Origin: Synechococcales cyanobacterium C42_A2020_086
Lineage (GTDB): Bacteria; Cyanobacteriota; Cyanobacteriia; Elainellales; Elainellaceae
Direction: 5' to 3'
DNA: 64,000 nucleotides
Assembly (NCBI GenBank): GCA_015272325.1
Contig: JACYLU010000028.1
Span: 62,001 to 126,000 of the forward strand
Below the pieces are notes generated by a model. It did no database searches, was not told the origin of the DNA, and saw only the letters and a program-made list of their open reading frames with translations. Both the position numbers and the translations under genes were made by a program. Shown here piece after piece: positions 1 to 64,000 of this stretch. Position 1 is the first letter of the stretch. Every line of letters starts with the position of its first letter.

Positions 1-2
1 CC

Positions 3-1178
3 TTGTTTGCCGGCAGCGATTTGGAGCGGTGGATGATCAGCAGCCTCCAGAACTGCCCAACCTTGACAGTGGCACCCTGCGGCACTTGGCGTGAGGCGGC
101 CTCGCTACTGATTGCTCTGGCACTGCAGCAAGGGCTGCTGCTCGAACAGGCCCGAGGCATTTTTTCCTTTGCTCAAACGGCTTTTCAGGACTATGGTGTG
201 GCTTACCAGATCGTGACTAGCCCAAATGTCAGCCATGCCGTGCTCAAGCTGCTGACCCACATCACCGACCTCCGTTGGCGAACGGGTATTCTGCTCGTCT
301 ACGCCATGCTGCCTAATAAAGATGGGCTGCTCTGCCCAATGCGGCAGGAAATTGGCGCTCTGGTGGCTCAGCACCCCAGCTTGGTGGATATCCTAAATCA
401 GCTCAGGCAAAAATGCGAGGAGCTTACTCTCTACCGCCAAGTCCTGGCAATTCACACCTTGCTCCGACAGCTAATGCGAACCCCTGAGCTGCTCGTTTGT
501 TTTGCAGGTCACATGACCCAAATCAGCATCCTGGCTCAATCGCTGCTGCTGGAAACGCTGCTGGGTCGTTTGCTGCTGTGGTTAGTCATTCCCAGACAAG
601 CTACATCCTGCGAAACAATCCAACTGCTGCTAACGCAAGCGATCGGTTTGGCAACCAGCATTGAGCATGCGAGCTTGGCTACGGAACTGGCAGCCCTCCA
701 GGAGCAGCTCAAGCAGCGTCAGGATCGACTGGTAACAGTCAGCCCGGCGCAGGAGAACCTCGCGTGGCTGGAGTCGTTTCAGCGATTGCTTCATTCCTCT
801 ACCTCACAGGAAAACCTCTCCTGGGATGTGGATCAACTGCAGTTGCTGCAACGCTATTTCTATGCGGTTCAGCTTCTCATCGATTGTGTGCAGAGCGATG
901 CATCGAATAGGGGGGCTGCACCGATTCCAGCTTCGCAGCTTCTGTCTGAGTTTGATCTCGATGAACCCCACTCCGATCTGCTCTGGGAATCACTGCCCGT
1001 TAGCCAAACTGGACCAGCCCGACTGGAACGGCACTTGGTTTCTGTGAATCCTACGTCTATTATCGATGCGCTTGATCCGGTTCAATACTTTTTGGAGAAC
1101 TTTTTGGAGAACTATGGACAGCGCGATCGGCAGAACCTGCTGCGAGAGCCGCAACGCAATCCCCTAAAGGCATCCTAG
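3..1178 (+). CDS. hypothetical protein, 5' end outside the window
   Basis: The reading frame is open from the left edge and ends in TAG at 1176-1178. The TTG at position 3 is probably an internal codon, so the protein is likely longer than the 391 residues seen. The visible part is Leu/Gln-rich and predicted to be mostly helical, with no transmembrane signal or catalytic motif that I recognise. A 12-bp unit is tandemly duplicated in frame at 1089-1112, giving the repeated FLEN of the C-terminus. Codon use resembles the following genes and the frame is long, so it is very probably coding. I cannot assign a function. Confidence 0.6.
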   Translation: MFAGSDLERWMISSLQNCPTLTVAPCGTWREAASLLIALALQQGLLLEQARGIFSFAQTAFQDYGVAYQIVTSPNVSHAVLKLLTHITDLRWRTGILLVYAMLPNKDGLLCPMRQEIGALVAQHPSLVDILNQLRQKCEELTLYRQVLAIHTLLRQLMRTPELLVCFAGHMTQISILAQSLLLETLLGRLLLWLVIPRQATSCETIQLLLTQAIGLATSIEHASLATELAALQEQLKQRQDRLVTVSPAQENLAWLESFQRLLHSSTSQENLSWDVDQLQLLQRYFYAVQLLIDCVQSDASNRGAAPIPASQLLSEFDLDEPHSDLLWESLPVSQTGPARLERHLVSVNPTSIIDALDPVQYFLENFLENYGQRDRQNLLREPQRNPLKAS

Positions 1179-1216
1179 CCCTCGATCGGGAGAATGGTTG
1201 TGAGCTGGACATCCTG

Positions 1217-1750
1217 CTACAAGTCTAGGTTGTAGAATTGGACCGCCCACGATTGTCGAGCCACAGCCCATGCAGCTATATAGCGAGGAGCAGGAATCAG
1301 CGACTGTAGCTGCCAGCACTCGGTACCAGTTGTTTTTAAGATCGGTTGGTTGCACTGAAACGATAGCTCAGCGTCTTCTAGTCCGGACAAGCCCTGTCCC
1401 GTTGCTTTCAGATATGCCTCCTTGCAGGTCCAGAGCTGAAAGAAGGCGGTGCGTTGTTCCCAAGGAGGTAGGGCGCTGAGCTGAGCATACTCTCGAGATG
1501 AGAAGTAGGATTTTGCTATCGTGTCAAGTTCTAGCGGCTGGCAGTATTCCAGATCAATACCAATTGGAGCCTGCCGAGTGATAGCGTATAGGGCCAGCCC
1601 TTGCGAATGAGACAGATTGAACTGCACTGTAGAAACTACTGTAGAAACTACAGAGACACTATCGGCAGAACTCTCGAGAGTTGGCTTACCTTGCGGACCA
1701 TAGCAAAAACGCAGGTGAGCTGGTTCCAATCCAAGATACTGCCCGAGCAA
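1217..1750 (-). CDS. 4'-phosphopantetheinyl transferase (Sfp/HetI type), 5'-truncated
   Basis: This family moves the phosphopantetheine arm of CoA onto carrier proteins of fatty-acid, polyketide or peptide synthases. The core motifs are present: FNLSHS, GIDLE (metal-binding Asp and Glu) and WTCKEAYLK. The frame opens at 1837 without ATG, GTG or TTG until TTG at 1750. The 29 codons upstream of that TTG still encode family-like sequence (ERDRLQFVACRGILR), but a TAG at 1838-1840 closes the frame. About 60 residues of the usual N-terminal lobe are absent and I could not find them convincingly in another frame. A 12-bp unit is duplicated in frame at 1627-1650 just before FNLSHS (VVSTVVST). It is probably a decaying or start-damaged gene. 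Confidence 0.72.
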   Translation of the reverse strand: MLGQYLGLEPAHLRFCYGPQGKPTLESSADSVSVVSTVVSTVQFNLSHSQGLALYAITRQAPIGIDLEYCQPLELDTIAKSYFSSREYAQLSALPPWEQRTAFFQLWTCKEAYLKATGQGLSGLEDAELSFQCNQPILKTTGTECWQLQSLIPAPRYIAAWAVARQSWAVQFYNLDL

Positions 1751-1944
1751 ACAGCGCAGAATCCCTCGACAAGCTACAAACTGGAGACGATCCCGCTCAA
1801 AATGAAACCGCTGCGCTTTTTCTACGGGTGCTTGTTGCTACTTTTCAAATATCCTCTTAAATCTCTAAATCTTTTAAATCTCAAAATGTCGAAATCCACA
1901 TCCCGTGGCAAGATGGAAATCCCATTGGGTTCCAGGTATCTGCT

Positions 1945-2589
1945 GTGAACAGGACTGACACATGGCTGTCTCAACTCCAGCAACAGCGTGCCATTGCTGT
2001 CATTCGTGCCAAGGATGTAGAGACGGGAGTGCAAATGGCCCGAGCCGTTGCCGCCGGCGGTATGAGATTGATCGAAGTCACCTGGAATAGCACCGAACCC
2101 GCCAAACTGCTGCATCAACTCCAGAATGAATTACCCACTTGCACCATCGGAGCCGGAACGCTGCTGACTCTGACTGACCTACAGGCAGCCATTACTGCCG
2201 GTGCCGAATTTGTCTTTTCGCCCCATACCTCGTTGCCCTTTATCCAAACAGCGCAGCAACACCACCTTCCGGTGATTCCCGGTGCCCTAACCCCGACCGA
2301 AATTCTGACGGCTTGGCAGGCGGGTGCCACCTGCGTCAAGGTGTTTCCGATTCAATCGGTTGGCGGTGCAGATTACCTGCGGCACCTGCAAGGACCGCTA
2401 GGAGCAATTCCAATGATTCCAACCGGCGGTGTGACCCTGGAAAATGCCCGTGCCCTGATCAATGCGGGCGCAATTGCGGTCGGTTTAGCCGGTCAACTCT
2501 TTCCCAAGGCGGCGGTTCAGCAGCAGAATTGGCAAGCGGTAACCCAGGCAGCTCAAACCCTAATGCAGCGTCTGCACTCCGCCGAATGA
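1945..2589 (+). CDS. eda: 2-dehydro-3-deoxyphosphogluconate (KDPG)/4-hydroxy-2-oxoglutarate aldolase
   Basis: This is the class I aldolase that splits KDPG into pyruvate and glyceraldehyde 3-phosphate in the Entner-Doudoroff route. The 214 residues match the family length. Glu44 lies in IEVTWNS, the Schiff-base Lys132 in CVKVFPIQ, and the phosphate-binding part in IPTGGVTLENA. The start is GTG at 1945, the first start codon giving the usual WL..L..QRAIAVIRA opening. The 3' end overlaps the convergent glycerate kinase gene by 30 bp (2560-2589). The gene starts about 100 bp from the damaged 5' end of the phosphopantetheinyl transferase. Confidence 0.92.
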   Translation: MNRTDTWLSQLQQQRAIAVIRAKDVETGVQMARAVAAGGMRLIEVTWNSTEPAKLLHQLQNELPTCTIGAGTLLTLTDLQAAITAGAEFVFSPHTSLPFIQTAQQHHLPVIPGALTPTEILTAWQAGATCVKVFPIQSVGGADYLRHLQGPLGAIPMIPTGGVTLENARALINAGAIAVGLAGQLFPKAAVQQQNWQAVTQAAQTLMQRLHSAE

Positions 2590-3696
2590 GCTGCTCGATT
2601 CCGGGCAATAGATGGCTTGCGGCTGATGGTTGACATCTAGTTCAATCACTAGGTCTACGTGCTCAGCATCCTGCAGCAGCGGTGTAATAAACAGATCGGG
2701 GTGAAGCGCTCGCCAAAAATACTCCACAAAGGCATTCACTTCCGCCGCGTCCATGCCCGCACGCCCAGAAGCCATCATCTGCTGCTCGGCTTGCCATCGC
2801 CACTGCTGACTGAGGCGGTAGTCTTGCGGATGGAGCAGAATCAGGCGATCGAGCTGGTCCCACAGAGGCAAATAATCCCGTAATCGCTCGTTCACGGCGC
2901 GGGCAAAGGCGCGATCGGCATCATTCACAATGGGTGGAGGCGCATCATCAAACGCGGTAGGCTCTATCGGACGCACCCCCACAAACCAGCCCTCAAAGAG
3001 CACAATCTCGGCTCCGATCACCCACTCCGGCTGAGTGCGATCGCCCGCGCCGTCGTAGGCAGATTTGTCGAAGCGAGGTACAGCCACAGGTTGAGTTAAA
3101 TCGGGTTGGCGCAACTGCCGCAGCACAGCTAGTCCTAGGTTCACATCATGGGTGCCCGGTGGTCCTCGCCAGCGAAACCGGGGATCCTGCTGCTGGAGCT
3201 GCAATCGCTCGGCATAGGGCTTGTAGAGGTCGTCAATCGACAGACGGCAAACCGGACAACCCATCTGGGTCAGGATAGGGCTGAGAATCCGGGTCAGCGT
3301 CGTTTTGCCGGTGCCCTGACCGCCCAGAATCCCTTGAATCAAGGGTCGCCCGAGTCGCTGACGCCAGTTCACAAGCTGTTCCGCCAGCGGCAGCCACAGA
3401 TCCCACAGCAGGTCCGCAGGACAGCCCGACCAGCCCAGCTCTTGCTGGCAGAACTGCTCCAGCGTGGGGTAGATCGTCTGGTAGTATTGCAGCCGGGCAG
3501 CAACTCGGGCAGACACATTCTCATCCGTGATGCCAAAGGCGTAAGCCCGACGCGAATCGCTTAGCAAATGGGCGGCAAGCTGATTCTGGACGGCAACTGA
3601 AACTGACTGCCCAGCCGCCAAGGGCGACAGCAACATCGTGAGATCCCCCGCCGATTCGGGAAGCCTGGAAGAGTCAGAGGAGCGAGCGGCTGCCAT
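2560..3696 (-). CDS. D-glycerate 3-kinase (cyanobacterial/plant GLYK type)
   Basis: The enzyme phosphorylates glycerate to 3-phosphoglycerate in the last step of photorespiration. The protein has a P-loop, GGQGTGKTTL, followed by CRLSIDDLYK, FRWRGPPGTHDVNLG, PRFDKSAYDGAGDR and VLFEGWFVGVRP, all hallmarks of the phosphoribulokinase-like GLYK family. I chose ATG 3696 (378 residues) because GGAAG lies about 10 nt upstream and the upstream gene stops at 3701. A TTG at 3729 would add 11 residues inside the ycf20 gene. The close spacing suggests co-transcription with the DUF565 gene. The 3' end overlaps eda on the opposite strand. Confidence 0.9.
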   Translation of the reverse strand: MAAARSSDSSRLPESAGDLTMLLSPLAAGQSVSVAVQNQLAAHLLSDSRRAYAFGITDENVSARVAARLQYYQTIYPTLEQFCQQELGWSGCPADLLWDLWLPLAEQLVNWRQRLGRPLIQGILGGQGTGKTTLTRILSPILTQMGCPVCRLSIDDLYKPYAERLQLQQQDPRFRWRGPPGTHDVNLGLAVLRQLRQPDLTQPVAVPRFDKSAYDGAGDRTQPEWVIGAEIVLFEGWFVGVRPIEPTAFDDAPPPIVNDADRAFARAVNERLRDYLPLWDQLDRLILLHPQDYRLSQQWRWQAEQQMMASGRAGMDAAEVNAFVEYFWRALHPDLFITPLLQDAEHVDLVIELDVNHQPQAIYCPESSSSFGGVQTLH

Positions 3697-3700
3697 GGGG

Positions 3701-4042
3701 TCAGCTTCCAAGCTTGAAGGCTTCCACAAATAGCCCGTAGATCAGTCCAATCTTGAGACCGTTCAGTGATTCCAGCAGCAGCCACCGCTGGGGTGCCGTG
3801 CGTCGCCGGTCCGTTGTGTACACCAGCCAGCTAATGCCTTCGGCCAGGATCACCAAGAACAGGGCTTCGACGACGTCTAGACTGGCTCGTTGCCCCGCGA
3901 CAGTGGAAACAGTCGTCGCCAAAAAATTGCCGCCCAGGATGCTAATCAACAGCAGCGACAGCCGCCGCCATGGGTTGCGGGCAAATCGTGTAAATTGAGC
4001 AAACGCCCTGTCGACCAGGGTACTGAGGCGAGTATTTTGCAT
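3701..4042 (-). CDS. ycf20: DUF565/Ycf20 family membrane protein
   Basis: This 113-residue protein matches the Ycf20 family of cyanobacteria and plastids: MQNTRL start, NPWRRLSLLLISILGG first membrane stretch, TTVSTVAGQRA, and the C-terminal block GLIYGLFVEAFKLGS. In plants a Ycf20 homologue influences non-photochemical quenching; the cyanobacterial role is not settled. There are about three hydrophobic segments and no signal peptide. The ATG at 4042 fits the family start; the frame opens further upstream to 4093 but that part does not look like the family. The glycerate kinase follows 4 nt downstream, so the two probably form an operon. Confidence 0.85.
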   Translation of the reverse strand: MQNTRLSTLVDRAFAQFTRFARNPWRRLSLLLISILGGNFLATTVSTVAGQRASLDVVEALFLVILAEGISWLVYTTDRRRTAPQRWLLLESLNGLKIGLIYGLFVEAFKLGS

Positions 4043-4169
4043 AGCGGCTGATCCCCCGTGATCCCCGAAAGCAGTGACAACAACGTCGTACAAAACTCAA
4101 CTTGAATGCTACCCCAAGAATTGGCAGGACTGTCTACAGTAGAAGGAAAGCGGCTAGGGAAGGGCAGCA

Positions 4170-4751
4170 GTGGCTAGAGATGTGAAACTCCGACTATACC
4201 CGGTAGTGGTGACCGTTTTGGGAGCGCTGGTCGTAGCGCTGCTGCTATCGCGACTGGAAATCAGGGTGTGGACCGAATCCAATCCACCTCAGACACCTGC
4301 TCCCGAACCAACCGTCTCCGAACGCCCGCTTGCGCCTAGTCCGTCACCAACTCTTAGCCCATCGCCATCTGCAGTGATTCCCACACCTGCGATCACGCCG
4401 TCGCCCCTCCCTACAACCACTCCAGCAGGCAATGTCGGCGATGGTAATCTCCGCGTTAGTAATCAAAGCGAGCATCCGGTACGGGTCGCCCTGCTGGCTC
4501 AGCCGACTGGGGCGGATCAGACATCCTACGCTCAGCCGGTCCACTGGGATTTTGCCCCTGGCGAAGGTAAGACTAAGGGGCTGATTTTGTCACTGCCGAC
4601 GAGCAAGTTACAGCTTCAGGAGGGTGATGTGCTGGTTGCCTTTGCCCAGGATGGTTCGCGCCGCTATTGGGGTCCCTATGTGGTTGGCAAAACCCCAGTT
4701 CCTACCTGGAATGCCGAGACTAAAGAATGGCTGTTGATTCTACAGCCGTAG
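4170..4751 (+). CDS. membrane-anchored Pro/Ser/Thr-rich hypothetical protein
   Basis: GTG at 4170 is preceded by AGGGAAGGG, a good ribosome site. Residues 8-27 form a hydrophobic signal anchor. Residues about 38-85 are a Pro/Ser/Thr linker (PSPSPTLSPSPS). The C-terminal 105 residues form a compact domain beginning GNLRVSNQSEHPVRVALL and containing RRYWGPYVVGKTPVP. I do not recognise the domain. The layout suggests a periplasmic or cell-surface domain held to the inner membrane by a flexible stalk. No operon partner is evident: the next gene starts 163 bp downstream, and the spacer carries two short tandem repeats (about 4792-4812 and 4875-4910). Confidence 0.7.
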   Translation: MARDVKLRLYPVVVTVLGALVVALLLSRLEIRVWTESNPPQTPAPEPTVSERPLAPSPSPTLSPSPSAVIPTPAITPSPLPTTTPAGNVGDGNLRVSNQSEHPVRVALLAQPTGADQTSYAQPVHWDFAPGEGKTKGLILSLPTSKLQLQEGDVLVAFAQDGSRRYWGPYVVGKTPVPTWNAETKEWLLILQP

Positions 4752-4914
4752 ACCGCTGTCGCTCTGCCTTAGCCGCCTGACCCAGACTCTTCTGGAGGAC
4801 CCATCTGGAGGACCATCGGCGACACTCCAGCCACCCACTGCCAGAGACGAGCGCTTTCCAGGTAAAGTAATCTGAATGAGCGGAATGAGTGCTGAATGAA
4901 CGCGGAATGACAGC

Positions 4915-6747
4915 ATGGGACTGCGAATGACTTCCTTCAAGAATTGGTTGGACCGTTGGCACAATTGGGCAAAACAGCCGCACTGGATCCTTCCGGTGGC
5001 CTGGGTGCTGCTGCTGACGGGAATCGCGGTTTGGCTCCAGCTCGGCAGTACTGGACTGGTTGATGAAACCGAACCTCTATTTGCGGAAGCCGCACGTCAG
5101 ATGCAGCTCACCGGCGACTGGATCACGCCCTATTTCAACGAGCAAACCCGCTTCGATAAGCCACCCCTTGTCTACTGGATCATGGCGCTTGCCTACTCGG
5201 TTGTGGGGGTCAACGAATGGGCGGTGCGGTTTCCCTCGGCGCTGGCGGCAACGGTACTCACCGCCTTCGGCTTCTATACCCTGCGTTACTTTGGCTTCCC
5301 GCGACCCGGACAAACTCAGACTGCGGCGAGTCAGCAAACCCCGCTACGGCTCTCGGCTTGGATCGGGGCTGCCTGCATGGCGCTGAATCTGCAAACTATC
5401 GCCTGGGGGAGAATTGGCGTCTCGGATATGCTGCTGAGCAGTTGTATTGGCGCGACACTGCTGGCGTTTTTTTGGGGCTATGCCCATGCCAAGCCGTCTG
5501 CTAAAGACCGCTGGTATCTGGCGTCTTATATTTTCAGTGCGTTGGCAGTTTTGGCAAAGGGTCCCGTTGGCGTGGTGCTGCCGGGGCTGATTGTCCTAGC
5601 GTTTTTGATTTACCTGGGCAATCTGCGTTCCGTGCTCTCGGAGATGCGGCTGCTGCGGGGGAGTTTGATTTTTCTAGCAATTACCCTGCCCTGGTACATT
5701 CTGGTGATCTGGGCCAACGGCGAAGATTACATCGAATCGTTTTTTGGCTACCACAACGTCGAGCGCTTTACCCGCGTCGTCAACAACCACTGGGCCCCCA
5801 TCTGGTTTTATTTGGTGATTGTGCCGCTGGCGTTTTTGCCTTGGTCGGCCTATTTGCCGGTGGCGATGGCGCGTCTGCGATTCTGGCGCTGGCGGATGTG
5901 GCAGCAGCAGCCCCGATCGGCTCATTTGGGGCTATTCGCGCTGATCTGGTTCGCCGTCATCTTCGGCTTTTTTACCATTGCCGCTACCAAACTGCCGAGC
6001 TACACGATTCCGCTGCTGCCGGCAGCTGCCATTCTGGTTGCACTCTTCTGGAGCGATCAAATGACTCAGTCTCCTCAGTCCACGGCTGAGGGGCGTGGCG
6101 TGCGGATCAGCCATATCGCCAATAGTGTTCTGATGCTGCTGCTGGCAGCCGTTCTGTTTTATAGCCCCAATTGGCTCGGCAACGAACCCGAAATGCCAAA
6201 TCTGCCCGAGGTGGTGCGGCAATCGGGCGTTACCCTCTGGGGCGGTGCCATCTGGCTGAGTATGGGAATTGCTGCCCTGGTTTTGATGCTGCGACAGCAA
6301 GGACGCTGGATTTGGAGCACTACCTTGATCGGCTTCATGGCGTTCACACTGCTGACGATTCTGCCGGTGCTGCATATTGTTGATGTGGAGCGGCAGCTGC
6401 CTCTGCGACAGCTCTCGGCGACCATCGTGCAGGTACAAAAGCCGGAGGAGCGGCTGCTAATGATTGGCTTCCGCAAGCCGAGTGTTGTCTTCTACGCCCA
6501 GCGTCCGGTAACCTTTATTTCTGCCCCCAGTGAAGTTGCTGAGGAGATCTTCCGGCTGTCGCGACGGCTATCGCGGCGCAATGCCAATGTGAACTCGCTG
6601 CTGATCATAGGACGCCCGGTGAAGTGGCAAGAAGCCGGCATCCAGCCTCAGCATTACCAAACCCTGGCAGAGGCAGGCGTCTTTCGCTTAGCCCGTATGG
6701 AATTTCCGCCGGGAAGCCCACCCCTGCGGCTACAAGCGGAAGATTGA
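4915..6747 (+). CDS. PMT/ArnT-like integral membrane glycosyltransferase
   Basis: This is a 610-residue polytopic protein of the GT-C class. It carries the hallmark first periplasmic loop, VDETEPLFAEAARQM, followed by GDWITPYFNEQTRFDKPPLVYW, matching the ArnT/dolichyl-phosphate-mannose transferase pattern (acidic DE pair, then the KPPL block). Family members transfer a sugar from a polyprenyl-phosphate donor to lipid A, proteins or other envelope acceptors at the periplasmic face. About 11-12 hydrophobic segments follow, and the last 100 residues form a soluble tail. The exact donor and acceptor cannot be read from sequence. It probably has its own promoter. Confidence 0.85.
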   Translation: MGLRMTSFKNWLDRWHNWAKQPHWILPVAWVLLLTGIAVWLQLGSTGLVDETEPLFAEAARQMQLTGDWITPYFNEQTRFDKPPLVYWIMALAYSVVGVNEWAVRFPSALAATVLTAFGFYTLRYFGFPRPGQTQTAASQQTPLRLSAWIGAACMALNLQTIAWGRIGVSDMLLSSCIGATLLAFFWGYAHAKPSAKDRWYLASYIFSALAVLAKGPVGVVLPGLIVLAFLIYLGNLRSVLSEMRLLRGSLIFLAITLPWYILVIWANGEDYIESFFGYHNVERFTRVVNNHWAPIWFYLVIVPLAFLPWSAYLPVAMARLRFWRWRMWQQQPRSAHLGLFALIWFAVIFGFFTIAATKLPSYTIPLLPAAAILVALFWSDQMTQSPQSTAEGRGVRISHIANSVLMLLLAAVLFYSPNWLGNEPEMPNLPEVVRQSGVTLWGGAIWLSMGIAALVLMLRQQGRWIWSTTLIGFMAFTLLTILPVLHIVDVERQLPLRQLSATIVQVQKPEERLLMIGFRKPSVVFYAQRPVTFISAPSEVAEEIFRLSRRLSRRNANVNSLLIIGRPVKWQEAGIQPQHYQTLAEAGVFRLARMEFPPGSPPLRLQAED

Positions 6748-6847
6748 TGAATTGACCTGCGGCAGCGCCTTGCCTGAAATTGTGATTGCTCTGCAAAGCT
6801 TGTTAGAATAACCGAGTTTGCTCTGCACCTCGTCAACTCAACTGCGT

Positions 6848-7477
6848 ATGCAAGCTCGTCGAATTGCTCGTGAATTGGCTCTCTTAAGCATTGGTCAACT
6901 TTCCCCCAAGCAGGACCGCTTGCAGGCGCAGCCCCTTCAGGATGTGCTTCTCGCTGCCGTGCGCACCCTCACCAGCGAAGCCCAAGATACCCTAGAAACG
7001 GCAGCCGCCGAGGTGAGTCGGGGCAACGAACGCCTGCTCAGCAGCGAAACGCGGGCTAGCGATGTCCAGAGCGCCAAGATGATGGTGACCGAAGCGCTGG
7101 AGCTGACCCAAACCGCGATCAACCGCTTGGGGGCGGCGCTAGAACTGCCAGAATTTATTCAGCTTGCGAACCAGAAAGAGGTCCGCGCCTATGTTACCGA
7201 GCTGCTCAGCCAAACGCAGGCTCACCGCGACGAGGTAGATGCACTGCTGAATCAGACCATGGTGGATTGGCAAATGCACCGGCTGGCACGCATCGATCAA
7301 GACATTCTGCGGATTGCCGTGACCGAGATGTGGTTTATGGGCGTCCCAGAGCAGGTAGCCATCAACGAAGCCGTGGAACTTGCCAAACGCTACAGCGGCG
7401 AGGAAGGTCACCGATTTATCAATGGCGTGCTGCGGCGAGTGAGCGAGCAGCTAGCCGCGAATTCCTCACCGGCTTAG
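6848..7477 (+). CDS. nusB: transcription antitermination factor NusB
   Basis: NusB binds boxA RNA with NusE in rRNA antitermination. The C-terminal part is typical: MHRLARIDQDILRIAVTEM, VPEQVAINEAVELAKRYSG, FINGVLRRV. The start is taken as ATG 6848 (MQARRIARELALLS, the usual NusB opening); TTG 6818 would add ten unrelated residues. At 209 residues it is longer than the E. coli protein because of a cyanobacterial-type helical insert between the first helix and the core. It lies upstream of ftsY on the same strand, separated by 190 bp that contain a perfect 11-bp tandem repeat at 7574-7595. Confidence 0.93.
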   Translation: MQARRIARELALLSIGQLSPKQDRLQAQPLQDVLLAAVRTLTSEAQDTLETAAAEVSRGNERLLSSETRASDVQSAKMMVTEALELTQTAINRLGAALELPEFIQLANQKEVRAYVTELLSQTQAHRDEVDALLNQTMVDWQMHRLARIDQDILRIAVTEMWFMGVPEQVAINEAVELAKRYSGEEGHRFINGVLRRVSEQLAANSSPA

Positions 7478-7667
7478 AGACACAACAGGGAAGCGAGTTG
7501 GCTTCTGAGCTGAAGCACTGCCTGACATCGGCTCGGGCAGACGCCATCAGACCGTAACTCGATGAGCTGTAACTCTGTGGCTCTTCTGTGGCTCTATAGT
7601 GAGCGGTAAGGGTGGTAATGAGTTGTAATAGGTTTAGTGGTCATCGGCAGACGAGTAGGCAGGGTCT

Positions 7668-9248
7668 ATGGGATCTTTCAATTGGTTCAACCGCCAGTAC
7701 GACGATAAATCCAATGCTGAGCAATCCAAAGCGGCAGAATCACCTGAGGCTACGCCGCCTGCTCCGCCAGAAGAAATCGCTGCGGCACCTGCTCAGCCTG
7801 CAGTAAACCAGGATTATTTGACTTGGGCAAAGACCGCCTACGCCGCCATCCGCAAACGCCAGGAGGAAGAAGCTCTCGCTGCGCCGACGGTGGCTGAACC
7901 GACTGTCGAAGAGGAGATTCCGGAAGAGGCTGCCGAGATCTCATCCACCGCAGCATCTACCGACTCGGAAACCCTAGAAACCACTGCTGCCGAGGCAGAG
8001 GCTTCAGAAATGCCTGTTCTAGAAGCACCGGAAGAAGCACCGAAACCTGCCGTTGCGCCATCGGAGGCGGCTGCCCCGCTGCCCTTTTGGGCCCAAGCCG
8101 AGGCTGAGCGACTCGAACGCTTGCAGCGGTTGAAAATAGAGGCAGTAGAAGCGGCAAAAGCGGCCGAAGCAGCAGAAGCGGCCGAAACGGCGACCACAGT
8201 TCCTGCTGCCCCACCAGCCGCTCCAGCCATTCCGGAGGTGGTATTAGACGAGGCGTTCCTCTGGTCGGCAGAAGTATTGGCAGCCCAGGGGCGGCGTCCC
8301 GATGAAGTCTCAATTGAGGAAATTACCTGGCTAAAGCGCCTGCGGCAGGGGTTGGGCAAAACTCGGCGCAATTTGGTCAACCAGCTCCGTGCCATTGTTG
8401 GGCAGGGGCCACTGAACCAAGACGCAGTGATGGAGATCGAGGCGCTGCTGCTGCAGTCCGATGTCGGTATTGAAGCCACCGATCGCATTATTGAGGCGCT
8501 GCAAACCCGCCTGCGGCAAGAAGCACTGCCGCCCCAGGAGGCCATTTCTTACCTGAAGCAGCTCTTGCGGGACATGCTCGATGAGCCGCTCGGAGAGTCC
8601 CACACGCTCTCCTTTGTGCCGGAACGCAACCAGCTCAACATCTGGCTGATTACCGGCGTCAACGGAGCGGGCAAAACCACCACCATCGGCAAGCTGGCCC
8701 ACATCGCCCGAAAATCCGGCTATCGCTGCCTGATTGCTGCCGCCGACACCTTCCGAGCCGCGGCCGTGCAGCAGGTGAAAGTCTGGGGCGAACGCAGCCA
8801 AGTCGAGGTGATTGCGAACCCCGGCAAAAACACCGATCCTGCCGCTGTTGTGTTTGACGCCATCACCGCTGCCCAGTCGCGCAACACCGAGCTGCTGCTA
8901 ATCGACACTGCCGGCCGCTTGCAAAACAAGAAAAACCTGATGGACGAACTCGGCAAAATTCGTCGCATTATCGATAAAAAAGCGCCCAATGCTCATGTGG
9001 AATCGCTGCTGGTTCTTGATGCCACCCTAGGGCAAAACGGGTTGCGGCAGGCGGAAGTTTTTTCGGAGGTGGCCAAGCTCAGCGGTGTCGTGCTCACCAA
9101 GCTAGACGGTACAGCTAAAGGCGGCATTGCTCTTGCTGTGGTGCAGCAGCTCGGTTTGCCAATTCGCTTCATCGGAGCGGGCGAAGGCATCGAGGATTTG
9201 CGCCCGTTTTCTAGCTACGAGTTCGTCGAGGCGCTACTCAGCAGCTAG
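7668..9248 (+). CDS. ftsY: signal recognition particle receptor FtsY
   Basis: FtsY is the GTPase that docks SRP-ribosome complexes at the membrane. Residues 1 to about 200 are an acidic Ala/Glu/Pro-rich A domain, variable in all bacteria. The NG domain follows: G1 GVNGAGKTTT from residue 330, DTFRAAAVQQ, DTAGRLQNKKNLM, TKLDGTAKGG near residue 477, and the closing GEGIEDLRPF. ATG at 7668 is the first start of the frame. The gene is intact at 526 residues. Low-complexity Ala/Glu codons (about 8100-8240) arise from GCG/GAA-type repeats typical of the A domain and need no special explanation. Confidence 0.95.
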   Translation: MGSFNWFNRQYDDKSNAEQSKAAESPEATPPAPPEEIAAAPAQPAVNQDYLTWAKTAYAAIRKRQEEEALAAPTVAEPTVEEEIPEEAAEISSTAASTDSETLETTAAEAEASEMPVLEAPEEAPKPAVAPSEAAAPLPFWAQAEAERLERLQRLKIEAVEAAKAAEAAEAAETATTVPAAPPAAPAIPEVVLDEAFLWSAEVLAAQGRRPDEVSIEEITWLKRLRQGLGKTRRNLVNQLRAIVGQGPLNQDAVMEIEALLLQSDVGIEATDRIIEALQTRLRQEALPPQEAISYLKQLLRDMLDEPLGESHTLSFVPERNQLNIWLITGVNGAGKTTTIGKLAHIARKSGYRCLIAAADTFRAAAVQQVKVWGERSQVEVIANPGKNTDPAAVVFDAITAAQSRNTELLLIDTAGRLQNKKNLMDELGKIRRIIDKKAPNAHVESLLVLDATLGQNGLRQAEVFSEVAKLSGVVLTKLDGTAKGGIALAVVQQLGLPIRFIGAGEGIEDLRPFSSYEFVEALLSS

Positions 9249-9260
9249 TTCATCGGATTA

Positions 9261-9551
9261 CCAGACTGTACTTCCAGACTGTACTTTCTGAGTAAGCGTG
9301 CAAAGATACACGAACAAAGATACACGAATCACGGCAGACGGTTGAAACTTTTTGTTATGTGATTTGTGATGTGAGTTTTGTTGATCAAGCAAGACTGATA
9401 TTTTTTACCACATTGCGCCTGAACTCGCATCAAATCTGCTTTTCATGCCCGCTCGTCACCCCCTTCGATGAGGCTCATTTCGTAGATGAACGCAGAACAG
9501 AGAGAAATCATTATTGGCATAATGGATTGGCACAATGGATTGGCATAATGG
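9261..9551. repeat. three short tandem repeat sets in the ftsY-lysR spacer
   Basis: The 329-bp spacer between convergent ftsY and the LysR gene holds no convincing gene. It contains three unrelated tandem duplications: 13 bp x2 (9261-9286, CCAGACTGTACTT), 14 bp x2 (9301-9328, CAAAGATACACGAA) and 13 bp x3 (9513-9551, ATTGGCATAATGG with one C in the middle copy). The copies are perfect or differ by one base, which points to recent local duplication. Confidence 0.85.
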
Positions 9552-9577
9552 GTCACTCTCAGCAACATCGGTTGCCG

Positions 9578-10480
9578 TTAACCGCTTTTACTTTGATGAT
9601 GAGGCTTTAACCAGTTAAGAAGCGATATGACAGCTTGGGATTGGCGTTCTTTCTTGCGATAAGCGAGCCAAATTTGATTAGTCACAGCTTGAGTTGGTTT
9701 GAGAATAAGGGTGAGTTGCTGATTAAGAACCCAATTTTCACAGAGGTAATCTGGTAATACGCTGTACCCCAATCCTTGAGCGATCGCCCCTCGAATACTG
9801 CGTAGGTCTGGAATGACAAATTGAGGATTGACCTCTAATCGCTGACCAAAAATCACGCGCCAGAACCTTCGGATAATTGGCAACTCTTCGCTGTAAGCAA
9901 TCCAGGGTTGGAGTTTGAGCCACTGAGCAAGGGTGGTCAAATCTTTCTGTCGTTGATCTTGAGGCAGCGGCATCTTGTCTTCAGGGGGTCCGACCAGCCA
10001 AAAGCTTTCCTCAAAAATCGGCTGATATTCCAGTTCTGGTCTAGCAATTTTTTGCGTAGCAATCGCACCATCAATTTGATTGTCCAGCAGTTGTTGAATT
10101 AATTCATGGGCCAGTCCAAATTGGACTTTTAACAGACACTTCCCGTCGGTCGGTAACTGCTGCAAGATATATTCGCTAAAAAAGTCAGTCGGTGTTCCTA
10201 GACGAATCAACAGAGGCGTATCGACTAGTGTCATTTGAGTGGAAATAGCTTCCAACGCTTCGATTGCAACCACAACGCGATTGTAAAGGCGTTTTCCAGC
10301 CTCTGTTGGTAACATGCGACGGGGCATTCGCTGAAATAAAGAAATTCCCAAATTTGATTCTAATGCAGCAATATGCTGGCTAACAGCAGGCTGCGTTAAA
10401 TGTAAAACCTCTGCTGCACCCGAAACAGTGCCCACCCGATAGACCTCTACGAAGCTGCGATACCATTCCAAATTAACCAT
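9578..10480 (-). CDS. LysR-family transcriptional regulator
   Basis: This is a 300-residue LysR-type regulator. The N-terminal winged helix-turn-helix reads SGAAEVLHLTQPAVSQHIAALES, followed by the LGISLFQR wing and a linker helix; the remaining 210 residues form the periplasmic-binding-like effector domain. It is divergent from a DJ-1/PfpI-family gene, with a 131-bp shared promoter region containing a palindrome at 10501-10517. By the usual LysR arrangement it probably controls that neighbour and itself. The effector cannot be read from the sequence. Confidence 0.9.
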   Translation of the reverse strand: MVNLEWYRSFVEVYRVGTVSGAAEVLHLTQPAVSQHIAALESNLGISLFQRMPRRMLPTEAGKRLYNRVVVAIEALEAISTQMTLVDTPLLIRLGTPTDFFSEYILQQLPTDGKCLLKVQFGLAHELIQQLLDNQIDGAIATQKIARPELEYQPIFEESFWLVGPPEDKMPLPQDQRQKDLTTLAQWLKLQPWIAYSEELPIIRRFWRVIFGQRLEVNPQFVIPDLRSIRGAIAQGLGYSVLPDYLCENWVLNQQLTLILKPTQAVTNQIWLAYRKKERQSQAVISLLNWLKPHHQSKSG

Positions 10481-10500
10481 AAATATAATTATGCAAATCT

Positions 10501-10517
10501 CAAATATTTATTATTTG
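10501..10517. promoter_or_regulatory. candidate LysR operator between divergent genes
   Basis: A perfect inverted repeat CAAATA-N5-TATTTG sits in the A/T-rich spacer, 20 bp upstream of the LysR start and 94 bp upstream of the DJ-1/PfpI gene. Position and symmetry fit a LysR recognition site. The assignment is by context only. Confidence 0.4.
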
Positions 10518-10611
10518 TATTTTAGATAATTGGCTTTTAGGATGAAAGTGTCAAGTGACGAAGCGTAAATGCTGATCTCCAATTATCTTGATTTCATTGG
10601 AGCTAACCTCT

Positions 10612-11325
10612 ATGTCTCAGACAGTTCTTGTTGTTCTGACAAGCCATAACACCTTAGGCGAAACGGGCCGAGACACTGGATTTTACCTGCCCGAAGTCAG
10701 CCATCCGGTTGATGTGTTCGATCGTGCTGGCTTAACAGTTGAGTATGTTAGTCCTAAAGGTGGCAAAGCACCCATGATTGGGATTGATCGTGCCGATCCG
10801 CTCAATGCTGCATTTCTCGACAACCCTGCCAAAATGGCGCAGATTGAAAATACCTTGCATCCTTCTCAGGTGAACCCATCGGAGTACGCCGCTATGTTTT
10901 ATGCCGGTGGACACGGTACAATGTGGGACTTTCCTAAAACCCCTGACCTGGATCGGATTGCTGCCCACATTTATGAACAGGGTGGGGTCGTGGGTGCCGT
11001 CTGTCATGGTCCTGCAGGATTGGTCAACATCCAACTGACCAATGGCGATTATCTGGTTGCAGGCAAAGTGGTTGCTTGCTTTACCAATGAAGAAGAAGTG
11101 GCGGTAGAGCTAGCAGATGTGGTGCCGTTTCTCCTAGAAGACAAACTGATTGAGCGAGGAGCGACGGTAGCAAAAGCCCCAAACTTTCAAGAGAAAGTGG
11201 TTGTGAGCGATCGGCTAGTCACTGGACAAAATCCGGCATCTGCCGCAGGAGTTGCCGAACAGATGGTTATGCTTCTCAAGCAGCAATTCTCAGATTGGAA
11301 TGCTTCGGTTTCCGTATCGGCATGA
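10612..11325 (+). CDS. DJ-1/PfpI family protein (Hsp31-like type 1 glutamine amidotransferase fold)
   Basis: This 237-residue cytoplasmic protein has the DJ-1/PfpI fold. The nucleophile elbow is VGAVCHGPAGL, with the conserved Cys and the following His, and FYAGGHGTMWDFP precedes it as in Hsp31/YedU-like chaperone-glyoxalases. Related proteins act as glyoxalase III, deglycase or holding chaperones under carbonyl or oxidative stress. ATG 10612 is preferred because GGAG lies about 11 nt upstream; the frame opens at TTG 10588. It is the likely target of the divergent LysR regulator. Confidence 0.85.
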   Translation: MSQTVLVVLTSHNTLGETGRDTGFYLPEVSHPVDVFDRAGLTVEYVSPKGGKAPMIGIDRADPLNAAFLDNPAKMAQIENTLHPSQVNPSEYAAMFYAGGHGTMWDFPKTPDLDRIAAHIYEQGGVVGAVCHGPAGLVNIQLTNGDYLVAGKVVACFTNEEEVAVELADVVPFLLEDKLIERGATVAKAPNFQEKVVVSDRLVTGQNPASAAGVAEQMVMLLKQQFSDWNASVSVSA

Positions 11326-11338
11326 GGATAGCCTCAAC

Positions 11339-11662
11339 ATGAGTAATTTGACTCGCCGCCATGCGCTTCGATTGGGACTACTTGTTGGAAGTGGGTTCTT
11401 CGCAACGATCGCAGAAAACATACTGGTTCACCATTCAGAAATATTTGCTCAAGCAGTAGAGACAACAGACATGACCACGCAACCGACCAGCGTTCTTAGC
11501 AACCATCCGCCATCCATCCCTGCGCCTGAAAACGCAACCCCGGTAATTGTCATCGTTGAACTCAATGCAAATAATTCGGAGGCATTAGAGGAACATTTGC
11601 TCAGTGCAGGGGTCATTCCAACAACTTGTCTCGCCTCTGGGATTAACCATAGGGGGAAATAA
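11339..11662 (+). CDS. short Tat-exported protein, probably C-terminally truncated
   Basis: Starting 13 nt after the DJ-1 gene, this 107-residue frame begins MSNLTRRHALRLGLLVGSG, a twin-arginine signal (TRRHALR) with a hydrophobic core and an AQA cleavage site near residue 38. After a Pro/Thr linker comes ATPVIVIVELNANNSEALEEHLL, which resembles the first strand and helix of antibiotic-biosynthesis-monooxygenase-like (ABM, ferredoxin-fold) domains. The usual remainder of about 60 residues is missing and the frame ends after unrelated residues. It may be a truncated or frameshifted gene. It is likely co-transcribed with the DJ-1 gene. Confidence 0.5.
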   Translation: MSNLTRRHALRLGLLVGSGFFATIAENILVHHSEIFAQAVETTDMTTQPTSVLSNHPPSIPAPENATPVIVIVELNANNSEALEEHLLSAGVIPTTCLASGINHRGK

Positions 11663-11731
11663 TCGAGAAATATATCGAGATAGAATACTGCTGGCTCATT
11701 ACATCTCTCGATTGCTCGTCAGGAGTGAACC

Positions 11732-12331
11732 ATGTCGGACTGTGGGTGCGGTGAGGTCGAGGCTAAAAATGGGGCACAGCGTCGGACTCTGGGGATGTTG
11801 CTGGCAATCAATGCTCTGATGTTTCTGCTAGAACTAGGAACCGGGTGGTTCGCTGGGTCAACGGCGCTCGTGGCTGATTCGCTGGATATGTTTGCAGATG
11901 CTACCGTCTACGGAATTGCCCTCTATGCCGTGGGGCGATCCGTTACCGCCAAACAGCGGGCTGCTTTCTTGAGCGGTATCTTTCAGGTGGGCTTGGCGCT
12001 GCTGGTGTTTGCCGATGTGCTGCGGCGCGTTTTAGGGGGCAGCGATCCGGAGCCGAGTTGGATGGTCGGCATTGGGTTGCTCGCCTTGGTAGCGAATGTA
12101 GTGTGTCTGCTGCTGATTGCCCAACATCGTCAGGGAGAAGTTCACATGCGGGCGAGTTGGATCTTCTCCAAGAATGATGTGATTGCGAATTTGGGCGTGA
12201 TTGCGGCTGGCTTCTTAGTCAGCCTGACTGGATCGCGATGGCCTGATCTAGTCATTGGGCTGATTGTAGTAGCAGTTGTGCTGCGGGGCGGCATGACGAT
12301 TTTGCGCAATCAAACTTCTCCGACTGCCTGA
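11732..12331 (+). CDS. cation diffusion facilitator (CDF) family transporter, transmembrane domain only
   Basis: This 199-residue protein has about six membrane segments. TALVADSLDMFADA matches the TM2 metal site of CDF proteins and HMRASWIFSKNDVIANLGVIAAG matches TM5. The two CDF sites normally use an H/DxxxD pair; here they read DSLDMFAD and KNDVIAN. The protein lacks the C-terminal cytoplasmic ferredoxin-like domain of CzcD/YiiP, as do some short cyanobacterial homologues. The N-terminus MSDCGCGEVE carries a CGC cluster that could touch metal. The probable role is Zn/Co-type divalent metal export coupled to protons. Confidence 0.82.
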   Translation: MSDCGCGEVEAKNGAQRRTLGMLLAINALMFLLELGTGWFAGSTALVADSLDMFADATVYGIALYAVGRSVTAKQRAAFLSGIFQVGLALLVFADVLRRVLGGSDPEPSWMVGIGLLALVANVVCLLLIAQHRQGEVHMRASWIFSKNDVIANLGVIAAGFLVSLTGSRWPDLVIGLIVVAVVLRGGMTILRNQTSPTA

Positions 12332-12366
12332 TAGGTTTGAGTGCCGGACATCAGGCGACTCGCAGC

Positions 12367-13716
12367 CTATCCTTGGCGGCGCACCCGACCCACGGTACGC
12401 AGCACTTCTACCAGCATGTCTAGGGCAATCTCTTTGCCGGGGCAGATTCGTCCGGCGTGGCGCTCACCAACCGAGTGAAAGCCCATGTGGTAAGGGCAGA
12501 GGTTTTGCCGCTGAGCATCGAACTCGTAAGTGGTAGCTCCCCAGAAGCTCTCGTCGAGTAGACCCAGACTCATGGGAATCAGGATTTTGGTGCCCGCCGG
12601 AAAAGTGTAGTCGCTGCCGGCCATCGAGGCTGTAAAGGGTTCGGTGGCGATGCGGTGGGTGGCGCTGACGGGGGCCCAGAGGCGAGCACACTCCAGCAAA
12701 TACAGCCGCACGGCTTGCCGATCGTCTAAATCGAGGGCGTCCCAGTGCTGCACAAGATCGATCTTGGCGGTGTTTTGATGGCGATAGGCAGGCAGCGGTC
12801 GGTAGCCCATGGCGGTGTAGCCGAGATGCAGCGGTCCTTGTAGTGCGGCAATACCCATAATTGCGGTCATCAGCTTGGCTAGTTCGCGCCGCGTCATCTG
12901 GTGATAGTCAGGATGATTCTCCTCAAACTTCGCCAAAGCCGGCGACTGCTCGTAGATCGTGGCGGCTTGCTCGATTAAATCCGGCAGCTCAGCGTGCCCC
13001 AAGGCATTGCTCTGCCGCAGCAGACTGCCAATTCCTGCCAAATAGTGCAGCGGGCTGAGGCGCGTGTAGTGCAATTCGGTGAGCAGGTGAATGGCGTCCT
13101 GATCGTCAGGATGGATGCCAAACATCACATAGTGCAGATAGCGGACCAGAAAGCCCATCCAACCGCGCTGCACGTCGGTAAAGAAAGCGCCGCCGGCATC
13201 GTGGGGCATCTGGCGATAGTCTGCCGCGAGCTGATCGAGTAAGCGTTGCGCTATGTCGTCTTGTTGACGGTCGCTAGCAGCTTCATTCAGCACGTAGCGC
13301 TGCATACAGGACCGAAACGCTTCGTGATCGCCTGTGCCTCCGGCCGCCTGATCCGACAGGGCCAGCAGAAAGACGTTCCTCCCACCTACATCCAGGTTAG
13401 GGGCATGGTTGGCGTCCAGCACCGATGTTCCCAATCGCCACGTGCGGGCCTGCGGTGAGGTGAGGGCCGCTTCCAGCGTTGCGAACTCGCCCAGTACCAC
13501 CTGCCCAGCACAGCAGAAATTAGGTCCAAAGATGCGTCGCTTGGTATCCAGATAGGTCGGCTCATTGGCCACAATACCTTCCGCAAAGCTGATGATCGGC
13601 AGCAGCGCTTTACTCATCTCCGCTTCGGGGTGCTGCAACGCCCAGATGTGAAATTTATGAAAGGCCTGATCGAGAAAGGGGGCAATCCCGGCTGGGTCAT
13701 CCAAATTGAAATTCAT
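12367..13716 (-). CDS. cytochrome P450, probably acting on fatty-acid hydroperoxides
   Basis: The P450 signature parts are in order: the K-helix ExxR as ECAR in LLECARLWAPV, the meander, then the heme loop FHSVGERHAGRICPGKEIA with the proximal Cys. The I-helix region (about LMTAIMGIAALQGPLHLG) lacks the A/G-G-x-D/E-T oxygen-activation motif. That is typical of P450s that rearrange peroxides, such as CYP74 and related enzymes, rather than of monooxygenases. The gene lies 40 bp downstream of the lipoxygenase gene on the same strand, so lipoxygenase product is the obvious substrate. I prefer ATG 13716 (449 residues), with AGGAGA upstream, over TTG 13752. The precise activity (allene oxide synthase, hydroperoxide lyase, epoxyalcohol synthase or isomerase) cannot be decided. 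Confidence 0.75.
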   Translation of the reverse strand: MNFNLDDPAGIAPFLDQAFHKFHIWALQHPEAEMSKALLPIISFAEGIVANEPTYLDTKRRIFGPNFCCAGQVVLGEFATLEAALTSPQARTWRLGTSVLDANHAPNLDVGGRNVFLLALSDQAAGGTGDHEAFRSCMQRYVLNEAASDRQQDDIAQRLLDQLAADYRQMPHDAGGAFFTDVQRGWMGFLVRYLHYVMFGIHPDDQDAIHLLTELHYTRLSPLHYLAGIGSLLRQSNALGHAELPDLIEQAATIYEQSPALAKFEENHPDYHQMTRRELAKLMTAIMGIAALQGPLHLGYTAMGYRPLPAYRHQNTAKIDLVQHWDALDLDDRQAVRLYLLECARLWAPVSATHRIATEPFTASMAGSDYTFPAGTKILIPMSLGLLDESFWGATTYEFDAQRQNLCPYHMGFHSVGERHAGRICPGKEIALDMLVEVLRTVGRVRRQG

Positions 13717-13756
13717 GAAATGTAGTGTTCTCCTAAACGGTGCATTCTGCAACTCG

Positions 13757-16102
13757 TCAGATGTTAATACTCTGAGGAATCTTCGCTGGCTTCAAATACT
13801 CGTATACAGGGCGTTCCTGATTGCGCCGATCGATAATTTGATTTATTTCCTGCAAGCGCTGCTGGAATGCCTGTAGCGGCTTGTTCACTCGGGCATCGCT
13901 AAAGTGATTCTCTTCATAGTCTCCTAGCTTGGTAAAGTACACCGATCCCAGGAGAGTCAGCAGATTTAACTGATGCTGGGCTTGATCCAGCGGCGGCAGC
14001 AGATCGAGCCAGTCCTGATAGGTGCTGTCAGGACCAATGCCCTTGGCGGATCGGTAGCCGGCAGTGGGCACAGCAGGCGCAAAACTCATGATGCCACTTT
14101 GGGGAAAATTGACGGCGGCATGTTGGGCGCTGCCAGTGAAAATCACCATCGTCACCGCGTCCACGAGATAGGCGAATGTGGCAATCTGGCCATCACCCGC
14201 ATCGCCAAAATCCGTGAGTCGTCCGCCGTCAAAGGCGACGAGTTCCGCCGCCCACTGCTGCACGGATTGATCGCTCTGCACGGCCTGATCCGAGTCGTAG
14301 AACAGCCGTAGATACGCCTCGACCCAGTCATGAATTGCCTTCCAGATCAGCAACCCATCATCGCGGTAGGGGTAGACTGGCAACCCTTCGGAATCAGCAA
14401 CACCGCGATCCTGCAAGCGTCGCGGCAGCATGTCGGCATTAAATCCGCGAGCCTGGAAGCCGCGCACAATCAGAACGCGGGAATTATCAATCGTAGAGGA
14501 CAGCAGCCCATTGACGCCGCCTTGGGGAGCCACAAGAAACTGATGGGCAGAATTGTTGATGGCGAGCGTGCCTTGAAAGTGCGGCACCAAGAGCTGAAAC
14601 AACGGATGGGTCGGGGCGAGCTGCCGATGGGTAGCGATTACAAACGGCTCAATTAGCAGGTGGGTGCGAGCAAAGTGAGACACCGCTTCGTGGACATTAG
14701 TGTCGGCAATCTGAACAACCGTTTTCGCCATCAGCCAAGCGTTCGCCCCTGTAGCTGGGGTAATCACTGGATACTCAGCAGGGGATTGTCCGCACTGGAT
14801 GGCCACCGGGCGCAGCAGTCGATCCACCGCTCCGGCCGCCGGAACTGCAAATAGAGCCAGCGGCGCGTAGAGGTATTTCTGGGTTTGAGGCTGGGTGCCG
14901 TAGGTGCCGCCCAAGGCTCCATCTAGAATCGCAAAATCTGCCAGGTAGACTCGCCCCTCGTCCATGGCGGTTTGCAGCGAATCTGCCGGGCCCATAACTG
15001 CCTGATACTGCTCTTCGGTGACGGGGAAGCGGGGATCGGGAGTAGTCAGCCGTTGAATCATTATTGGGTTAGGACCGGCCACCCGCAGATAGGCAAACAC
15101 CACATCGTCTTGAAAGGTGTCGGCAATTTCGGGGAGATCCACATAGGCAAACAGCTTGCGGTAGTCCTCTAGGCTGCTGGGGCGACCGGCGGGAGCTTTC
15201 TCCTTCAGCCCTTCAACAATATTTTGGGCAAACGGTTGCAGAAAGCCTTCGCCCAGCACCTTGAGCAGATTCGACGCTACAAACGGCTGCACTTCGGCTT
15301 CATTCGAGGGAATACCTCGGAGCGGCTGTTTCAGTGCCCGTTCAATTTCGATTGCGAGATCGCTTGTTGCCACCTCAACATCAACCTGCATCGGCACGAC
15401 CGGCTGCGATGGAGCATCTGGATCAGTCCGAATTGGGGTCACCTGCACCTGAATGTCTGTTCCTGGAGCCACAATTGCCGGCGGCACCGCTGCAACCGCC
15501 ATCCCGACGCTTTGAGAGGCCGCCACTGCCACCGCCATCTCTGGGGAAGAGCCACTCTGCAGCAGCTTCTCGAGAGCCTCCTTGACTTTCTGAGTCACCT
15601 CCCCCACCGCAGGAGTCGCCATCGGAGCAGCAGGATTAGCCGCGCCCATCCCCCGAGTCGCCTTCTGGGGATCCAACATCTGCTGGACCCACGGCGGCAG
15701 CAAACTTTTGAGCGCGGCAACCAGCTTCAACTGAAATTCTGGACCTTCCTCCTGCAGCGTTTTCAGCAGCATACGCCGCAAGAACGCCTGCACATCGTCT
15801 GTTGCTCCCGGCTGACCGCGATCGCCTTGATTGGCAATCAGCATGTTAATCGCCAATTTGATGATTTGCATGCCCGTTAGCACCAGCCAGGACTGAGAAA
15901 AGGTCTCATTGGGCGGCAAAGCTGCTACCATGGCCGCTGGTTCAATATAGGTATAGTTGTACTCATAAATACTTATAGATGTCTGTGCCAACGGTTGTAC
16001 AGAGGGTGGCAACGGCTGTAAAGGCGATTGCAAAAGTTGTTCTGATTGTGGTGCGTTTTGCGCTTCATTATTGATGTTTTGCACTGCATTAATATTATTC
16101 AT
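13757..16102 (-). CDS. lipoxygenase
   Basis: Lipoxygenases insert O2 into polyunsaturated fatty acids. The core starts near RPSSLEDYRKLFAYVDLP, followed by VVFAYLRVAGPNPIMIQRL. The iron ligands are visible: the two His of HEAVSHFARTH, then IEPFVIATHRQLAPTHPLF, HAAVNF (His and Asn), and the terminal Ile of SINI. The first 290 or so residues are not the usual PLAT barrel: they are Gln/Pro/Ala-rich with helical stretches (LVLTGMQIIKLAINMLIA) and are unrecognised. The start at ATG 16102 is preceded by AGGAAGGA. A 66-bp tandem duplication covers this ribosome site and start. The P450 gene follows in the same operon. Confidence 0.9.
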   Translation of the reverse strand: MNNINAVQNINNEAQNAPQSEQLLQSPLQPLPPSVQPLAQTSISIYEYNYTYIEPAAMVAALPPNETFSQSWLVLTGMQIIKLAINMLIANQGDRGQPGATDDVQAFLRRMLLKTLQEEGPEFQLKLVAALKSLLPPWVQQMLDPQKATRGMGAANPAAPMATPAVGEVTQKVKEALEKLLQSGSSPEMAVAVAASQSVGMAVAAVPPAIVAPGTDIQVQVTPIRTDPDAPSQPVVPMQVDVEVATSDLAIEIERALKQPLRGIPSNEAEVQPFVASNLLKVLGEGFLQPFAQNIVEGLKEKAPAGRPSSLEDYRKLFAYVDLPEIADTFQDDVVFAYLRVAGPNPIMIQRLTTPDPRFPVTEEQYQAVMGPADSLQTAMDEGRVYLADFAILDGALGGTYGTQPQTQKYLYAPLALFAVPAAGAVDRLLRPVAIQCGQSPAEYPVITPATGANAWLMAKTVVQIADTNVHEAVSHFARTHLLIEPFVIATHRQLAPTHPLFQLLVPHFQGTLAINNSAHQFLVAPQGGVNGLLSSTIDNSRVLIVRGFQARGFNADMLPRRLQDRGVADSEGLPVYPYRDDGLLIWKAIHDWVEAYLRLFYDSDQAVQSDQSVQQWAAELVAFDGGRLTDFGDAGDGQIATFAYLVDAVTMVIFTGSAQHAAVNFPQSGIMSFAPAVPTAGYRSAKGIGPDSTYQDWLDLLPPLDQAQHQLNLLTLLGSVYFTKLGDYEENHFSDARVNKPLQAFQQRLQEINQIIDRRNQERPVYEYLKPAKIPQSINI

Positions 16103-16192
16103 TTATTATTCATTTCCTTCCTCGATCGCTTCATTATTGATGTTTTGCACTGCATTAATATTATTCATTTATTATTCATTTCCTTCCTCGAT
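16061..16192. repeat. 66-bp perfect tandem duplication over the lipoxygenase start
   Basis: Two identical 66-bp units (16061-16126 and 16127-16192) each contain the minus-strand ribosome site AGGAAGGA, the ATG and the first 14 codons of the lipoxygenase. Because 66 is divisible by three, the upstream copy keeps the same reading frame. Confidence 0.95.
16106..16168 (-). CDS. 20-codon upstream ORF created by the duplication
   Basis: The duplicated start at 16168 reads MNNINAVQNINNEA, continues IEEGNE and ends in TAA TAA directly before the lipoxygenase ATG in the same frame. It has the same ribosome site as the main gene. If translated, ribosomes would stop right at the lipoxygenase start, so it could act in coupling or attenuation. 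It may equally be neutral. Confidence 0.35.
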   Translation of the reverse strand: MNNINAVQNINNEAIEEGNE

Positions 16193-16627
16193 AAATTTTG
16201 CGGCGATATCCTATCTAGCGTTCTTCTATCGTTCTTCTACAGTGTTCCGCAGGTCAATTTCCTCTCTCGAACACCCGACCGAATTACCCCAGCCCTACCT
16301 GGGAGCACTTTATCTAATTGCTCGAAGCATCCGCAGTACCCCTGAGGGTACTCAGCAGGGATGGGAAACAATGATGCGCAGTGATGTGCATGGTGCCTGG
16401 TCAAGCAGAGACAGATCTCAAGAGACAGATTTAGATTTCAATAGATCTCAACAGCAGGAGGAGTTATGCTTCTCCTGAGATGAACCTTGATGCACCAGCC
16501 CCTGCAGGTGTAGTTCTGACAATTGCGGCAGCAGTAGCCCTAGGTAATGTGACTGGCTGTTAGCCAGGGAGATGGACCTTCAACCACCTCCCAGACGGTT
16601 CAACCCAAACCAAAGCAATCCTAAATC
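16193..16627. other. gene-free spacer upstream of the lipoxygenase operon
   Basis: No gene is recognised. The stretch must hold the lipoxygenase promoter (minus strand). It contains an 11-bp tandem repeat at 16219-16240 (CGTTCTTCTA plus one base) and a loose AGACAGAT/AGATCTCAA repeat cluster at about 16410-16452. Confidence 0.5.
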
Positions 16628-16873
16628 CTACGGGCGCTGGGTTCCTGTCGGATAGGTAAGCTGCTGCCAAGTTTCGTCGCCGACAACGCCATCCTTTTTG
16701 ATTAGATTTTGATCGCGCTGAAATTGCAGCACAGCACTCTGGGTTCGGCTGCCAAACACGCCATCGACTGCACCCACTAAATTGGGATAGCCATAGAGCA
16801 CTAGCAAGCGCTGCAGCAGTGCCACCGCCGGACCGCGATCGCCTTGTTTGAGAGACGGTAAATCTTTTGTCAT
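16628..16873 (-). CDS. peptidoglycan-binding domain protein (PG_binding_1)
   Basis: This 81-residue protein is essentially one PG_binding_1 domain: LKQGDRGPAVALLQRLL, GYPNLVGAVDGVFGSRTQSAVLQFQRDQNL, DGVVGDETWQQL. The repeated D-G-x-F/V-G and W positions are classical. It has no signal peptide or membrane segment, so it is either cytoplasmic or exported by another route; stand-alone copies are common in cyanobacteria. The gene appears monocistronic. Confidence 0.85.
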   Translation of the reverse strand: MTKDLPSLKQGDRGPAVALLQRLLVLYGYPNLVGAVDGVFGSRTQSAVLQFQRDQNLIKKDGVVGDETWQQLTYPTGTQRP

Positions 16874-17259
16874 CGAAGTTCTCCTAAAATCTGCAAAACA
16901 ATTGTTATGAAGCTAACTCTGTGAACCTGGGAGAGGTCCCTGCTGTTTGAGTCAGCTCAATCCTAGCCAACCTGTTCCTGGGTCTGGAGGGATACAGCTG
17001 CGTCAAAGCAAGACGCCCTGAGGGTTGTCGCTGAATTTACGGCAGTCCGAATTCGGTTGCGGAGTGGGTTGGATCTGCGGTCTAGACACAAACTAGCGAG
17101 CAGCCGGTGGCAAGCTTCCGCTGAGGTCAGATATCAAGAATATCGATGATGGAACGGGTCAAGGCAGGTTGTATGAAGGTTGCAAGACAATCCGCTTCCA
17201 ACCTATGCTAGGAATGTTGCTTTCACCGGATGTAATTCTTCGGCAACGCTTCAACAGCC
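16874..17259. other. gene-free spacer between divergent genes
   Basis: This 386-bp stretch lies between the divergent peptidoglycan-binding and protease genes. No gene, tRNA or strong hairpin was recognised. It must hold both promoters. Confidence 0.4.
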
Positions 17260-17988
17260 ATGAACTTTGGCGAGTTTTTCAGAGTGACGTTGGTTGCGGC
17301 GGTGCTAGTCATTAGCAGCCGGATGGTCTTTAACGGCATCTCGCCGACCGATGTACTACGGCAAGCCATTGGCCGAGGGTCGCGGATTGCAATTTCAGCC
17401 GATAACCACAATCTGCGCACACCTCCCGGCACTCCCTCTCCAGTACTAGATGCCAACCAGACGGTAGTCATGCTGCGGAGCCGAGACTCGGTGGGGTCAG
17501 GCATTATTTTGACACCAGAGGGACTCGTGCTGACAAACAGTCATGTGGTCGAGAACGGATCTGGACCGTGGACCGCTCGCTTGGCAGATGAACGGGAACT
17601 GCCTGCCCGCGTTGTGCGCACTGGCAATCGAGCCGCCGGCATTTTTCAAGACATCGCGCTGGTGCAGATCGAGGGGGCTACCAACCTGCCCGTAGCCCGG
17701 TTTGCGACGAGCGATCCCCAGGAGGGAGAAGCGGTATGGGCAATCGGTGCTCCCTATGCCCAAGCCGAAGTCATCACCCAGGGCACTCTACGCACAATCA
17801 CCCTCGATGGCATTATCCTCACCAACACGGAAGTGCATCCAGGCAACTCCGGGGGTCCACTGCTGAATCAGCGAGGAGAAGTCATTGGCATCAATACCGA
17901 GATCAACCCCAGTCTGCCGCCCGACGCCTCCACCGCCTCAATTTCTGTTCCCGTGATCCGCGACCATCTCACCACGCTATTAAATTAG
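17260..17988 (+). CDS. trypsin-like serine protease (S1C/Deg type) without PDZ domain
   Basis: The 242-residue protein begins with a hydrophobic segment (VTLVAAVLVISSRMV), a likely signal anchor or signal peptide. The chymotrypsin-fold catalytic triad is complete: His in VLTNSHVVE, Asp in FQDIALVQI, Ser in HPGNSGGPLL. Deg/HhoA proteins have one or two PDZ domains after this; here the protein ends right after the protease domain (SVPVIRDHLTTLLN). It probably acts in the periplasm or lumen in protein quality control. ATG 17260 is the only good start. Confidence 0.85.
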   Translation: MNFGEFFRVTLVAAVLVISSRMVFNGISPTDVLRQAIGRGSRIAISADNHNLRTPPGTPSPVLDANQTVVMLRSRDSVGSGIILTPEGLVLTNSHVVENGSGPWTARLADERELPARVVRTGNRAAGIFQDIALVQIEGATNLPVARFATSDPQEGEAVWAIGAPYAQAEVITQGTLRTITLDGIILTNTEVHPGNSGGPLLNQRGEVIGINTEINPSLPPDASTASISVPVIRDHLTTLLN

Positions 17989-18059
17989 CGAGCCTTGGCA
18001 GATTTAGTCACCGGCACCACAGCTGATGACTGCAACTCGTTGCCCTAGGACCTCAACCG

Positions 18060-19676
18060 CTACGGCGGTTCCTGTCTGCCAAACCGAACGAACCAGCACC
18101 GCCATCTCGACGCTTGAGATCTCGACCCTTGAACAGCACCTCCAGCAGTGATCTTCCCAAGTAGCACCCTCACCCTGCCAGAAAGAGCAGCTCCAAACGA
18201 GATCTGAGAGTCGTTCCGAGTAGACTGCTTCGGTGATGTTGTCACTGCATCTTCGACCACCTGTTCTAGAGGATTCAGCAACACCCCCGCCTCATTACGA
18301 CCTGACTGAAAGGAAACCTCTGCCGCAAAGTCGGTCAACGCCCCATCCTTCAAGCTATTACGGGCTGTTGCGGGTAATAAGCTTGTCGGTTGGGTGACAG
18401 GAGTTAAAGCCGTTGATTGATTGGAGCTGGGTAAATCACTTGGCTCAGCATTGCCTAGGTGATTGGGGTGCCAGAGATCGCGGTGCTTGTAGAGTGTTCC
18501 GCCGCCAATGCCGTACTGCACGAGCTTCTGGAAGCGAGCCGTTGCTCCTTCGGGCAGGGCGTTTTGGGCGACTAAGTCGGCCATGGCGGCTTGGATGCGG
18601 TGGCGACTGGCAGCCGATTGTTTCTGGTTCCAGGATTCTCTAGATTCGGCGCTTGTATTATCTGGGGAGGGTTGGGATTTACTGCTTCCATAGGGAAAGT
18701 AGTGGCTATTCTCGATGCAGGATGCCCAGGCTTCCGCTCGGTTGACTATCTCGTGTTGATGGCGGCACCACTGGGTGTATCCAGGCAGCGAGCGGGCTGT
18801 CTCGACGATTGCTGCTACCAGGGCTTTTCCGGTCAGTGGTGGTTCTCCTGTCAAGGCTGGGTGGAAGATATAGGACCGCATGGCAATCCGCCCTAGCAGG
18901 TAGTTTGTTTGCCCAAATCCTGTCCACCCCGGTTCAATGTCGGCGTTGAGGTCGGCCAAGAACTGGCTAGCTTTACGAGAGAGTTGTCGCGGTTTGGATA
19001 GTGCCTGTTGAACAAGGCGGTGCAAAATATCCCAATCAAGGGCGTTGCGAGATTGCGCGAGCTGCCATTGCCGTACAAAGCGGCTTCGATCACTCCAGAG
19101 GGGCTGCCAATCGGCATTTAGCAAATAGGAGCCTGCCTGCATCGGCAACCGATGGGCATTGAACAGACTAGGCGGTTCGCCCACTCGGTAGGGTTTGGGA
19201 TTGGGAAACAGTTCTAGTTGTCCGGGACGCAGCAGAAAGCCAGCCTTTTCCAAGGTTGTGGCAACTGCCTGCGCTAGTTCCCAGGACGGTTGAGCCGCTG
19301 CCAGAGGAAAGTAGAGATGAATGCCGCCACTGTAGCTAGAGGTACAAGCCACCGGAGTCACTAGTCCAATCCCTTCTAGGGCAGCTAACAGGCGGCCTGT
19401 CGCCAGTGGATCGGTGTGCGGATGGTAGGGACTACCGCGATCTAGATCCAGCAGACAATAGCGAGTTTGGCTGCCGAAGCGAACGCCGTATAACCGAGTT
19501 GGCTGTCGCAGTAGCCGATCGCTGAGCGGATAGCGACGCTCGGTTTGCCAGCGGGGCCGCTCTCCCCAGGGCGGATGTTCGGCATAGATATAATCAAACC
19601 GATAGGGAAATAAACCCAGAAAAGCATCGTCGCTCTCGGGCACATAGCAAAATGGCTGCAGGGCTGTTTTGGTCAT
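18060..19676 (-). CDS. primase-polymerase-like (archaeo-eukaryotic primase fold) replication protein
   Basis: This 538-residue protein carries motifs expected of AEP primases. LLDLDRGS has the metal-binding Asp77 and Asp79, and SSYSGGIHLYFPL has the sxH motif near His120. A hydrophobic/aromatic stretch (RPGQLELFPNPKPYR) follows. The C-terminal third is Ser/Gln-rich and low in complexity, and holds a 15-bp tandem repeat at 18104-18133. The assignment is by motif and is moderate. It diverges from a Rep-like gene, with iterons between the two, which supports a role in initiating replication of a plasmid-type replicon. It may also have helicase-loading or regulatory functions that I cannot see. 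Confidence 0.6.
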   Translation of the reverse strand: MTKTALQPFCYVPESDDAFLGLFPYRFDYIYAEHPPWGERPRWQTERRYPLSDRLLRQPTRLYGVRFGSQTRYCLLDLDRGSPYHPHTDPLATGRLLAALEGIGLVTPVACTSSYSGGIHLYFPLAAAQPSWELAQAVATTLEKAGFLLRPGQLELFPNPKPYRVGEPPSLFNAHRLPMQAGSYLLNADWQPLWSDRSRFVRQWQLAQSRNALDWDILHRLVQQALSKPRQLSRKASQFLADLNADIEPGWTGFGQTNYLLGRIAMRSYIFHPALTGEPPLTGKALVAAIVETARSLPGYTQWCRHQHEIVNRAEAWASCIENSHYFPYGSSKSQPSPDNTSAESRESWNQKQSAASRHRIQAAMADLVAQNALPEGATARFQKLVQYGIGGGTLYKHRDLWHPNHLGNAEPSDLPSSNQSTALTPVTQPTSLLPATARNSLKDGALTDFAAEVSFQSGRNEAGVLLNPLEQVVEDAVTTSPKQSTRNDSQISFGAALSGRVRVLLGKITAGGAVQGSRSQASRWRCWFVRFGRQEPP

Positions 19677-19812
19677 CGCTCAGCCCCCGTGCTAAACACG
19701 CTGGCTTGCCTGCCGCAACATTCCTCGCCGCCAAAATTTAGGCGCAAAAAACACTCCGACCCCGTGACAGGGCCGAAAAACCTGATAGAATTTTCAGACA
19801 TACAAATTGACT

Positions 19813-19835
19813 CCTCACCAGTCCTCGAGGTGAGG
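19813..19835. promoter_or_regulatory. palindrome CCTCACC-N9-GGTGAGG upstream of the primase-like gene
   Basis: A perfect 7-bp inverted repeat with a 9-bp loop lies 137 bp upstream of the primase-like gene start. It could be an operator or an RNA hairpin. No T-run follows, so it is unlikely to be a terminator. Confidence 0.35.
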
Positions 19836-20175
19836 CAGATCATCAAAAATGACCCCTTTGGCTAACTGTGGTAGGGAAGCGAGGGGTTTTTTGCTGCGTA
19901 ACGATACGTGCAACGGCACAAAATCTCCACTCCAGCGGTTCCCGGTGGTAGGTCAGGATAGCTAAAGCTGGACTTCGATCCGTCTGCTTCTCTCCTGGCG
20001 AGACCTTGACTTTAGTTTGGGTGAAATGTTCTCGGTCCAGAAGATTCGGGATTGGCAATGCTGCGAGTAATTGCTGGTGGTTCTCCTCCTTGCAATGAAT
20101 GACAGGTGTGAATCGAATGATGAGAGGGTAGCACCGAAAAATTTTGATCTCAAGGGTGGATTTGCCTCGATACGA

Positions 20176-20417
20176 GGGAGTTACAGATGCCATCGCCGCC
20201 GGAGTTATAGGCTGAAATTTGCCGCCGGAGTTATGGGTCAACTTCCAGCTTGCCGCCGGAGTTATGGGTGAAATCCGGTGATAGTGGTCGTGGTAGAACT
20301 TGAAGTTTGCCGCCGGAGTTATAGGTCAATGCCGCAAAAATCCGCTGGAGTTACAGCTAAAATCTGCCGCCAAAGTTACAGCTCTATCCCTAAAATCATA
20401 CGGGCGAGTTACAGGCT
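20176..20417. repeat. iteron cluster (about eight copies), putative replication origin
   Basis: Eight copies of GCCGCCGGAGTTAYRGG or a close variant lie on the plus strand. The best are at 20195-20211, 20221-20237, 20252-20268 and 20309-20325. Diverged copies lie at about 20176-20186, 20342-20357, 20366-20382 and 20400-20416. The core is GGAGTTA. Start-to-start spacing is mostly 25-34 bp, with one 57-bp step. Such direct repeats just upstream of a rep gene are the classical binding array of iteron plasmids. The whole gene-free stretch is 19677-20511. Confidence 0.75.
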
Positions 20418-20420
20418 ATT

Positions 20421-20479
20421 ACGCTATATGTAGCGTTGCTGTCCGTCTGGTATGATTAGCTCACCACATCTGGTGTGGT
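20421..20479. promoter_or_regulatory. two palindromes between iterons and rep gene
   Basis: ACGCTA-N4-TAGCGT (20421-20436) and ACCACA-N5-TGTGGT (20463-20479) are both perfect inverted repeats 30-90 bp upstream of the rep ATG. In iteron plasmids, Rep dimers repress their own gene through such palindromes. Confidence 0.45.
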
Positions 20480-20511
20480 TTATCTAGGAGTCGTAAGAGC
20501 GTAAACAAGCC

Positions 20512-21624
20512 ATGCAAAGGGCAGTACAAGCAAAAGGGCTAGAGCAGCGGACGAGTTTTCCAGTCGATGGGCAGCTCCTGATGGTGTTGCCCCGAGCGGC
20601 AGCGTCGATCAAACATCCAGATATCCGCTTGCCAATTCTGCGGGCCGATGAAGACGGCTATTATCTGGAGATGCGGGTTGAAGCAGACCCTCAGGATTCT
20701 AGCGAAGTCGCCGTTACCCGGCGTGTGCCGCTTGACCATCTTTCCGCCGAAGAATGGCAAGAGCTGAAGACCCAGTATGCCAACCTTGATCTGCAAGCCT
20801 GCGCCGATCGCGGCATCAGCAGAGGACTCGAAAAGATCCATGACCGCAAGATTCAGCGCTTGTTTATGGCATTGTTGACCTTCCTCAACCCTCGGCAGGT
20901 CTCGATTGTGCTGTATCTCTACAAGCTCGCTGCCCAGCAAGATAATGGGCCACTAGTTAGCTTTCGCTCCAATGATTTGTTGTCTAGTTTGGGCTATACC
21001 CGCACCAAGGATGGCGGCTTTGCCTCAAAATTGCGCTCGCAGCTTAACCGCGATCTGGTGGCGCTGCACCGCACGGAGTTAGTTCTGGCACAATCGCTGC
21101 GCAAGGGCAACGCAATGGGCGCAAAGGTGATGATCAAAAGCATTTTGCGAATCAGGGATTACGAAATCGACAATGTGCCCCGCGATTTTGACCTAGCCAA
21201 AGCCGCTGACTACACCTACGAGCTGGCGGATGCCTACACTGTGTCGCTGGAGTTTTTTGACGGTCCGGGGCGCAGCGGCGACTATGTGCTGTTTGCCAGC
21301 GATCTTGACATTAGTCAGAAGCTGGGCAGCAATGCTAGATGTGACTATAAGACCAAGCTGCTGATTTATCTGGCAAGCCGCCTGAAGTGGGATGCACCAC
21401 AGGACGGGCAATACCTGATTGTCTCTAAGCAATATTTGCTAAAGAATTTGGATCTGCTGGGCAGCAATTCCTCGCGCAATAATCAGATTTTTTGGCGCAC
21501 CGTGGAGGAGCTGCGGCAGGAAGGCTATATTCTGGGAGCACAGGAACTTCCTGGCAAGAAAAAAATTACCAGCGTGCAGTTTCAGCTCAATTCTGATAAA
21601 CTGCGCTGCCACGATAAGCCCTAG
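20512..21624 (+). CDS. Rep-like replication initiation protein
   Basis: A 370-residue soluble protein with no catalytic motif that I recognise. Predicted winged-helix features are visible in two halves: about LNPRQVSIVLYLYKLAAQ with LLSSLGYTRTKDGGFASKLRSQLNRDLVAL, and KTKLLIYLASRLKW with KQYLLKNLDLLGSNSSRNNQIFWRTVEELRQEGYI. Two tandem winged helices are the layout of plasmid initiators such as RepA, RepE and TrfA. The iteron array and palindromes immediately upstream make a Rep role the most economical reading. ATG 20512 is the first start. The flanking genes on both sides look chromosomal. Confidence 0.6.
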   Translation: MQRAVQAKGLEQRTSFPVDGQLLMVLPRAAASIKHPDIRLPILRADEDGYYLEMRVEADPQDSSEVAVTRRVPLDHLSAEEWQELKTQYANLDLQACADRGISRGLEKIHDRKIQRLFMALLTFLNPRQVSIVLYLYKLAAQQDNGPLVSFRSNDLLSSLGYTRTKDGGFASKLRSQLNRDLVALHRTELVLAQSLRKGNAMGAKVMIKSILRIRDYEIDNVPRDFDLAKAADYTYELADAYTVSLEFFDGPGRSGDYVLFASDLDISQKLGSNARCDYKTKLLIYLASRLKWDAPQDGQYLIVSKQYLLKNLDLLGSNSSRNNQIFWRTVEELRQEGYILGAQELPGKKKITSVQFQLNSDKLRCHDKP

Positions 21625-21675
21625 CGCTCATTGGAAAAAAAGCTGAAATTGTGACGATTCTAACCGATAGTTGGG

Positions 21676-21704
21676 CGATTTATCCCCACTAAGGGGATTG
21701 GAAC
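21676..21704. other. solitary CRISPR-repeat-like or hairpin element
   Basis: CCCC-ACTAA-GGGG followed by ATTGGAACC resembles the 3' half of many cyanobacterial CRISPR repeats (GGGGATTGAAAC). There is only one copy. It could also be the terminator stem of the rep gene, although no T-run follows. Confidence 0.25.
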
Positions 21705-21811
21705 CTGGAAACTGGCTCTGTACACTGCTTCAAGAAAGGGCATTGAGCCGTGATTGCCCTGACTTGAGAAGCGAATTCAGTGAACTTAGCAAATTTATGG
21801 AGCCGTAGCTC

Positions 21812-22513
21812 ATGCATAAGCGTTGGTTAATTGGGATTGCATCACTGTCCTGGCTGATTGCTCAGCCGCTCTTGGCCCACAGCATTTGGTTGCAGTCCGA
21901 TGGTGGTGAGCTAGCCATCATGTACGGACACAAGGCGGAGACCGAAGCCTACGAACCGACAAAAGTCGAAACGGTGCAGGCCTACGACCTGCAGGGCAAC
22001 CCTATTGAGGTGCAGCTCGACCGAGAAGCCGAACGAGTAGCGGTAATGCCCAATCCAGAGGCCGCCCTAATCACCGTCACCTTTGATAATGGCTTCTGGG
22101 TGGAAACAAACGGCGAATGGCAGAATGTGTCTAAGCGCGAGGTTAGCGAATACACCGCATCGTCACATCCGCTGAAATATACCAAGGCGCTCTATCGCTG
22201 GTCGCCGGCGATGGCAGAACCCGTAGGGCTGCCGCTAGAAATTGTGCCCATGAGCAACCCCTTTGAGCTACAGCTTGGCGACGATTTGCAAGTGCAGGTG
22301 CTCTATGACGGACAGCCTGCTGCTGATGTCGATGTTGTCTATGCTTTTGCTGAAGAGTCGCCGGTGAAAACCGACGCCAATGGTATGGTGACGCTCACTT
22401 TGTCGGAGCCGGGCTTGCAGCATATCGAGGCAAGTGTACGCCTGCCGGTGGAAAATAACCCCGATACCGATCAGATCTATCACTCAACCACCCTCACCTT
22501 CGAGCTGCCTTAG
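21812..22513 (+). CDS. nikK: DUF4198 exported protein, nickel/cobalt transporter K-type component
   Basis: This 233-residue protein has a signal peptide ending near LLAHS (residue 23), so His follows directly after cleavage. It shows the DUF4198 pattern: HSIWLQSDGGELAIMYGHKAE, FDNGFWVETN, KYTKALYRWS, PLEIVP, then an Ig-like C-terminal part ADVDVVYAFAEES with TDANGMVTLTL. DUF4198 proteins accompany ECF nickel/cobalt importers and are thought to help deliver metal at the outer face of the membrane. The NikMQO genes lie 1.3 kb downstream on the other strand. The function is inferred from family and context. Confidence 0.72.
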   Translation: MHKRWLIGIASLSWLIAQPLLAHSIWLQSDGGELAIMYGHKAETEAYEPTKVETVQAYDLQGNPIEVQLDREAERVAVMPNPEAALITVTFDNGFWVETNGEWQNVSKREVSEYTASSHPLKYTKALYRWSPAMAEPVGLPLEIVPMSNPFELQLGDDLQVQVLYDGQPAADVDVVYAFAEESPVKTDANGMVTLTLSEPGLQHIEASVRLPVENNPDTDQIYHSTTLTFELP

Positions 22514-22610
22514 ATCAGGTTGGGGTGCATTCAAAGGGAGTTGAATCGACCTGAGGAGAAGAGAAAGCGATGGGTTAGGATCGAAGCAGTCTGGTTGATG
22601 GTGTGTTTTT

Positions 22611-23351
22611 ATGGCGATTGCTTTTTCCGAGCCTGCTTTAACGCTGCCTGACCATACGCAGTTACCAGAAACTGACGGGACGTTTGTGAAAAACTTTCAG
22701 GAGCATCCCCAGAGTTTGCTGCTCACGGATTCGATTCGACCAGTGCTGGATGTGCTCCACCCCGATGGGCAGTACGCAATCGGGCAAGACTGCGGTATCT
22801 ACTGGCGATTGACCGAACCACCAGAGCGGGGGGCTGCGGCTCCTGATTGGTTTTATGTACCGAACGTGCCACCGCTGCTGAACGGGAAAATGCGCCGCTC
22901 CTATGTGATGTGGCAGGAGATTGTGGCACCGTTGATTGTCATTGAATTCGCATCTGGCGATGGCTCTGAAGAGCGAGATACGACCTCACCCTTTGCGGGA
23001 GATGAATCAAAAGCGGGAAAATTCTGGGTCTATGAGCAGGCGATTCGGGTGCCGTTTTATGCCATTTACGAAGTTGCAAAAGCCTCGGTTGAGGTTTATG
23101 AGCTGGTGGCAAATCAGTATCAGCGGTGCACGCCGAATGAACGAGGGCACTACCCAATTCCGCCAATGGGGGTCGAGTTGGGTATCTGGCAGGGGCAGTA
23201 CCTAAATCAGGATTTACCCTGGCTGCGCTGGTGGGATAAGGATGGCAATTTGCTGTTGAACGGTGATGAGCGAGCCGAACGGGAAAAACAGCGAGCCGAT
23301 CGTCTGGCAGCCCGATTGCGGGAATTGGGAGTTGACCCGGATTCGCTGTGA
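22611..23351 (+). CDS. Uma2 family (DUF820) PD-(D/E)XK-like protein
   Basis: This 246-residue protein belongs to the Uma2 family, which is greatly expanded in cyanobacteria and has a restriction-endonuclease-like fold. Visible parts are AAPDWFYVPNVPPLL, APLIVIEFASGDGSEERD (the acidic metal site) and the C-terminal coil GDERAEREKQRADRLAARLRELGVDP. It interrupts the nickel transport cluster but has no obvious link to it. Three more members lie in the CRISPR island of this window. Confidence 0.85.
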   Translation: MAIAFSEPALTLPDHTQLPETDGTFVKNFQEHPQSLLLTDSIRPVLDVLHPDGQYAIGQDCGIYWRLTEPPERGAAAPDWFYVPNVPPLLNGKMRRSYVMWQEIVAPLIVIEFASGDGSEERDTTSPFAGDESKAGKFWVYEQAIRVPFYAIYEVAKASVEVYELVANQYQRCTPNERGHYPIPPMGVELGIWQGQYLNQDLPWLRWWDKDGNLLLNGDERAEREKQRADRLAARLRELGVDPDSL

Positions 23352-23445
23352 TGGTTTCTGATTGCTGAACTCTCTCAGCTCCCTAACTTCCAGACTGGTT
23401 AAGACTGGCTTTGTAAACTAACCTCGGTGCGAGGAGAGGCGATTC

Positions 23446-23847
23446 ATGTCTTTTTCGCGATGGGTGCGATTGCTAAAATCTCTGGCTCTAGCGAGTGCTG
23501 CCCTGTTGACCTCGGTCACTCTGACCCTAGCTCATGGGGTAGAACTCTCTGCTACGATTCAGGCGCAAACCGGCAGCGGTCGTACTAGCTATAGTGTCGA
23601 TACTCTGCCTGCCGGGGCGCAGGTGTCTTCGGTGCAGATCCAGGCCCGCTACTCAACTGGAGAGCCGATGTCGGGAGCGCAGGTGAAGGTGTTTGCTCCT
23701 AGCGACCGCTCAACGCCATGGCAAACGGGCAACTGCGACGCTCAGGGGCGCTTCAGCTTTACCCCAGATCCGGCTCAGCGGGGTCTGTGGACAGTGCGGG
23801 TGCAGGCGGCGGACCACAGTAATTTCATTAATATCCCGATTCGCTAG
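23446..23847 (+). CDS. exported carboxypeptidase-regulatory-like protein of the nickel cluster
   Basis: The 133-residue protein has a signal peptide (LALASAALLTSVTLTLAHG) cleaved just before or within an Ala-His-Gly. It then forms a single Ig-like domain: ARYSTGEPMSGAQVKVFAPSD, WQTGNCDAQGRFSFTPDPA, GLWTVRVQAADH. It is clearly related to the first domain of the 26125-26643 protein (TGEPMDNAQVVVFSPTDPS...QGRFTFTPD) but lacks its C-terminal membrane anchor. Both start the mature chain near AHG, so the His may bind metal. It overlaps the convergent ATPase gene by 20 bp. Confidence 0.72.
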   Translation: MSFSRWVRLLKSLALASAALLTSVTLTLAHGVELSATIQAQTGSGRTSYSVDTLPAGAQVSSVQIQARYSTGEPMSGAQVKVFAPSDRSTPWQTGNCDAQGRFSFTPDPAQRGLWTVRVQAADHSNFINIPIR

Positions 23848-24607
23848 GAGTGCTCTGGGAAGGCTGCGGTGAGGTTTTGAGGATGTAACGCAGCGATTGC
23901 GGCACCTCGAGATCATGCTGTGCCATCAGTGCAGCGTCTCCTAAAATACAGGCGGGTGGTCCGTCGGCGGCAATGGTGCCCTGATCCATCAGTACGACAC
24001 GGTTGCAGACTTCTAGGACAAATTCCAGGTCGTGAGATGAGATCAGCAGCGTATCGGGTGATTGCTGCAAAAAGCGAATCAGGCGGCGGCGGGTGCGCAG
24101 ATCTAGATTAGCCGATGGCTCATCGTAGATAATCACCTGGGGCTGCATCGCCAGAATGCCGGCAATCGCTACCATGCGCTTTTCGCCGCCCGAGAGGTGG
24201 TGAGGCGGTCGCTGGGCTAGGGCTTCGGTGCCGGTGAGGGTCAGGGCACGGCTGACGCGCTGTTCGACTTCCTCAGGCGGTAGCCCTAAATTTTGGGGTG
24301 CGAAGGCGACATCTTCCCAAACCGAGGCAGAGAACAGCTGATCGTCTGGATTTTGAAACACTAGGCCCACCTCGGAGCGAAACTGCCCCGGCTGCACCGG
24401 AGCGCCTAGCACCTGAATCTCGCCTGCCGTGGGAGTGAGGACGCCGCAGATCAGCAGAAACAGGGTTGTCTTACCGCAGCCATTATTGCCGACAATACCA
24501 AGACGATCGCCAGCGTGGATCTGCAGCGACAGGGATTGCAGCACGTTTGGATGGTCGGGGTAGGAAAAGCAGAGCTGGCGAATGGTAATAATCGAGGTGG
24601 AGGTCAT
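23828..24607 (-). CDS. nikO: nickel/cobalt ECF transporter ATP-binding protein (NikO/CbiO)
   Basis: A 259-residue ABC ATPase. It has Walker A GNNGCGKTTL, Q-loop VFQNPDDQLFSASVWEDVAF, signature LSGGEKRMVAIAG, Walker B QVIIYDEPSANLD and the switch His in ISSHD. FQNPDDQ and the overall length match CbiO/NikO and the EcfA group. The gene overlaps nikQ by 4 nt (ATGA), so the two are translationally coupled. The protein powers uptake with the Q and M subunits in the cytoplasmic membrane. Ni versus Co cannot be decided from the ATPase. Confidence 0.92.
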   Translation of the reverse strand: MTSTSIITIRQLCFSYPDHPNVLQSLSLQIHAGDRLGIVGNNGCGKTTLFLLICGVLTPTAGEIQVLGAPVQPGQFRSEVGLVFQNPDDQLFSASVWEDVAFAPQNLGLPPEEVEQRVSRALTLTGTEALAQRPPHHLSGGEKRMVAIAGILAMQPQVIIYDEPSANLDLRTRRRLIRFLQQSPDTLLISSHDLEFVLEVCNRVVLMDQGTIAADGPPACILGDAALMAQHDLEVPQSLRYILKTSPQPSQSTPSESGY

Positions 24608-25404
24608 GAAATATACTGCAGCTCAGCCAACACAAATCCAGCGGCGGTCAACCCAGACAACAGCAGCCCCAGCAAATGCCAGCGCCAAGTTAGAGCGTGC
24701 TGAGGCAAGACCGATTGTGGACCGACTGGGCGACGACCATACCCCCGCAGCCGCATCGCTTTGTAGAGCCGCTCTGACTGCTCGTAGCTGCGAATCAGCA
24801 GCGTTCCGACCAAGGCAGCCAACTGGCGCAGGGTTTTGCCGCTGGGCAAAAAAGGAAACCTCCCTGTCTGCCGAAAGCCGCGCAACTGCATGGCTTGCTG
24901 CATGGTAGTTACCATAGCGGCAATCTCGAATAAATAACGATAGGACAGCAGCAGCATATCTGCGAGAATCACCGGCAACCCCAAGGATTGTAGAGCACGC
25001 ACTGTGTTTAGGAAAGGGGTGGTACCAAACAGGATCAAGCTCAGCACCACAATAGCCAAAAAGCGCCCAGCAATCAGCAGCATTGCCTCGATGCCTTCCT
25101 GCCGCAGCGACAGCATGCCCCACTGCCAGATCACCGTAGAGCCTGAGAGAAATGGCAGCAGCCCCACGACCGCCAAAATAAACAGCCCAGGGTATTGCAG
25201 GCGAGTGGTCAGAAACGTCAGCGGCAATCGTGAGAGGAGATAGAGCGCTGCAGTAACGCCGAGCATCAGCGGCACCAGACGCAGATTTTCGACCCAGGCA
25301 AAGGCAAAGATTAGGGACAATAGCCCCACAAGTTTGCAGCGTGGTTCCCAGCGGTGAATCAGGGAATCGAGGCCGGCAAATTCGTCCAGCTCATATCGTC
25401 TCAT
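24604..25404 (-). CDS. nikQ: nickel/cobalt ECF transporter T component (NikQ/CbiQ)
   Basis: This 266-residue integral membrane protein couples the ATPase to the substrate-binding M subunit. It shows the EcfT/CbiQ layout with about five to six membrane helices. The coupling-helix signatures are visible as MQLRGF (AMQLRGFRQTGRFP) and MRLRGYGRR (YKAMRLRGYGRRPVG), both of the A-R-G type. It overlaps nikM upstream and nikO downstream by 4 nt each. The operon order is lipoprotein, L, M, Q, O. Confidence 0.9.
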   Translation of the reverse strand: MRRYELDEFAGLDSLIHRWEPRCKLVGLLSLIFAFAWVENLRLVPLMLGVTAALYLLSRLPLTFLTTRLQYPGLFILAVVGLLPFLSGSTVIWQWGMLSLRQEGIEAMLLIAGRFLAIVVLSLILFGTTPFLNTVRALQSLGLPVILADMLLLSYRYLFEIAAMVTTMQQAMQLRGFRQTGRFPFLPSGKTLRQLAALVGTLLIRSYEQSERLYKAMRLRGYGRRPVGPQSVLPQHALTWRWHLLGLLLSGLTAAGFVLAELQYIS

Positions 25405-26048
25405 GTCTGCTTCAGCAGTTGCGGTTTAACTCGGTTCAAAAACAGGACCAAGATAGCTGTGAACGCGCCCTCAATCAGCATCAGCGGAATGTGCGCCAAG
25501 GCTAAACCCAGAATTGCAGCCCGCTCTAGGTTGGCATCTAGCCCGGCCGGTAGAAACGAGAGCGTCAGCGTCAGGAAGACCAGTACGGCTAATCCCAGTC
25601 CTACAGCTCCGGCAAGAAAAGCACTGCTGCCCAGACTCCAGTTGGTTGACCAGTGGCGTGTAGCCCTCTGACTCCAGCCAAACAAGTGATACGCCAGCAA
25701 AGCAGGAATGCCCATCATCGCGGCGTTGACGCCTAGAGTGGTCAGTCCACCATGCCCAAACACAACCGCCTGCAAAAATAACCCAATTAAAACGGCAGGA
25801 AAAGCGTAATATCCCAAGAGGGTTCCCATTAGCCCATTGAGGATGAGATGAACGCTCGCTGGAGGAATAGGAATATGAATCGACGATGCCACAAAAAAAG
25901 CAGCTGTTAGCAGAGAGGCTTTGGGAATGCTTTCGGTGGGGTTGGAGAAACGGTTAATTTGCTTCAGGCTATACCAGGTCGTGAGACCCGTAACAGCGAA
26001 GCCTGCTATACAAACTGGGGCAGGCAGAAGACCATCAGGAAGGTGCAT
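25401..26048 (-). CDS. nikM: nickel/cobalt ECF transporter substrate-binding subunit (NikM/CbiM)
   Basis: The mature N-terminus MHLPDGLLPAPV is the metal-binding hallmark of NikM/CbiM, where His2 and the free N-terminus take part in metal coordination. For that reason ATG 26048 is chosen over the longer frame from 26081. The 215-residue protein has about seven hydrophobic segments, with IHIPIPPASVHLILNGLMGTLLG containing the further conserved His and Asn. No fused N domain is present; the separate L and K proteins take that place. Confidence 0.92.
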   Translation of the reverse strand: MHLPDGLLPAPVCIAGFAVTGLTTWYSLKQINRFSNPTESIPKASLLTAAFFVASSIHIPIPPASVHLILNGLMGTLLGYYAFPAVLIGLFLQAVVFGHGGLTTLGVNAAMMGIPALLAYHLFGWSQRATRHWSTNWSLGSSAFLAGAVGLGLAVLVFLTLTLSFLPAGLDANLERAAILGLALAHIPLMLIEGAFTAILVLFLNRVKPQLLKQT

Positions 26049-26124
26049 GGGTGGAAAATAGAATAAACAGAACGGAGACAAGCATCAACAAAGTTAGAAG
26101 TCAAGAACTCCTTGACCAAGAGGA

Positions 26125-26643
26125 TTATTTCTTAGGACGAGCGAAGAAAAAGGCAGTGCCGACGCACCCCCAGACCACAGAGCCAACCAGTAGCCCTTGC
26201 TGCAAGGCCGTATAGCTAGGACCCGATGCGGCCGGAGCGACCGTTGCTGGGGCCTCTGTTACGGTATCAGCGGCTCCACTGGTTGTGGATCCAGGGGTTG
26301 CGGCTTCTCCCTCGATGGGAATGGCCAGGATATCGCCATGGCCAGCTTGCCGCACCTGCACTTCCCAAGTCCCCGGCTGTGTGGAGTCGGGAGTAAAGGT
26401 GAACCGCCCTTGCTGGTCTGTCGTGCCCGTCAGCCAAGGCTGGCTCGGGTCTGTCGGCGAGAACACTACTACCTGAGCGTTATCCATTGGTTCGCCCGTA
26501 TCGTAGGCGGCGGTAATCTGAATTGCCTGGGTAACCTGATACTCTAGCTTGACGCCATGGGCCCAAGCGGCAGAGGGCAATAGGACCGCAGGCAACGCCA
26601 GTGCAACGAGCCGCGCCAGTAATGTCCTGATCATGATGATCAT
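26125..26643 (-). CDS. nikL: nickel transport accessory protein, L-type, membrane anchored
   Basis: The 172-residue protein has a signal peptide (RLVALALPAVLLPSAAWAHG), an Ig-like domain (AAYDTGEPMDNAQVVVFSPTD, DQQGRFTFTPDSTQPGTWEVQV, AGHGDILAIP), an Ala/Thr/Pro linker and a C-terminal membrane helix GLLVGSVVWGCVGTAFFFARPKK. The mature chain would begin at or next to AHG. This matches the L component of NikM-K-L-Q-O systems. The start overlaps the lipoprotein stop by 4 nt (ATGA), and a GATCATGAT 9-bp tandem repeat at 26629-26646 spans the overlap. Confidence 0.75.
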   Translation of the reverse strand: MIIMIRTLLARLVALALPAVLLPSAAWAHGVKLEYQVTQAIQITAAYDTGEPMDNAQVVVFSPTDPSQPWLTGTTDQQGRFTFTPDSTQPGTWEVQVRQAGHGDILAIPIEGEAATPGSTTSGAADTVTEAPATVAPAASGPSYTALQQGLLVGSVVWGCVGTAFFFARPKK

Positions 26644-27524
26644 GATGTAGCTGTCTCCTCACAATGTCCTTCGCCAACATGCCCTAGGGAAGGTAGGATT
26701 CCCATCAGTTTTTCAAAGTCCTCGGGTGCTAGCTGCTGTCTCAGGGTAGCGGTATCGGCGTCAAGTTCACCGTTTTGGGCAATGGCGGCCAAGGGGGCAA
26801 AGCCAAGAGCGCCTGTATTGAGCGAGTCATTGGCTGGTGTATCGGCATCGCCAAACAGGTGATCGAAGTGGAACGTGGCTTCTAGATCGGCAGTGCCGCC
26901 TGCCGTCAGAATTCCTTTGCGCTGCTCGCCCACAAAGTCGCCGCAAGTAAAGGCTAGCTCTTCATCGAGCCTGAGGGTGAAGTTCACCGTTTCGCCGTCT
27001 TTCGTAGCGGTGCCAACCAGCATAAGCGGATAGCCTGCCGCTGCCCCACTTGTGGGCTTCACCATCTGCCAGGAGAGGGCATTAAACCGTCCGGCTGGGG
27101 CTTCAGTTTCGCCAACAACAATCGGTTCTGCCGTTTCTCCGCCCTCGGCTAGATCGACCGTCTTGATATCTACTAATTTCACTTCCGCTTTAGGTTCCAG
27201 CGGCTGCCCAGCTTCTGGATCAAAGGGGGGATCAGTCTGGTAGGCTGTGACATCGGCTAAGGTCACATACACATGCTCAAAGTCGAGCTGCCAACCATCT
27301 TTGGAGACAAATCCCTGTCGAATGAAGTCTTCACCATTGGCGCGAACTTGCAGCGTGCCGGTTTCGCCGGATGGAGCTGAGGATACTGTAGCGGCTGGCT
27401 CCGTCGTCGATTCGCTTTGGGAAGCATCGGTTTGGGAGGGCGCTGTAGCGTTGGGTGCACAACTCTGGAGGGTTAGGGGCACTAGAAGCGCCAGCGTGGA
27501 TAGCAGAACAAGTGGGTGTTTCAT
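26640..27524 (-). CDS. lipoprotein of the nickel/cobalt transport operon
   Basis: This is the first gene of the operon, 294 residues. The signal peptide ends in a lipobox LQSC with the lipidated Cys22. A Ser/Thr/Ala linker follows, then a beta-rich domain starting GTLQVRANGEDFIRQGFVSKDG and including DFEHVYVTLADVTAYQTD, ELAFTCGDFVG and ATFHFDHLFGDADTP. The last residues, LGHVGEGHCEET, contain His, Cys and Glu and could bind metal. I do not recognise the family with certainty. By context it probably captures or monitors metal outside the membrane. Confidence 0.65.
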   Translation of the reverse strand: MKHPLVLLSTLALLVPLTLQSCAPNATAPSQTDASQSESTTEPAATVSSAPSGETGTLQVRANGEDFIRQGFVSKDGWQLDFEHVYVTLADVTAYQTDPPFDPEAGQPLEPKAEVKLVDIKTVDLAEGGETAEPIVVGETEAPAGRFNALSWQMVKPTSGAAAGYPLMLVGTATKDGETVNFTLRLDEELAFTCGDFVGEQRKGILTAGGTADLEATFHFDHLFGDADTPANDSLNTGALGFAPLAAIAQNGELDADTATLRQQLAPEDFEKLMGILPSLGHVGEGHCEETATS

Positions 27525-28180
27525 TGGAGTGCTCTGGGTAGACTTGGCGCAGAAGAGAATCGAGCCAGGGTTAAAACGGTCTACGCTACTCGAAGCATAG
27601 AGGATTTAAACTCTTAGTAAACCTAGTAAACCTAGTAAACCTGACAGCCTCCTGCAAGTTCAATCCTCTCTGGGGGGATAAGCGGGGGAGATAAGCGGCA
27701 CAGTTCACCGATGAATTGCTCATCAATGCCCATTCATAGATTATGAAGGGTATTAGCGGCACGCATCCTCGACTCATGCAGCTCGGCGAATGATTTAAAG
27801 ATTTACTTTATAAACTGACGAAAGATCTGCCGATGGCGATGAAGGTGAAGCCTGGGAGAACCAACACCTAACAGCGGTCCCGCTATCGCGCATGTACGGG
27901 AACTGCTGCTACAAAGGTTCTCGAAACCGAACTCCAAATGGGGTATCCATCGTCCACAGAATGATTATTCTGGTGAATAGAGAGAAGCAAGAAAAGTTGC
28001 GATCTAGCTTCACCTGATTTCTGTGACTGATGTCCATCACTGCTTCTCCGTAATCGATTCGGACAGGTTGAATAACACGATGACAGCGTGATCGGTAATA
28101 GATCATTCAAGGGATCGTTTTGTTCATCCGTTATGGTTATTTCCATCAATTCTCATCAATTGATTTAGGAGGTCACTGTT
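27525..28180. other. spacer with 9-bp triple repeat, between nickel operon and hsp20
   Basis: This 656-bp stretch lies between divergent genes and holds no convincing gene. TAGTAAACC occurs three times in perfect tandem at 27615-27641, about 90 bp upstream of the nickel operon start, and a looser GATAAGCGG repeat follows at about 27676-27700. No cobalamin or nickel riboswitch was recognised. Short frames at 27883-28149 are not supported. Confidence 0.5.
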
Positions 28181-28636
28181 ATGTCTCTTGTTCGCTGGCA
28201 ACCGTTTCGCGAAATCGATGCTCTGCAGCGCGAAATGAATCAGCTCTTTGATGAATTCTTGACTCCTTCGATGATGCGACGCGGGGACGGACGAAGCAGC
28301 GCCTTTAGCTTTGCTCCTGCGGCAGAGCTAGAAGAAACTCCTGACGCGATTCACCTGCGCCTGGAAATTCCGGGTCTCGACGCTAAAGATCTGGATGTGC
28401 AGGTCACGGCAGATTCGGTTTCCGTGAGCGGTGAGCGCAAGACCGAAACCAAAACTGAAGAAAAAGGGGTCTTCCGCAGCGAATTCCGCTATGGCAAGTT
28501 CCAGCGTGTGATTCCGTTGCCTGTCCGTATTAACAATCAGAATGTGCAAGCAGAGTACAAAGACGGTATCCTGTCGCTGATGTTGCCGAAAGTAGAAGAA
28601 GAGAAAAACAAGGTCGTGAAGGTGAACCTGGGCTAA
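28181..28636 (+). CDS. hsp20: small heat-shock protein, Hsp20 family
   Basis: The 151-residue protein has the standard Hsp20 layout: N-terminal MSLVRWQPFREIDALQREMNQLFDEF, the alpha-crystallin domain from about residue 45 (AAELEETPDAIHLRLEIPGL to the A-x-x-x-DGIL-x-L-x-x-P block AEYKDGILSLMLPK), and a short tail. It is an ATP-independent holdase that protects proteins and membranes under heat or oxidative stress. AGGAGG lies 8-10 nt before the ATG. No CIRCE element was seen; a TCAATTGA palindrome sits about 20 nt upstream of the ribosome site. Confidence 0.95.
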   Translation: MSLVRWQPFREIDALQREMNQLFDEFLTPSMMRRGDGRSSAFSFAPAAELEETPDAIHLRLEIPGLDAKDLDVQVTADSVSVSGERKTETKTEEKGVFRSEFRYGKFQRVIPLPVRINNQNVQAEYKDGILSLMLPKVEEEKNKVVKVNLG

Positions 28637-28701
28637 GTTGGCCGTGGATCAGGTCTATAGGTAGCTTGAGTTGATGATTGCGGTCTAAGCTGAGTCCGTT
28701 G

Positions 28702-28738
28702 AAGGCAATGAGGGCATTTTAGCTCCGTTGCCTTTTTT
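28702..28738 (+). terminator. rho-independent terminator of hsp20
   Basis: AAGGCAA pairs with TTGCCTT across a loop of about 16 nt and is followed by a T-rich run (TTTTTTGG TTTTTT). It lies 65 bp after the hsp20 stop. Confidence 0.7.
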
Positions 28739-28794
28739 GGTTTTTTCTTATTGCTTGCGAGCTGATGATCTAGTGTGTGATTCGGATGGGACTG

Positions 28795-29697
28795 CTAGCA
28801 AATTCCCCAGCGGCGTCGCCAGCTAGAGGTCGATTCCAGCGTAGACTGCTGCTGCTCCTGCTGTTGCCGCTGCCGAATCACCTCAGCAGAGTCCGCTAGG
28901 GTTGGGTCGCGATAGGGAATGGCGGCACGAGTGCGCAGATGTTCCTGCTCCAGCAAAGACAGAGGAGGCAGCGACTCAGCGGCAAAACTGGCGACAGTTC
29001 CTTGGGACCACTCATGGCTAGGAGTCTCCAGGGTCCTCGACAGCGGAATGGTGCCAATAGCAAATCCTGCTTCTATCAGGGCTGCCCGGACGGCAGCTGC
29101 CCGTGAGTAGGTAGCCAGTTTGCCCGTCGGAGTGAGGCAACGAGCTACCCACCGCAAGAAATCCACCGTCCAGAGCTGTGGACAGCGGCGCGGTGAAAAC
29201 GGATCGAAGAAAATCGCGTCGGCTTGGAATCCCCGATTTGCTAGATCCTGGATGGTTTGGCGAGCATCACCAATTAGCAGTTGCGCCTGTAGCCGATCAC
29301 TCTGGTAGATTTGATCGGTGGCTAGTGCCTGCAGCACCGGTTGTACCTCAGCAGACCAGCTCTCAATCAACGGCGACACGCTAGCTGCTCGCGGCACCGA
29401 GGCATCTAGTTCTAAGCCGTAGAGTTCTACCCGACAATCGGGGTTGAGGCTCCACAGGGTTTCCAGAGCCGCTGCTGTGTTGTATCCCAGCCCATAGCAA
29501 ATATCCAACAGCTTCACTGACGCTTGGACAGACGCCCGAGCAGCTTGCTCTGCTAGATGGGTAGCATCTGCAAACTTGGCGAAGGCTTCCGCTCGTGCTC
29601 CCTGAACACTGTGGAAAGACTCCTCAAACTGGAGCGAGAAAAACGTATAGGAACCGTCTTGGGTGAGTTGCGGAGTCCAAATCAGCGGCTGTGGCAT
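28795..29697 (-). CDS. mnmD: MnmD-like tRNA 5-methylaminomethyl-2-thiouridine methyltransferase
   Basis: The 300-residue protein matches the methyltransferase half of MnmC (DUF752). The N-terminal substrate part reads FFSLQFEESFHSVQGARAEA. The SAM motif is LLDICYGLGYNTAAALE and the acidic strand is VELYGLELDA. DAIFFDPFSPRRCPQLWTVDFLRWVA and PTGKLATYSRAAAVRAALIEAGF follow, the latter being the NPxMW-like catalytic stretch of the family. The oxidase half of MnmC is absent, so it is a stand-alone MnmD type acting on wobble U34 of tRNAs. It lies downstream of the aldolase gene on the same strand. Confidence 0.8.
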   Translation of the reverse strand: MPQPLIWTPQLTQDGSYTFFSLQFEESFHSVQGARAEAFAKFADATHLAEQAARASVQASVKLLDICYGLGYNTAAALETLWSLNPDCRVELYGLELDASVPRAASVSPLIESWSAEVQPVLQALATDQIYQSDRLQAQLLIGDARQTIQDLANRGFQADAIFFDPFSPRRCPQLWTVDFLRWVARCLTPTGKLATYSRAAAVRAALIEAGFAIGTIPLSRTLETPSHEWSQGTVASFAAESLPPLSLLEQEHLRTRAAIPYRDPTLADSAEVIRQRQQQEQQQSTLESTSSWRRRWGIC

Positions 29698-29735
29698 GGG
29701 AGTGGACGAGCAGTAAAGTGTGGGATTCTAGCACC

Positions 29736-30788
29736 TTACACTAGCGCCGGCTGTTTCTCCATGTCAGGGCTGTATTGCCCCATGCTGGCGGCACTGTTGC
29801 AGCGTGCCCGATGCAGGAGCAGTTGCTGGGCGTGAGGTACGTTGGCATCGTTACCGCGCCAATAGTCTAACGCGGGCTGCTGAATGGCGCGAGCATAGGA
29901 GAAGGTGACTCTCCAGGGGCAGCGGTCACCATACTTAGCGTTCATCTCATTAAGGTGGGCCGAGGCCTGCTCATTACTTTGCCCACCCGACAGGAAAGCT
30001 ACCCCTGGTACACTTGCAGGCACGGTATTTAGCAAGCAGCGAATCGTCATTTCGGCAACCTGCTCCACGCTGGCAGGGGCAGGGCTTTCCAGTCCCGAGA
30101 TCACCATGCTCGGCTTAAGGATCATCTGATCAAAGGCAACTTCCTGACGATAGAGCTGGTCAAAGACGGTATGCAGCGTTTCTTGGGTGACATCGTAGCA
30201 GCGCTCGATCGAATGGTCGCCGTCGATCAACACTTCCGGCTCAACGATGGGCACTAGCCCCCCTTCCTGACACAGAGCAGCATAACGTGCCAGAGCATGG
30301 GCGTTGGCATCCAAGCAGGCACGGCTAGGAATGGCTTCGCCGATAGCAATTACCGCTCGCCATTTTGCAAACCGGGCACCCATTTGGTAGTACTCCGCGA
30401 TGCGCTCGCGCAGATTGTCTAGCCCTTCCGTCACTTTCTCGCCCGGATGCCCGGCCAGATCCTTGGCACCTTGGTCCAGCTTGATGCCTGGAATAATGCC
30501 TGCTTCTTGCAGTACCTGCACAAACGGCGTCCCAGAGTCAGTTGATTGGCGAATGGTTTCGTCAAACAGGATGGCGCCGCTGATGAATTGGTGCAATCCA
30601 GGCGTGGTAACAATCAGTTGACGATAGGCGCGACGCCGCTCTTCCGTTGTCGGAATGCCCAGTTTTTGAAAGCGTTTATTGCAAGTGCCGTGGCTTTCAT
30701 CCATTGCTAGGATGCCCTTATTGGGAGCCATCATTGCTCGAGCAGTTTTCCGCAGTTCCTCTGCGTAGGGATTGGTGTAGAAGCTCAT
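29736..30788 (-). CDS. fbaB: class I fructose-bisphosphate aldolase
   Basis: The 350-residue enzyme interconverts fructose 1,6-bisphosphate with dihydroxyacetone phosphate and glyceraldehyde 3-phosphate. Eukaryote-like class I features are clear: GILAMDESHGTCNKRF, GIIPGIKLDQGAKDL, ARFAKWRAVIAIG, IVEPEVLIDGDH, the Schiff-base region MILKPSMVISG and FLSGGQSNEQASAHLN. The start is ATG 30788 (MSFYTNPYAEEL), preceded by GAGG; the longer frame to 30860 runs through a repeat and is unlikely. Cyanobacteria often carry this enzyme besides the class II form. Confidence 0.93.
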   Translation of the reverse strand: MSFYTNPYAEELRKTARAMMAPNKGILAMDESHGTCNKRFQKLGIPTTEERRRAYRQLIVTTPGLHQFISGAILFDETIRQSTDSGTPFVQVLQEAGIIPGIKLDQGAKDLAGHPGEKVTEGLDNLRERIAEYYQMGARFAKWRAVIAIGEAIPSRACLDANAHALARYAALCQEGGLVPIVEPEVLIDGDHSIERCYDVTQETLHTVFDQLYRQEVAFDQMILKPSMVISGLESPAPASVEQVAEMTIRCLLNTVPASVPGVAFLSGGQSNEQASAHLNEMNAKYGDRCPWRVTFSYARAIQQPALDYWRGNDANVPHAQQLLLHRARCNSAASMGQYSPDMEKQPALV

Positions 30789-31139
30789 AACAACCTCAGC
30801 AGAATGTCCACATCGTTTTTGCATCAACAGATCAATTAACAGATCAATTAAGCAGGTCAATCAACGTGAATTATCAGATCTCAAGCATATGCAAAGCGAT
30901 TCTCAATCTCATGGTGATTTACTCCATCTTGCTTAAAAAAATGACTCTAAATAATCGCTAATTCATATAGCGTGCTCATTGTTTAAGGAGAAGAGCCGGT
31001 TTAAAATCTGCCTTGAAACATGTTTCTAGGAATGCAGTAGTTGTATCGAGATGTACGTTGTCAGACGTTTCAGGTCTCGCTTTAGTAAGCTCTGAGGTTT
31101 CCAAGGCTGGCAACCAGCAAATCTAAGGGGCACATCCCC
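30789..31139. other. aldolase promoter region with 12-bp tandem repeat
   Basis: No gene is seen. AACAGATCAATT is repeated perfectly at 30826-30837 and 30838-30849, with a diverged third copy after it, about 40-60 bp upstream of the aldolase start. The rest is A/T-rich and probably holds promoters. Confidence 0.5.
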
Positions 31140-31394
31140 ATGCTCGATCATACCAATCAATCATATAGATATGGGGACTTAAAGCCAACCGAAATCCTTA
31201 CTGGCCAGTTTAGCGCGGTTTACTCAGATGGGATCTATCTCAAGATAGGCGATGTACCGAGTGGACTTCCAGTGGACTTATTGAGCAATAAAATCGTGTG
31301 GAGCAATTGGCTCAATCGACCGTGGCGAGATTTAGCCAACGAGCTACTTTGGGCAGCGACAGCCCCTGCAACAAAACTGAGACTAGCACCGTAA
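31140..31394 (+). CDS. small hypothetical protein
   Basis: An 84-residue frame with ATG 31140 preceded by AAGGGG. The first 65 residues (EILTGQFSAVYSDGIYLKIGDVPSGLPVDLL) look like a real globular protein. The last 27 residues run antisense over the 3' end of the antiporter gene and may be a late read-through, which suggests that the original stop was lost. There is no recognised family and no signal peptide. Confidence 0.4.
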   Translation: MLDHTNQSYRYGDLKPTEILTGQFSAVYSDGIYLKIGDVPSGLPVDLLSNKIVWSNWLNRPWRDLANELLWAATAPATKLRLAP

Positions 31395-32531
31395 AAAAGA
31401 CAACATTAAAAATCTGGTTTGCTCCAGCCATGCCTGCGGTCAAAGGCAAGGTCGCCAGAATAATCGGTACCGCTCCTCGTAGACCCACCCAGGCAACAAA
31501 CGTTTTTTCGCGTAGGGGCATTTGGGTTGGCAAGAGACATAGAAAAACGCTGATGGGTCGAGCAACGAACATTAAAAACAAGGCGATAGCAAAGCCAACA
31601 GCAGCAATCTCAGGAAGCTGTGACGGGAAGACCAATAACCCCAGCAACAAAAACATCGCAATCGACATGAGCCAACTCAATCCATCGTGAAAGCTGATAA
31701 TTGGTTCTCGGTAGGGGATGTGGGCGTTACCCAAAACAATGCCAGCAATATAGACGGCCAAAAAGCCATTGCCTCCCAACACATTCGTCAGCCCAAAACT
31801 GAATAGCAATAAAGCCAGTATTGAAATCGGGTATAACCCTGGAACCGTTAGGTGAAGCCGCTTAACGACCCAAACCATGACTCTACCAGCGCCATAGCCC
31901 ATCATGCTACCAACGCTGAGTTGCTGGATTAATAAGCCAACTAGCCCGAATAGGGAGAAATGAGCAGTAGTCAAGATTTGCACAATACTACTCGTTAGCA
32001 AAACGGCCATTGGATCGTTACTTCCCGATTCGAGTTCCAGCAACGGCTGTAGCTGACCTTTAAGCGTTAGATTACTAGATTTGAGAATAGAGAATACGGC
32101 AGCGGCATCGGTTGAGGAAACAATCGCGCCAATTAGCAGCCCTTCAACCCAGGTGATCCCCGTTGGACCAACGTTGAAGGTCGAAAAGGTTCCTAACATC
32201 AGCCAGGCGAAGGTTCCCAAGAGTACCATGGTTAGGCTCACACCCACGGTAGCCAGAGTTAGCCCTACTCTCAAAACCGGACGAATGTGCTGCCAAGCTG
32301 CATCTAAGCCGCCAGCAAATAAGATAATCACTAGCGCCAAATCTCCTATATTTCGCGTCAAAGCTGGATTGTTGAAGTACAACCGCCTGGTCCATCTGAG
32401 CCTGCTACCATGCCGATAACTAGAAACAGAAACAGAGCAGGAATACCAAATTTGAAAGCGACTTTGCTAGCCAAGACGCCCGCAAACAGGAATACACCTG
32501 CTAGAATAAACGCCATTTCTGCGGAAATCAT
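31312..32531 (-). pseudogene. Na+(K+)/H+ antiporter, CPA1/NhaP2-like, frameshifted near the N-terminus
   Basis: The main frame (31312-32382) encodes about 12 membrane helices, with EGLLIGAIVSSTDAAAVFSIL and LELESGSNDPMAVLL typical of NhaP2/CvrA exchangers. It lacks the first 50 residues. These are present directly upstream in another frame, from ATG 32531 (MISAEMAFILAGVFLFAG) to MVAGSDGPGG at about 32383. GGACCAGGCGG then continues as LYFNNPAL only after a one-base shift, so one base is missing at about 32383-32384. This is either a true loss-of-function deletion or a sequencing error. Without the shift the product would be a normal exchanger of about 406 residues. Confidence 0.8.
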
Positions 32532-32773
32532 GGATTCATCTAGAGTAGATTACTCCGGTAGAATATCTAATTTCTGCTAAGCAATCAACAAATGCAGCGC
32601 TGTATCGGTTACAACTAATATTGGCTGATAGTATTCGCAGATAGCGTGCGATAGCGTTCTAAGCTGAATTTGCAACTATATTCCGCAATAGATTATCTTT
32701 TAGAGATCAACTATTTTGGCTGAACATGAGCTGAACATGAGCTGAACCTGAACTGATCATGACTAGAGCACAA

Positions 32774-33913
32774 TCAGCGGTCATGAGAATATCGCTCTAG
32801 CAACCGTCTCGCGGCTTGTTGCTGCTGCTCGGCGAGGGAGACTGGAGTCACTACCCGCACATTGCCCATATAACGATTTAACCAGCGTCCAAATTCGGGA
32901 AGCGAGCGAGGTGGCAAGGTAATCTTGTAGTCTACATAGCTGGGCAGCCCCGTAGCGGCATCTTGCTTCCCCAACCGCAGTTTCTGTTTAGGATGCCGCC
33001 GTTCTGCCTCTAAAATGAGCGGTATCGCCTCATCATAAAATTTCACTTTAATCTGTTCAAATATCAATGACCCTTCTCGCTCTTGCTGCTGTTCTTCTGG
33101 CGTTCCTAAAAATAATCCCCATCCTGTTTTCAGTAAATGGTGAACCACCTGCAAACTTTCTTGTTGAGCTGCAATGCCTCGCCCCACCTGAGCCAACGGA
33201 CGCACGTAATTGGCAAGCCGATCCATGCGGTAGGTTTTGAAGTGTCCCGTTGTCACATCCTCACAAAGCAAATACCAAGCCACATCCTGATATAAAAGCT
33301 GGAGTGGATAAATCGATTCATACAGCCCGCGTTTGTGGGCATAAACCTCTATTGGTAAGCCCTGTAAGATTGCGGCTTCGACCTGTTCGAGCTGATGAAA
33401 CAACGTATTGCGAAATGCCTGCTTGCGCATCATCTCGTCTGGGTCGGTGTAGGTCGTTGGACGATTGAATTGCAGCCGCACCGGATAAAACGCCGCTTCT
33501 GATTCAAAGTTCTGTCCTTGCAACCGTTGACCAATGGCTTGGTAAACCTGTCGTGCTTGGGCATCTCCCTGATACTTTGCTTGTGAGGCAAGGGCATTGA
33601 GGGCAAGTCGTAGTTCAGACTGAGTCATCACACCAGTGCCAACATAGTAGCCATGTCGATAAACCTGGCGCTCCAGCAGCCCATAGCGCCGCAGCACTCC
33701 CAAATCCTTCTGAAGCGTTGGCTCAGCATACCAAGGTAAGGGGATTTGTAATTCGTCTGCAACAGCCTGCATCTTCTGCTGCACACTAGCCAGACGTTCG
33801 GCTTTGTCACCCGCCCCAATTCCAGGGTATTTGACCAGTGTAGCCAGCAACAGCAGCAGACGCTCAAAACTGGCCCGATCTGAGTAGGGATGAATAACAG
33901 GCTGCTTTGCCAT
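32774..33913 (-). CDS. WYL-domain transcriptional regulator of the CRISPR locus
   Basis: A 379-residue regulator with an N-terminal winged helix (ERLASVQQKMQAVADELQ, TLQKDLGVLRRYGLLER) and a WYL domain (YESIYPLQLLYQDVAWYLLCEDVTTGHFKTYRMDRL, where the W-Y-L core is WYLL). WCX-like sequence follows at the C-terminus. WYL domains bind nucleotide or nucleic-acid ligands, and in Synechocystis a WYL protein represses a CRISPR operon. The gene is divergent from cas10, with 179 bp between the starts and a palindrome next to its own start, so control of both is likely. Confidence 0.88.
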   Translation of the reverse strand: MAKQPVIHPYSDRASFERLLLLLATLVKYPGIGAGDKAERLASVQQKMQAVADELQIPLPWYAEPTLQKDLGVLRRYGLLERQVYRHGYYVGTGVMTQSELRLALNALASQAKYQGDAQARQVYQAIGQRLQGQNFESEAAFYPVRLQFNRPTTYTDPDEMMRKQAFRNTLFHQLEQVEAAILQGLPIEVYAHKRGLYESIYPLQLLYQDVAWYLLCEDVTTGHFKTYRMDRLANYVRPLAQVGRGIAAQQESLQVVHHLLKTGWGLFLGTPEEQQQEREGSLIFEQIKVKFYDEAIPLILEAERRHPKQKLRLGKQDAATGLPSYVDYKITLPPRSLPEFGRWLNRYMGNVRVVTPVSLAEQQQQAARRLLERYSHDR

Positions 33914-33929
33914 ATTGAACCAATAAACA

Positions 33930-33947
33930 AAATCATGATATTGATTT
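33930..33947. promoter_or_regulatory. palindrome AAATCA-N6-TGATTT between WYL regulator and cas10
   Basis: A perfect 6-bp inverted repeat (centre TGATAT) lies 17 bp upstream of the WYL start and 146 bp before cas10. It is a candidate autoregulatory operator. The assignment is by position only. Confidence 0.4.
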
Positions 33948-34092
33948 GCTGCCTATCAGTGTGGCTAAAAATCTCAAAAGTTAAACAATTTACACAGCAA
34001 GCCCATATTTTTATAGATATTGTAATTTTCGAGCCAACCGATGAAAACTCTGGCTATAGTTGCATAAAAGCACCCTGTTGGAGGTGAGTAAG

Positions 34093-35853
34093 TTGACTGA
34101 CTCACGATGCTATACCGCTATCAGTTTTGCCCCAGTGCAAGGATTCATCGAAAAGTCGCGTAAGTTGAGAGATTTGTATGGGGCGTCGTTAATCTTGTCC
34201 TATTTGAGCTTCAAGCTAGTTAAAGAAGTCGAACAGCGGCTCGGCGAAGGAAGTGTTATTTCCCCAGGGCTAGTTCATGTTCTGGAAGGAATGCCTCACC
34301 GCATTCTGGTAAGAGGACACTTGACACGAGAAATTGTCCGAAACACGTTGTTAAAAGAATGGCAGAAAATTCTGAAAGTCTGCCGAAAGTGGATTGAGGA
34401 CAATATCGGTATTCCAAAGGAGCAATATTGCTGGGCGCAGACGGAAGGACAGACTGGCAAGGAAAAAGGTGAGTGGGAACGCTGGGGTGAATATACTTGG
34501 GAGGTTTTCTGGGGCAGTGGTGATAGTCCACGAGCAGCGATGGAAGATCTAGAAACCCGTAAGTTGAAACGCGATTGGACTGCAATTAATTGGCTGGGAG
34601 AGAGTTCGAGTTTGTCAGGGACAGACGCAATCGCATGGCATCGGCTTGGGGAAAAACGCGATTTGAATCAAGACCTGACACCCGAAGAGAAACTACAGCT
34701 AAAAGAGGAACAGGAGCTTTTCTACCGTCGCTTATCCTGGCTTCTCGATGATCCGGATAAGCACGTTAGTAGTAATTCTCACCCGTCGTTGGATGAGCTG
34801 AAGGATTATGAGAAGAAAAATAAAGATAATCCGCACGGTATTGGTAGATATATTGCTGTTAACGAGCGTTTGAGTATTCCAGAATTGGTTAAACGTCTAG
34901 TGACGCTACCAAGATTAGCCAAACACATTGGTATGACGGAGCTAGAAGAAGGATTTAAGGATATTGCTCGAGAGCAAGGTTACTGGACAGGCTGGTTCAT
35001 AGGAGACGGAGATCAAGTTGGTGATAAGCTTATAACGCTAGCTGAACAGAATCCTGATGACCCAGAGCGACGGGATGCATCGCTCAACCGATTCACTGAA
35101 CTGATGCGGGACTGGGGCAGTAAGTTTAAAGAAAATCAAGATTTATTTCCTGCTGGAAAAGGACGAGTTATTTATGCAGGCGGTGATGACTTTCTAGGTG
35201 TATTGTATAGTGAGGAAACTCAAACTCAAGAAAAGCCTGAGAAGCTAAAACCAATTGAAGCCTGGAACTGGTTAATGAAACTACCGGAACAGTGGAAAGA
35301 TCTCCAGGCTGAGGTAAAACGAGAGCTAGATATTGACTTTACCTACAGTGTTGGATTTGTGTGGGCGGCGCATAGTGTTCCTCAGCGTGATGTATTGCAA
35401 CATTGTCGTGAAGCTGAGAAACGCTCAAAGAATTTGGGCCGTGATCGAGTTACGATTCGAGTTGTATTCAATAGCGGTCAGTATGTGCAGTGGACCTGTC
35501 CCTGGAATTATTTAGATATTTTGACGAAGTATCGTGATCGAAATGGCGTTAATACTCAAGAAGAAATTGAGAAGGGCACTAAGAAAACTGCAAACTGGAA
35601 TCATCTATATAGCGATTGGGCAACCTTGAAAGCTCGACACGCTGTGCAGTTGAAAGAAATAGAAGAGGTAACAATCAACAAAGAAATTGCAGTCACCATT
35701 TTTAATCTCTACTTTGATGATGCTGGTAAGCAATTTGAGGCAGCGCGGCTTTGGGACAAGCTCACTGAAGATAATACGGCTGTTGCAATTGTGAACTGGA
35801 TTGATGACTTAATACAAGTAGGGTGGCAATTATGTCGCAATTCCGAACCTTAA
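34093..35853 (+). CDS. cmr2: type III-B CRISPR Cas10/Cmr2, HD-less
   Basis: Cas10 is the large subunit of the Cmr interference complex. When bound to target RNA its second palm domain makes cyclic oligoadenylates. The catalytic GGDD is intact at residues 363-366 (IYAGGDDFLG). The N-terminus starts directly with the first palm (TAISFAPVQGFIEKSRKLRDLYGASLILSYL), so the HD nuclease domain of many Cas10 proteins is missing and DNA cleavage is not expected. WFIGDGDQVGDK is another typical block. I chose TTG 34093 because GGAGGTGAG lies just before it; TTG 34060 has no such site. The 587 residues overlap cmr3 by 22 nt. Confidence 0.9.
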   Translation: MTDSRCYTAISFAPVQGFIEKSRKLRDLYGASLILSYLSFKLVKEVEQRLGEGSVISPGLVHVLEGMPHRILVRGHLTREIVRNTLLKEWQKILKVCRKWIEDNIGIPKEQYCWAQTEGQTGKEKGEWERWGEYTWEVFWGSGDSPRAAMEDLETRKLKRDWTAINWLGESSSLSGTDAIAWHRLGEKRDLNQDLTPEEKLQLKEEQELFYRRLSWLLDDPDKHVSSNSHPSLDELKDYEKKNKDNPHGIGRYIAVNERLSIPELVKRLVTLPRLAKHIGMTELEEGFKDIAREQGYWTGWFIGDGDQVGDKLITLAEQNPDDPERRDASLNRFTELMRDWGSKFKENQDLFPAGKGRVIYAGGDDFLGVLYSEETQTQEKPEKLKPIEAWNWLMKLPEQWKDLQAEVKRELDIDFTYSVGFVWAAHSVPQRDVLQHCREAEKRSKNLGRDRVTIRVVFNSGQYVQWTCPWNYLDILTKYRDRNGVNTQEEIEKGTKKTANWNHLYSDWATLKARHAVQLKEIEEVTINKEIAVTIFNLYFDDAGKQFEAARLWDKLTEDNTAVAIVNWIDDLIQVGWQLCRNSEP

Positions 35854-36977
35854 TCACGGTTTCACCCTTGGGGTTGATGTACGGCAGTGCTGGTGGTTTT
35901 CTGTCTCCAGAAAACCTAGTTGGTCGCTCCAACACCAAATTTCCGCCTGACGCCGCCGCAATTGCTGGCTTATTGCTTAATGCTAATCGGGAACAGCAGT
36001 TCACTGATCCCCAGCGTCTGAAGCAGGAATTAGTAGTTGCAGGTCCGTTTTGGGCGAAGCGAGATCAACCTAAGAAGTTTTATGTCCCTATTCCCAGACA
36101 TCAGATTATTGCCGAAAAGGAAGAGGATGAATGGCTATTGAAGAAAAAAGAAAAGTCCATTTCCACCCAGCAAAACTCTGAATTGGGTAACAATCAATGG
36201 TATCTCAACCAGTATGTATGGCATCGCCAGAAGCGGCACCTAGAACCTGCTTACTTTTGGCAAACTATCGATGCGTGGGGTTTACCAGCCGATGAGATCA
36301 GATCTAGAGAGGCAGTTGCTAAAGTTCCCTGGGAAGCTGTTCCTTTTTTGCACCCCAAGATTAAACTAGATGAGCGGCATGTCGTTGAACAAGATGGGCT
36401 ATTTTTGGAAAATGCTGTGCAACTGAGAGAAGATTACTGTTTAGTCTATTTGACAAACCTGGATCTTGGTCACTTTAGCGGGTGGTATCGCTTTAGTGGT
36501 GAAGGGCATCTGGTAGAGATTGAAAATCACGAGCTGTCAGACAAGCATAAGATTAATAGATTGTTACAGCAGAAAATCGACTACGCTTTTGCCTCAATTA
36601 CACCGGGCGTTTGGGGATCTAATAAACTATCCTATCGTTACCCGCAACACTCTAGCTTTCCAAGTCGAGATCTTAAATTGCTAACCGATAAAGCTGTGTC
36701 CTATCGCTATCGGATTGGACAGTCTCGAAAAGATGCGAATGCAGAAACTGATAATCTTTACAATCCCAAGAACACAGGACGTCTGAGTCGGGGACGTTAT
36801 GCGGTGCCTGCTGGCAGCGTCTATGTTTTCAGAGAACCACTCGATATGACTTGGTGGGATTTTCCAGATGAATGGTTTCCCAGAGAAGGATTCTGTCTGA
36901 AGCATCTAGGTTGTGGTTTGTGTTTACCGATTGATATTCAAGGAATACCGAAATGTACCGAAAAGCTTACGGCATAA
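35832..36977 (+). CDS. cmr3: type III-B CRISPR module protein Cmr3
   Basis: Cmr3 is a RAMP-fold subunit that holds the 5' repeat-derived handle of the crRNA. The 381-residue protein begins MSQFRTLITVSPLGLMYGSAGGF and contains FPPDAAAIAGLLL, RHVVEQDGLFLENAVQLRED, GEGHLVEIE, ITPGVWG and the closing G-rich RGRYAVPAGSVYVFREP. ATG 35832 is used; the gene overlaps cas10 (stop 35853) and cmr4 (start 36953), which indicates tight coupling. A second, truncated Cmr3 of different type lies at 42968-44062. Confidence 0.85.
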   Translation: MSQFRTLITVSPLGLMYGSAGGFLSPENLVGRSNTKFPPDAAAIAGLLLNANREQQFTDPQRLKQELVVAGPFWAKRDQPKKFYVPIPRHQIIAEKEEDEWLLKKKEKSISTQQNSELGNNQWYLNQYVWHRQKRHLEPAYFWQTIDAWGLPADEIRSREAVAKVPWEAVPFLHPKIKLDERHVVEQDGLFLENAVQLREDYCLVYLTNLDLGHFSGWYRFSGEGHLVEIENHELSDKHKINRLLQQKIDYAFASITPGVWGSNKLSYRYPQHSSFPSRDLKLLTDKAVSYRYRIGQSRKDANAETDNLYNPKNTGRLSRGRYAVPAGSVYVFREPLDMTWWDFPDEWFPREGFCLKHLGCGLCLPIDIQGIPKCTEKLTA

Positions 36978-37771
36978 TTGAAGCTCTAGCTCCAGTTCAT
37001 GTAGGAGCGACCGCTGGAGAAGAAACAGGCAACCTCAATTTGATTTTTCGTGATCAATTCACCCAAACTGGAATCATCCCTGGCAGTTCAATTCGAGGAC
37101 GATTTCGGGCTGATATGCGAGGTAAAGAATTGGGCGAGGAACAACGGTGGTATGGACATGAAGCCGTCGATGGTCGCCCTGACGGAGGTACTAGCGAAGC
37201 ACTAGTGAAATTTGAATATGCCTCTTTAGTCTGGTTTCCGGTTTTCTGTCCTGGTCAGCCGGTTGTATGGGTGAGTTGTCCCATGCTGTTGAAGCGATTC
37301 AAGCGCATTGCAGGTATTAATGCTAATGTACCAGCTCCTTATACTGCCCCAAAAGGGTTACAAGGCAGGCAAGTGCCGAACCGTGGCAAGATTCTCTTTT
37401 TTAACCTGGGCTTTCTTGAAATTGAACACGAAGCAGATTTATCAGCCTGGATTCCAACAGGAACTGATCTAGATGCAAACAAGCTAGTTGTGGTTCATGA
37501 TAACGATATTTCTATGCTGCATGATATGGCACTCTACCGCCAGAGCCGGGTCAAGCTGTTGGATGACATGAAAAAAGTAGATACTGATCGCGGTGCCTTT
37601 TTTAATACTGAAGCATTGCCAGAAGGGAGCATCATGGTATTTCCGATTGCCTTAAAAGAATCCGGCTGGAAACCTTTCGGTAATGGTCAATCATCTGAGC
37701 TGTACTTTGGCGGTTTGGAATCGATTGGTTTTGGTCGCTGTCGTGTTTTGCTCGCGGGAGATTATCAATAA
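36953..37771 (+). CDS. cmr4: type III-B CRISPR module RAMP protein Cmr4
   Basis: Cmr4 forms the repeating backbone of the complex, and each copy normally cuts target RNA. The 272-residue protein has the RAMP blocks LAPVHVGATAGEE, TGIIPGSSIRGRFR and the C-terminal glycine loop ELYFGGLESIGFGRCRV. The segment where canonical Cmr4/Csm3 proteins have a catalytic Asp (pattern VD.PI.RD) reads GNLNLIFRDQ, with no Asp at the expected place. Whether it still cleaves is open. It overlaps cmr3 by 25 nt and touches cmr5 at TAATG. Confidence 0.85.
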   Translation: MYRKAYGIIEALAPVHVGATAGEETGNLNLIFRDQFTQTGIIPGSSIRGRFRADMRGKELGEEQRWYGHEAVDGRPDGGTSEALVKFEYASLVWFPVFCPGQPVVWVSCPMLLKRFKRIAGINANVPAPYTAPKGLQGRQVPNRGKILFFNLGFLEIEHEADLSAWIPTGTDLDANKLVVVHDNDISMLHDMALYRQSRVKLLDDMKKVDTDRGAFFNTEALPEGSIMVFPIALKESGWKPFGNGQSSELYFGGLESIGFGRCRVLLAGDYQ

Positions 37772-38193
37772 TGGCTTGGCATTCTTATAAACTTGATCGC
37801 ATTGCTCAAAAGCTGGTGTTGGATGCCCGAGAACGCGATCCAAAATCTCTTAATCAATCACACAAAATGCGAATGGCGGTTGCCTATGGGTTAGAACGAT
37901 TTTGGGGCGAACATTTGCGGCTTCAAGGCAAGGAAGAAGCAAAATCAAACTATTGGAAAGCTACATGGGATGCTTTCTGTGACGTGGTACTGCAAACAGG
38001 AATTCAGCTACCCAAAGATAAGGTTGAAGCTAAAGAAACCAAAAAGATCCAAGATATTTCTAAGCAGCTATGGGAATTGCCGGTAGAGGATCAACGAGTG
38101 GCGATTGCAGTGCTAACACAACTCTGTGATTGTCTTGTCTGGTGGACACAACGCTATAAGATTGGGAGGTTAGCAGATGACATCGATTCCTGA
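37771..38193 (+). CDS. cmr5: type III-B CRISPR module small subunit Cmr5
   Basis: A 140-residue all-helical protein without catalytic motifs, located between cmr4 and the Cmr6-like gene, where cmr5 is expected. The N-terminal HSYKLDRIAQKLVLDARERD and the later VAIAVLTQLCDCLVWWTQR fit the small-subunit helical bundle. Such subunits stabilise the target strand along the backbone. It overlaps the next gene by 17 nt. Confidence 0.8.
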   Translation: MAWHSYKLDRIAQKLVLDARERDPKSLNQSHKMRMAVAYGLERFWGEHLRLQGKEEAKSNYWKATWDAFCDVVLQTGIQLPKDKVEAKETKKIQDISKQLWELPVEDQRVAIAVLTQLCDCLVWWTQRYKIGRLADDIDS

Positions 38194-39901
38194 TGCTCAC
38201 CAAAAAGTGCCAATGATGTTTCGGGCACAAGTACAAGGACGATCGCAGCTACAATATCTCGATCCTCAAAGAAAAAAAGAAAGCAATTTACAAGATGTAG
38301 AATTATGGGCTGATGAATGGATCGATAAGGCAGAACTTATCGCTGCGGAGGATGCAGAAGATATTCAAACAGACACCTACGGGGCAAAATCTTACCGCAT
38401 TTCTTGGCGTTTCGTAACCAATGGAGGACAGGATGATGGCATGATTCGTCCGGTCATTGGTGCTCGCGGCATTCCATTCTATCCGGGCAGCAGCATGAAA
38501 GGAGCGTTTCGCCAAGCTTGTCAGGTGCTCGAAGCAGCAGGAGAAGTACCCCAAGGAACCTGCGATTACTACTGCGGTAGTGAGACAGAAGTGACCCCAG
38601 GAGCATTAAGGTTTTTGGGTGCCTATCCAACAAATGATTGGACCGAAGGTTTGTTGGATCTGGTTCATCCCCAGCAAGGTTGGCAGGTTAAGACGGTTGA
38701 TACTCAAGCAAAGCCGCAAGGAGAGAGTGCCTATGCTCAGGTCTCTCTTTATCAACCAACTTTGAGGTTCGCCATTTCTAGCTCTAAACCTTTGCCTTCT
38801 GAGCAATGGCAACAAATTTGGCAGATTTGGGAACGAGCGATCGCATCTGGGTTGGGGTCAAAAGTTTCTACGGGCTATGGGCAAATTAAGCAAACCTCTT
38901 ATCCAATCATCTATCGAGTTAAACTCAAAGGTCAGGGACAAGCTTCTAAGCTAATTGATGGCACTGGAGAATTTCGCCCCAGTATGTTCCGTGCTGCCTT
39001 GCGAGGACATGCTTTGCGTATCTTTGGTGGACTGACTGAAGCAGACAATGCCGAACAGCTAGTCGAAGATCTGTTTGGTGGAGTTCGGGGAAGGGGAGAA
39101 GTTGGGCTTCTCGGTCTAGCATTTCGGGTAGATAAGTTAGAACAGAAGCTGTTTGGTAATAATGGCTATGAACAACCTACCTATAACGTGGAAGGCGAAA
39201 TTACCTGGCTTCTTACACAGTCATTGTCAACTGAACAAACAGAGGTGCTGCAAAAGCTTGTGAGCGATCTCATGTGGTTTGCAATGGTATTTGGTGGTTT
39301 TGGTAAATCTTGGCGACGAGCTGATCATCGATTGTTCTACAGGGAAGAGAATTACGAAAAACTGATTGGTTGTCACTGGCAATGGGCAGGGGAAATTGAT
39401 CGCAGGAATGCACTGCGAGTCTGGAAGCCAACTAAAGTGGGTGAATTTATTGATTCAGTGCGGGAAACAGCAAAAGTATGGATGCAGTTGCGACGAAATA
39501 TCAATCCTAATCCTGATTGCCACGCTGACTGGCGAGAGGCATGGCACCCTTCACGTGTACGCATTTTTGGGCGAATTGCTAAAACCAGAGACGACTGTGC
39601 TGCAATTGACTGGCTACATGAGCCTTACCAGAAAAAAATTTCTAATACTGATAAAGAAAAGACCATTAAGGCAACCTCTGTAACCGGACAAATTAATCGG
39701 ATTGGGCGTTTATGGCACCGGATGTATCCACCCAAAGTACGCCTGGTCGCTAAGAATTCAGAGAAACCGAAGCTAGAGAAAACTGATCGATTCCTAGAGC
39801 TATTAACCATTTTTCCAGATGGCTCGCAGGAATCGAATGATTTCTTAGAATTTTTGAATACCAAGCCTGAGGGATTTGAACAACTTTGGGGAGACAAATA
39901 G
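38177..39901 (+). CDS. type III-B RAMP fusion, Cmr6-like plus Cmr1-like
   Basis: This 574-residue protein contains two RAMP units. The first (residues 1 to about 250) is Cmr6-like: VIGARGIPFYPGSSMKGAFRQ and the glycine loop ASGLGSKVSTGYGQI. The second (about 260-574) is Cmr1-like: GEFRPSMFRAALRGHALRIFGG, LVEDLFGG and MVFGGFGKSWRRADHRL. No separate cmr1 or cmr6 gene exists in the operon, which supports a real fusion joining the backbone cap with the crRNA-tail-binding subunit. It overlaps cmr5 by 17 nt and the effector gene follows after 2 nt. The division into subunits rests on motif order and needs structural comparison. Confidence 0.72.
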   Translation: MTSIPDAHQKVPMMFRAQVQGRSQLQYLDPQRKKESNLQDVELWADEWIDKAELIAAEDAEDIQTDTYGAKSYRISWRFVTNGGQDDGMIRPVIGARGIPFYPGSSMKGAFRQACQVLEAAGEVPQGTCDYYCGSETEVTPGALRFLGAYPTNDWTEGLLDLVHPQQGWQVKTVDTQAKPQGESAYAQVSLYQPTLRFAISSSKPLPSEQWQQIWQIWERAIASGLGSKVSTGYGQIKQTSYPIIYRVKLKGQGQASKLIDGTGEFRPSMFRAALRGHALRIFGGLTEADNAEQLVEDLFGGVRGRGEVGLLGLAFRVDKLEQKLFGNNGYEQPTYNVEGEITWLLTQSLSTEQTEVLQKLVSDLMWFAMVFGGFGKSWRRADHRLFYREENYEKLIGCHWQWAGEIDRRNALRVWKPTKVGEFIDSVRETAKVWMQLRRNINPNPDCHADWREAWHPSRVRIFGRIAKTRDDCAAIDWLHEPYQKKISNTDKEKTIKATSVTGQINRIGRLWHRMYPPKVRLVAKNSEKPKLEKTDRFLELLTIFPDGSQESNDFLEFLNTKPEGFEQLWGDK

Positions 39902-39903
39902 TT

Positions 39904-41463
39904 ATGCATTTATGGATTGTAACGATTGGCAGTAGTGACGTTCAGCTAGACAGCGACAAAACTAATCATGAGAAAGGGAGAACTGAGAAACAGCGGAGTG
40001 ACAAGATTTGGAATTACTGGTATACCGATGAGTTGAAAGCGGAATGCCACGATATTGACTTTGTACCTCAACCAGCGTTTAAAGACAAGGACGAGACGTA
40101 TCGCGTTGCTCCTAGAATTCTAGGAATGGTTTACAACTCTAGTTCCGAGCTAGTTCAGCAGGAAATCTGGAGTTACTTGACGTTTCCACTGTTGGATAAT
40201 TTTGTGCAAGCATTGGAAACCTATCCAACGCCAGAAGCAATCGCGGTTCTACTGACGGATCAATCCGCCATTTTTGCTGATGCTCAGAGGCGTAAACCCA
40301 AAAGTCCCTACTGGCAGGATACTTGTGAGTTAAAGACAATTCTGCAACGCTATTTCGCGTCTAAGTTTTCAGGCATTCCTTGTGAGTGGCTGCTTCTTCA
40401 AGCAGAAACCCAGGAGCGCGGTTTAGATAACTGGAATGATGTTCTTAACTGTGTGCGTGAAAAGTTTCGTGATCTTAGGATTGCAGGTCAAGCAGTCCAG
40501 CTTACTTCCAAAGATGATAACGTTTATGTGAGCCATCAAGCCGGAACGCTCGCCATTTCTTCGGCTGTACAATTTTGCAGCTTAGAGAAATTTGGCGAGC
40601 ACGTCAAATTTCTTGTTAGCAATGAATATAATCAAAACCTGACTGGCATCCTCCCTAGCTCCAATTACTTGGTTGCATTGAAGAGACAACAGGCAGAAAA
40701 GCTTTTAGAACAACATGATTACTCTGGTGTAAAGGAGGTTTTCTCCAGATACTTAAGCGATGAAGAAAATATCTTGCTAGACGCTGCGATTCAATGGAAT
40801 TTCGCTAAATTTGAGGAGTTTGCGAATGAAGTTGAAAAGCTATCAAGTCAAGATCTTCAGAGTTTGGTTCAGGCAGCAAAAGATCGCAGAAAAAATTGGT
40901 GGTGGGAAGCTTACGAAGCGGCATATTTAGGGGTTATACGGTTATTAAAGCAAGGTAATACGGTTGAGGCAATGTTTCATACCTTCCGTTCGGTGGAAGG
41001 GTTACTTCGTCGATGGGTTGATGAGTTCCATTCAGAAGAAATCAAACAAACCAAACACCCTAAATCAAAAGGAAATGAAAGACGGAATAGAAATCTAAAT
41101 ACTTATGGAGAAGATTTGTATTGGTTTCTGACCCTGAAGAAAGAAGTTGACCAGACCAAGGATATTAAACAAAATACAACCCCTGATATCTTCGTTTTCG
41201 GCAGTCAAATCTTTAGGAAGAGGAATGACTTGTTTCATCAGTTAAAAGGATTGCAAGGTAAGGAAGCAGTATTTGAAAATTGGCGATCGCCAAATGAACC
41301 GCAATGGAAACAAGATTCTGAAGGTAAATGGAAGAAGAGAATTCTTAACTGCCTCAATTTTGTTGCTAAAGAAGATTTGCCTAAAGTATTCGAAACTGTA
41401 GAAGACGCAAGTTTAATGTCGCAGGTGCATCAGAAATTAGAAAAGGCAATCGCGGACCTCTAG
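39904..41463 (+). CDS. CARF-HEPN ribonuclease effector (Csm6/Csx1-like)
   Basis: This 519-residue protein starts with a Rossmann-type CARF segment, LWIVTIGSSDVQL, expected to bind cyclic oligoadenylate made by Cas10. The C-terminal half is helical and contains the HEPN RNase motif RxxxxH as Arg440-Asn-Asp-Leu-Phe-His445 (FRKRNDLFHQ). It is the last gene of the intact cmr operon, two bases after the RAMP fusion stop, with GGGGAGA as ribosome site before ATG 39904. Its job is probably indiscriminate RNA cleavage during an invader response. The middle part (about 150-330) is not recognised. Confidence 0.8.
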   Translation: MHLWIVTIGSSDVQLDSDKTNHEKGRTEKQRSDKIWNYWYTDELKAECHDIDFVPQPAFKDKDETYRVAPRILGMVYNSSSELVQQEIWSYLTFPLLDNFVQALETYPTPEAIAVLLTDQSAIFADAQRRKPKSPYWQDTCELKTILQRYFASKFSGIPCEWLLLQAETQERGLDNWNDVLNCVREKFRDLRIAGQAVQLTSKDDNVYVSHQAGTLAISSAVQFCSLEKFGEHVKFLVSNEYNQNLTGILPSSNYLVALKRQQAEKLLEQHDYSGVKEVFSRYLSDEENILLDAAIQWNFAKFEEFANEVEKLSSQDLQSLVQAAKDRRKNWWWEAYEAAYLGVIRLLKQGNTVEAMFHTFRSVEGLLRRWVDEFHSEEIKQTKHPKSKGNERRNRNLNTYGEDLYWFLTLKKEVDQTKDIKQNTTPDIFVFGSQIFRKRNDLFHQLKGLQGKEAVFENWRSPNEPQWKQDSEGKWKKRILNCLNFVAKEDLPKVFETVEDASLMSQVHQKLEKAIADL

Positions 41464-41551
41464 AGTGACAGAGCTGGGCAGGGTGCAAAGACGACTTTGG
41501 AAAGCTTGGTAAGATTAAGTTAAAGACTTGTCAGAAGCAGAGGCAAAGGCT

Positions 41552-42175
41552 ATGTATGCAGCCGTCACGCAACCCCTGACCTTTGAAGAGTTTCTGGACT
41601 GGGATGATGGGTCGGGCAGAGCGTTTGAGCTAGTGGATGGAATTCCTGTGCCGTTATCAGAACCCAATGCCAACCATGAAGATTTGATTCAGCGGCTCTG
41701 TGCTTATCTGGAAGCCTATTGTAGTGACAACGATCTACCCTACGTCTGCCGCCAGTCCAAGCAAGTCCGGCTCAAGACAGCAGATGGGGAAAGGGAGAAA
41801 AGCCGGAAAGCAGACATCGTGATTTTTGCCAAAGACGAATGGCAGCGGATGAAAGCGAGTTCTAGCTCTGCTGCGGCTTATGTCCCGCCGCCTGGAGTGA
41901 TTGAAGTAGTGAGCGGCAACTGGAAGGATGACTACCTGACGAAGCTAGCTGAATATGAAGATCTGGGCGTTTTGGAGTATATGATTGTGGACTATGCGGC
42001 TTTGGGTGGGATTCGCTTCATTGGTTCTCCCAAGCAGCCTACGATTACTATCTATGAGCTTGAAGATGGAGAATATTTGCCGGGGAAGGTGTTTCGGGGG
42101 CAGGAGCGAATCGAGTCTAGCTTGTTTCCCAATATTCCTTTAACGGCTGCACAAGTTTTTGCGATGAGTCAGTGA
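41552..42175 (+). CDS. Uma2 family (DUF820) protein
   Basis: A 207-residue Uma2 protein: LTFEEFLDWDDGSGRAFELVDGIPVPLSEP, KADIVIFAKDEWQRM, PPGVIEVVSGNWKDDYLTKLAEYEDLGVLEYMIVDY. The D/E...EV...K arrangement fits the PD-(D/E)XK site. I chose ATG 41552, preceded by AGAGG; TTG 41528 is possible. It sits between the intact and decayed cmr loci and abuts the IS remnant. Confidence 0.85.
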   Translation: MYAAVTQPLTFEEFLDWDDGSGRAFELVDGIPVPLSEPNANHEDLIQRLCAYLEAYCSDNDLPYVCRQSKQVRLKTADGEREKSRKADIVIFAKDEWQRMKASSSSAAAYVPPPGVIEVVSGNWKDDYLTKLAEYEDLGVLEYMIVDYAALGGIRFIGSPKQPTITIYELEDGEYLPGKVFRGQERIESSLFPNIPLTAAQVFAMSQ

Positions 42176-42183
42176 TGGGTAGT

Positions 42184-42967
42184 CAGGGCTATTTCATTCT
42201 AAAAATTGCTTTCAATTGATTGAGACTGAACCCACAACGACGCTGCGCCTGCGCTATGTTGTCGAACCCTAAATCTCGATACAAGTTGAACGCTAAATTA
42301 CGAGCGGTTGCCCGCACCTGTGGCACCGGTTGATTGTGTTTGAGCGCTCCCAGATAGTGATTGCCGCTCTCAACAATCGCCGCACAAGTTTTTTGGGGTG
42401 TTGATGGCATCAAAACCAAACACCACACCATATTGAGCAAATTGTTTGACCAACTGTGGCAACACCTTAACCTCGTTGCTCTTGCGCTCAACCTCGTAAG
42501 GTTCCAGAATCAAGCCCCGCTCAACCAAATACACACTCACCAACTGAATGGCTGGATGGGGCTCGGTGGTGGAATGCTCCGATGCCACCTGATAAGACCC
42601 CTGTAAATATTTACCATCCACATTTACCATCCACGGCTAACATCTCGCCTGCACGCGGTGTGATTTGAAAAAACTGTGCCAGACACTCGGCATATTGCTC
42701 GTAGTTCAAATCCAATAACACCCGTCGATCGTGCTGTACGACGGCAAGCACCCTTTTGCCGGTGCAAACAATTCCACCAACTCCTCTCGATAAACGCTCA
42801 GCCAATCCCCGATTGCCAAAAAGCCACGACATCCGCCCGTCACTGCCAAGGTAAACAGTGCTAAGCAGAGGGCTTGCTGGTGCCGTTGTCCGGCTCTGCG
42901 GCGAGGGTCAGACAAGTTTGAGAAGGCATCTACAATGGCAAGGCTTGTCATGGCGCAAGGACAGTAA
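42184..42967 (-). mobile_element. ISAs1-family insertion sequence remnant
   Basis: Minus-strand fragments of an ISAs1 (DDE) transposase lie in several frames. The N-terminus MTSLAIVDAFSNLSDPRRR starts at 42951. RVLLDLNYEQYAECL and AVDGK(YLQGS), VSVYLVERGLILEPYEVERKSNEV, FGFDAINTPK and YLGALKHNQP follow. The C-terminus NLAFNLYRDLGFDNIAQAQRR then comes directly, with about 150 residues of the usual middle missing. Stops and shifts break the chain. CAGGGCTATTTCATTC at 42184 looks like the terminal repeat; the matching end near 42967 is absent. It cannot transpose on its own. Confidence 0.8.
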
Positions 42968-44062
42968 GATGCCAAACCCTTTACACCAAGTGAACGAGCT
43001 TGGGCTGGCAGCACTTTTCCCCCAAACGGACATACAATTGCTGGGGCATTACGCGGACTGCTGCAATCCAAGGTTGATCTGACACTGCGGGGCGTGTTTT
43101 TATGTCGAGAGCGGACATTGTACTTGCCGCGACCGCTGAATTATGTGGGTCAACGACCGCTCACGCCCGTGCCTTGGCTGGAAGACAATCATCCTTGCCA
43201 TCAGATGGTGTGGAATCGGAGGAATCCGGCTCCTCTTGTGGTGGCGCATCGTCAATCTGACAATCCTGACCAGACAAAAACAGAGCCAGAGTACCGCCAA
43301 CATCTTCCTGCTGATGTGGTATTTAAACTGCTCGCTGGAGAGGCTCTGACTACTCAAGATCTGTCCTGCCCTGAACCGGAATCTCCACAGCCCTGGACGG
43401 TTGAAACACGCTCGCACAATTCTCTGGAGACGGGAACCCGCCAGGTGAAAGACACAGACGGCTATTTTGTCGAGAATGCGATTCGGCTGCATTCGGGCTG
43501 GAGTTTGGCCGTTGCTGTTGATCAACTCATCGACTGTCCCACAACGTTGCGGCTGGGTGGGGAAGGACACCGTGCTTTGCTAGAACGCTGTCAGGAACTT
43601 GATGACCAATGGCAAAAATTACAGCAACAATCACAAGCCAATTTTGCTCAAGGCGGTCGCTCGCTTGCCTATCTGGTCACGCCTGGGGTGTTTGAGCGGG
43701 TCAGCAACGGTCAGGCATTGTGTCGGGCTTATCCGTGGGAATGGAAGCTCGCCCATCCCGTCAACAGCAACCAGACGGCAGGCAATCTGGTCAGCGTAGC
43801 CACTGCCAAAGCTCTGCCCATTGGAGGGCGATTGCGGGATCGAGAAGACGCTCAGAGCAGTATTCCCGCCCCCCAGGTATTTGCTGCTCCTCCAGGCAGT
43901 GTGTATTACCTAGAGCAACCCCAGCCGTTGTATGCAGATGATCCTGAAGCTAAACCAGGCTCTCAAGGCAAAGCCCTTGCCAGAGCTAGGCGGATCAGGC
44001 AGCTAGGTTACTCTGAATTATTATGGATGCCCTACGTGCCTCATGTGGAGGGTGCTTCATGA
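42968..44062 (+). pseudogene. cmr3: second Cmr3, 5' end lost at the IS junction
   Basis: The frame opens right at the IS boundary (an in-frame TAA at 42965-42967) with DAKPFTPSERAWAGSTFPPNGHT, the canonical Cmr3 N-terminal block, but about 15-20 initial residues are gone. It continues with LRGVFLCRERTLYLPRP, DGYFVENAIRLHSGWSLAVAVD, LGGEGHR, YLVTPGVFER and PPGSVYYLEQPQPLYAD. The first available start is GTG 43094, which would give a truncated 322-residue protein. It is closer to the common Cmr3 type than the 35832 copy, so it came from another III-B locus. The stop overlaps the next gene (ATGA). Confidence 0.8.
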
Positions 44063-44688
44063 TTTCGACCCCAGCCGCAATTACCGAACGATTGACGCTG
44101 TATGACATCAGTTGGGAGGGGTATGAAACCCTGCTGAATGTGCTGGGCGATCGCCCTGTTCGCACGACCTATAGCCAAGGGGTAGTGGAGCTGATGATTC
44201 TGTTCTATCAGCATGAACGCTACAAGAAGCTGCTGGCGCGATGTGTCGAAACTCTGACTGAAGAGTTAGATATTCCAATTGCAGGAGGTGGCTCAACCAC
44301 ATTCAAACGTCAAGATTTAGAACGGGGATTAGAACCAGACGAATGTTTTTACATTGAGCATGAACCTGCCGTGCGAGGGAAACAGGCGATCGATCTGGCG
44401 CACGATCCCCCTCCCGATTTGGCGATCGAAATTGACATGACCAGCAGTTCTCTCAACCGGATGGCGATCTACGCCGCTCTGGGCATTCCCGAAATCTGGC
44501 GGTTTGATGGTACAACGCTGGAATTTTTCAAGCGACAGGACGATCATTACGAACGGCTGACCCGCAGCGCCACGTTCCCGATGATTCAGCCCTCTGATTT
44601 GACCCAGTTTATCACCCTGGCAGAAACCACCAACGATACCACCGTAATTCGCCAGTTCCGCAGTTGGGTGCGTCAACAGATGCAGTGA
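44059..44688 (+). CDS. Uma2 family (DUF820) protein
   Basis: A 209-residue Uma2 protein: GGSTTFKRQDLERGLEPDECFYI, PPPDLAIEIDMTSSSLNRMAIYAALGIPEIWRFDG. The EID...K/R region forms the nuclease-like site. ATG 44059 overlaps the stop of the truncated cmr3 by 4 nt, so it is translated with that remnant. Three paralogues are in this window; this one resembles the 47147 copy most (SxxLERDD..PEPDxxYYI-like). Confidence 0.85.
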   Translation: MISTPAAITERLTLYDISWEGYETLLNVLGDRPVRTTYSQGVVELMILFYQHERYKKLLARCVETLTEELDIPIAGGGSTTFKRQDLERGLEPDECFYIEHEPAVRGKQAIDLAHDPPPDLAIEIDMTSSSLNRMAIYAALGIPEIWRFDGTTLEFFKRQDDHYERLTRSATFPMIQPSDLTQFITLAETTNDTTVIRQFRSWVRQQMQ

Positions 44689-44748
44689 TTGAATTGCAGC
44701 TTCGTGAAGCGCTCGCCAACGTATTGTTTTGCATTCACAGAAACTATC

Positions 44749-45771
44749 ATGAACTACTTAACCTATAGCTATCTACTCACTCCACTGCATACGGGCGCGA
44801 GTTCCCAAGCAGGTAACTTAATGGGGTTGGTGCGAGACTGTGAAATCGTCAACGTCAGCCCGATTGAACCCCGCCCTTTGTTTCATCGACTCGATGATGC
44901 CCAGACCCAGGCAGCCTGCCCTTCTGTAGCCTACCGAGCAGTCAACTTGAGTCACTATTTCTGGCCGTTGGAGCGCTCGCGAATTATTTCGGCATGGCAG
45001 CGTGGCGACTTCCAGGAAGCTCGACTCTGGCTGAATGCGCATCGAACTCAGCGTAAGTCGCTTTACGAGCTAACCGAATATTTGGCACTCGCAACGAACT
45101 GGGAAATTGAAGCGGCATTAAAAGGGTTGAGGAATTGGGTTGTGACCAAAAGCGCTAAGCAGATTATCCCGATTGATCAACAGGCGCACATTCAACATCA
45201 TATCCATCAACTCTGCGCCACTGGACAAATTCCAGTTCGGTCTAAATTTCTCAAAATCTGGGAATCGACTTTTCTGATCTGGCTAGAGCTGAAGCGCGAA
45301 CGCTCTTCTATGGCGTTTATTTACTTTAGCCAAACCCTAGAAAGACTGCTATTTTTGCGTTATCGGACAGAGGATTGGATCTCTTTGGGATACATCACGC
45401 TGCCAGAAGACAAGAAAAGCTGGGGCACAAACTATAAGGCAACCTTTGGAGACTTGCGGATGGCGTGGCAGAAGATGAATGGACTAGATGAACGGGCGCT
45501 GATTATGCAACAGTTCAAGCAGATTAACGAGTTACGCAACAGTGCTGTCCACAAAGGCGAACCGTTGACGCTTACGGATTTGAAAAGCAAGCTCTTTTCC
45601 GGATTATCAAGCTCAGATGTAGCTGTAGATGCAAATGCAGTGTGTGAAGCGATGCATGAGCTACTCCGAGAAGTGTGTCACCCTGACTGGCAAATTCCAG
45701 AGCCGTCTGGATTGCGTTTGCTATACCAGTGGGGATTAGATTCTTTGATTAGAGAAAGTGATGCTCTCTAG
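44749..45771 (+). CDS. chimeric protein: Cmr4 N-terminus joined to a HEPN nuclease
   Basis: Residues 1-30 (YLLTPLHTGASSQAGNLMGL) match the start of a Cmr4 RAMP protein and align with H16-G26-N27-L28...R33-D34 of the intact Cmr4 here. After residue 30 or so RAMP similarity ends, and the remaining 310 residues look like the C-terminal part of a Csm6/Csx1-like protein. An RxxxxH motif lies at Arg263 to His268 (ELRNSAVHKGE). The most economical reading is an in-frame deletion that fused cmr4 to a CARF-HEPN gene and removed the rest of cmr4 and the CARF part. The frame is intact, so a product may still be made. Confidence 0.65.
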   Translation: MNYLTYSYLLTPLHTGASSQAGNLMGLVRDCEIVNVSPIEPRPLFHRLDDAQTQAACPSVAYRAVNLSHYFWPLERSRIISAWQRGDFQEARLWLNAHRTQRKSLYELTEYLALATNWEIEAALKGLRNWVVTKSAKQIIPIDQQAHIQHHIHQLCATGQIPVRSKFLKIWESTFLIWLELKRERSSMAFIYFSQTLERLLFLRYRTEDWISLGYITLPEDKKSWGTNYKATFGDLRMAWQKMNGLDERALIMQQFKQINELRNSAVHKGEPLTLTDLKSKLFSGLSSSDVAVDANAVCEAMHELLREVCHPDWQIPEPSGLRLLYQWGLDSLIRESDAL

Positions 45772-45809
45772 TCCAACTGATGAACTAGATCGCTGGATTT
45801 TACCTCAGT

Positions 45810-47096
45810 ATGTCAAATATCCTTCTCTCCTTCGTGGGCAGCCAAGATCCCTATTCCAACACCACTCAGCAGCCGGGTTCGATTGTTAGCTTAGTTTGGC
45901 ATTTTCAGACAATGCATCAGCCCATCAACGCTGTTTTGCTGTTGTATACTGTCGGCACGAGGCAAAATGCCATTGATACGAGGGATTGGCTATTGTCGGA
46001 GCAAGTGTTGGCTGAAGAGGCGATTGAGCTGATGGCGGTCAGTGATTCCCTCTCCCATGATCCCGTCAATGCGCTTTTGGCAATTCAGGAGGCGCGTCGG
46101 GCAGTGGAACGGGCCAAGGCCTTGCAAACCGGATCTGATATGCTAGCGTTCAATGCCTCATCAGGTACGCCAGCGATGAAGACGGCTTGGAGTATTTTGC
46201 AGGCGGCTGGATATGCGCCCAATAGCCAAGTGTGGCAGGTGAGGAATCCCAACGAGGTTCGGGCAGGACAGGAGCGGATATTTCCATCGAATGTAGATTT
46301 TTTGAAGCGGGAATTTGATCTGAAGGTTGCCAAGCAGCAGGTTCAGGATTACAACTATAGCGGCGCGTTGATGACTCTGGCATCTAGCCAGCTATTGACT
46401 GATGAAATTGCCGCCTTGCTGCATTATGGCTATTACCGCAGTTCTCGGGATTTTGATCGCGCGGATGCGAGTTTGGGGTCAGTAAAGGGGCAGATCGATA
46501 GCCGCTGGAGTCAGGAGATTGCGCGGCTGCGGCAAAAGGATGGGAAAGCGCGGCTGCAAGAGGCATATTTTAATGCTCAGATTCGGTTGAAGAATCAGAA
46601 GTATGCTGATTTTTTGATTGATGTCTTTGGGTTGCAGGAGAGCCTCTTGAAGTATCTGGTAGAGCACTCTGTAGGGCTGCCCGTGCCGGATCGAGCGCAA
46701 ACACCCTCGTTTTGGGAGCGGCTCCAGCAGCTGGATCAGGGCAAGCTCTATCGGCATTTGCAGAACTACAGATTGCCCAAAGGAGGATCGCTGAGACTGG
46801 GCGAATCCGTCAGTCGCTATGTCATGATTGCCATCTTAGAGTATTCACCGCAGTTCACGTCGGTGATGCCGTTGATCAACGATTTGAATGACTATTGCGA
46901 TTTACGCAATCGTGCGGTGCATGAGTTTGCTGGAGTGTCCGAGATTCCAGATCAGCAGAAACTGCTGTCTATGCTTAGAACCTTAATGAAGCGGGTCACG
47001 GGTTTGCCTGAAGCCAATCCTTTTGATGATTTGAACCGGCAGATTTGCGAGCGGCTAGAGCAGCGGTTGTCTTCAGGACCGTCTACAGCGGGCTAA
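45810..47096 (+). CDS. CARF-HEPN ribonuclease effector (Csm6/Csx1-like)
   Basis: A 428-residue protein with N-terminal CARF-like sequence ILLSFVGSQDPY and FNASSGTPAMKTAW (ligand-loop type), then helices, and a C-terminal HEPN site RNRAVH at Arg366 to His371 in DLRNRAVHEFAG. It is expected to bind cyclic oligoadenylate and degrade RNA. It belongs to the decayed second cmr locus but is itself intact, and could be triggered by the Cas10 of the first locus. It has its own spacer of 38 bp after the chimera gene. Confidence 0.8.
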   Translation: MSNILLSFVGSQDPYSNTTQQPGSIVSLVWHFQTMHQPINAVLLLYTVGTRQNAIDTRDWLLSEQVLAEEAIELMAVSDSLSHDPVNALLAIQEARRAVERAKALQTGSDMLAFNASSGTPAMKTAWSILQAAGYAPNSQVWQVRNPNEVRAGQERIFPSNVDFLKREFDLKVAKQQVQDYNYSGALMTLASSQLLTDEIAALLHYGYYRSSRDFDRADASLGSVKGQIDSRWSQEIARLRQKDGKARLQEAYFNAQIRLKNQKYADFLIDVFGLQESLLKYLVEHSVGLPVPDRAQTPSFWERLQQLDQGKLYRHLQNYRLPKGGSLRLGESVSRYVMIAILEYSPQFTSVMPLINDLNDYCDLRNRAVHEFAGVSEIPDQQKLLSMLRTLMKRVTGLPEANPFDDLNRQICERLEQRLSSGPSTAG

Positions 47097-47146
47097 AGTA
47101 GAAATAACTTGGTTATTGTAATCGCGGCTATGGGTAGGAACAGCAT

Positions 47147-47809
47147 ATGGTGAATGCAATTCGCCCGATTGTGGCTCAGCCTGTTCCGCTGCCTGTAGGA
47201 GAAAAGCGGGTCGTGTTTCGTGGGTTGAAGTGGCAGGAGTATAAGGCAATTCAGCAGGCATTGGGGGAGTGCCGCACTGCTCATTTGACGTATGACCGGG
47301 GAGTGCTGGAAATTACCATGCCGCTAGAAATCCACGAGTTTGCAGCTGAGCTGATTGGGCGATTTATCTACCTCCTGGTTGCCGAACTGGGGCTGAAAAT
47401 TAAGACGATGGGTTCAACGACGCTGGAGCGGGACGATCTGGATCGCAGTCCTGAGCCGGATAAGGCTTACTACATTCAGAATCAGCCGTTGGTAGCGGGC
47501 AAAATAGTGGATTTGAAAACGGACCCGCCGCCAGATCTGGTGGTGGAGGTGGATATTACGCATACGGATATCGACAAGCTCGGACTGTATGCCAGTATAG
47601 GAGTCCCGGAATTCTGGCGCTATAACGGTGATCTGTGGCGAATTTATACGCTGCGGGATGGGAAATATCAAGAAGTGGAGTCCAGCCCGACGTTTGAGTT
47701 TGTGCCCAAGCAGAAGCTGTATGAGTTTTTGGTGCAGGCGCAGCAGGATGAGGTGGAAGCGGAGCGACGGCTGCGAGAGTGGGTGCGAACGGCGCGGGGC
47801 GGCGCTTGA
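47147..47809 (+). CDS. Uma2 family (DUF820) protein
   Basis: A 220-residue Uma2 protein: KWQEYKAIQQALGECRTAHLTYDRGVLEITMP, GSTTLERDDLDRSPEPDKAYYI, PPPDLVVEVDITHTDIDKLGLYASIGVPEFWRYNG. The active-site-like E/D and K/R positions are present. It lies between the second CARF-HEPN gene and csx18. Whether the repeated Uma2 genes serve defence or are passengers is unknown. Confidence 0.85.
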   Translation: MVNAIRPIVAQPVPLPVGEKRVVFRGLKWQEYKAIQQALGECRTAHLTYDRGVLEITMPLEIHEFAAELIGRFIYLLVAELGLKIKTMGSTTLERDDLDRSPEPDKAYYIQNQPLVAGKIVDLKTDPPPDLVVEVDITHTDIDKLGLYASIGVPEFWRYNGDLWRIYTLRDGKYQEVESSPTFEFVPKQKLYEFLVQAQQDEVEAERRLREWVRTARGGA

Positions 47810-47833
47810 GTCTGGTTGGTGAGGCTGCTCATT

Positions 47834-47955
47834 AGATTGGGCTAGATTGGGCTAGATGGGGTGCATCGTCGAGAACAGTTGATTGGTAGTTGATTGATAA
47901 CAGTTGACTGAGAGCAGTTGACTGATAACGGTTGACGTATTGTGACGTATTGTGC
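47834..47955. repeat. cluster of short tandem repeats before csx18
   Basis: AGATTGGGCT is repeated at 47834-47853. Several diverged copies of AGTTGA(C/T)TGATAAC follow (about 47878-47935), then GACGTATTGT twice (about 47934-47953). These may be slippage products; the csx18-cas1-cas2 promoter must be in or after them. Confidence 0.7.
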
Positions 47956-47980
47956 TGTGTTTCTCTGAGGTGGACCTGAT

Positions 47981-48283
47981 ATGTATATTTCAACGCGAGC
48001 TGCTTTCGTGCGGAATGTGGCGCTGGCGCTAGTGAATGGCGCGGTGACGCTGGTGATTTTGCTGATTGCGCCGCTGGGGCTGGCGGCGGTGTGGATAAAT
48101 ACCCTATTGGTGGTGATTGCGACCTACGCCACAGCGACCATTGGCGATCGGGTGTTGCGGTATTTGCAGGCCGATACGCCGCTGCGGGCTGAGCTAGTGG
48201 ATCCCGTGGCCGAGTCCGATCGGGCGACGAGTCGGGTGCGGCAAATTCAGCCGGATGGCGAGATTGAGCGCCAAGGCGAGTAG
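47981..48283 (+). CDS. csx18: CRISPR-associated small membrane protein Csx18
   Basis: A 100-residue protein with two membrane helices (VALALVNGAVTLVILLIAPLGL and VWINTLLVVIATYATATIG) and a charged tail. The pattern RNVALALVNGAVTLVIL-APLGLAA matches Csx18, a family found next to cas1 in cyanobacterial type III loci. No biochemical role is established; a membrane sensor or effector is possible. It is 3 nt upstream of cas1. Confidence 0.78.
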   Translation: MYISTRAAFVRNVALALVNGAVTLVILLIAPLGLAAVWINTLLVVIATYATATIGDRVLRYLQADTPLRAELVDPVAESDRATSRVRQIQPDGEIERQGE

Positions 48284-48286
48284 GCA

Positions 48287-49273
48287 ATGCGAACGCTGTA
48301 TGTGTCTCAGCAGGGCTGTTTTGTGGCGCTGCGGCAGGAGGCGCTGCTGATTAAGCAGGGGGAAACGCTGCTGGAAGAGGTGCAACTGCCGCTGCTAGAG
48401 CAGGTGTTGATTTTTGGCAAGTCGCAGGTGACGACGCAGGCGATTCGGGCGTGCTTGTGGCGCGAGATTCCGATTGTGTATCTATCGCGGCTGGGCTGGT
48501 GCTATGGGCGGGTGCTGCCGATTAGTCGCGGCTATCGCCAGTTGGGGCGCTATCAGCAGGAGTTGGCCTTTGGCGAGCGGATCGTGATGGCGCGGGCGAT
48601 TGTGCTGGCAAAGCTGAAGAATAGCCGGGTGATGTTGCAGCGGCAGCAGCGGCAGCGGGGCACGGCTCGCATTCAGGCGGCGGTGGTGCAGCTTGAACAG
48701 GTGATGGCGCAGGTGAATCGGGTGGCAACGCTAGAGCAGCTTCTGGGGCTGGAGGGGGCAGGGGCAGCCAGCTATTTTGGGGCATTTGGGGATTGCCTGA
48801 TGCGGTCTGAGTTTACCTTTACGGCTCGCTCGCGCCGGCCGCCGGCGGACCCAGTCAATGCGCTGCTCAGTTTTGGCTATCAGGTGCTGTGGAACCACCT
48901 CCTGAGCTTGATTGAGCTGCAAGGGCTAGACCCTTACTATGCCTGTCTGCATCAGGGCAGTGAGCGACATGCGGCCCTAGCGTCGGATCTGATCGAGGAA
49001 TTTCGAGCGCCCATTGTGGATTCGCTGGTGCTATACCTGGTCAATCGCGGTGTGGTGCAGCCGCAGGATTTTGAGTATCGCGACGGCGGCTGTTTTTTGA
49101 GTGAGTCGGGGCGCAAGACGTATCTGCGGGCGTTTGTGGGGCGCATGGAGGAGCCGATCTCGACCGAGGATGGGGTGCAGCCGCGCTGGGATCTGCTAAT
49201 GCAGCAGGTGAAGGCGTTTAAGCGGTTTGTCTATAACCCCAGTCTGGGCTATCAGCCGTATCTGATTCGCTAA
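48287..49273 (+). CDS. cas1: CRISPR integrase Cas1
   Basis: A 328-residue Cas1 with an N-terminal beta domain (RTLYVSQQGCFVALRQEALLI) and a helical catalytic domain. Metal ligands are visible as Glu in LEGAGAASYFG, His in YYACLHQGSERHAALASD, and Asp/Glu in DLIEEFRAPIVD. It integrates new spacers with Cas2. It starts 3 nt after csx18 and is followed by cas2 after 13 nt. Intact. Confidence 0.95.
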   Translation: MRTLYVSQQGCFVALRQEALLIKQGETLLEEVQLPLLEQVLIFGKSQVTTQAIRACLWREIPIVYLSRLGWCYGRVLPISRGYRQLGRYQQELAFGERIVMARAIVLAKLKNSRVMLQRQQRQRGTARIQAAVVQLEQVMAQVNRVATLEQLLGLEGAGAASYFGAFGDCLMRSEFTFTARSRRPPADPVNALLSFGYQVLWNHLLSLIELQGLDPYYACLHQGSERHAALASDLIEEFRAPIVDSLVLYLVNRGVVQPQDFEYRDGGCFLSESGRKTYLRAFVGRMEEPISTEDGVQPRWDLLMQQVKAFKRFVYNPSLGYQPYLIR

Positions 49274-49286
49274 TTTTGGTAGAGCA

Positions 49287-49565
49287 ATGCTGCTGTATGT
49301 GGTCACCTACGATATTCCCTGCAATAAGCGCCGCAAGCGGGTTGCCGATCTGCTGGAGGGCTACGGGCGACGGGTGCAATACAGTGTGTTTGAATGTGTA
49401 CTGCCGGTGGCGAAGTATGAAGAGTTGCAACTCCGGCTGCGGTCGCGGATTAAACTCGGAGAAGATAGCGTGCGGTTTTATCCGCTGTCGGGGCATACGC
49501 TGGGACAAATCGTGGTGTGGGGAGAACCGCCCGTGACGCCGATGCCGGGTTCGACGATTGTGTAG
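49287..49565 (+). CDS. cas2: CRISPR Cas2
   Basis: A 92-residue ferredoxin-fold protein. MLLYVVTYDIPCNKRRKRVADLLEGYGRRVQYSVFEC is the classical Cas2 N-terminal half with the Asp of YDIP. It forms the structural core of the Cas1-Cas2 integrase. The stop is 201 bp upstream of the first repeat of the array. Confidence 0.95.
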   Translation: MLLYVVTYDIPCNKRRKRVADLLEGYGRRVQYSVFECVLPVAKYEELQLRLRSRIKLGEDSVRFYPLSGHTLGQIVVWGEPPVTPMPGSTIV

Positions 49566-49589
49566 GGTGCTGTGTAGGGTGTGTCGCTG

Positions 49590-49639
49590 CGAGGGATCGG
49601 CAAAATCGCCGAAACGACGGTTTCTCGTTCGATCCCTCG
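49590..49639 (+). promoter_or_regulatory. nested hairpin in the CRISPR leader
   Basis: CGAGGGATCG (49590-49599) pairs perfectly with CGATCCCTCG (49630-49639). Inside it GAAAC (49611-49615) pairs with GTTTC (49620-49624) around GACG. A second direct copy of CGATCCCTCG lies at 49709-49718. These may be cas2 terminator, leader-binding or integration signals; a promoter is expected between here and 49766. Confidence 0.5.
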
Positions 49640-49766
49640 ATAGTGGACTAGGAGCGGGTTTCAGCGATTTTTGAGGAGCGAATTCATGGTAAAATTGAGC
49701 CAGCTCATCGATCCCTCGCAAATGGCGTCTGGACAGCGCATGAATTCTGGGTTTCAATAGGGGGGA

Positions 49767-52700
49767 GTCCCCACTCGCTGGGGAAACCAATTGAATGGAA
49801 ACACATCGTCTACGTTCTGGTGGGCGGATACACAAACAGGTCCCCACTCGCTGGGGAAACCAATTGAATGGAAACCGCCCCAGCCAAGCCAAAGGTGTCT
49901 AAAAAGCCACAGCTAAGTCCCCACTCGCTGGGGAAACCAATTGAATGGAAACTGTACATCCGAAACAGCAATGTGGGTAACTTGACTGTGACGTCCCCAC
50001 TCGCTGGGGAAACCAATTGAATGGAAACTGCACCAGTGATATGAACCTCATCTGCTGTGTCGTTATTCGTCCCCACTCGCTGGGGAAACCAATTGAATGG
50101 AAACTTCTAGGGCTAGGTGCACCTTAACACCGCTACCCGACGTCCCCACTCGCTGGGGAAACCAATTGAATGGAAACCCCGCAGCGGTGAAATACTATGA
50201 GCTACCGGGAACGTGTCCCCACTCGCTGGGGAAACCAATTGAATGGAAACCGCGCTTTGAATTTTGTCAAAATGATTCGTCGTTAGCGTCCCCACTCGCT
50301 GGGGAAACCAATTGAATGGAAACGTCATCGTGTTGATGAAAGCATCCGTCAAATCCATCTCGGGTCCCCACTCGCTGGGGAAACCAATTGAATGGAAACA
50401 ACTACCCGAGCAGGTGTGCTAGCCGTCATTTTTTGTAACGAGTCCCCACTCGCTGGGGAAACCAATTGAATGGAAACTTCCAGCCGATGGGAGAGTCGGT
50501 GAGGTTCCAGGGGTTCAGTCCCCACTCGCTGGGGAAACCAATTGAATGGAAACAATGCTGCGACGTCCGCTATCGGGTCATCGGCAACTGGAGTGTCCCC
50601 ACTCGCTGGGGAAACCAATTGAATGGAAACAGGATCAACAAGCCCGTTTTCGAGTGATCGGACAGTGATCGGGTCCCCACTCGCTGGGGAAACCAATTGA
50701 ATGGAAACAATTGAGGTGACAACGTTGAATTAAATAAAGGTCGTATAGTCCCCACTCGCTGGGGAAACCAATTGAATGGAAACTTTGTCACAGACGTTAT
50801 TGGATTGGCGTCATCAGCATTGTCCCCACTCGCTGGGGAAACCAATTGAATGGAAACACGAATGACTCGAAAGAGGTGAGAAAATTTTCTTGATCGAGTC
50901 CCCACTCGCTGGGGAAACCAATTGAATGGAAACAGAGCAAGTTACCGTACGTAACAGACAGCACTTGGTCCCCACTCGCTGGGGAAACCAATTGAATGGA
51001 AACGCCATTAGGAATAAGTTTCAATGCTTCGTTAACTACGTCCCCACTCGCTGGGGAAACCAATTGAATGGAAACAAAGGTGTCCAATTGGGCACCCAAG
51101 CCTGGGTATGAAAAGTCCCCACTCGCTGGGGAAACCAATTGAATGGAAACCTGACAAGAAACACTTCATCGTAGTATTTCACAGGGTAGTCCCCACTCGC
51201 TGGGGAAACCAATTGAATGGAAACAATCGAGTGTGCGCCGGGTGTAAACTCCGGCACAGTGTGTCCCCACTCGCTGGGGAAACCAATTGAATGGAAACCT
51301 GGGAGTTGTACAACTTCAAACCCTTAGTCTCCAGGTAGGTCCCCACTCGCTGGGGAAACCAATTGAATGGAAACTGTCCTCAATCTTTGAGGACATTAAA
51401 AAGCATTTCAAGTCCCCACTCGCTGGGGAAACCAATTGAATGGAAACTTAGCATAGCCTACTCCTTAGTGTGTTCGAACAGAGGGGAAGTCCCCACTCGC
51501 TGGGGAAACCAATTAAATGGAAACAGTAACTGCAACAATATCCGCCTAAAGGGTCAGACTTACCAGCGTCCCCACTCGCTGGGGAAACCAATTGAATGGA
51601 AACTGACCAGGCTAACCTAGACCTATTTGCAGCTAACATTGCTGTCCCCACTCGCTGGGGAAACCAATTGAATGGAAACTCTTTTCCGCCTCTCCCTTTA
51701 GTTCCGACTGCTAGGATCGTCCCCACTCGCTGGGGAAACCAATTGAATGGAAACCCGTTGAAAATAGCATCCCTGTCCCTAAACAAAATCAGTCCCCACT
51801 CGCTGGGGAAACCAATTGAATGGAAACCAACCATCAGCTCAATTGATAGTCGCTCAATTGACTCGGCGTGTCCCCACTCGCTGGGGAAACCAATTGAATG
51901 GAAACGGTAGTTACCTGAGTCAGAACACCTTCAATATAGCAGTCCCCACTCGCTGGGGAAACCAATTGAATGGAAACTGTTGAAAGCTAAGCAACATTTC
52001 ATTCAAGATTGCAATGGTCCCCACTCGCTGGGGAAACCAATTGAATGGAAACGAAGTGGGAGCAAACCGTTCAACCTTCATTGGGTACCTCCAGTCCCCA
52101 CTCGCTGGGGAAACCAATTGAATGGAAACTCTACTCCCCAGCGCGTCATAGCTTCCGCTACCGCGTCCCCACTCGCTGGGGAAACCAATTGAATGGAAAC
52201 CCGGAAGATATGATATGGGCGAAGGAGTATTGTTGACATAGTCCCCACTCGCTGGGGAAACCAATTGAATGGAAACGGTTTCGCCATGTCTTTATCCTCC
52301 GGTACTTTGATTAAGTCCCCACTCGCTGGGGAAACCAATTGAATGGAAACAATACTGGTATCAATTCTATGGTGAAGCGGCTGAACAAGAGGTCCCCACT
52401 CGCTGGGGAAACCAATTGAATGGAAACGTGACTAAGATACTGCAACAACGGTACGATTATTCCAGCGTCCCCACTCGCTGGGGAAACCAATTGAATGGAA
52501 ACTCGCCTGGCGTGCCAGCACAATCGGGCAGTTGCCAAAGTCCCCACTCGCTGGGGAAACCAATTGAATGGAAACGCAGGCTCCTCGAGGAGCGCGAGCC
52601 AATTGTAAAAGTCCCCACTCGCTGGGGAAACCAATTGAATGGAAACGAATTAACGGAAGATGCTGCTGACCAGTTAGACTACTCGTCCCCACTCGCTGGG

Positions 52701-53481
52701 GAAACCAATTGAATGGAAACCTGTATCCGGAGATTCGTGGGTTATGCTGACCTGTTTTTAGTCCCCACTCGCTGGGGAAACCAATTGAATGGAAACTTAT
52801 CACGGATGTCTGCAATTTTTCTGATCATCTCCTCAGGTCCCCACTCGCTGGGGAAACCAATTGAATGGAAACCTACGTTGAAGTAACTCCTGAGCAAATT
52901 AGGGCGGCGAGTCCCCACTCGCTGGGGAAACCAATTGAATGGAAACATTTTTGGCGAAATCCCCGCGCCTAACTTGCGCCTGCGCAACGTCCCCACTCGC
53001 TGGGGAAACCAATTGAATGGAAACGCTCAAACAGAGGGAGTTTCGGTTACGCTCCCTCTTTGTCCCCACTCGCTGGGGAAACCAATTGAATGGAAACTAA
53101 TTGTTCCAATGCTTCATTCTCCTGTTTGATGGTGTCATCCTGTCCCCACTCGCTGGGGAAACCAATTGAATGGAAACTCGGCTCTTAGTGACAACAACGA
53201 GGTATTTTCACCATCTGTCCCCACTCGCTGGGGAAACCAATTGAATGGAAACATTTGAGCAACATAGACTGGGATGGTGACGTGCCAGCCGTCCCCACTC
53301 GCTGGGGAAACCAATTGAATGGAAACCCACGATTAACCCGGTGGTTGGGGTCATTCCAGACCTTGGCGAAGTCCCCACTCGCTGGGGAAACCAATTGAAT
53401 GGAAACGGTTGCGGCTAAGCAACCCGAGGAACCCAAACCAGTGGAGTCCCCACTCGCTGGGGAAACCAATTGAATGGAAAC
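49767..53481 (+). CRISPR. CRISPR array, 50 repeats of 36 bp, 49 spacers of 34-44 bp
   Basis: The repeat starts GTCCCCACTCGCTGGGG, continues AAACCAATTG and ends AATGGAAAC (36 bp; internal palindrome CCCC-ACTCGCT-GGGG). Fifty copies were counted from 49767 to 53446 (last start), with a mean repeat unit of 75 bp. The copies appear identical except the one at 51489, which reads AATTAAATGG. The last repeat is not degenerate. The 3' end, ATGGAAAC, matches the type III crRNA 5' handle form (AUUGAAAC-like), so transcription runs left to right from the cas2 side. The repeat resembles that of the Synechocystis III-Bv locus, whose crRNAs are cut by RNase E. Confidence 0.98.
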
Positions 53482-53574
53482 ATCGTCAACCCCTCTTCAT
53501 GCAACAATGCCAGAATTGGAGGGGAGCAAGAGCGTCAGTACATGAATGCAATGCTCTAAAAAATGCAGACTCAT

Positions 53575-54276
53575 TCATAGACGCGAAGATAATCTTCCTT
53601 CCAGTGCCAAATGAACATTCGCCCAGTAGATAGCATCGATTGCTGGAAAAGCTATGCTGAGTAGAGCTGCAATGATTTGAGCAAAGCCTCGGCTACCTAA
53701 CAGTTCAAGGAAGCCTGCTAGCGAATCAACCACATAGCCTCCAAACAAAAATAGAACTAAAAACTCTACGAGGAGAGCTATGAAGACAAACAACCATCGT
53801 TGACCAACAAAATCCCAGCTGGCATTAACTCCAGTAAACACAGCACTCGTATCATCTAGAACGATCTTGGCAAGGCAGAACACACTTTTGGACAGCAAAA
53901 ATACTCCTGCAAAAAGTAATATCCAAAACGGTCTAGATGATGATAGGCTAAGAAAAAAGAAACCAAATGGAGCGCACAGAAGCATCAGCGTCAACATGCT
54001 AATGATTAGTCTGTTTGCCCGGCGGATACTGCGATCAAAGGCTGCTCTGAGACTGACAGATTGATGTCCTAGATACCTATAGCTAAAGAAAAAAGATGCT
54101 CCCCATAGGATGGGAAAGATATTACAGATGTACAGGAGCGTGTATAAATAGATGTGAGTATCTGGCACCAAAAGAAGAAGCAAAAGCGGGCTGTTCAGCA
54201 AACATAAGGGAGCAAGAATCGGCAAAACAGCTCTAGCAGTCGTAATCAAGATCCTTAAAAGATCAGAGGGTGACAT
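53575..54276 (-). CDS. polytopic membrane protein of unknown function
   Basis: A 233-residue protein with about five to six hydrophobic segments (AVLPILAPLCLLNSPLLLLLLV, YLYTLLYICNIFPILWGASFF, LIISMLTLMLLCAPFGFFFL, ILLFAGVFLLSKSVFCL, LFVFIALLVEFLVLFLFGGYV). No catalytic motif is recognised; the layout resembles DUF975-type or similar small membrane families. ATG 54276 has AGGAG upstream. It ends about 90 bp from the end of the CRISPR array and has lower G+C than the genes to the right. Confidence 0.7.
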   Translation of the reverse strand: MSPSDLLRILITTARAVLPILAPLCLLNSPLLLLLLVPDTHIYLYTLLYICNIFPILWGASFFFSYRYLGHQSVSLRAAFDRSIRRANRLIISMLTLMLLCAPFGFFFLSLSSSRPFWILLFAGVFLLSKSVFCLAKIVLDDTSAVFTGVNASWDFVGQRWLFVFIALLVEFLVLFLFGGYVVDSLAGFLELLGSRGFAQIIAALLSIAFPAIDAIYWANVHLALEGRLSSRL

Positions 54277-54590
54277 AGCCAATCTCCTAGGTCTGAGTAA
54301 AGATCGGCACTCCTCACTAGACGATTCAGAACTCTAGTCGTCGCCAATAGTATTCTAAACTCAGAATACTACGTTTTTCGGACTATTATTGCAAGTTCAG
54401 AAAACTTAACTTAGATGATTACCCCCATCCCCCAGTCCTTTTAGGGAGAAGAGAGCTAGAATTGCGGCTTCCTTAGAAGAAGTCATTGTAGGCGCTGTTC
54501 GGCAACGCCACTTATTTTTTAAAACACTTATTTTTTAAAAATTTAAATCGCTCTGCATAAGCCTACAGAAGAGTTCTCAGTCAAATAAGG
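54277..54590. other. gene-free A/T-rich spacer with a perfect 16-bp tandem repeat
   Basis: No gene is seen. CACTTATTTTTTAAAA is repeated perfectly at 54509-54524 and 54525-54540. The spacer should hold the promoter of the 54276 gene. Confidence 0.6.
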
Positions 54591-55043
54591 TCAGCGTCTC
54601 AATCTAATGACTAATAGCGCCCAGCAAAGTTGCACCAAATACATGACTGTTTTCAGCTGAACAACCAACCAAGAATCACTATGCTGCCAGTGTTGATATC
54701 TTTCTAGAAAGTCAGCCTGATACTTTTCAGGCAACCATAAAGCAATGTGTTCTATGGAAATTTGAGAATAATGCTGTGTGTTATTTTGTAACGTCCTTAG
54801 CCACGAAACAGAAGATGCCCAGATTTGATTTGCATTGGCAAAGACAATAGTAAGTAAAATAAAACCACACAGCATAAACAACCATCTGAGTGGATAGTTG
54901 ACAATATTGTTGAAGAGTTGAGGTAAGACTTGTAATATAGATACTGTCAATCTAAGAGTGATATTAAAAATAAAACAGTAAACGATCAACGTCATCAGCC
55001 TTTCAAGGCATGAAGGTTGAGAAGATGGGGGCCCATATCGCAT
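54591..55043 (-). CDS. small membrane protein of unknown function, partner of PadR
   Basis: A 150-residue protein with three likely membrane helices (LIVYCFIFNITLRLTVSILQV, WLFMLCGFILLTIVFA, LVVQLKTVMYLVQLCWALLVI) and a soluble middle part (LQNNTQHYSQISIEHIALWLP). ATG 55043 has GAGGAG upstream. It starts 18 nt after the PadR gene, so the two form an operon. PadR regulators often control a linked membrane protein. No known family. Confidence 0.65.
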   Translation of the reverse strand: MRYGPPSSQPSCLERLMTLIVYCFIFNITLRLTVSILQVLPQLFNNIVNYPLRWLFMLCGFILLTIVFANANQIWASSVSWLRTLQNNTQHYSQISIEHIALWLPEKYQADFLERYQHWQHSDSWLVVQLKTVMYLVQLCWALLVIRLRR

Positions 55044-55061
55044 TGTCAGCTCCTCGCAACT

Positions 55062-55544
55062 CTACGATAGATTGGTCGGAAGATAGACAAAGTCAGCTAA
55101 AGTAGACGGCTCAGTTCGTCTGCGAGCTTTAGGTTGTCGTCTGGGATGTTTTCTGCCATCTGAACCAAGATTGGCAGCATGGCTTTCCAGCAGACTCCAA
55201 TACTTTTCTGCACTTTCTAAAGCAGAAAATCCTGCACCTGTAATTTTGTAGTAATAGGGACGGATTTTTTTTCCCTCATCTTTGGGATCAAACCTACCCT
55301 CGATTAGTTTCAATTTTTCAAGGCGTTCAAGAGCTGGATACAACGCCCCAACTCCAGTCTCACGTTTGCCGGCATCTTTGCTTGCACTGTTGATACCTTG
55401 ACCTATTACATAACCACTCAGCCCTTCAGGATGGTTTATATGGGCAGTTTTTAGCACTTTGAGAATTGATGCTTCAAGTAGAGAGAGATTGAGTTTACTG
55501 TTCTCTCCGTTGGTGGTTTCCTCGTTCCTACCTTTATCTGCCAT
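55062..55544 (-). CDS. PadR-family transcriptional regulator
   Basis: A 160-residue winged-helix protein: LSLLEASILKVLKTAH, ETGVGALYPALERLEKLKLIEGRFDPKDEGKKIRPYYYKITGAGFSALESAEKYW. The ALYPALERLE recognition helix and the YYKIT wing are typical. Its C-terminal tail is Arg/Lys-rich (RKHPRRQPKARRR), replacing the usual dimerisation helices. It probably represses its own operon with the following membrane gene. Confidence 0.87.
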   Translation of the reverse strand: MADKGRNEETTNGENSKLNLSLLEASILKVLKTAHINHPEGLSGYVIGQGINSASKDAGKRETGVGALYPALERLEKLKLIEGRFDPKDEGKKIRPYYYKITGAGFSALESAEKYWSLLESHAANLGSDGRKHPRRQPKARRRTEPSTLADFVYLPTNLS

Positions 55545-56161
55545 TGCTCTGACCCAAAAATGCCCTATGATTTTTACGCACAGATAAGCCTTGCAGTAAG
55601 TGTTTGCGGAGGTAGATCGATGGCTAGTGCAGCCAAAGCTAAACTAGTCTTGACTGCTCTTAACTCGCATAGTTGGCGGCAAGGTCACTCGTTGCAGGTT
55701 CACGCATCTTCTTCCTCTCTCGACGCTAAATTCAAGACACTCTACTCAAAGTAAACCATTTCTTGGTCAGAGTCCTATAGCCCAGCCTCAACCTGTGATG
55801 CAGCTCGACAAAGGATTCAGGACCTGGTAGAGAATGTAGCCCTAGTCTACCGCCATAGCCCATGCCCGTTTTAGTGCGAAGGACTTGCAGGGCAGAACGG
55901 CTGAGGGCCAGGTTAAGAATTTGAATCAGATTGTTCAGATTGTTCAGATTGTGGCGTGCCCGCTGAGGCAGGCATTTCCGAAAAACTGAAGCCCCCACGA
56001 CCACTGCAGCAGGTCTGGCGTAAACGAAACAGCAGGGGCGCATCTTCGCTAACTACTTCAGCATCCTCTCAGTGCTCTCCAGATTTCTGTGTCAGTCTAG
56101 TAACCTAAGCGTTTATTGGAAGGGAATACGCCTAGGGTAGCTGTCTACAAAAGCAGAAACC
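55545..56161. other. gene-free spacer between PadR and Rieske genes
   Basis: Short frames at 55560-55754 and 55732-56043 have no convincing start or family. A 9-bp unit TCAGATTGT is repeated three times at 55926-55952. No tRNA was found. Confidence 0.5.
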
Positions 56162-57157
56162 TCAGCAGGTACCAAACTGAAGACCCAGTTGTTTTAGCCA
56201 CTTGCGATAGGCAATTGACATCTTATCGCAGGGGAAATGGAATTCCTGCTGGAGGTTGAGCGGTAATTTCTGTGGCCGCTGCGATTCCACCATGGGTATG
56301 TCTTGAGCCATGACGCTATCTTGAAAAGCGCGGAGATCGTCGTTAGACACGTCGGAGGAATAGTTGCGTGCGACGCCTAACCAGGCAATGCTGTGCGTTT
56401 CTTCGATCGGAGTCACCACCATGAAAATTGAAAACTGTCTGTCGTTGTCTCCTTTGCGAAACCAGGCCACCAGCGGCCGCACGACCTTATAGATATACGA
56501 CACCGATTTGGCTTCACCCGTGCCCTCCGGATTGGGCTGATAAAAGTGAATATCGCTGGCGCAAATTTCCCCATTCTCGCTCGATACATGATAGTTCGAC
56601 ACCTCTGGGAATTCTGGATCGCCCAAGAGCTGCTGATGGGTGAAGGGGAAGTGGGCAATATCGATAAAATTCTCGATGATGCGGGGCGCACTGGCGTTGA
56701 TAGAGTAGGGACCGCACTGAAAGGCGATGGTTTCTGCCTGCTCCCACTCTGGAAATACGGGAATGTCTTGAGCCGGTTCACCGAGGGCAATCCAGACAAA
56801 GCCATACTTCTCCGCCACGTTATAGCTGCGAAGGTTAGCCGCCTGAGGAAACGTTGTAATCTTCAGATCTGCCGGAATGCGGGTGCAGTGTCCCTCTGCA
56901 TTAAACGACATCGCATGATAGGGACAGACAATTTCCCCTTTGCAGTCAACCCAGCCCATCGAGAGCGAAACGCCCCGGTGCGGGCAGCGATCTTGACAAG
57001 CCACAATCCGGTCGTTGACTCGCCAGAGGACAATGGCTTCTCCCAGGAGGTGTACTTGCAGCGGTTGATTGGCTTTGACATGCTCCGCCAGCGCCACAAC
57101 GTGCCACGCATTGTAAAGTACGGGGTCATGGATGGAGCGATTTGCGGTATCTAACAT
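56162..57157 (-). CDS. Rieske non-heme iron aromatic-ring-hydroxylating-type oxygenase
   Basis: A 331-residue oxygenase alpha subunit. The Rieske [2Fe-2S] ligands are CQDRCPHRG (CPH) and IVCPYHAMSF (C..H). The mononuclear iron site is ENFIDIAHFPFTH with the D-x2-H-x4-H pattern. The N-terminus YNAWHVVALAEHV is typical of the Pao/VanA-like group, including cyanobacterial enzymes acting on aromatic or porphyrin-derived rings. An electron-transfer partner gene is not adjacent. It is divergent from an Lrp regulator. The substrate is unknown; the neighbouring amidohydrolases suggest an N-containing compound. Confidence 0.85.
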   Translation of the reverse strand: MLDTANRSIHDPVLYNAWHVVALAEHVKANQPLQVHLLGEAIVLWRVNDRIVACQDRCPHRGVSLSMGWVDCKGEIVCPYHAMSFNAEGHCTRIPADLKITTFPQAANLRSYNVAEKYGFVWIALGEPAQDIPVFPEWEQAETIAFQCGPYSINASAPRIIENFIDIAHFPFTHQQLLGDPEFPEVSNYHVSSENGEICASDIHFYQPNPEGTGEAKSVSYIYKVVRPLVAWFRKGDNDRQFSIFMVVTPIEETHSIAWLGVARNYSSDVSNDDLRAFQDSVMAQDIPMVESQRPQKLPLNLQQEFHFPCDKMSIAYRKWLKQLGLQFGTC

Positions 57158-57447
57158 AAATTACCTCCTAGAGTGAGGACAATGAGCTGGCGGTAGGGCG
57201 ATAGAGATACATTTCAGGCTGGCTTCGCTAGGTTGAGCAGGTGCTCTTAACCAGCGTTGCCGTCTGCCAAGAATCAGCTGGTTTGGCAGGGGTCAGTCCT
57301 TCAAACTGCTAAAATCTCAATTCCCCGCCAGTACTCTAAAGAAAGTAGCAACACAAAAAAGTTATTTCTAATACAATCACAATTACTAGCTTTTCGGTTA
57401 CTATTTTGGCAATCAAACCTGCTCAAAGCTGTGTTTTTCGAGACGCC

Positions 57448-57927
57448 ATGACCCGAGCCAACACAATTCCCTTTTCTCCGATTGCCCTAGATGATCTGGA
57501 TCTGGCAATTATTGGATTACTGAAGACCGATGGGCGCATGTCCTTTACGGAAGTTGCCAAACGCCTGAATCTTCCCGAAGCGACGGCGCGTTACCGGGTG
57601 CAGCGTCTCCTCCAGTCCAAAGTGGTCAAAATTCATGCCACGCCGAATCCAGAGCATCTGGGAACCCCCCGCGTCATGATCGTGCAACTCTTTGTCGAGA
57701 ATGGCAAGATTGATGCCGTTGCCGCCGCCTTGGTTGAAATTGACGAAGTGCAATTTGTGGCGATTACCGCTGGACATCACAATATTGTGATCGACGTTTG
57801 TTTCGGTACCCACGATGAGCTGCTTGCCTTTTATGACAAGCTCCATCAAATTCCGGGGGTGATCCGCTACGAATCCCAGGTCGTGATGAAGCTGCTGAAA
57901 GCGGAGTATAAATACGTGCTGAGCTAG
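57448..57927 (+). CDS. Lrp/AsnC-family transcriptional regulator
   Basis: A 159-residue protein: LDDLDLAIIGLLKTDGRMSFTEVAKRLNLPEATARYRVQRLLQSKVVKIHA (helix-turn-helix) followed by an RAM effector domain (VMIVQLFVENGKIDAVAAALVEIDEVQFVAITAGHHNIVIDV). ATG 57448 gives the usual start; the frame is open upstream to 57406. It lies between the divergent Rieske gene and the creatininase-ureohydrolase genes and may regulate both sides in response to an amino acid or related amine. Confidence 0.88.
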   Translation: MTRANTIPFSPIALDDLDLAIIGLLKTDGRMSFTEVAKRLNLPEATARYRVQRLLQSKVVKIHATPNPEHLGTPRVMIVQLFVENGKIDAVAAALVEIDEVQFVAITAGHHNIVIDVCFGTHDELLAFYDKLHQIPGVIRYESQVVMKLLKAEYKYVLS

Positions 57928-58435
57928 AAGTGTAGCATGTTCACTATCCGCTGAAATGCTGACTACAGAGATGACTCAAGTTGATTTCTGAGACCCATGT
58001 CAAACCCATGTCAAACCCATGCCAGATCTATGTCAGAAGATGCTCACATTTATCCGGATCTTTTTCTAACTTTAGGATATTCGCAACTCGTTTCTAAATT
58101 ATTGCTGAATTATTTAGAGTGAAGCACAAAAATATTTCTTTTGTTGATGCTAGAGTAATATTAGCTAAGAATTTAGCAATACGAGACTACATTTTGTAGG
58201 ATTAGCTACATCAGCCCATGCGTTGTCGCTCTTAAGGAGCGAGGTCATGCAGAATTGTAAGGCATAGCCAATGGATTGCCCGCCGCGCTACTCTGATCTG
58301 GTTTGAGCACTTCAGTTCTGCCGCCTCGGCACCATTAGAGATTCAAACAGAAATTCAGATAGAGATTCAGAACAATTGTAATGTCTGTACCTGTACTGCC
58401 TAGTGTTCCGTTCCACATCCACAGATCTTTTGTAA
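57928..58435. other. gene-free region upstream of the creatininase gene
   Basis: No gene is seen in these 508 bp. They contain an 11-bp tandem repeat (ACCCATGTCAA at 57993-58014 plus a diverged third copy), a possible NtcA box (58195-58210), a hairpin CGCTC-TTAAG-GAGCG at about 58226-58241, and AGAGATTCA-type repeats (58336-58371). No guanidine riboswitch was recognised. Confidence 0.5.
58195..58210 (+). promoter_or_regulatory. candidate NtcA box TGTA-N8-TACA
   Basis: TGTAGGATTAGCTACA fits the GTA-N8-TAC consensus of the cyanobacterial nitrogen regulator NtcA. It is 226 bp upstream of the creatininase start. The expected TAN3T -10 element about 22 bp further is only weakly matched. Confidence 0.4.
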
Positions 58436-59257
58436 ATGAGCGAGTATTCTATGCATCCACTAATGATGGGTTCGTTAAGTTGGGTTGAATATCAGCAGCG
58501 ACTCCAGGATGAAAATGCGGTTGTCTTGATTCCCTGTGGTGCCTTAGAGCAGCATGGTCCCCATTTACCGCTGGGTACGGATGCCCTGCTGAGTACCTCG
58601 GTTGCTCAGAGCGTTGCCGAGCAGATCAACGGCATTGTCGCCCCGACGTTTAGCTATGGCTACAAATCCCAGCCCAAGTCCGGCGGCGGACAGCACTTTC
58701 CCGGAACCACTAGCCTGGATGGCAATAGCTTAATTCAGCTCTTGCGCGATGTCGTGCGAGAACTAGCGCGTCAGGGGGCAAAACAAGTTGTGGTTGTGAA
58801 TGGTCACTATGAGAATCAGTGGTTCCTCACCGAAGGGATTGAACTGGCAATTCGGGATGTGGGTGCGGCGTCTAATCTGCGGGTCATGCGGCTAGAATAC
58901 TGGGATTTTCTAACAGAAGACATTCTCAATCAGGTCTTTCCAGACGGATTTCCAGGCTTTGCCCTAGAACACGCTGCTGTGATCGAAACTTCCCTGATGG
59001 CGCACTATCATCCCAAGCTGGTCAGGCTAGATTTAATTCCCGATGTGCCTCCGGTAGAATTTCCCAGCTACGATGTCTTTCCTTTGCGCCCCGAATGGGT
59101 TCCGGCATCCGGCGTCCTTTCTTCGGCTAAAGCGGCAACGGCCGAGAAGGGCAGGATGATGTCTAATCACATTACCCAAGGGATTGCCGCCGCTATTCAG
59201 CAGGAGTTTCAACGTTCAGCGATTGCTTTTGGCAATGGAGTTGCTGCACCTCACTAA
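58436..59257 (+). CDS. creatininase family protein (creatinine amidohydrolase)
   Basis: The 273-residue protein has the metal-dependent amidohydrolase signatures IPCGALEQHGPHLPLGTDALL, FSYGYKSQPKSGGGQHFPGTT, VVVNGHYENQWF and FALEHAAVIETSLMAHY. These give the Glu, His and Asp ligands of the binuclear site. NGHYEN and the ET.LM segment are closer to true creatininase than to the mycofactocin or FAPy-deformylase branches. The reaction would be creatinine to creatine or a related cyclic amide. ATG 58436 is used. The ureohydrolase gene follows 146 bp downstream, suggesting joint use of guanidino compounds. Confidence 0.82.
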   Translation: MSEYSMHPLMMGSLSWVEYQQRLQDENAVVLIPCGALEQHGPHLPLGTDALLSTSVAQSVAEQINGIVAPTFSYGYKSQPKSGGGQHFPGTTSLDGNSLIQLLRDVVRELARQGAKQVVVVNGHYENQWFLTEGIELAIRDVGAASNLRVMRLEYWDFLTEDILNQVFPDGFPGFALEHAAVIETSLMAHYHPKLVRLDLIPDVPPVEFPSYDVFPLRPEWVPASGVLSSAKAATAEKGRMMSNHITQGIAAAIQQEFQRSAIAFGNGVAAPH

Positions 59258-59402
59258 GGTGTTAAATTGAATTTTTCAATTAAATCCTTTCAATTAAATT
59301 CTCTATAAAGGTAGCAGCCATTCTCATGGGCAGGTAAATACACCTATCCCTAAGCGTTATCGTTGGCAATCATTCTTCTCTAGTTGCAATTGAATTTTAG
59401 CC

Positions 59403-60380
59403 ATGCAAAATCCTGATTTTGTTCCCATTCAGCCTATTAACGGCACTATTCTGCCTCGCTACGCTGGGGCTTCTACCTTTGCCCGGTTACCGGAACTGCG
59501 CGATGTGCCCTCCTGTGATGTGGCGATCGTCGGCATTCCCTTTGATGCGGGAACCAGTTTTCGTCCGGGGGCACGCTTTGGACCGCAGGCCATTCGTCAG
59601 GCATCGCGGCATTTGCGGACCCAATACCATCCTGCCTATAATGTGGAGCCGTTTATGGTGCAGCAGGTTGCCGACGCTGGGGATATTGCCTGCAATCCGT
59701 TTCACATCAATCAGGCGATCGAGCAAATTGAAGCTGCTGCAACGGAACTGCTGCAACAGTGTCAAGCCATCATTAGCTTGGGGGGCGATCACACAATCGC
59801 CTATCCGCTGCTGAAGGCGATCCATCAGCGCTATGGTCCCGTTGCCTTAGTTCACTTCGATGCCCATCTCGACACTTGGGACACCTACTTTGGCGCACCC
59901 TACACCCACGGCACCCCCTTTCGTCGCGCCGCCGAAGCCGGCTTATTCCGGGATGATGCCTCGATGCATGTTGGCATTCGTGGTCCCCTCTATAGCCGCA
60001 ATGACTTGACCCAAGACCAGGAACTGGGATTCCGCATTGTTCACTGCGATGAATTTGAAACGATTGGTATTGAGGGTGTGGTGAACCGCATTCGTGAACG
60101 GGTTGGCGATCATCCGCTCTACCTATCGATCGACATCGATGTGCTGGATCCTGCCCATGCACCGGGCACCGGAACGCCTGAATTGGCTGGAATGACGAGT
60201 CGTGAGTTGTTGGGTGTGCTGCGCGGACTGGCCGGTCTTTCGGTTATTAGCGCAGATGTCGTAGAGGTTGCCCCAGCCTACGACCATGCCGAGATTACCT
60301 CCCTTGCTGCCGCGACCGTCACCTATGAACTGATTAATTTGCTGGCGCTCAGCCCCAAGATTACCGCTGCACGACTTTGA
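59403..60380 (+). CDS. speB: ureohydrolase (agmatinase/guanidino-acid hydrolase family)
   Basis: This 325-residue arginase-fold enzyme has the binuclear metal ligands in [21 protein letters not shown] and [42 protein letters not shown] is the typical N-terminal region. Family members release urea from agmatine, guanidinobutyrate, guanidinopropionate or guanidine. The length is that of bacterial SpeB/GbuA and shorter than the nickel-dependent guanidine hydrolase of Synechocystis. The pairing with a creatininase gene suggests a guanidino acid. It overlaps hemC on the other strand by 20 bp. Confidence 0.88.
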
Positions 60381-61317
60381 AGATTTCCTCCAGAATTTCG
60401 GTTGCTCCTTGGGCACGCAGATCGTGGGCGAGTTGCATCCCGAGTGCTTCGGCCTCGGTGGCGGCTCCCGAAACGGTGCCCTTCACCATCTTTTGCCCGT
60501 CAACGCTAGCCACCATGCCAACCAGCGTCAGCGTATCGCCCTCTAGGGTTGTGTTGACGCCAATCGGCACCTGACAGCCGCCCTCCAGCTCCCGCAGAAA
60601 TGCACGTTCGGCATAGCAGCGGTAGGCTGTTGGTTGGTGTTCTAGGGCTTTGAGCAGCTCCAGGATGTCGGCGTCTTCGGCACGGCATTCGATACCCAGC
60701 GCCCCCTGACCGACGGCATGCAGCGATACCTCAGCAGGCAAAATTTGGTGAATGCGCTCGCCCATGCCCAAGCGCCGCAGCCCGGCCACCGCCAGAATAA
60801 TTGCGTCATATTCGCCTGCATCCAGCTTTTGCAGCCGCGTGTTCAGGTTGCCGCGAATGTCTTTGAACGACAAATGGGGATAGTGGTGCCGCAGTTGGGC
60901 CAACCGCCGCAGCGACGAGGTTCCTACCACCGCTCCTTCGGGCAAGGTGTCGATCTGCTTGTCGAGATGTTGGGCATGCACCACCAGGGCATCGGCCGGA
61001 TCTTCTCGCTCGGTGACGCAGCCCAGAATCAACCCCTCGGGCAGGCGCGTTGGCAAATCCTTGAGGGAATGCACAGCAAAGTCGATTTCTCCCTGAAGCA
61101 TCCCCAGCTCCAGCTCTTTGGTAAATAACCCTTTATCGCCGATTTTAGCCAGAGCCACATCCAGGATTTTGTCGCCCTGGGTGCTCATGGTATGCACTTC
61201 AAACTGTTTCTCTGAAAAACGCTGCTGCAATTGCTCTTGCACCCAGTAGGTTTGCACCAGAGCGAGCTGGCTTTTGCGAGAGCCGATACGGACGGGACGA
61301 GGGAGACTGGCAACCAT
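60361..61317 (-). CDS. hemC: hydroxymethylbilane synthase (porphobilinogen deaminase)
   Basis: The enzyme links four porphobilinogen molecules in heme and chlorophyll synthesis. The 318 residues show [64 protein letters not shown] and the dipyrromethane-cofactor Cys248 in [11 protein letters not shown]. It is intact with ATG 61317. The 3' end overlaps the convergent ureohydrolase gene. Confidence 0.96.
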
Positions 61318-61738
61318 TTGTGAAGCGATGTTTCAAAAAACTGCGAGATGTTAACAGTGCGGTGCATTCAGCCGCTTCATCAGCTTACCGCAGTCGGGGC
61401 CCTGCTGGAGGACCGTAGTGCCTCTGTGCTTCTGCATCGTCACGGCGAACTTTCGCGATGAAAGGGGGTTGGTTCCACTTCTATGCTGCTAGCTGTGCAG
61501 CTAAGGGAGAATTGTGCGGCAATAGACAACAATAGACAACACATAGACAGACAAACTGTGCCCTCGGCGGGGGTCTCCCATTCCAGCCAAAATGGGATTG
61601 ATCAGCATAGCTCAAAATTTCTTCTACAAAATAAATTTATTTGAAACTTATTTTTCTCTTTAAGTATAATTTTTAGAAACCAAGCGTTTCGGAGTTCTTC
61701 AAGGAACCTCGAGCCTTTCTCGTAATGGGTGAACACGC
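61318..61738. other. gene-free region between hemC and the secreted protein gene
   Basis: No gene is seen. AATAGACAAC is repeated perfectly at 61521-61540 with a third diverged copy. An A/T-rich stretch (61615-61680) probably holds the promoter of the 61739 gene. Confidence 0.5.
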
Positions 61739-62227
61739 ATGAAAAGGCTAACGATTGCTGCGCTATCGGGATTCGTGGGAGCAGTTACCGTTTTAGGAGC
61801 AGAACAGGCGCAAGCCTACTACGAAGACTCATGGGAGTTTGTCTGCGGCTGGGAATGCGGTGAGGCGCTATTTGAACCTGAATACGGCGGCTATACCGTA
61901 CATGGTTATGCTGAGGTCTACCACAGCAACTTACCCACTTCCGAGGGGGAAGCTGCCTCATGGGCTTACTACGACTACTGGCTGCCCGCTGGCTGCGATC
62001 AGTACTATAGCTATTCAGCTCAAGTTGTTTGCCTAGACACCGCCTACCTACACGGACTCAGCGCCTGGGAGTATTTTTCTAGCCTGTATGCCCATCTCCC
62101 CGAAGAGGAAATGGCCTGCCGTGTCATTGATGAGCGGGCCTACTGGCGTGATCCCTATGCCCCTTACGTTGAGGGCTGGTCCAACCGCGATGCTGACTTG
62201 GCAAGCGTTGGCAACTGCTGGGGTTAA
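61739..62227 (+). CDS. secreted Tyr/Trp-rich, Cys-containing protein of unknown function
   Basis: A 162-residue protein with a signal peptide (IAALSGFVGAVTVLGAEQAQA, cleavage near residue 26). The mature part is strikingly rich in Tyr and Trp (YYEDSWEFVCGWECGEA, SWAYYDYWLPAGCDQYYSYSAQ) and has six Cys, likely in disulfides. It is acidic and has no membrane anchor. I do not recognise the family. It stands alone, with large spacers on both sides. Confidence 0.7.
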   Translation: MKRLTIAALSGFVGAVTVLGAEQAQAYYEDSWEFVCGWECGEALFEPEYGGYTVHGYAEVYHSNLPTSEGEAASWAYYDYWLPAGCDQYYSYSAQVVCLDTAYLHGLSAWEYFSSLYAHLPEEEMACRVIDERAYWRDPYAPYVEGWSNRDADLASVGNCWG

Positions 62228-62622
62228 CCTGGTGAGCCGAACGAACTAACGCAGCAAATGGACTAGATCTCTGCTGACGGGCATGACTTTTCTAACCTGT
62301 CTAAACATGACCTGAATGAACATCAAACCATCAAATGGCTAGACACGCGGTGAACCATTGAATAGTCCCAATCTTACATTCCCAACTTCAGGCTCCGTAC
62401 CGCCTCCAACCTCATAGGGTGATTTGAGCTTGGGTCGGCTGAAGGAACACGGTTTAGTTATAGAGCAGGTTTTTTAGAACAACACGGTTGATTTACGATT
62501 ATTTACTTATCAAATAAAATTCGCGTGAGCGGCACCTTTGCTGATTCGGTGTGTTGCTCGTCAGCATCTAGTCCCACCGACTTAGGCTTAGCCCATTGGA
62601 CAGTCATTGAGCAGTTCAGGAA
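62228..62622. other. gene-free region
   Basis: These 395 bp lie between the convergent secreted-protein and HlyD genes. No gene, tRNA or clear terminator was recognised. Confidence 0.4.
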
Positions 62623-63996
62623 TCAGCGCGTAGAGAAGGCCTCGCTGAAGCGACGGGTAATTGGCTCAAGTAGGAAGGTCAGGATTGAGCGCTGGCGAGT
62701 GACAATTTCGGCAGTGGCAGCCATGCCCGGCACTAGATCCACTGTCTTGCCATTTACGTTGACGCTGTCGCGGCTAAGCTTGACTTTCGCCGTAAACACC
62801 AGTCCCAAGTCCCGATCGAGGGTGGCATTGGGGCTAATTTGGATCACTTCTCCATCGATCGTGCCAAATTCCTGAAACGGGAAGGTTGCTAGCTTCACCT
62901 TAGCCCGCATCCCTTTCGAGATGAAGCCAATATCGCGATTCAACACCTTCACTTCCAGCAGCAGTTCTTCTTCGTCCGGCAAAATCGACAGCAGCTCTTG
63001 CCCCGGCTCCACCGAGCGCTCGCCTAAACTGACCTGGATATTATAAATTTTGCCGCTGATCGGGGCGGTAATGGTTTGCCCTTCGGTACGCAGCCGCGCC
63101 TGCGCCAACTGGCCTTCCACATTAGCTAGCTCCTCCTGCCGCTGCTTGAGCTGGCTGAGAATTTCGCTCTGCCGCTCTGAGGTCAGGCGATTGGACGCCT
63201 GCTGAGCTGCCTGAAAAGCTTGCTCGGCTTGCCGAATGATTTGTCGCTGAGCGGCAATTTCTTGGGTCAAAGATGCTACCCGGTCTTGGGCTTCCGTCAG
63301 TCGATCTTTGGCTTCTAAGTAGTCAAAGCGAGGAATTGCCCCCTCTACCAAGCTACGCAGGCTAGCCTCCCGCTCCTGGGCATTTGCCAAGGCCGTGCGG
63401 GCGTTGTCTAAATTTCCCTGCAATTTGCTGAGTTGGGCTTCGGCTTCGGCAATGGCTGCCTGTTGGCGTTGGGCTTCGGCGTTAGCGGCAGCTTGGCGGG
63501 TGTCAAACTCCTGGAGACGGACGGCCAGGAGTTGATCTTGCAAGGGTGTTCCCGTCGCCGTTTTACCGGCACTCTCCGCTTCTAGACGAGCAATATCTTG
63601 CCGCACAGCGTCTGCAATCGTTTGTAGGCGAGCCATTTCAGCTTGCGGCAGGGACGGATCTTGCACAATCAGCACATCGCCTTTCTGGACTTGGTCGCCT
63701 TCCTTCACGCGAATGGCGCTGATGATGCCCCCTTCCGAAGCCTGAACTGGGCGCACCTGTTCTGAGGGAATCAGCTCCCCCTGGGTTGTAGCGACTTCAT
63801 CGACTTGGCTGAAGTGGGCCCAACCAAGGGTTCCAAACACCAGCAGCGACACTGTACCTGCTAGCAGTCGTGTGTAGAGCGGCGGTAGCTCCCGTACGGC
63901 TTTTCCTAGCTCGTAGGAGAGATAATCTTCTGGGGAGGCAAACTGCTGACGAGTCTGGCGAGCTTGAGCAGAGGCTGTAGGTTGGGACGAGTCCAT
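62623..63996 (-). CDS. HlyD-family periplasmic adaptor (membrane fusion protein)
   Basis: The 457-residue protein is the adaptor of a type I secretion or similar export complex. It has a cytoplasmic N-terminus, one membrane helix (LLAGTVSLLVFGTLGWAHF, about residues 44-62), a lipoyl/barrel-sandwich half (GELIPSEQVRPVQASEGGIISAIRVKEGDQVQKGDVLIVQ), long coiled-coil arms (about residues 120-310, Ala/Gln/Glu-rich), the second lipoyl half (ITAPISGKIYNIQVSLGERSVEPGQELLSI) and a C-terminal beta-barrel. The ATG lies 4 bp from the right edge of the window, so the ABC transporter partner would be outside it. Confidence 0.92.
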   Translation of the reverse strand: MDSSQPTASAQARQTRQQFASPEDYLSYELGKAVRELPPLYTRLLAGTVSLLVFGTLGWAHFSQVDEVATTQGELIPSEQVRPVQASEGGIISAIRVKEGDQVQKGDVLIVQDPSLPQAEMARLQTIADAVRQDIARLEAESAGKTATGTPLQDQLLAVRLQEFDTRQAAANAEAQRQQAAIAEAEAQLSKLQGNLDNARTALANAQEREASLRSLVEGAIPRFDYLEAKDRLTEAQDRVASLTQEIAAQRQIIRQAEQAFQAAQQASNRLTSERQSEILSQLKQRQEELANVEGQLAQARLRTEGQTITAPISGKIYNIQVSLGERSVEPGQELLSILPDEEELLLEVKVLNRDIGFISKGMRAKVKLATFPFQEFGTIDGEVIQISPNATLDRDLGLVFTAKVKLSRDSVNVNGKTVDLVPGMAATAEIVTRQRSILTFLLEPITRRFSEAFSTR

Positions 63997-64000
63997 AAGC

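What the first reader, a model, noticed from the sequence alone, without database searches (positions are those of the whole stretch)
12367..16102. Lipoxygenase-P450 operon: a candidate cyanobacterial oxylipin pathway
The lipoxygenase and a P450 lacking the oxygen-activation Thr motif in its I-helix lie 40 bp apart on one strand. In plants and corals, lipoxygenase products are converted by CYP74 P450s or by catalase-like allene oxide synthases. A linked pair with a P450 that appears built for hydroperoxide rearrangement would be a bacterial version of the CYP74 route. The lipoxygenase has all iron ligands visible, including the terminal Ile, so the pair looks functional. The P450 is divergent enough that its family is unclear.
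Basis: partly seen in the sequence, partly recalled or inferred. Interest (0 to 1): 0.85.

Follow-up and report, generated by a model that had tools for sequence, protein, structure and literature searches.

The report
Cyanobacterial lipoxygenase–P450 fatty-acid operon
A cyanobacterium carries, side by side, an enzyme that adds oxygen to fatty acids and a very unusual partner enzyme that probably reshapes the product into a signalling or defence lipid, and related bacteria hold such pairs together in several forms.

Summary
An intact lipoxygenase (LOX; iron ligands H476, H481, H661, N665, I781) is followed 40 bp downstream on the same strand by a P450 with ExxR, heme Cys437 and no acid–Thr pair in its I-helix (IAALQGPLHL). 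The P450 is so divergent that Pfam scores it below threshold, but the 50 best fold matches shown for its modest AlphaFold model are all P450s. It belongs to a cyanobacterial family ("P450A") found here in 25 genomes; 11 of 25 have a LOX within 1 kb, in several gene orders, and all 13 whole genomes searched for LOX have one. P450A partners LOXs from three separate places of the LOX tree. A second group (P450B) sits beside LOX in 8 of 8 genomes. Of 76 intact LOX ORFs read from the phylum samples, 19 have a P450 within 1 kb, all on the same strand. Neighbours of P450A elsewhere include a patatin-like lipase, an epoxide hydrolase and an unknown 181-aa protein. Best reading: lipase → LOX → P450 hydroperoxide isomerase (most likely epoxyalcohol synthase) → epoxide hydrolase. 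It works like CYP74 but fails CYP74's I-helix motif, so it is not filed there. No chemistry was tested. New variant of a known kind.

The parts
13757..16102 (-). Lipoxygenase, 781 aa; catalytic domain about residues 300-781, ~300-residue N-terminal extension without Pfam match
   Evidence: Pfam PF00305 1.7e-61 over residues 329-776; PDB 8x8f 3.4e-116 over 299-781
14660..14677 (-). LOX Fe ligands His476 and His481
   Evidence: alignment with 31 LOX rows
14108..14122 (-). LOX Fe ligands His661 and Asn665
13760..13762 (-). LOX C-terminal Ile781, fifth Fe ligand
14546..14548 (-). LOX Ala519 at the Coffa-Brash position (Ala, which predicts S stereochemistry; position and rule are recalled)
12367..13716 (-). 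P450A gene from the ATG start, 449 aa (the open frame reaches a TTG at 13752)
   Evidence: start supported by relatives and by AGGAG upstream; family members in 25 genomes
12817..12861 (-). P450 I-helix, residues 298-312 (numbered from the TTG): acid-Thr pair replaced by Gln305-Gly306
12682..12693 (-). P450 ExxR motif E354-C-A-R357
12442..12444 (-). P450 heme-ligand Cys437 in GRICPG
13717..13756 (-). 40-bp gap between the LOX stop and the P450 ATG, with AGGAG at 13730-13734; no terminator-like site found on this strand
16061..16192 (-). Perfect 66-bp tandem duplication across the LOX start: a second start upstream opens a 20-codon frame (identical to the LOX for 14 codons) that stops directly before the LOX ATG
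   Evidence: TRF 2.0 copies, 100% match; translation

Best explanation
A bacterial oxylipin operon. The LOX oxygenates a C18 polyunsaturated fatty acid to a hydroperoxide (probably S; inferred). The P450 takes that hydroperoxide as both substrate and oxygen source, needs no O2, NADPH or redox partner, and isomerises it at the heme, most likely to an epoxyalcohol. In relatives, a patatin-like lipase gene next to the pair would supply the free fatty acid, and an epoxide hydrolase gene next to the P450 would open the epoxide to a trihydroxy fatty acid. Shown: two intact genes, conserved linkage and co-occurrence, loss of the acid-Thr pair, neighbour identities. Inferred: substrate, product, direction of the pathway, co-transcription.
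For: P450A within 1 kb of a LOX in 11 of 25 genomes. All 8 strong P450A genomes of 386 have a LOX, against 59 of 386 overall (Fisher p=2e-7, genus level 0.013; an independent PF00305 search gives the same LOX background, 44 of 283); 13 of 13 with the six. P450A-linked LOXs lie in three places of the LOX tree, forced by supported branches. The related group P450B has a LOX within 0.5 kb in 8 of 8 genomes found by a search with P450B itself. 19 of 76 intact LOX ORFs have a P450 within 1 kb, all same strand. The acid-Thr motif is missing in 15 of 15 P450A/B/C rows and present in 18 of 18 conventional P450s from six genomes. Epoxide hydrolase next to P450A in 3 of 25, one of them a fragment, and patatin in 2 of 25.
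Against: No activity was tested here for any member. 14 of 25 P450A loci have no LOX seen nearby, though the six of these genomes that were searched have one elsewhere. Epoxide hydrolase is adjacent in only 3 of 25, and the window genome has no close copy (best 33%). Loss of the acid-Thr pair also occurs in some true monooxygenases and in peroxygenases (recalled). One LOX-adjacent P450 group (D) keeps [DE]T in 2 of 3 members read. 57 of 76 LOX ORFs have no P450 within 1 kb. The AlphaFold model is weak (pLDDT 60, pTM 0.61). The genomes are related, so the p-values are optimistic.
Confidence: 0.62

Rival explanations
1. The P450 is an allene oxide synthase or hydroperoxide lyase rather than an epoxyalcohol synthase; in relatives the unknown 181-aa protein (c2) would act on the allene oxide or aldehyde.
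For: Same genomic evidence; c2 adjoins P450A in 8 of 25 loci and P450B in all 8 P450B loci, and is predicted mostly beta.
Against: The epoxide-hydrolase neighbour fits an epoxyalcohol or other stable epoxide better; c2 has no detectable relative and its weak model (pLDDT 52.5) matched nothing at E<=0.001; the window genome lacks c2.
Confidence: 0.18
2. Peroxygenase: the P450 uses H2O2 or the LOX hydroperoxide as oxidant to hydroxylate or decarboxylate another fatty acid, like CYP152.
For: The joint A+B profile reaches CYP152A1 (1izo) at E=3.2e-4 over the heme region.
Against: Several other P450s score better in the same search, up to 8.6e-7; the Arg-Pro of CYP152 (recalled) is Gln-Gly-Pro here; a dedicated LOX is not needed for such a reaction.
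Confidence: 0.1
3. Redox-partner-dependent monooxygenase that further oxidises the LOX product.
For: Type D LOX-linked P450s keep [DE]T in 2 of 3 read, and a conventional P450 follows P450A and epoxide hydrolase in L016.
Against: P450A lacks the acid-Thr pair throughout and groups apart from 18 conventional P450s.
Confidence: 0.1

Closest known systems
Plant LOX + CYP74 (AOS, HPL, DES, EAS) cascade
   Same: LOX followed by a P450 without the monooxygenase oxygen-activation motif
   Different: CYP74 I-helix FN(321)TwGGMKI (PMC13049297, passages) against IA[AG]LQGPLxL here; no sequence hit of P450A to CYP74 at E<=1; genes adjacent on one strand
Cyanobacterial catalase-related AOS-LOX fusion (Acaryochloris, Anabaena; PMC8124189 and PMC6627107, passages)
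   Same: Cyanobacterium, LOX coupled to a hydroperoxide-processing heme protein
   Different: Heme partner is a separate P450, not a fused catalase-like domain
Fungal DOX-CYP fusions (LDS, EAS, AOS; PMC13049297, passages)
   Same: Fatty-acid dioxygenase plus self-sufficient P450 with altered I-helix
   Different: Dioxygenase is a heme COX-like enzyme fused to the P450; here a LOX with the non-heme iron ligands and a separate P450
Myxococcus xanthus LOX + epoxide hydrolase giving hepoxilins and trioxilins (PMC5760719, passages)
   Same: Bacterial LOX plus epoxide hydrolase
   Different: There E. coli with the LOX alone made hepoxilins; here a P450 would sit between (inferred)
CYP110/CYP120 and other conventional cyanobacterial P450s (PMC7014017, passages)
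   Same: P450 fold, ExxR, heme Cys
   Different: The 18 retrieved here through PF00067 (no CYP names assigned) keep the acid-Thr motif and group apart

Membership tests
Lipoxygenase | PF00305 match with His3-Asn-Ile Fe ligands | tested here: met
Cytochrome P450 superfamily | ExxR, Cys heme loop, C-helix basic residue | tested here: met
   E354/R357, C437, R147 invariant
Cytochrome P450 superfamily | P450 fold | tested here: met
   All 50 Foldseek rows shown (of 827 at E<=10) are P450s, best E=4e-6; VIA Z up to 17.0 at rmsd 4.3 over 317 residues; model pLDDT only 60
Cytochrome P450 superfamily | PF00067 above the curated cut-off | tested here: not met
   13.4 bits against 22.8; three P450B members do pass, 60.5-71.5 bits. 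A library threshold, not a biochemical criterion
Classical O2-activating monooxygenase | [AG]Gx[DE]T in the I-helix | tested here: not met
CYP74 clan | I-helix Asn and GG (FNTwGGMKI) | tested here: not met
   IA[AG]LQGPLxL; motif of plant AOS from PMC13049297
CYP74 clan | Sequence kinship to CYP74 | tested here: inconclusive
   No CYP74 chain hit by P450A; the P450B profile hits CYP74A2 3dam at E=7.2e-6, fifth of 48 rows; no CYP74 row in the trees; none among the VIA rows shown
CYP74 clan | Turns over hydroperoxide without O2/NADPH | not testable with these tools
   needs enzyme assay
CYP152 peroxygenase | I-helix Arg-Pro (recalled) | tested here: not met
   Gln305-Gly306-Pro307, no Arg
Catalase-related AOS-LOX fusion | Catalase-like heme domain fused to the LOX | tested here: not met
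   The LOX protein matches only PF00305; its neighbour matches only (weakly) PF00067
Epoxide hydrolase (neighbour protein in relatives) | Best solved relatives are epoxide hydrolases; HGFPE and HDWG motifs (motif meaning recalled) | tested here: met
   5ng7 E=2.6e-36, top 13 rows all named epoxide hydrolase; sequences

The most novel reading that the evidence does not exclude
Cyanobacteria independently evolved CYP74-like chemistry several times: at least three P450 groups (A, B and C), all without the acid-Thr pair, have become dedicated partners of lipoxygenases. Together with patatin-like lipase, epoxide hydrolase and the unknown protein c2 they form a complete, previously undescribed bacterial oxylipin cascade, with A and B as a new P450 clan whose A branch falls under the Pfam P450 cut-off.
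Probability: 0.5. Interest if true: 0.82.

Novelty: new variant of a known kind. Interest (0 to 1): 0.72.

Why it matters
In the passages read, the enzymes that convert LOX hydroperoxides in cyanobacteria are catalase-like fusions, while the CYP74 route is reported from plants, algae, Metazoa and some Proteobacteria. A LOX-P450 operon in cyanobacteria would show convergent origin of the oxylipin cascade, would give candidate genes for trihydroxy fatty acids of cyanobacteria (malyngic acid from Lyngbya: title seen only in a reference list; structure recalled), and would supply self-sufficient P450s of a kind that surveys based on the Pfam threshold are likely to miss.

Tried and rejected
CYP74 membership: rejected as a filing, because the I-helix motif is not met. 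No CYP74 chain appears among the VIA rows shown, which excludes nothing.

c2 as an allene oxide cyclase or other named fold: no Pfam match in 3 members at E<=0.1, one non-significant PDB hit (E=0.09), weak model whose fold search gave nothing at E<=0.001. Left unknown.

NCBIfam gave nothing for either protein and PHROGs nothing for the P450. The profile of P450A alone finds no P450 in the PDB at E<=1; its six rows (CCR4-NOT subunit at E=0.008, IP3 receptor) are taken as chance. Phmmer with the window protein finds P450s only at E=0.049 and above.

Promoter/terminator scan: no more sites than in shuffles, so uninformative apart from no terminator in the gap.

First P450 tree held one wrong row (L130, wrong ORF extracted); replaced by the right ORF and rebuilt. 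Of the 22 PF00067 matches, 18 are in the 18-of-18 count; left out were L125 (385-aa frame), L139 and L141 (two matches of one 385-aa frame) as short or partial, and L140 (this is P450B itself). The P450 tree has long stems and no CYP74 or CYP152 rows, so it shows only separation from conventional cyanobacterial P450s; the A+B join may be helped by long branches.

LOX loci: one search scored only two candidates in most genomes, so its list is a lower bound. The PF00305 search of 283 genomes gave the same rate (44 of 283), found the G367:C59 gene that I had first met through its P450, and added G178:C5. That locus with two unread ones was fetched and scored: G178:C5 has a type-D P450 64 bp from its LOX on the same strand, G137:C117 a LOX without P450, G135:C112 only a LOX fragment. 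So 18 of 74 became 19 of 76; before this check I had written 18 of 74. Loci without an intact LOX ORF over 433 aa were dropped (L193, L195, L196, L197 none; L194 and L200 fragments). and 97 recognise P450s with HMMs built from the P450 groups themselves plus the conventional rows, so a further P450 type could be missed. The binomial values use assumed background rates and treat related genomes as independent; I do not rely on them.

The three places of P450A-linked LOXs may be one gain and two losses rather than three gains; L038 and some others are long branches; the split LOX of L018 was too short for that tree.

Not in print: searches of the open-access library showed no paper on a cyanobacterial LOX-P450 pair in the rows listed (one search listed 25 of 46, 20 of 3,183); subscription papers are not held, and supplements were not read.
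Full report
WHAT IS THERE. On the minus strand the window holds a 781-aa lipoxygenase (13757-16102) and, 40 bp downstream, a P450 (12367-13716 from the ATG; the frame opens at a TTG at 13752). The LOX matches PF00305 at 1.7e-61 and bacterial and animal LOX structures (8x8f 3.4e-116, 4g32 1.7e-109). Its five iron ligands are intact and the Coffa position is Ala519 (position recalled). The ATG start of the P450 is supported by relatives whose frames begin there and by an AGGAG 13 nt upstream.

THE P450. Pfam p450 scores 13.4 bits, under the 22.8 cut-off; NCBIfam and PHROGs are silent. Phmmer reaches P450s in the PDB only at E=0.049 and a 17-row profile none at E<=1. ExxR, a basic C-helix residue and Cys437 are nevertheless invariant. 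An AlphaFold model from 17 sequences is modest (pLDDT 60, pTM 0.61), but the 50 Foldseek rows shown are all P450s (best E 4e-6) and VIA gives Z up to 17.0 (rmsd 4.3, 317 residues). The I-helix is IA[AG]LQGPLxL in 17 of 17: the acid is Gln and the Thr is Gly.

FAMILY AND LINKAGE. P450A was found in 6 of 117 relatives, own genome included, in 8 of 386 phylum-sample genomes at E<1e-100, own included (two further weak matches, G135 and G195, turned out to be group B), and in 18 named loci. Eleven of 25 have a LOX within 1 kb: LOX then P450 in the window, Elainella, Pegethrix, a Leptolyngbyaceae MAG (its LOX split into two frames) and Chamaesiphon; P450 then LOX in G247, G253, G335 and two Crocosphaera MAGs; convergent, 0.9 kb apart with a hydrolase fragment between, in Gloeocapsa. 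Of the other 14, eight carry the 181-aa protein c2 next door, one an epoxide hydrolase, and five nothing that I could tie to the pathway (three of these five lie on short or truncated pieces).

All 13 P450A whole genomes that were searched for LOX have one: seven in the phylum sample besides the window's own, and the own genome with five relatives. G006 and G089, unlinked, have LOXs 62% and 65% identical to the window's elsewhere. In the phylum sample it is 8 of 8 against 59 of 386 overall (p=2e-7; genus level p=0.013); one search scored few candidates per genome, but an independent PF00305 search gives the same background, 44 of 283. In the LOX tree the P450A-linked LOXs need three changes of the label, forced by supported branches (this may be one gain and two losses). 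One P450 family thus pairs with quite different LOXs, 56-72% to 39% identical to the window's.

A WIDER PATTERN. A second group, P450B (17-22% identity to the window P450), has PF00067 scores of 60-72 bits in three members and I-helix AGTAGTS. A search with P450B itself found it in 8 of 386 genomes, and in 8 of 8 it lies within 0.5 kb downstream of a LOX, with c2 following. A third, P450C (AGTRNV), sits beside a LOX in both genomes that have it (G241, G367). A relative in G130 (31% identity, SANFSTPGG) adjoins a LOX of another subfamily. A fourth type, D, adjoins 668-aa LOXs in G241, G209, G464 and G178; of the three whose sequences were printed two keep [DE]T, so LOX linkage does not always go with loss of the motif. 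Of the LOX loci read from the phylum samples, 19 of 76 intact LOX ORFs have a P450 within 1 kb, every one on the same strand (18 of 74, 1 of 2 added); 57 have none.

The P450 tree separates A+B from 18 conventional P450s and the one C row with support 100/98. In that set the acid-Thr motif is absent in 15 of 15 A/B/C rows and present in 18 of 18 conventional rows.

NEIGHBOURS IN RELATIVES. Patatin-like lipase (PF01734 + DUF3376) follows LOX-P450A on the same strand in Elainella and Pegethrix. An alpha/beta hydrolase whose best solved relatives are epoxide hydrolases (5ng7 2.6e-36) lies next to P450A in G006, Chamaesiphon and, as a 130-aa fragment ORF, Gloeocapsa. In G006 a conventional P450 follows it. 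Of 15 genomes searched, c2 occurs in 7: five P450A genomes whose P450A is not LOX-linked (in G089 away from the P450) and the two P450B genomes. It is absent from all seven LOX-linked P450A genomes and from G006. The window genome has neither c2 nor a close copy of the hydrolase (best 33%).

MECHANISM. The arrangement reads as fatty-acid release, dioxygenation, P450 isomerisation of the hydroperoxide, and epoxide hydrolysis. Epoxyalcohol synthesis is preferred because an epoxide hydrolase is a recurrent neighbour and because the result would be trihydroxy fatty acids. Allene oxide synthesis or lyase chemistry is not excluded, and c2 could act on such products. All chemical steps are inferred.

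KNOWN RELATIVES. Cyanobacterial hydroperoxide metabolism in the passages read is by catalase-related fusions (PMC8124189, PMC6627107, PMC11507377). CYP74 proteins are said to occur in plants, algae, Metazoa and some Proteobacteria (PMC8124189, abstract and passages). Fungal DOX-CYP fusions and plant CYP74 offer the mechanistic parallel (PMC13049297, passages). The survey of cyanobacterial P450s has no occurrence of 'lipoxygenase' or 'oxylipin' in its main text (PMC7014017).

VERDICT. Observation confirmed. Function as a LOX-tied hydroperoxide P450 is likely; CYP74 membership is not met on the I-helix motif and otherwise open. New variant of a known kind.

Noticed in passing
window 16061-16192: Perfect 66-bp tandem duplication across the LOX start codon; the upstream copy opens a 20-codon frame that shares the LOX's first 14 codons and stops directly before the LOX ATG, possibly coupling translation.
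   Followed up: partly
L023:8997-9560, L028:9795-10349, L029:10954-11541, L034-L037, L040, L042, L044, L079-L082, L155, L156: c2, a roughly 180-214 aa protein family without Pfam match that follows P450A or P450B in cyanobacteria (precedes it in L044); possible further enzyme or carrier of the pathway.
   Followed up: partly
L148:3031-4770, L149:2651-4381, L152:7271-8998, L198:7280-8650: Type-D P450s, three of them 575-579 aa with a repetitive N-terminal part of about 150 aa (weak FRG1 match in L148), beside 668-aa lipoxygenases of another subfamily.
   Followed up: partly
L016:4794-8602: P450A, epoxide hydrolase and a conventional P450 in a row on one strand, with the LOX on another contig (G006).
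   Followed up: partly
L083:8443-11401, L084:8351-11288: Two conserved genes (in L083 one with a sub-threshold cyclase match, one TPM-domain) follow a 49-52%-identical LOX in two genomes; not P450s.
   Followed up: partly
L029:8029-10918: Two tandem P450B copies behind one LOX in G135.
   Followed up: no
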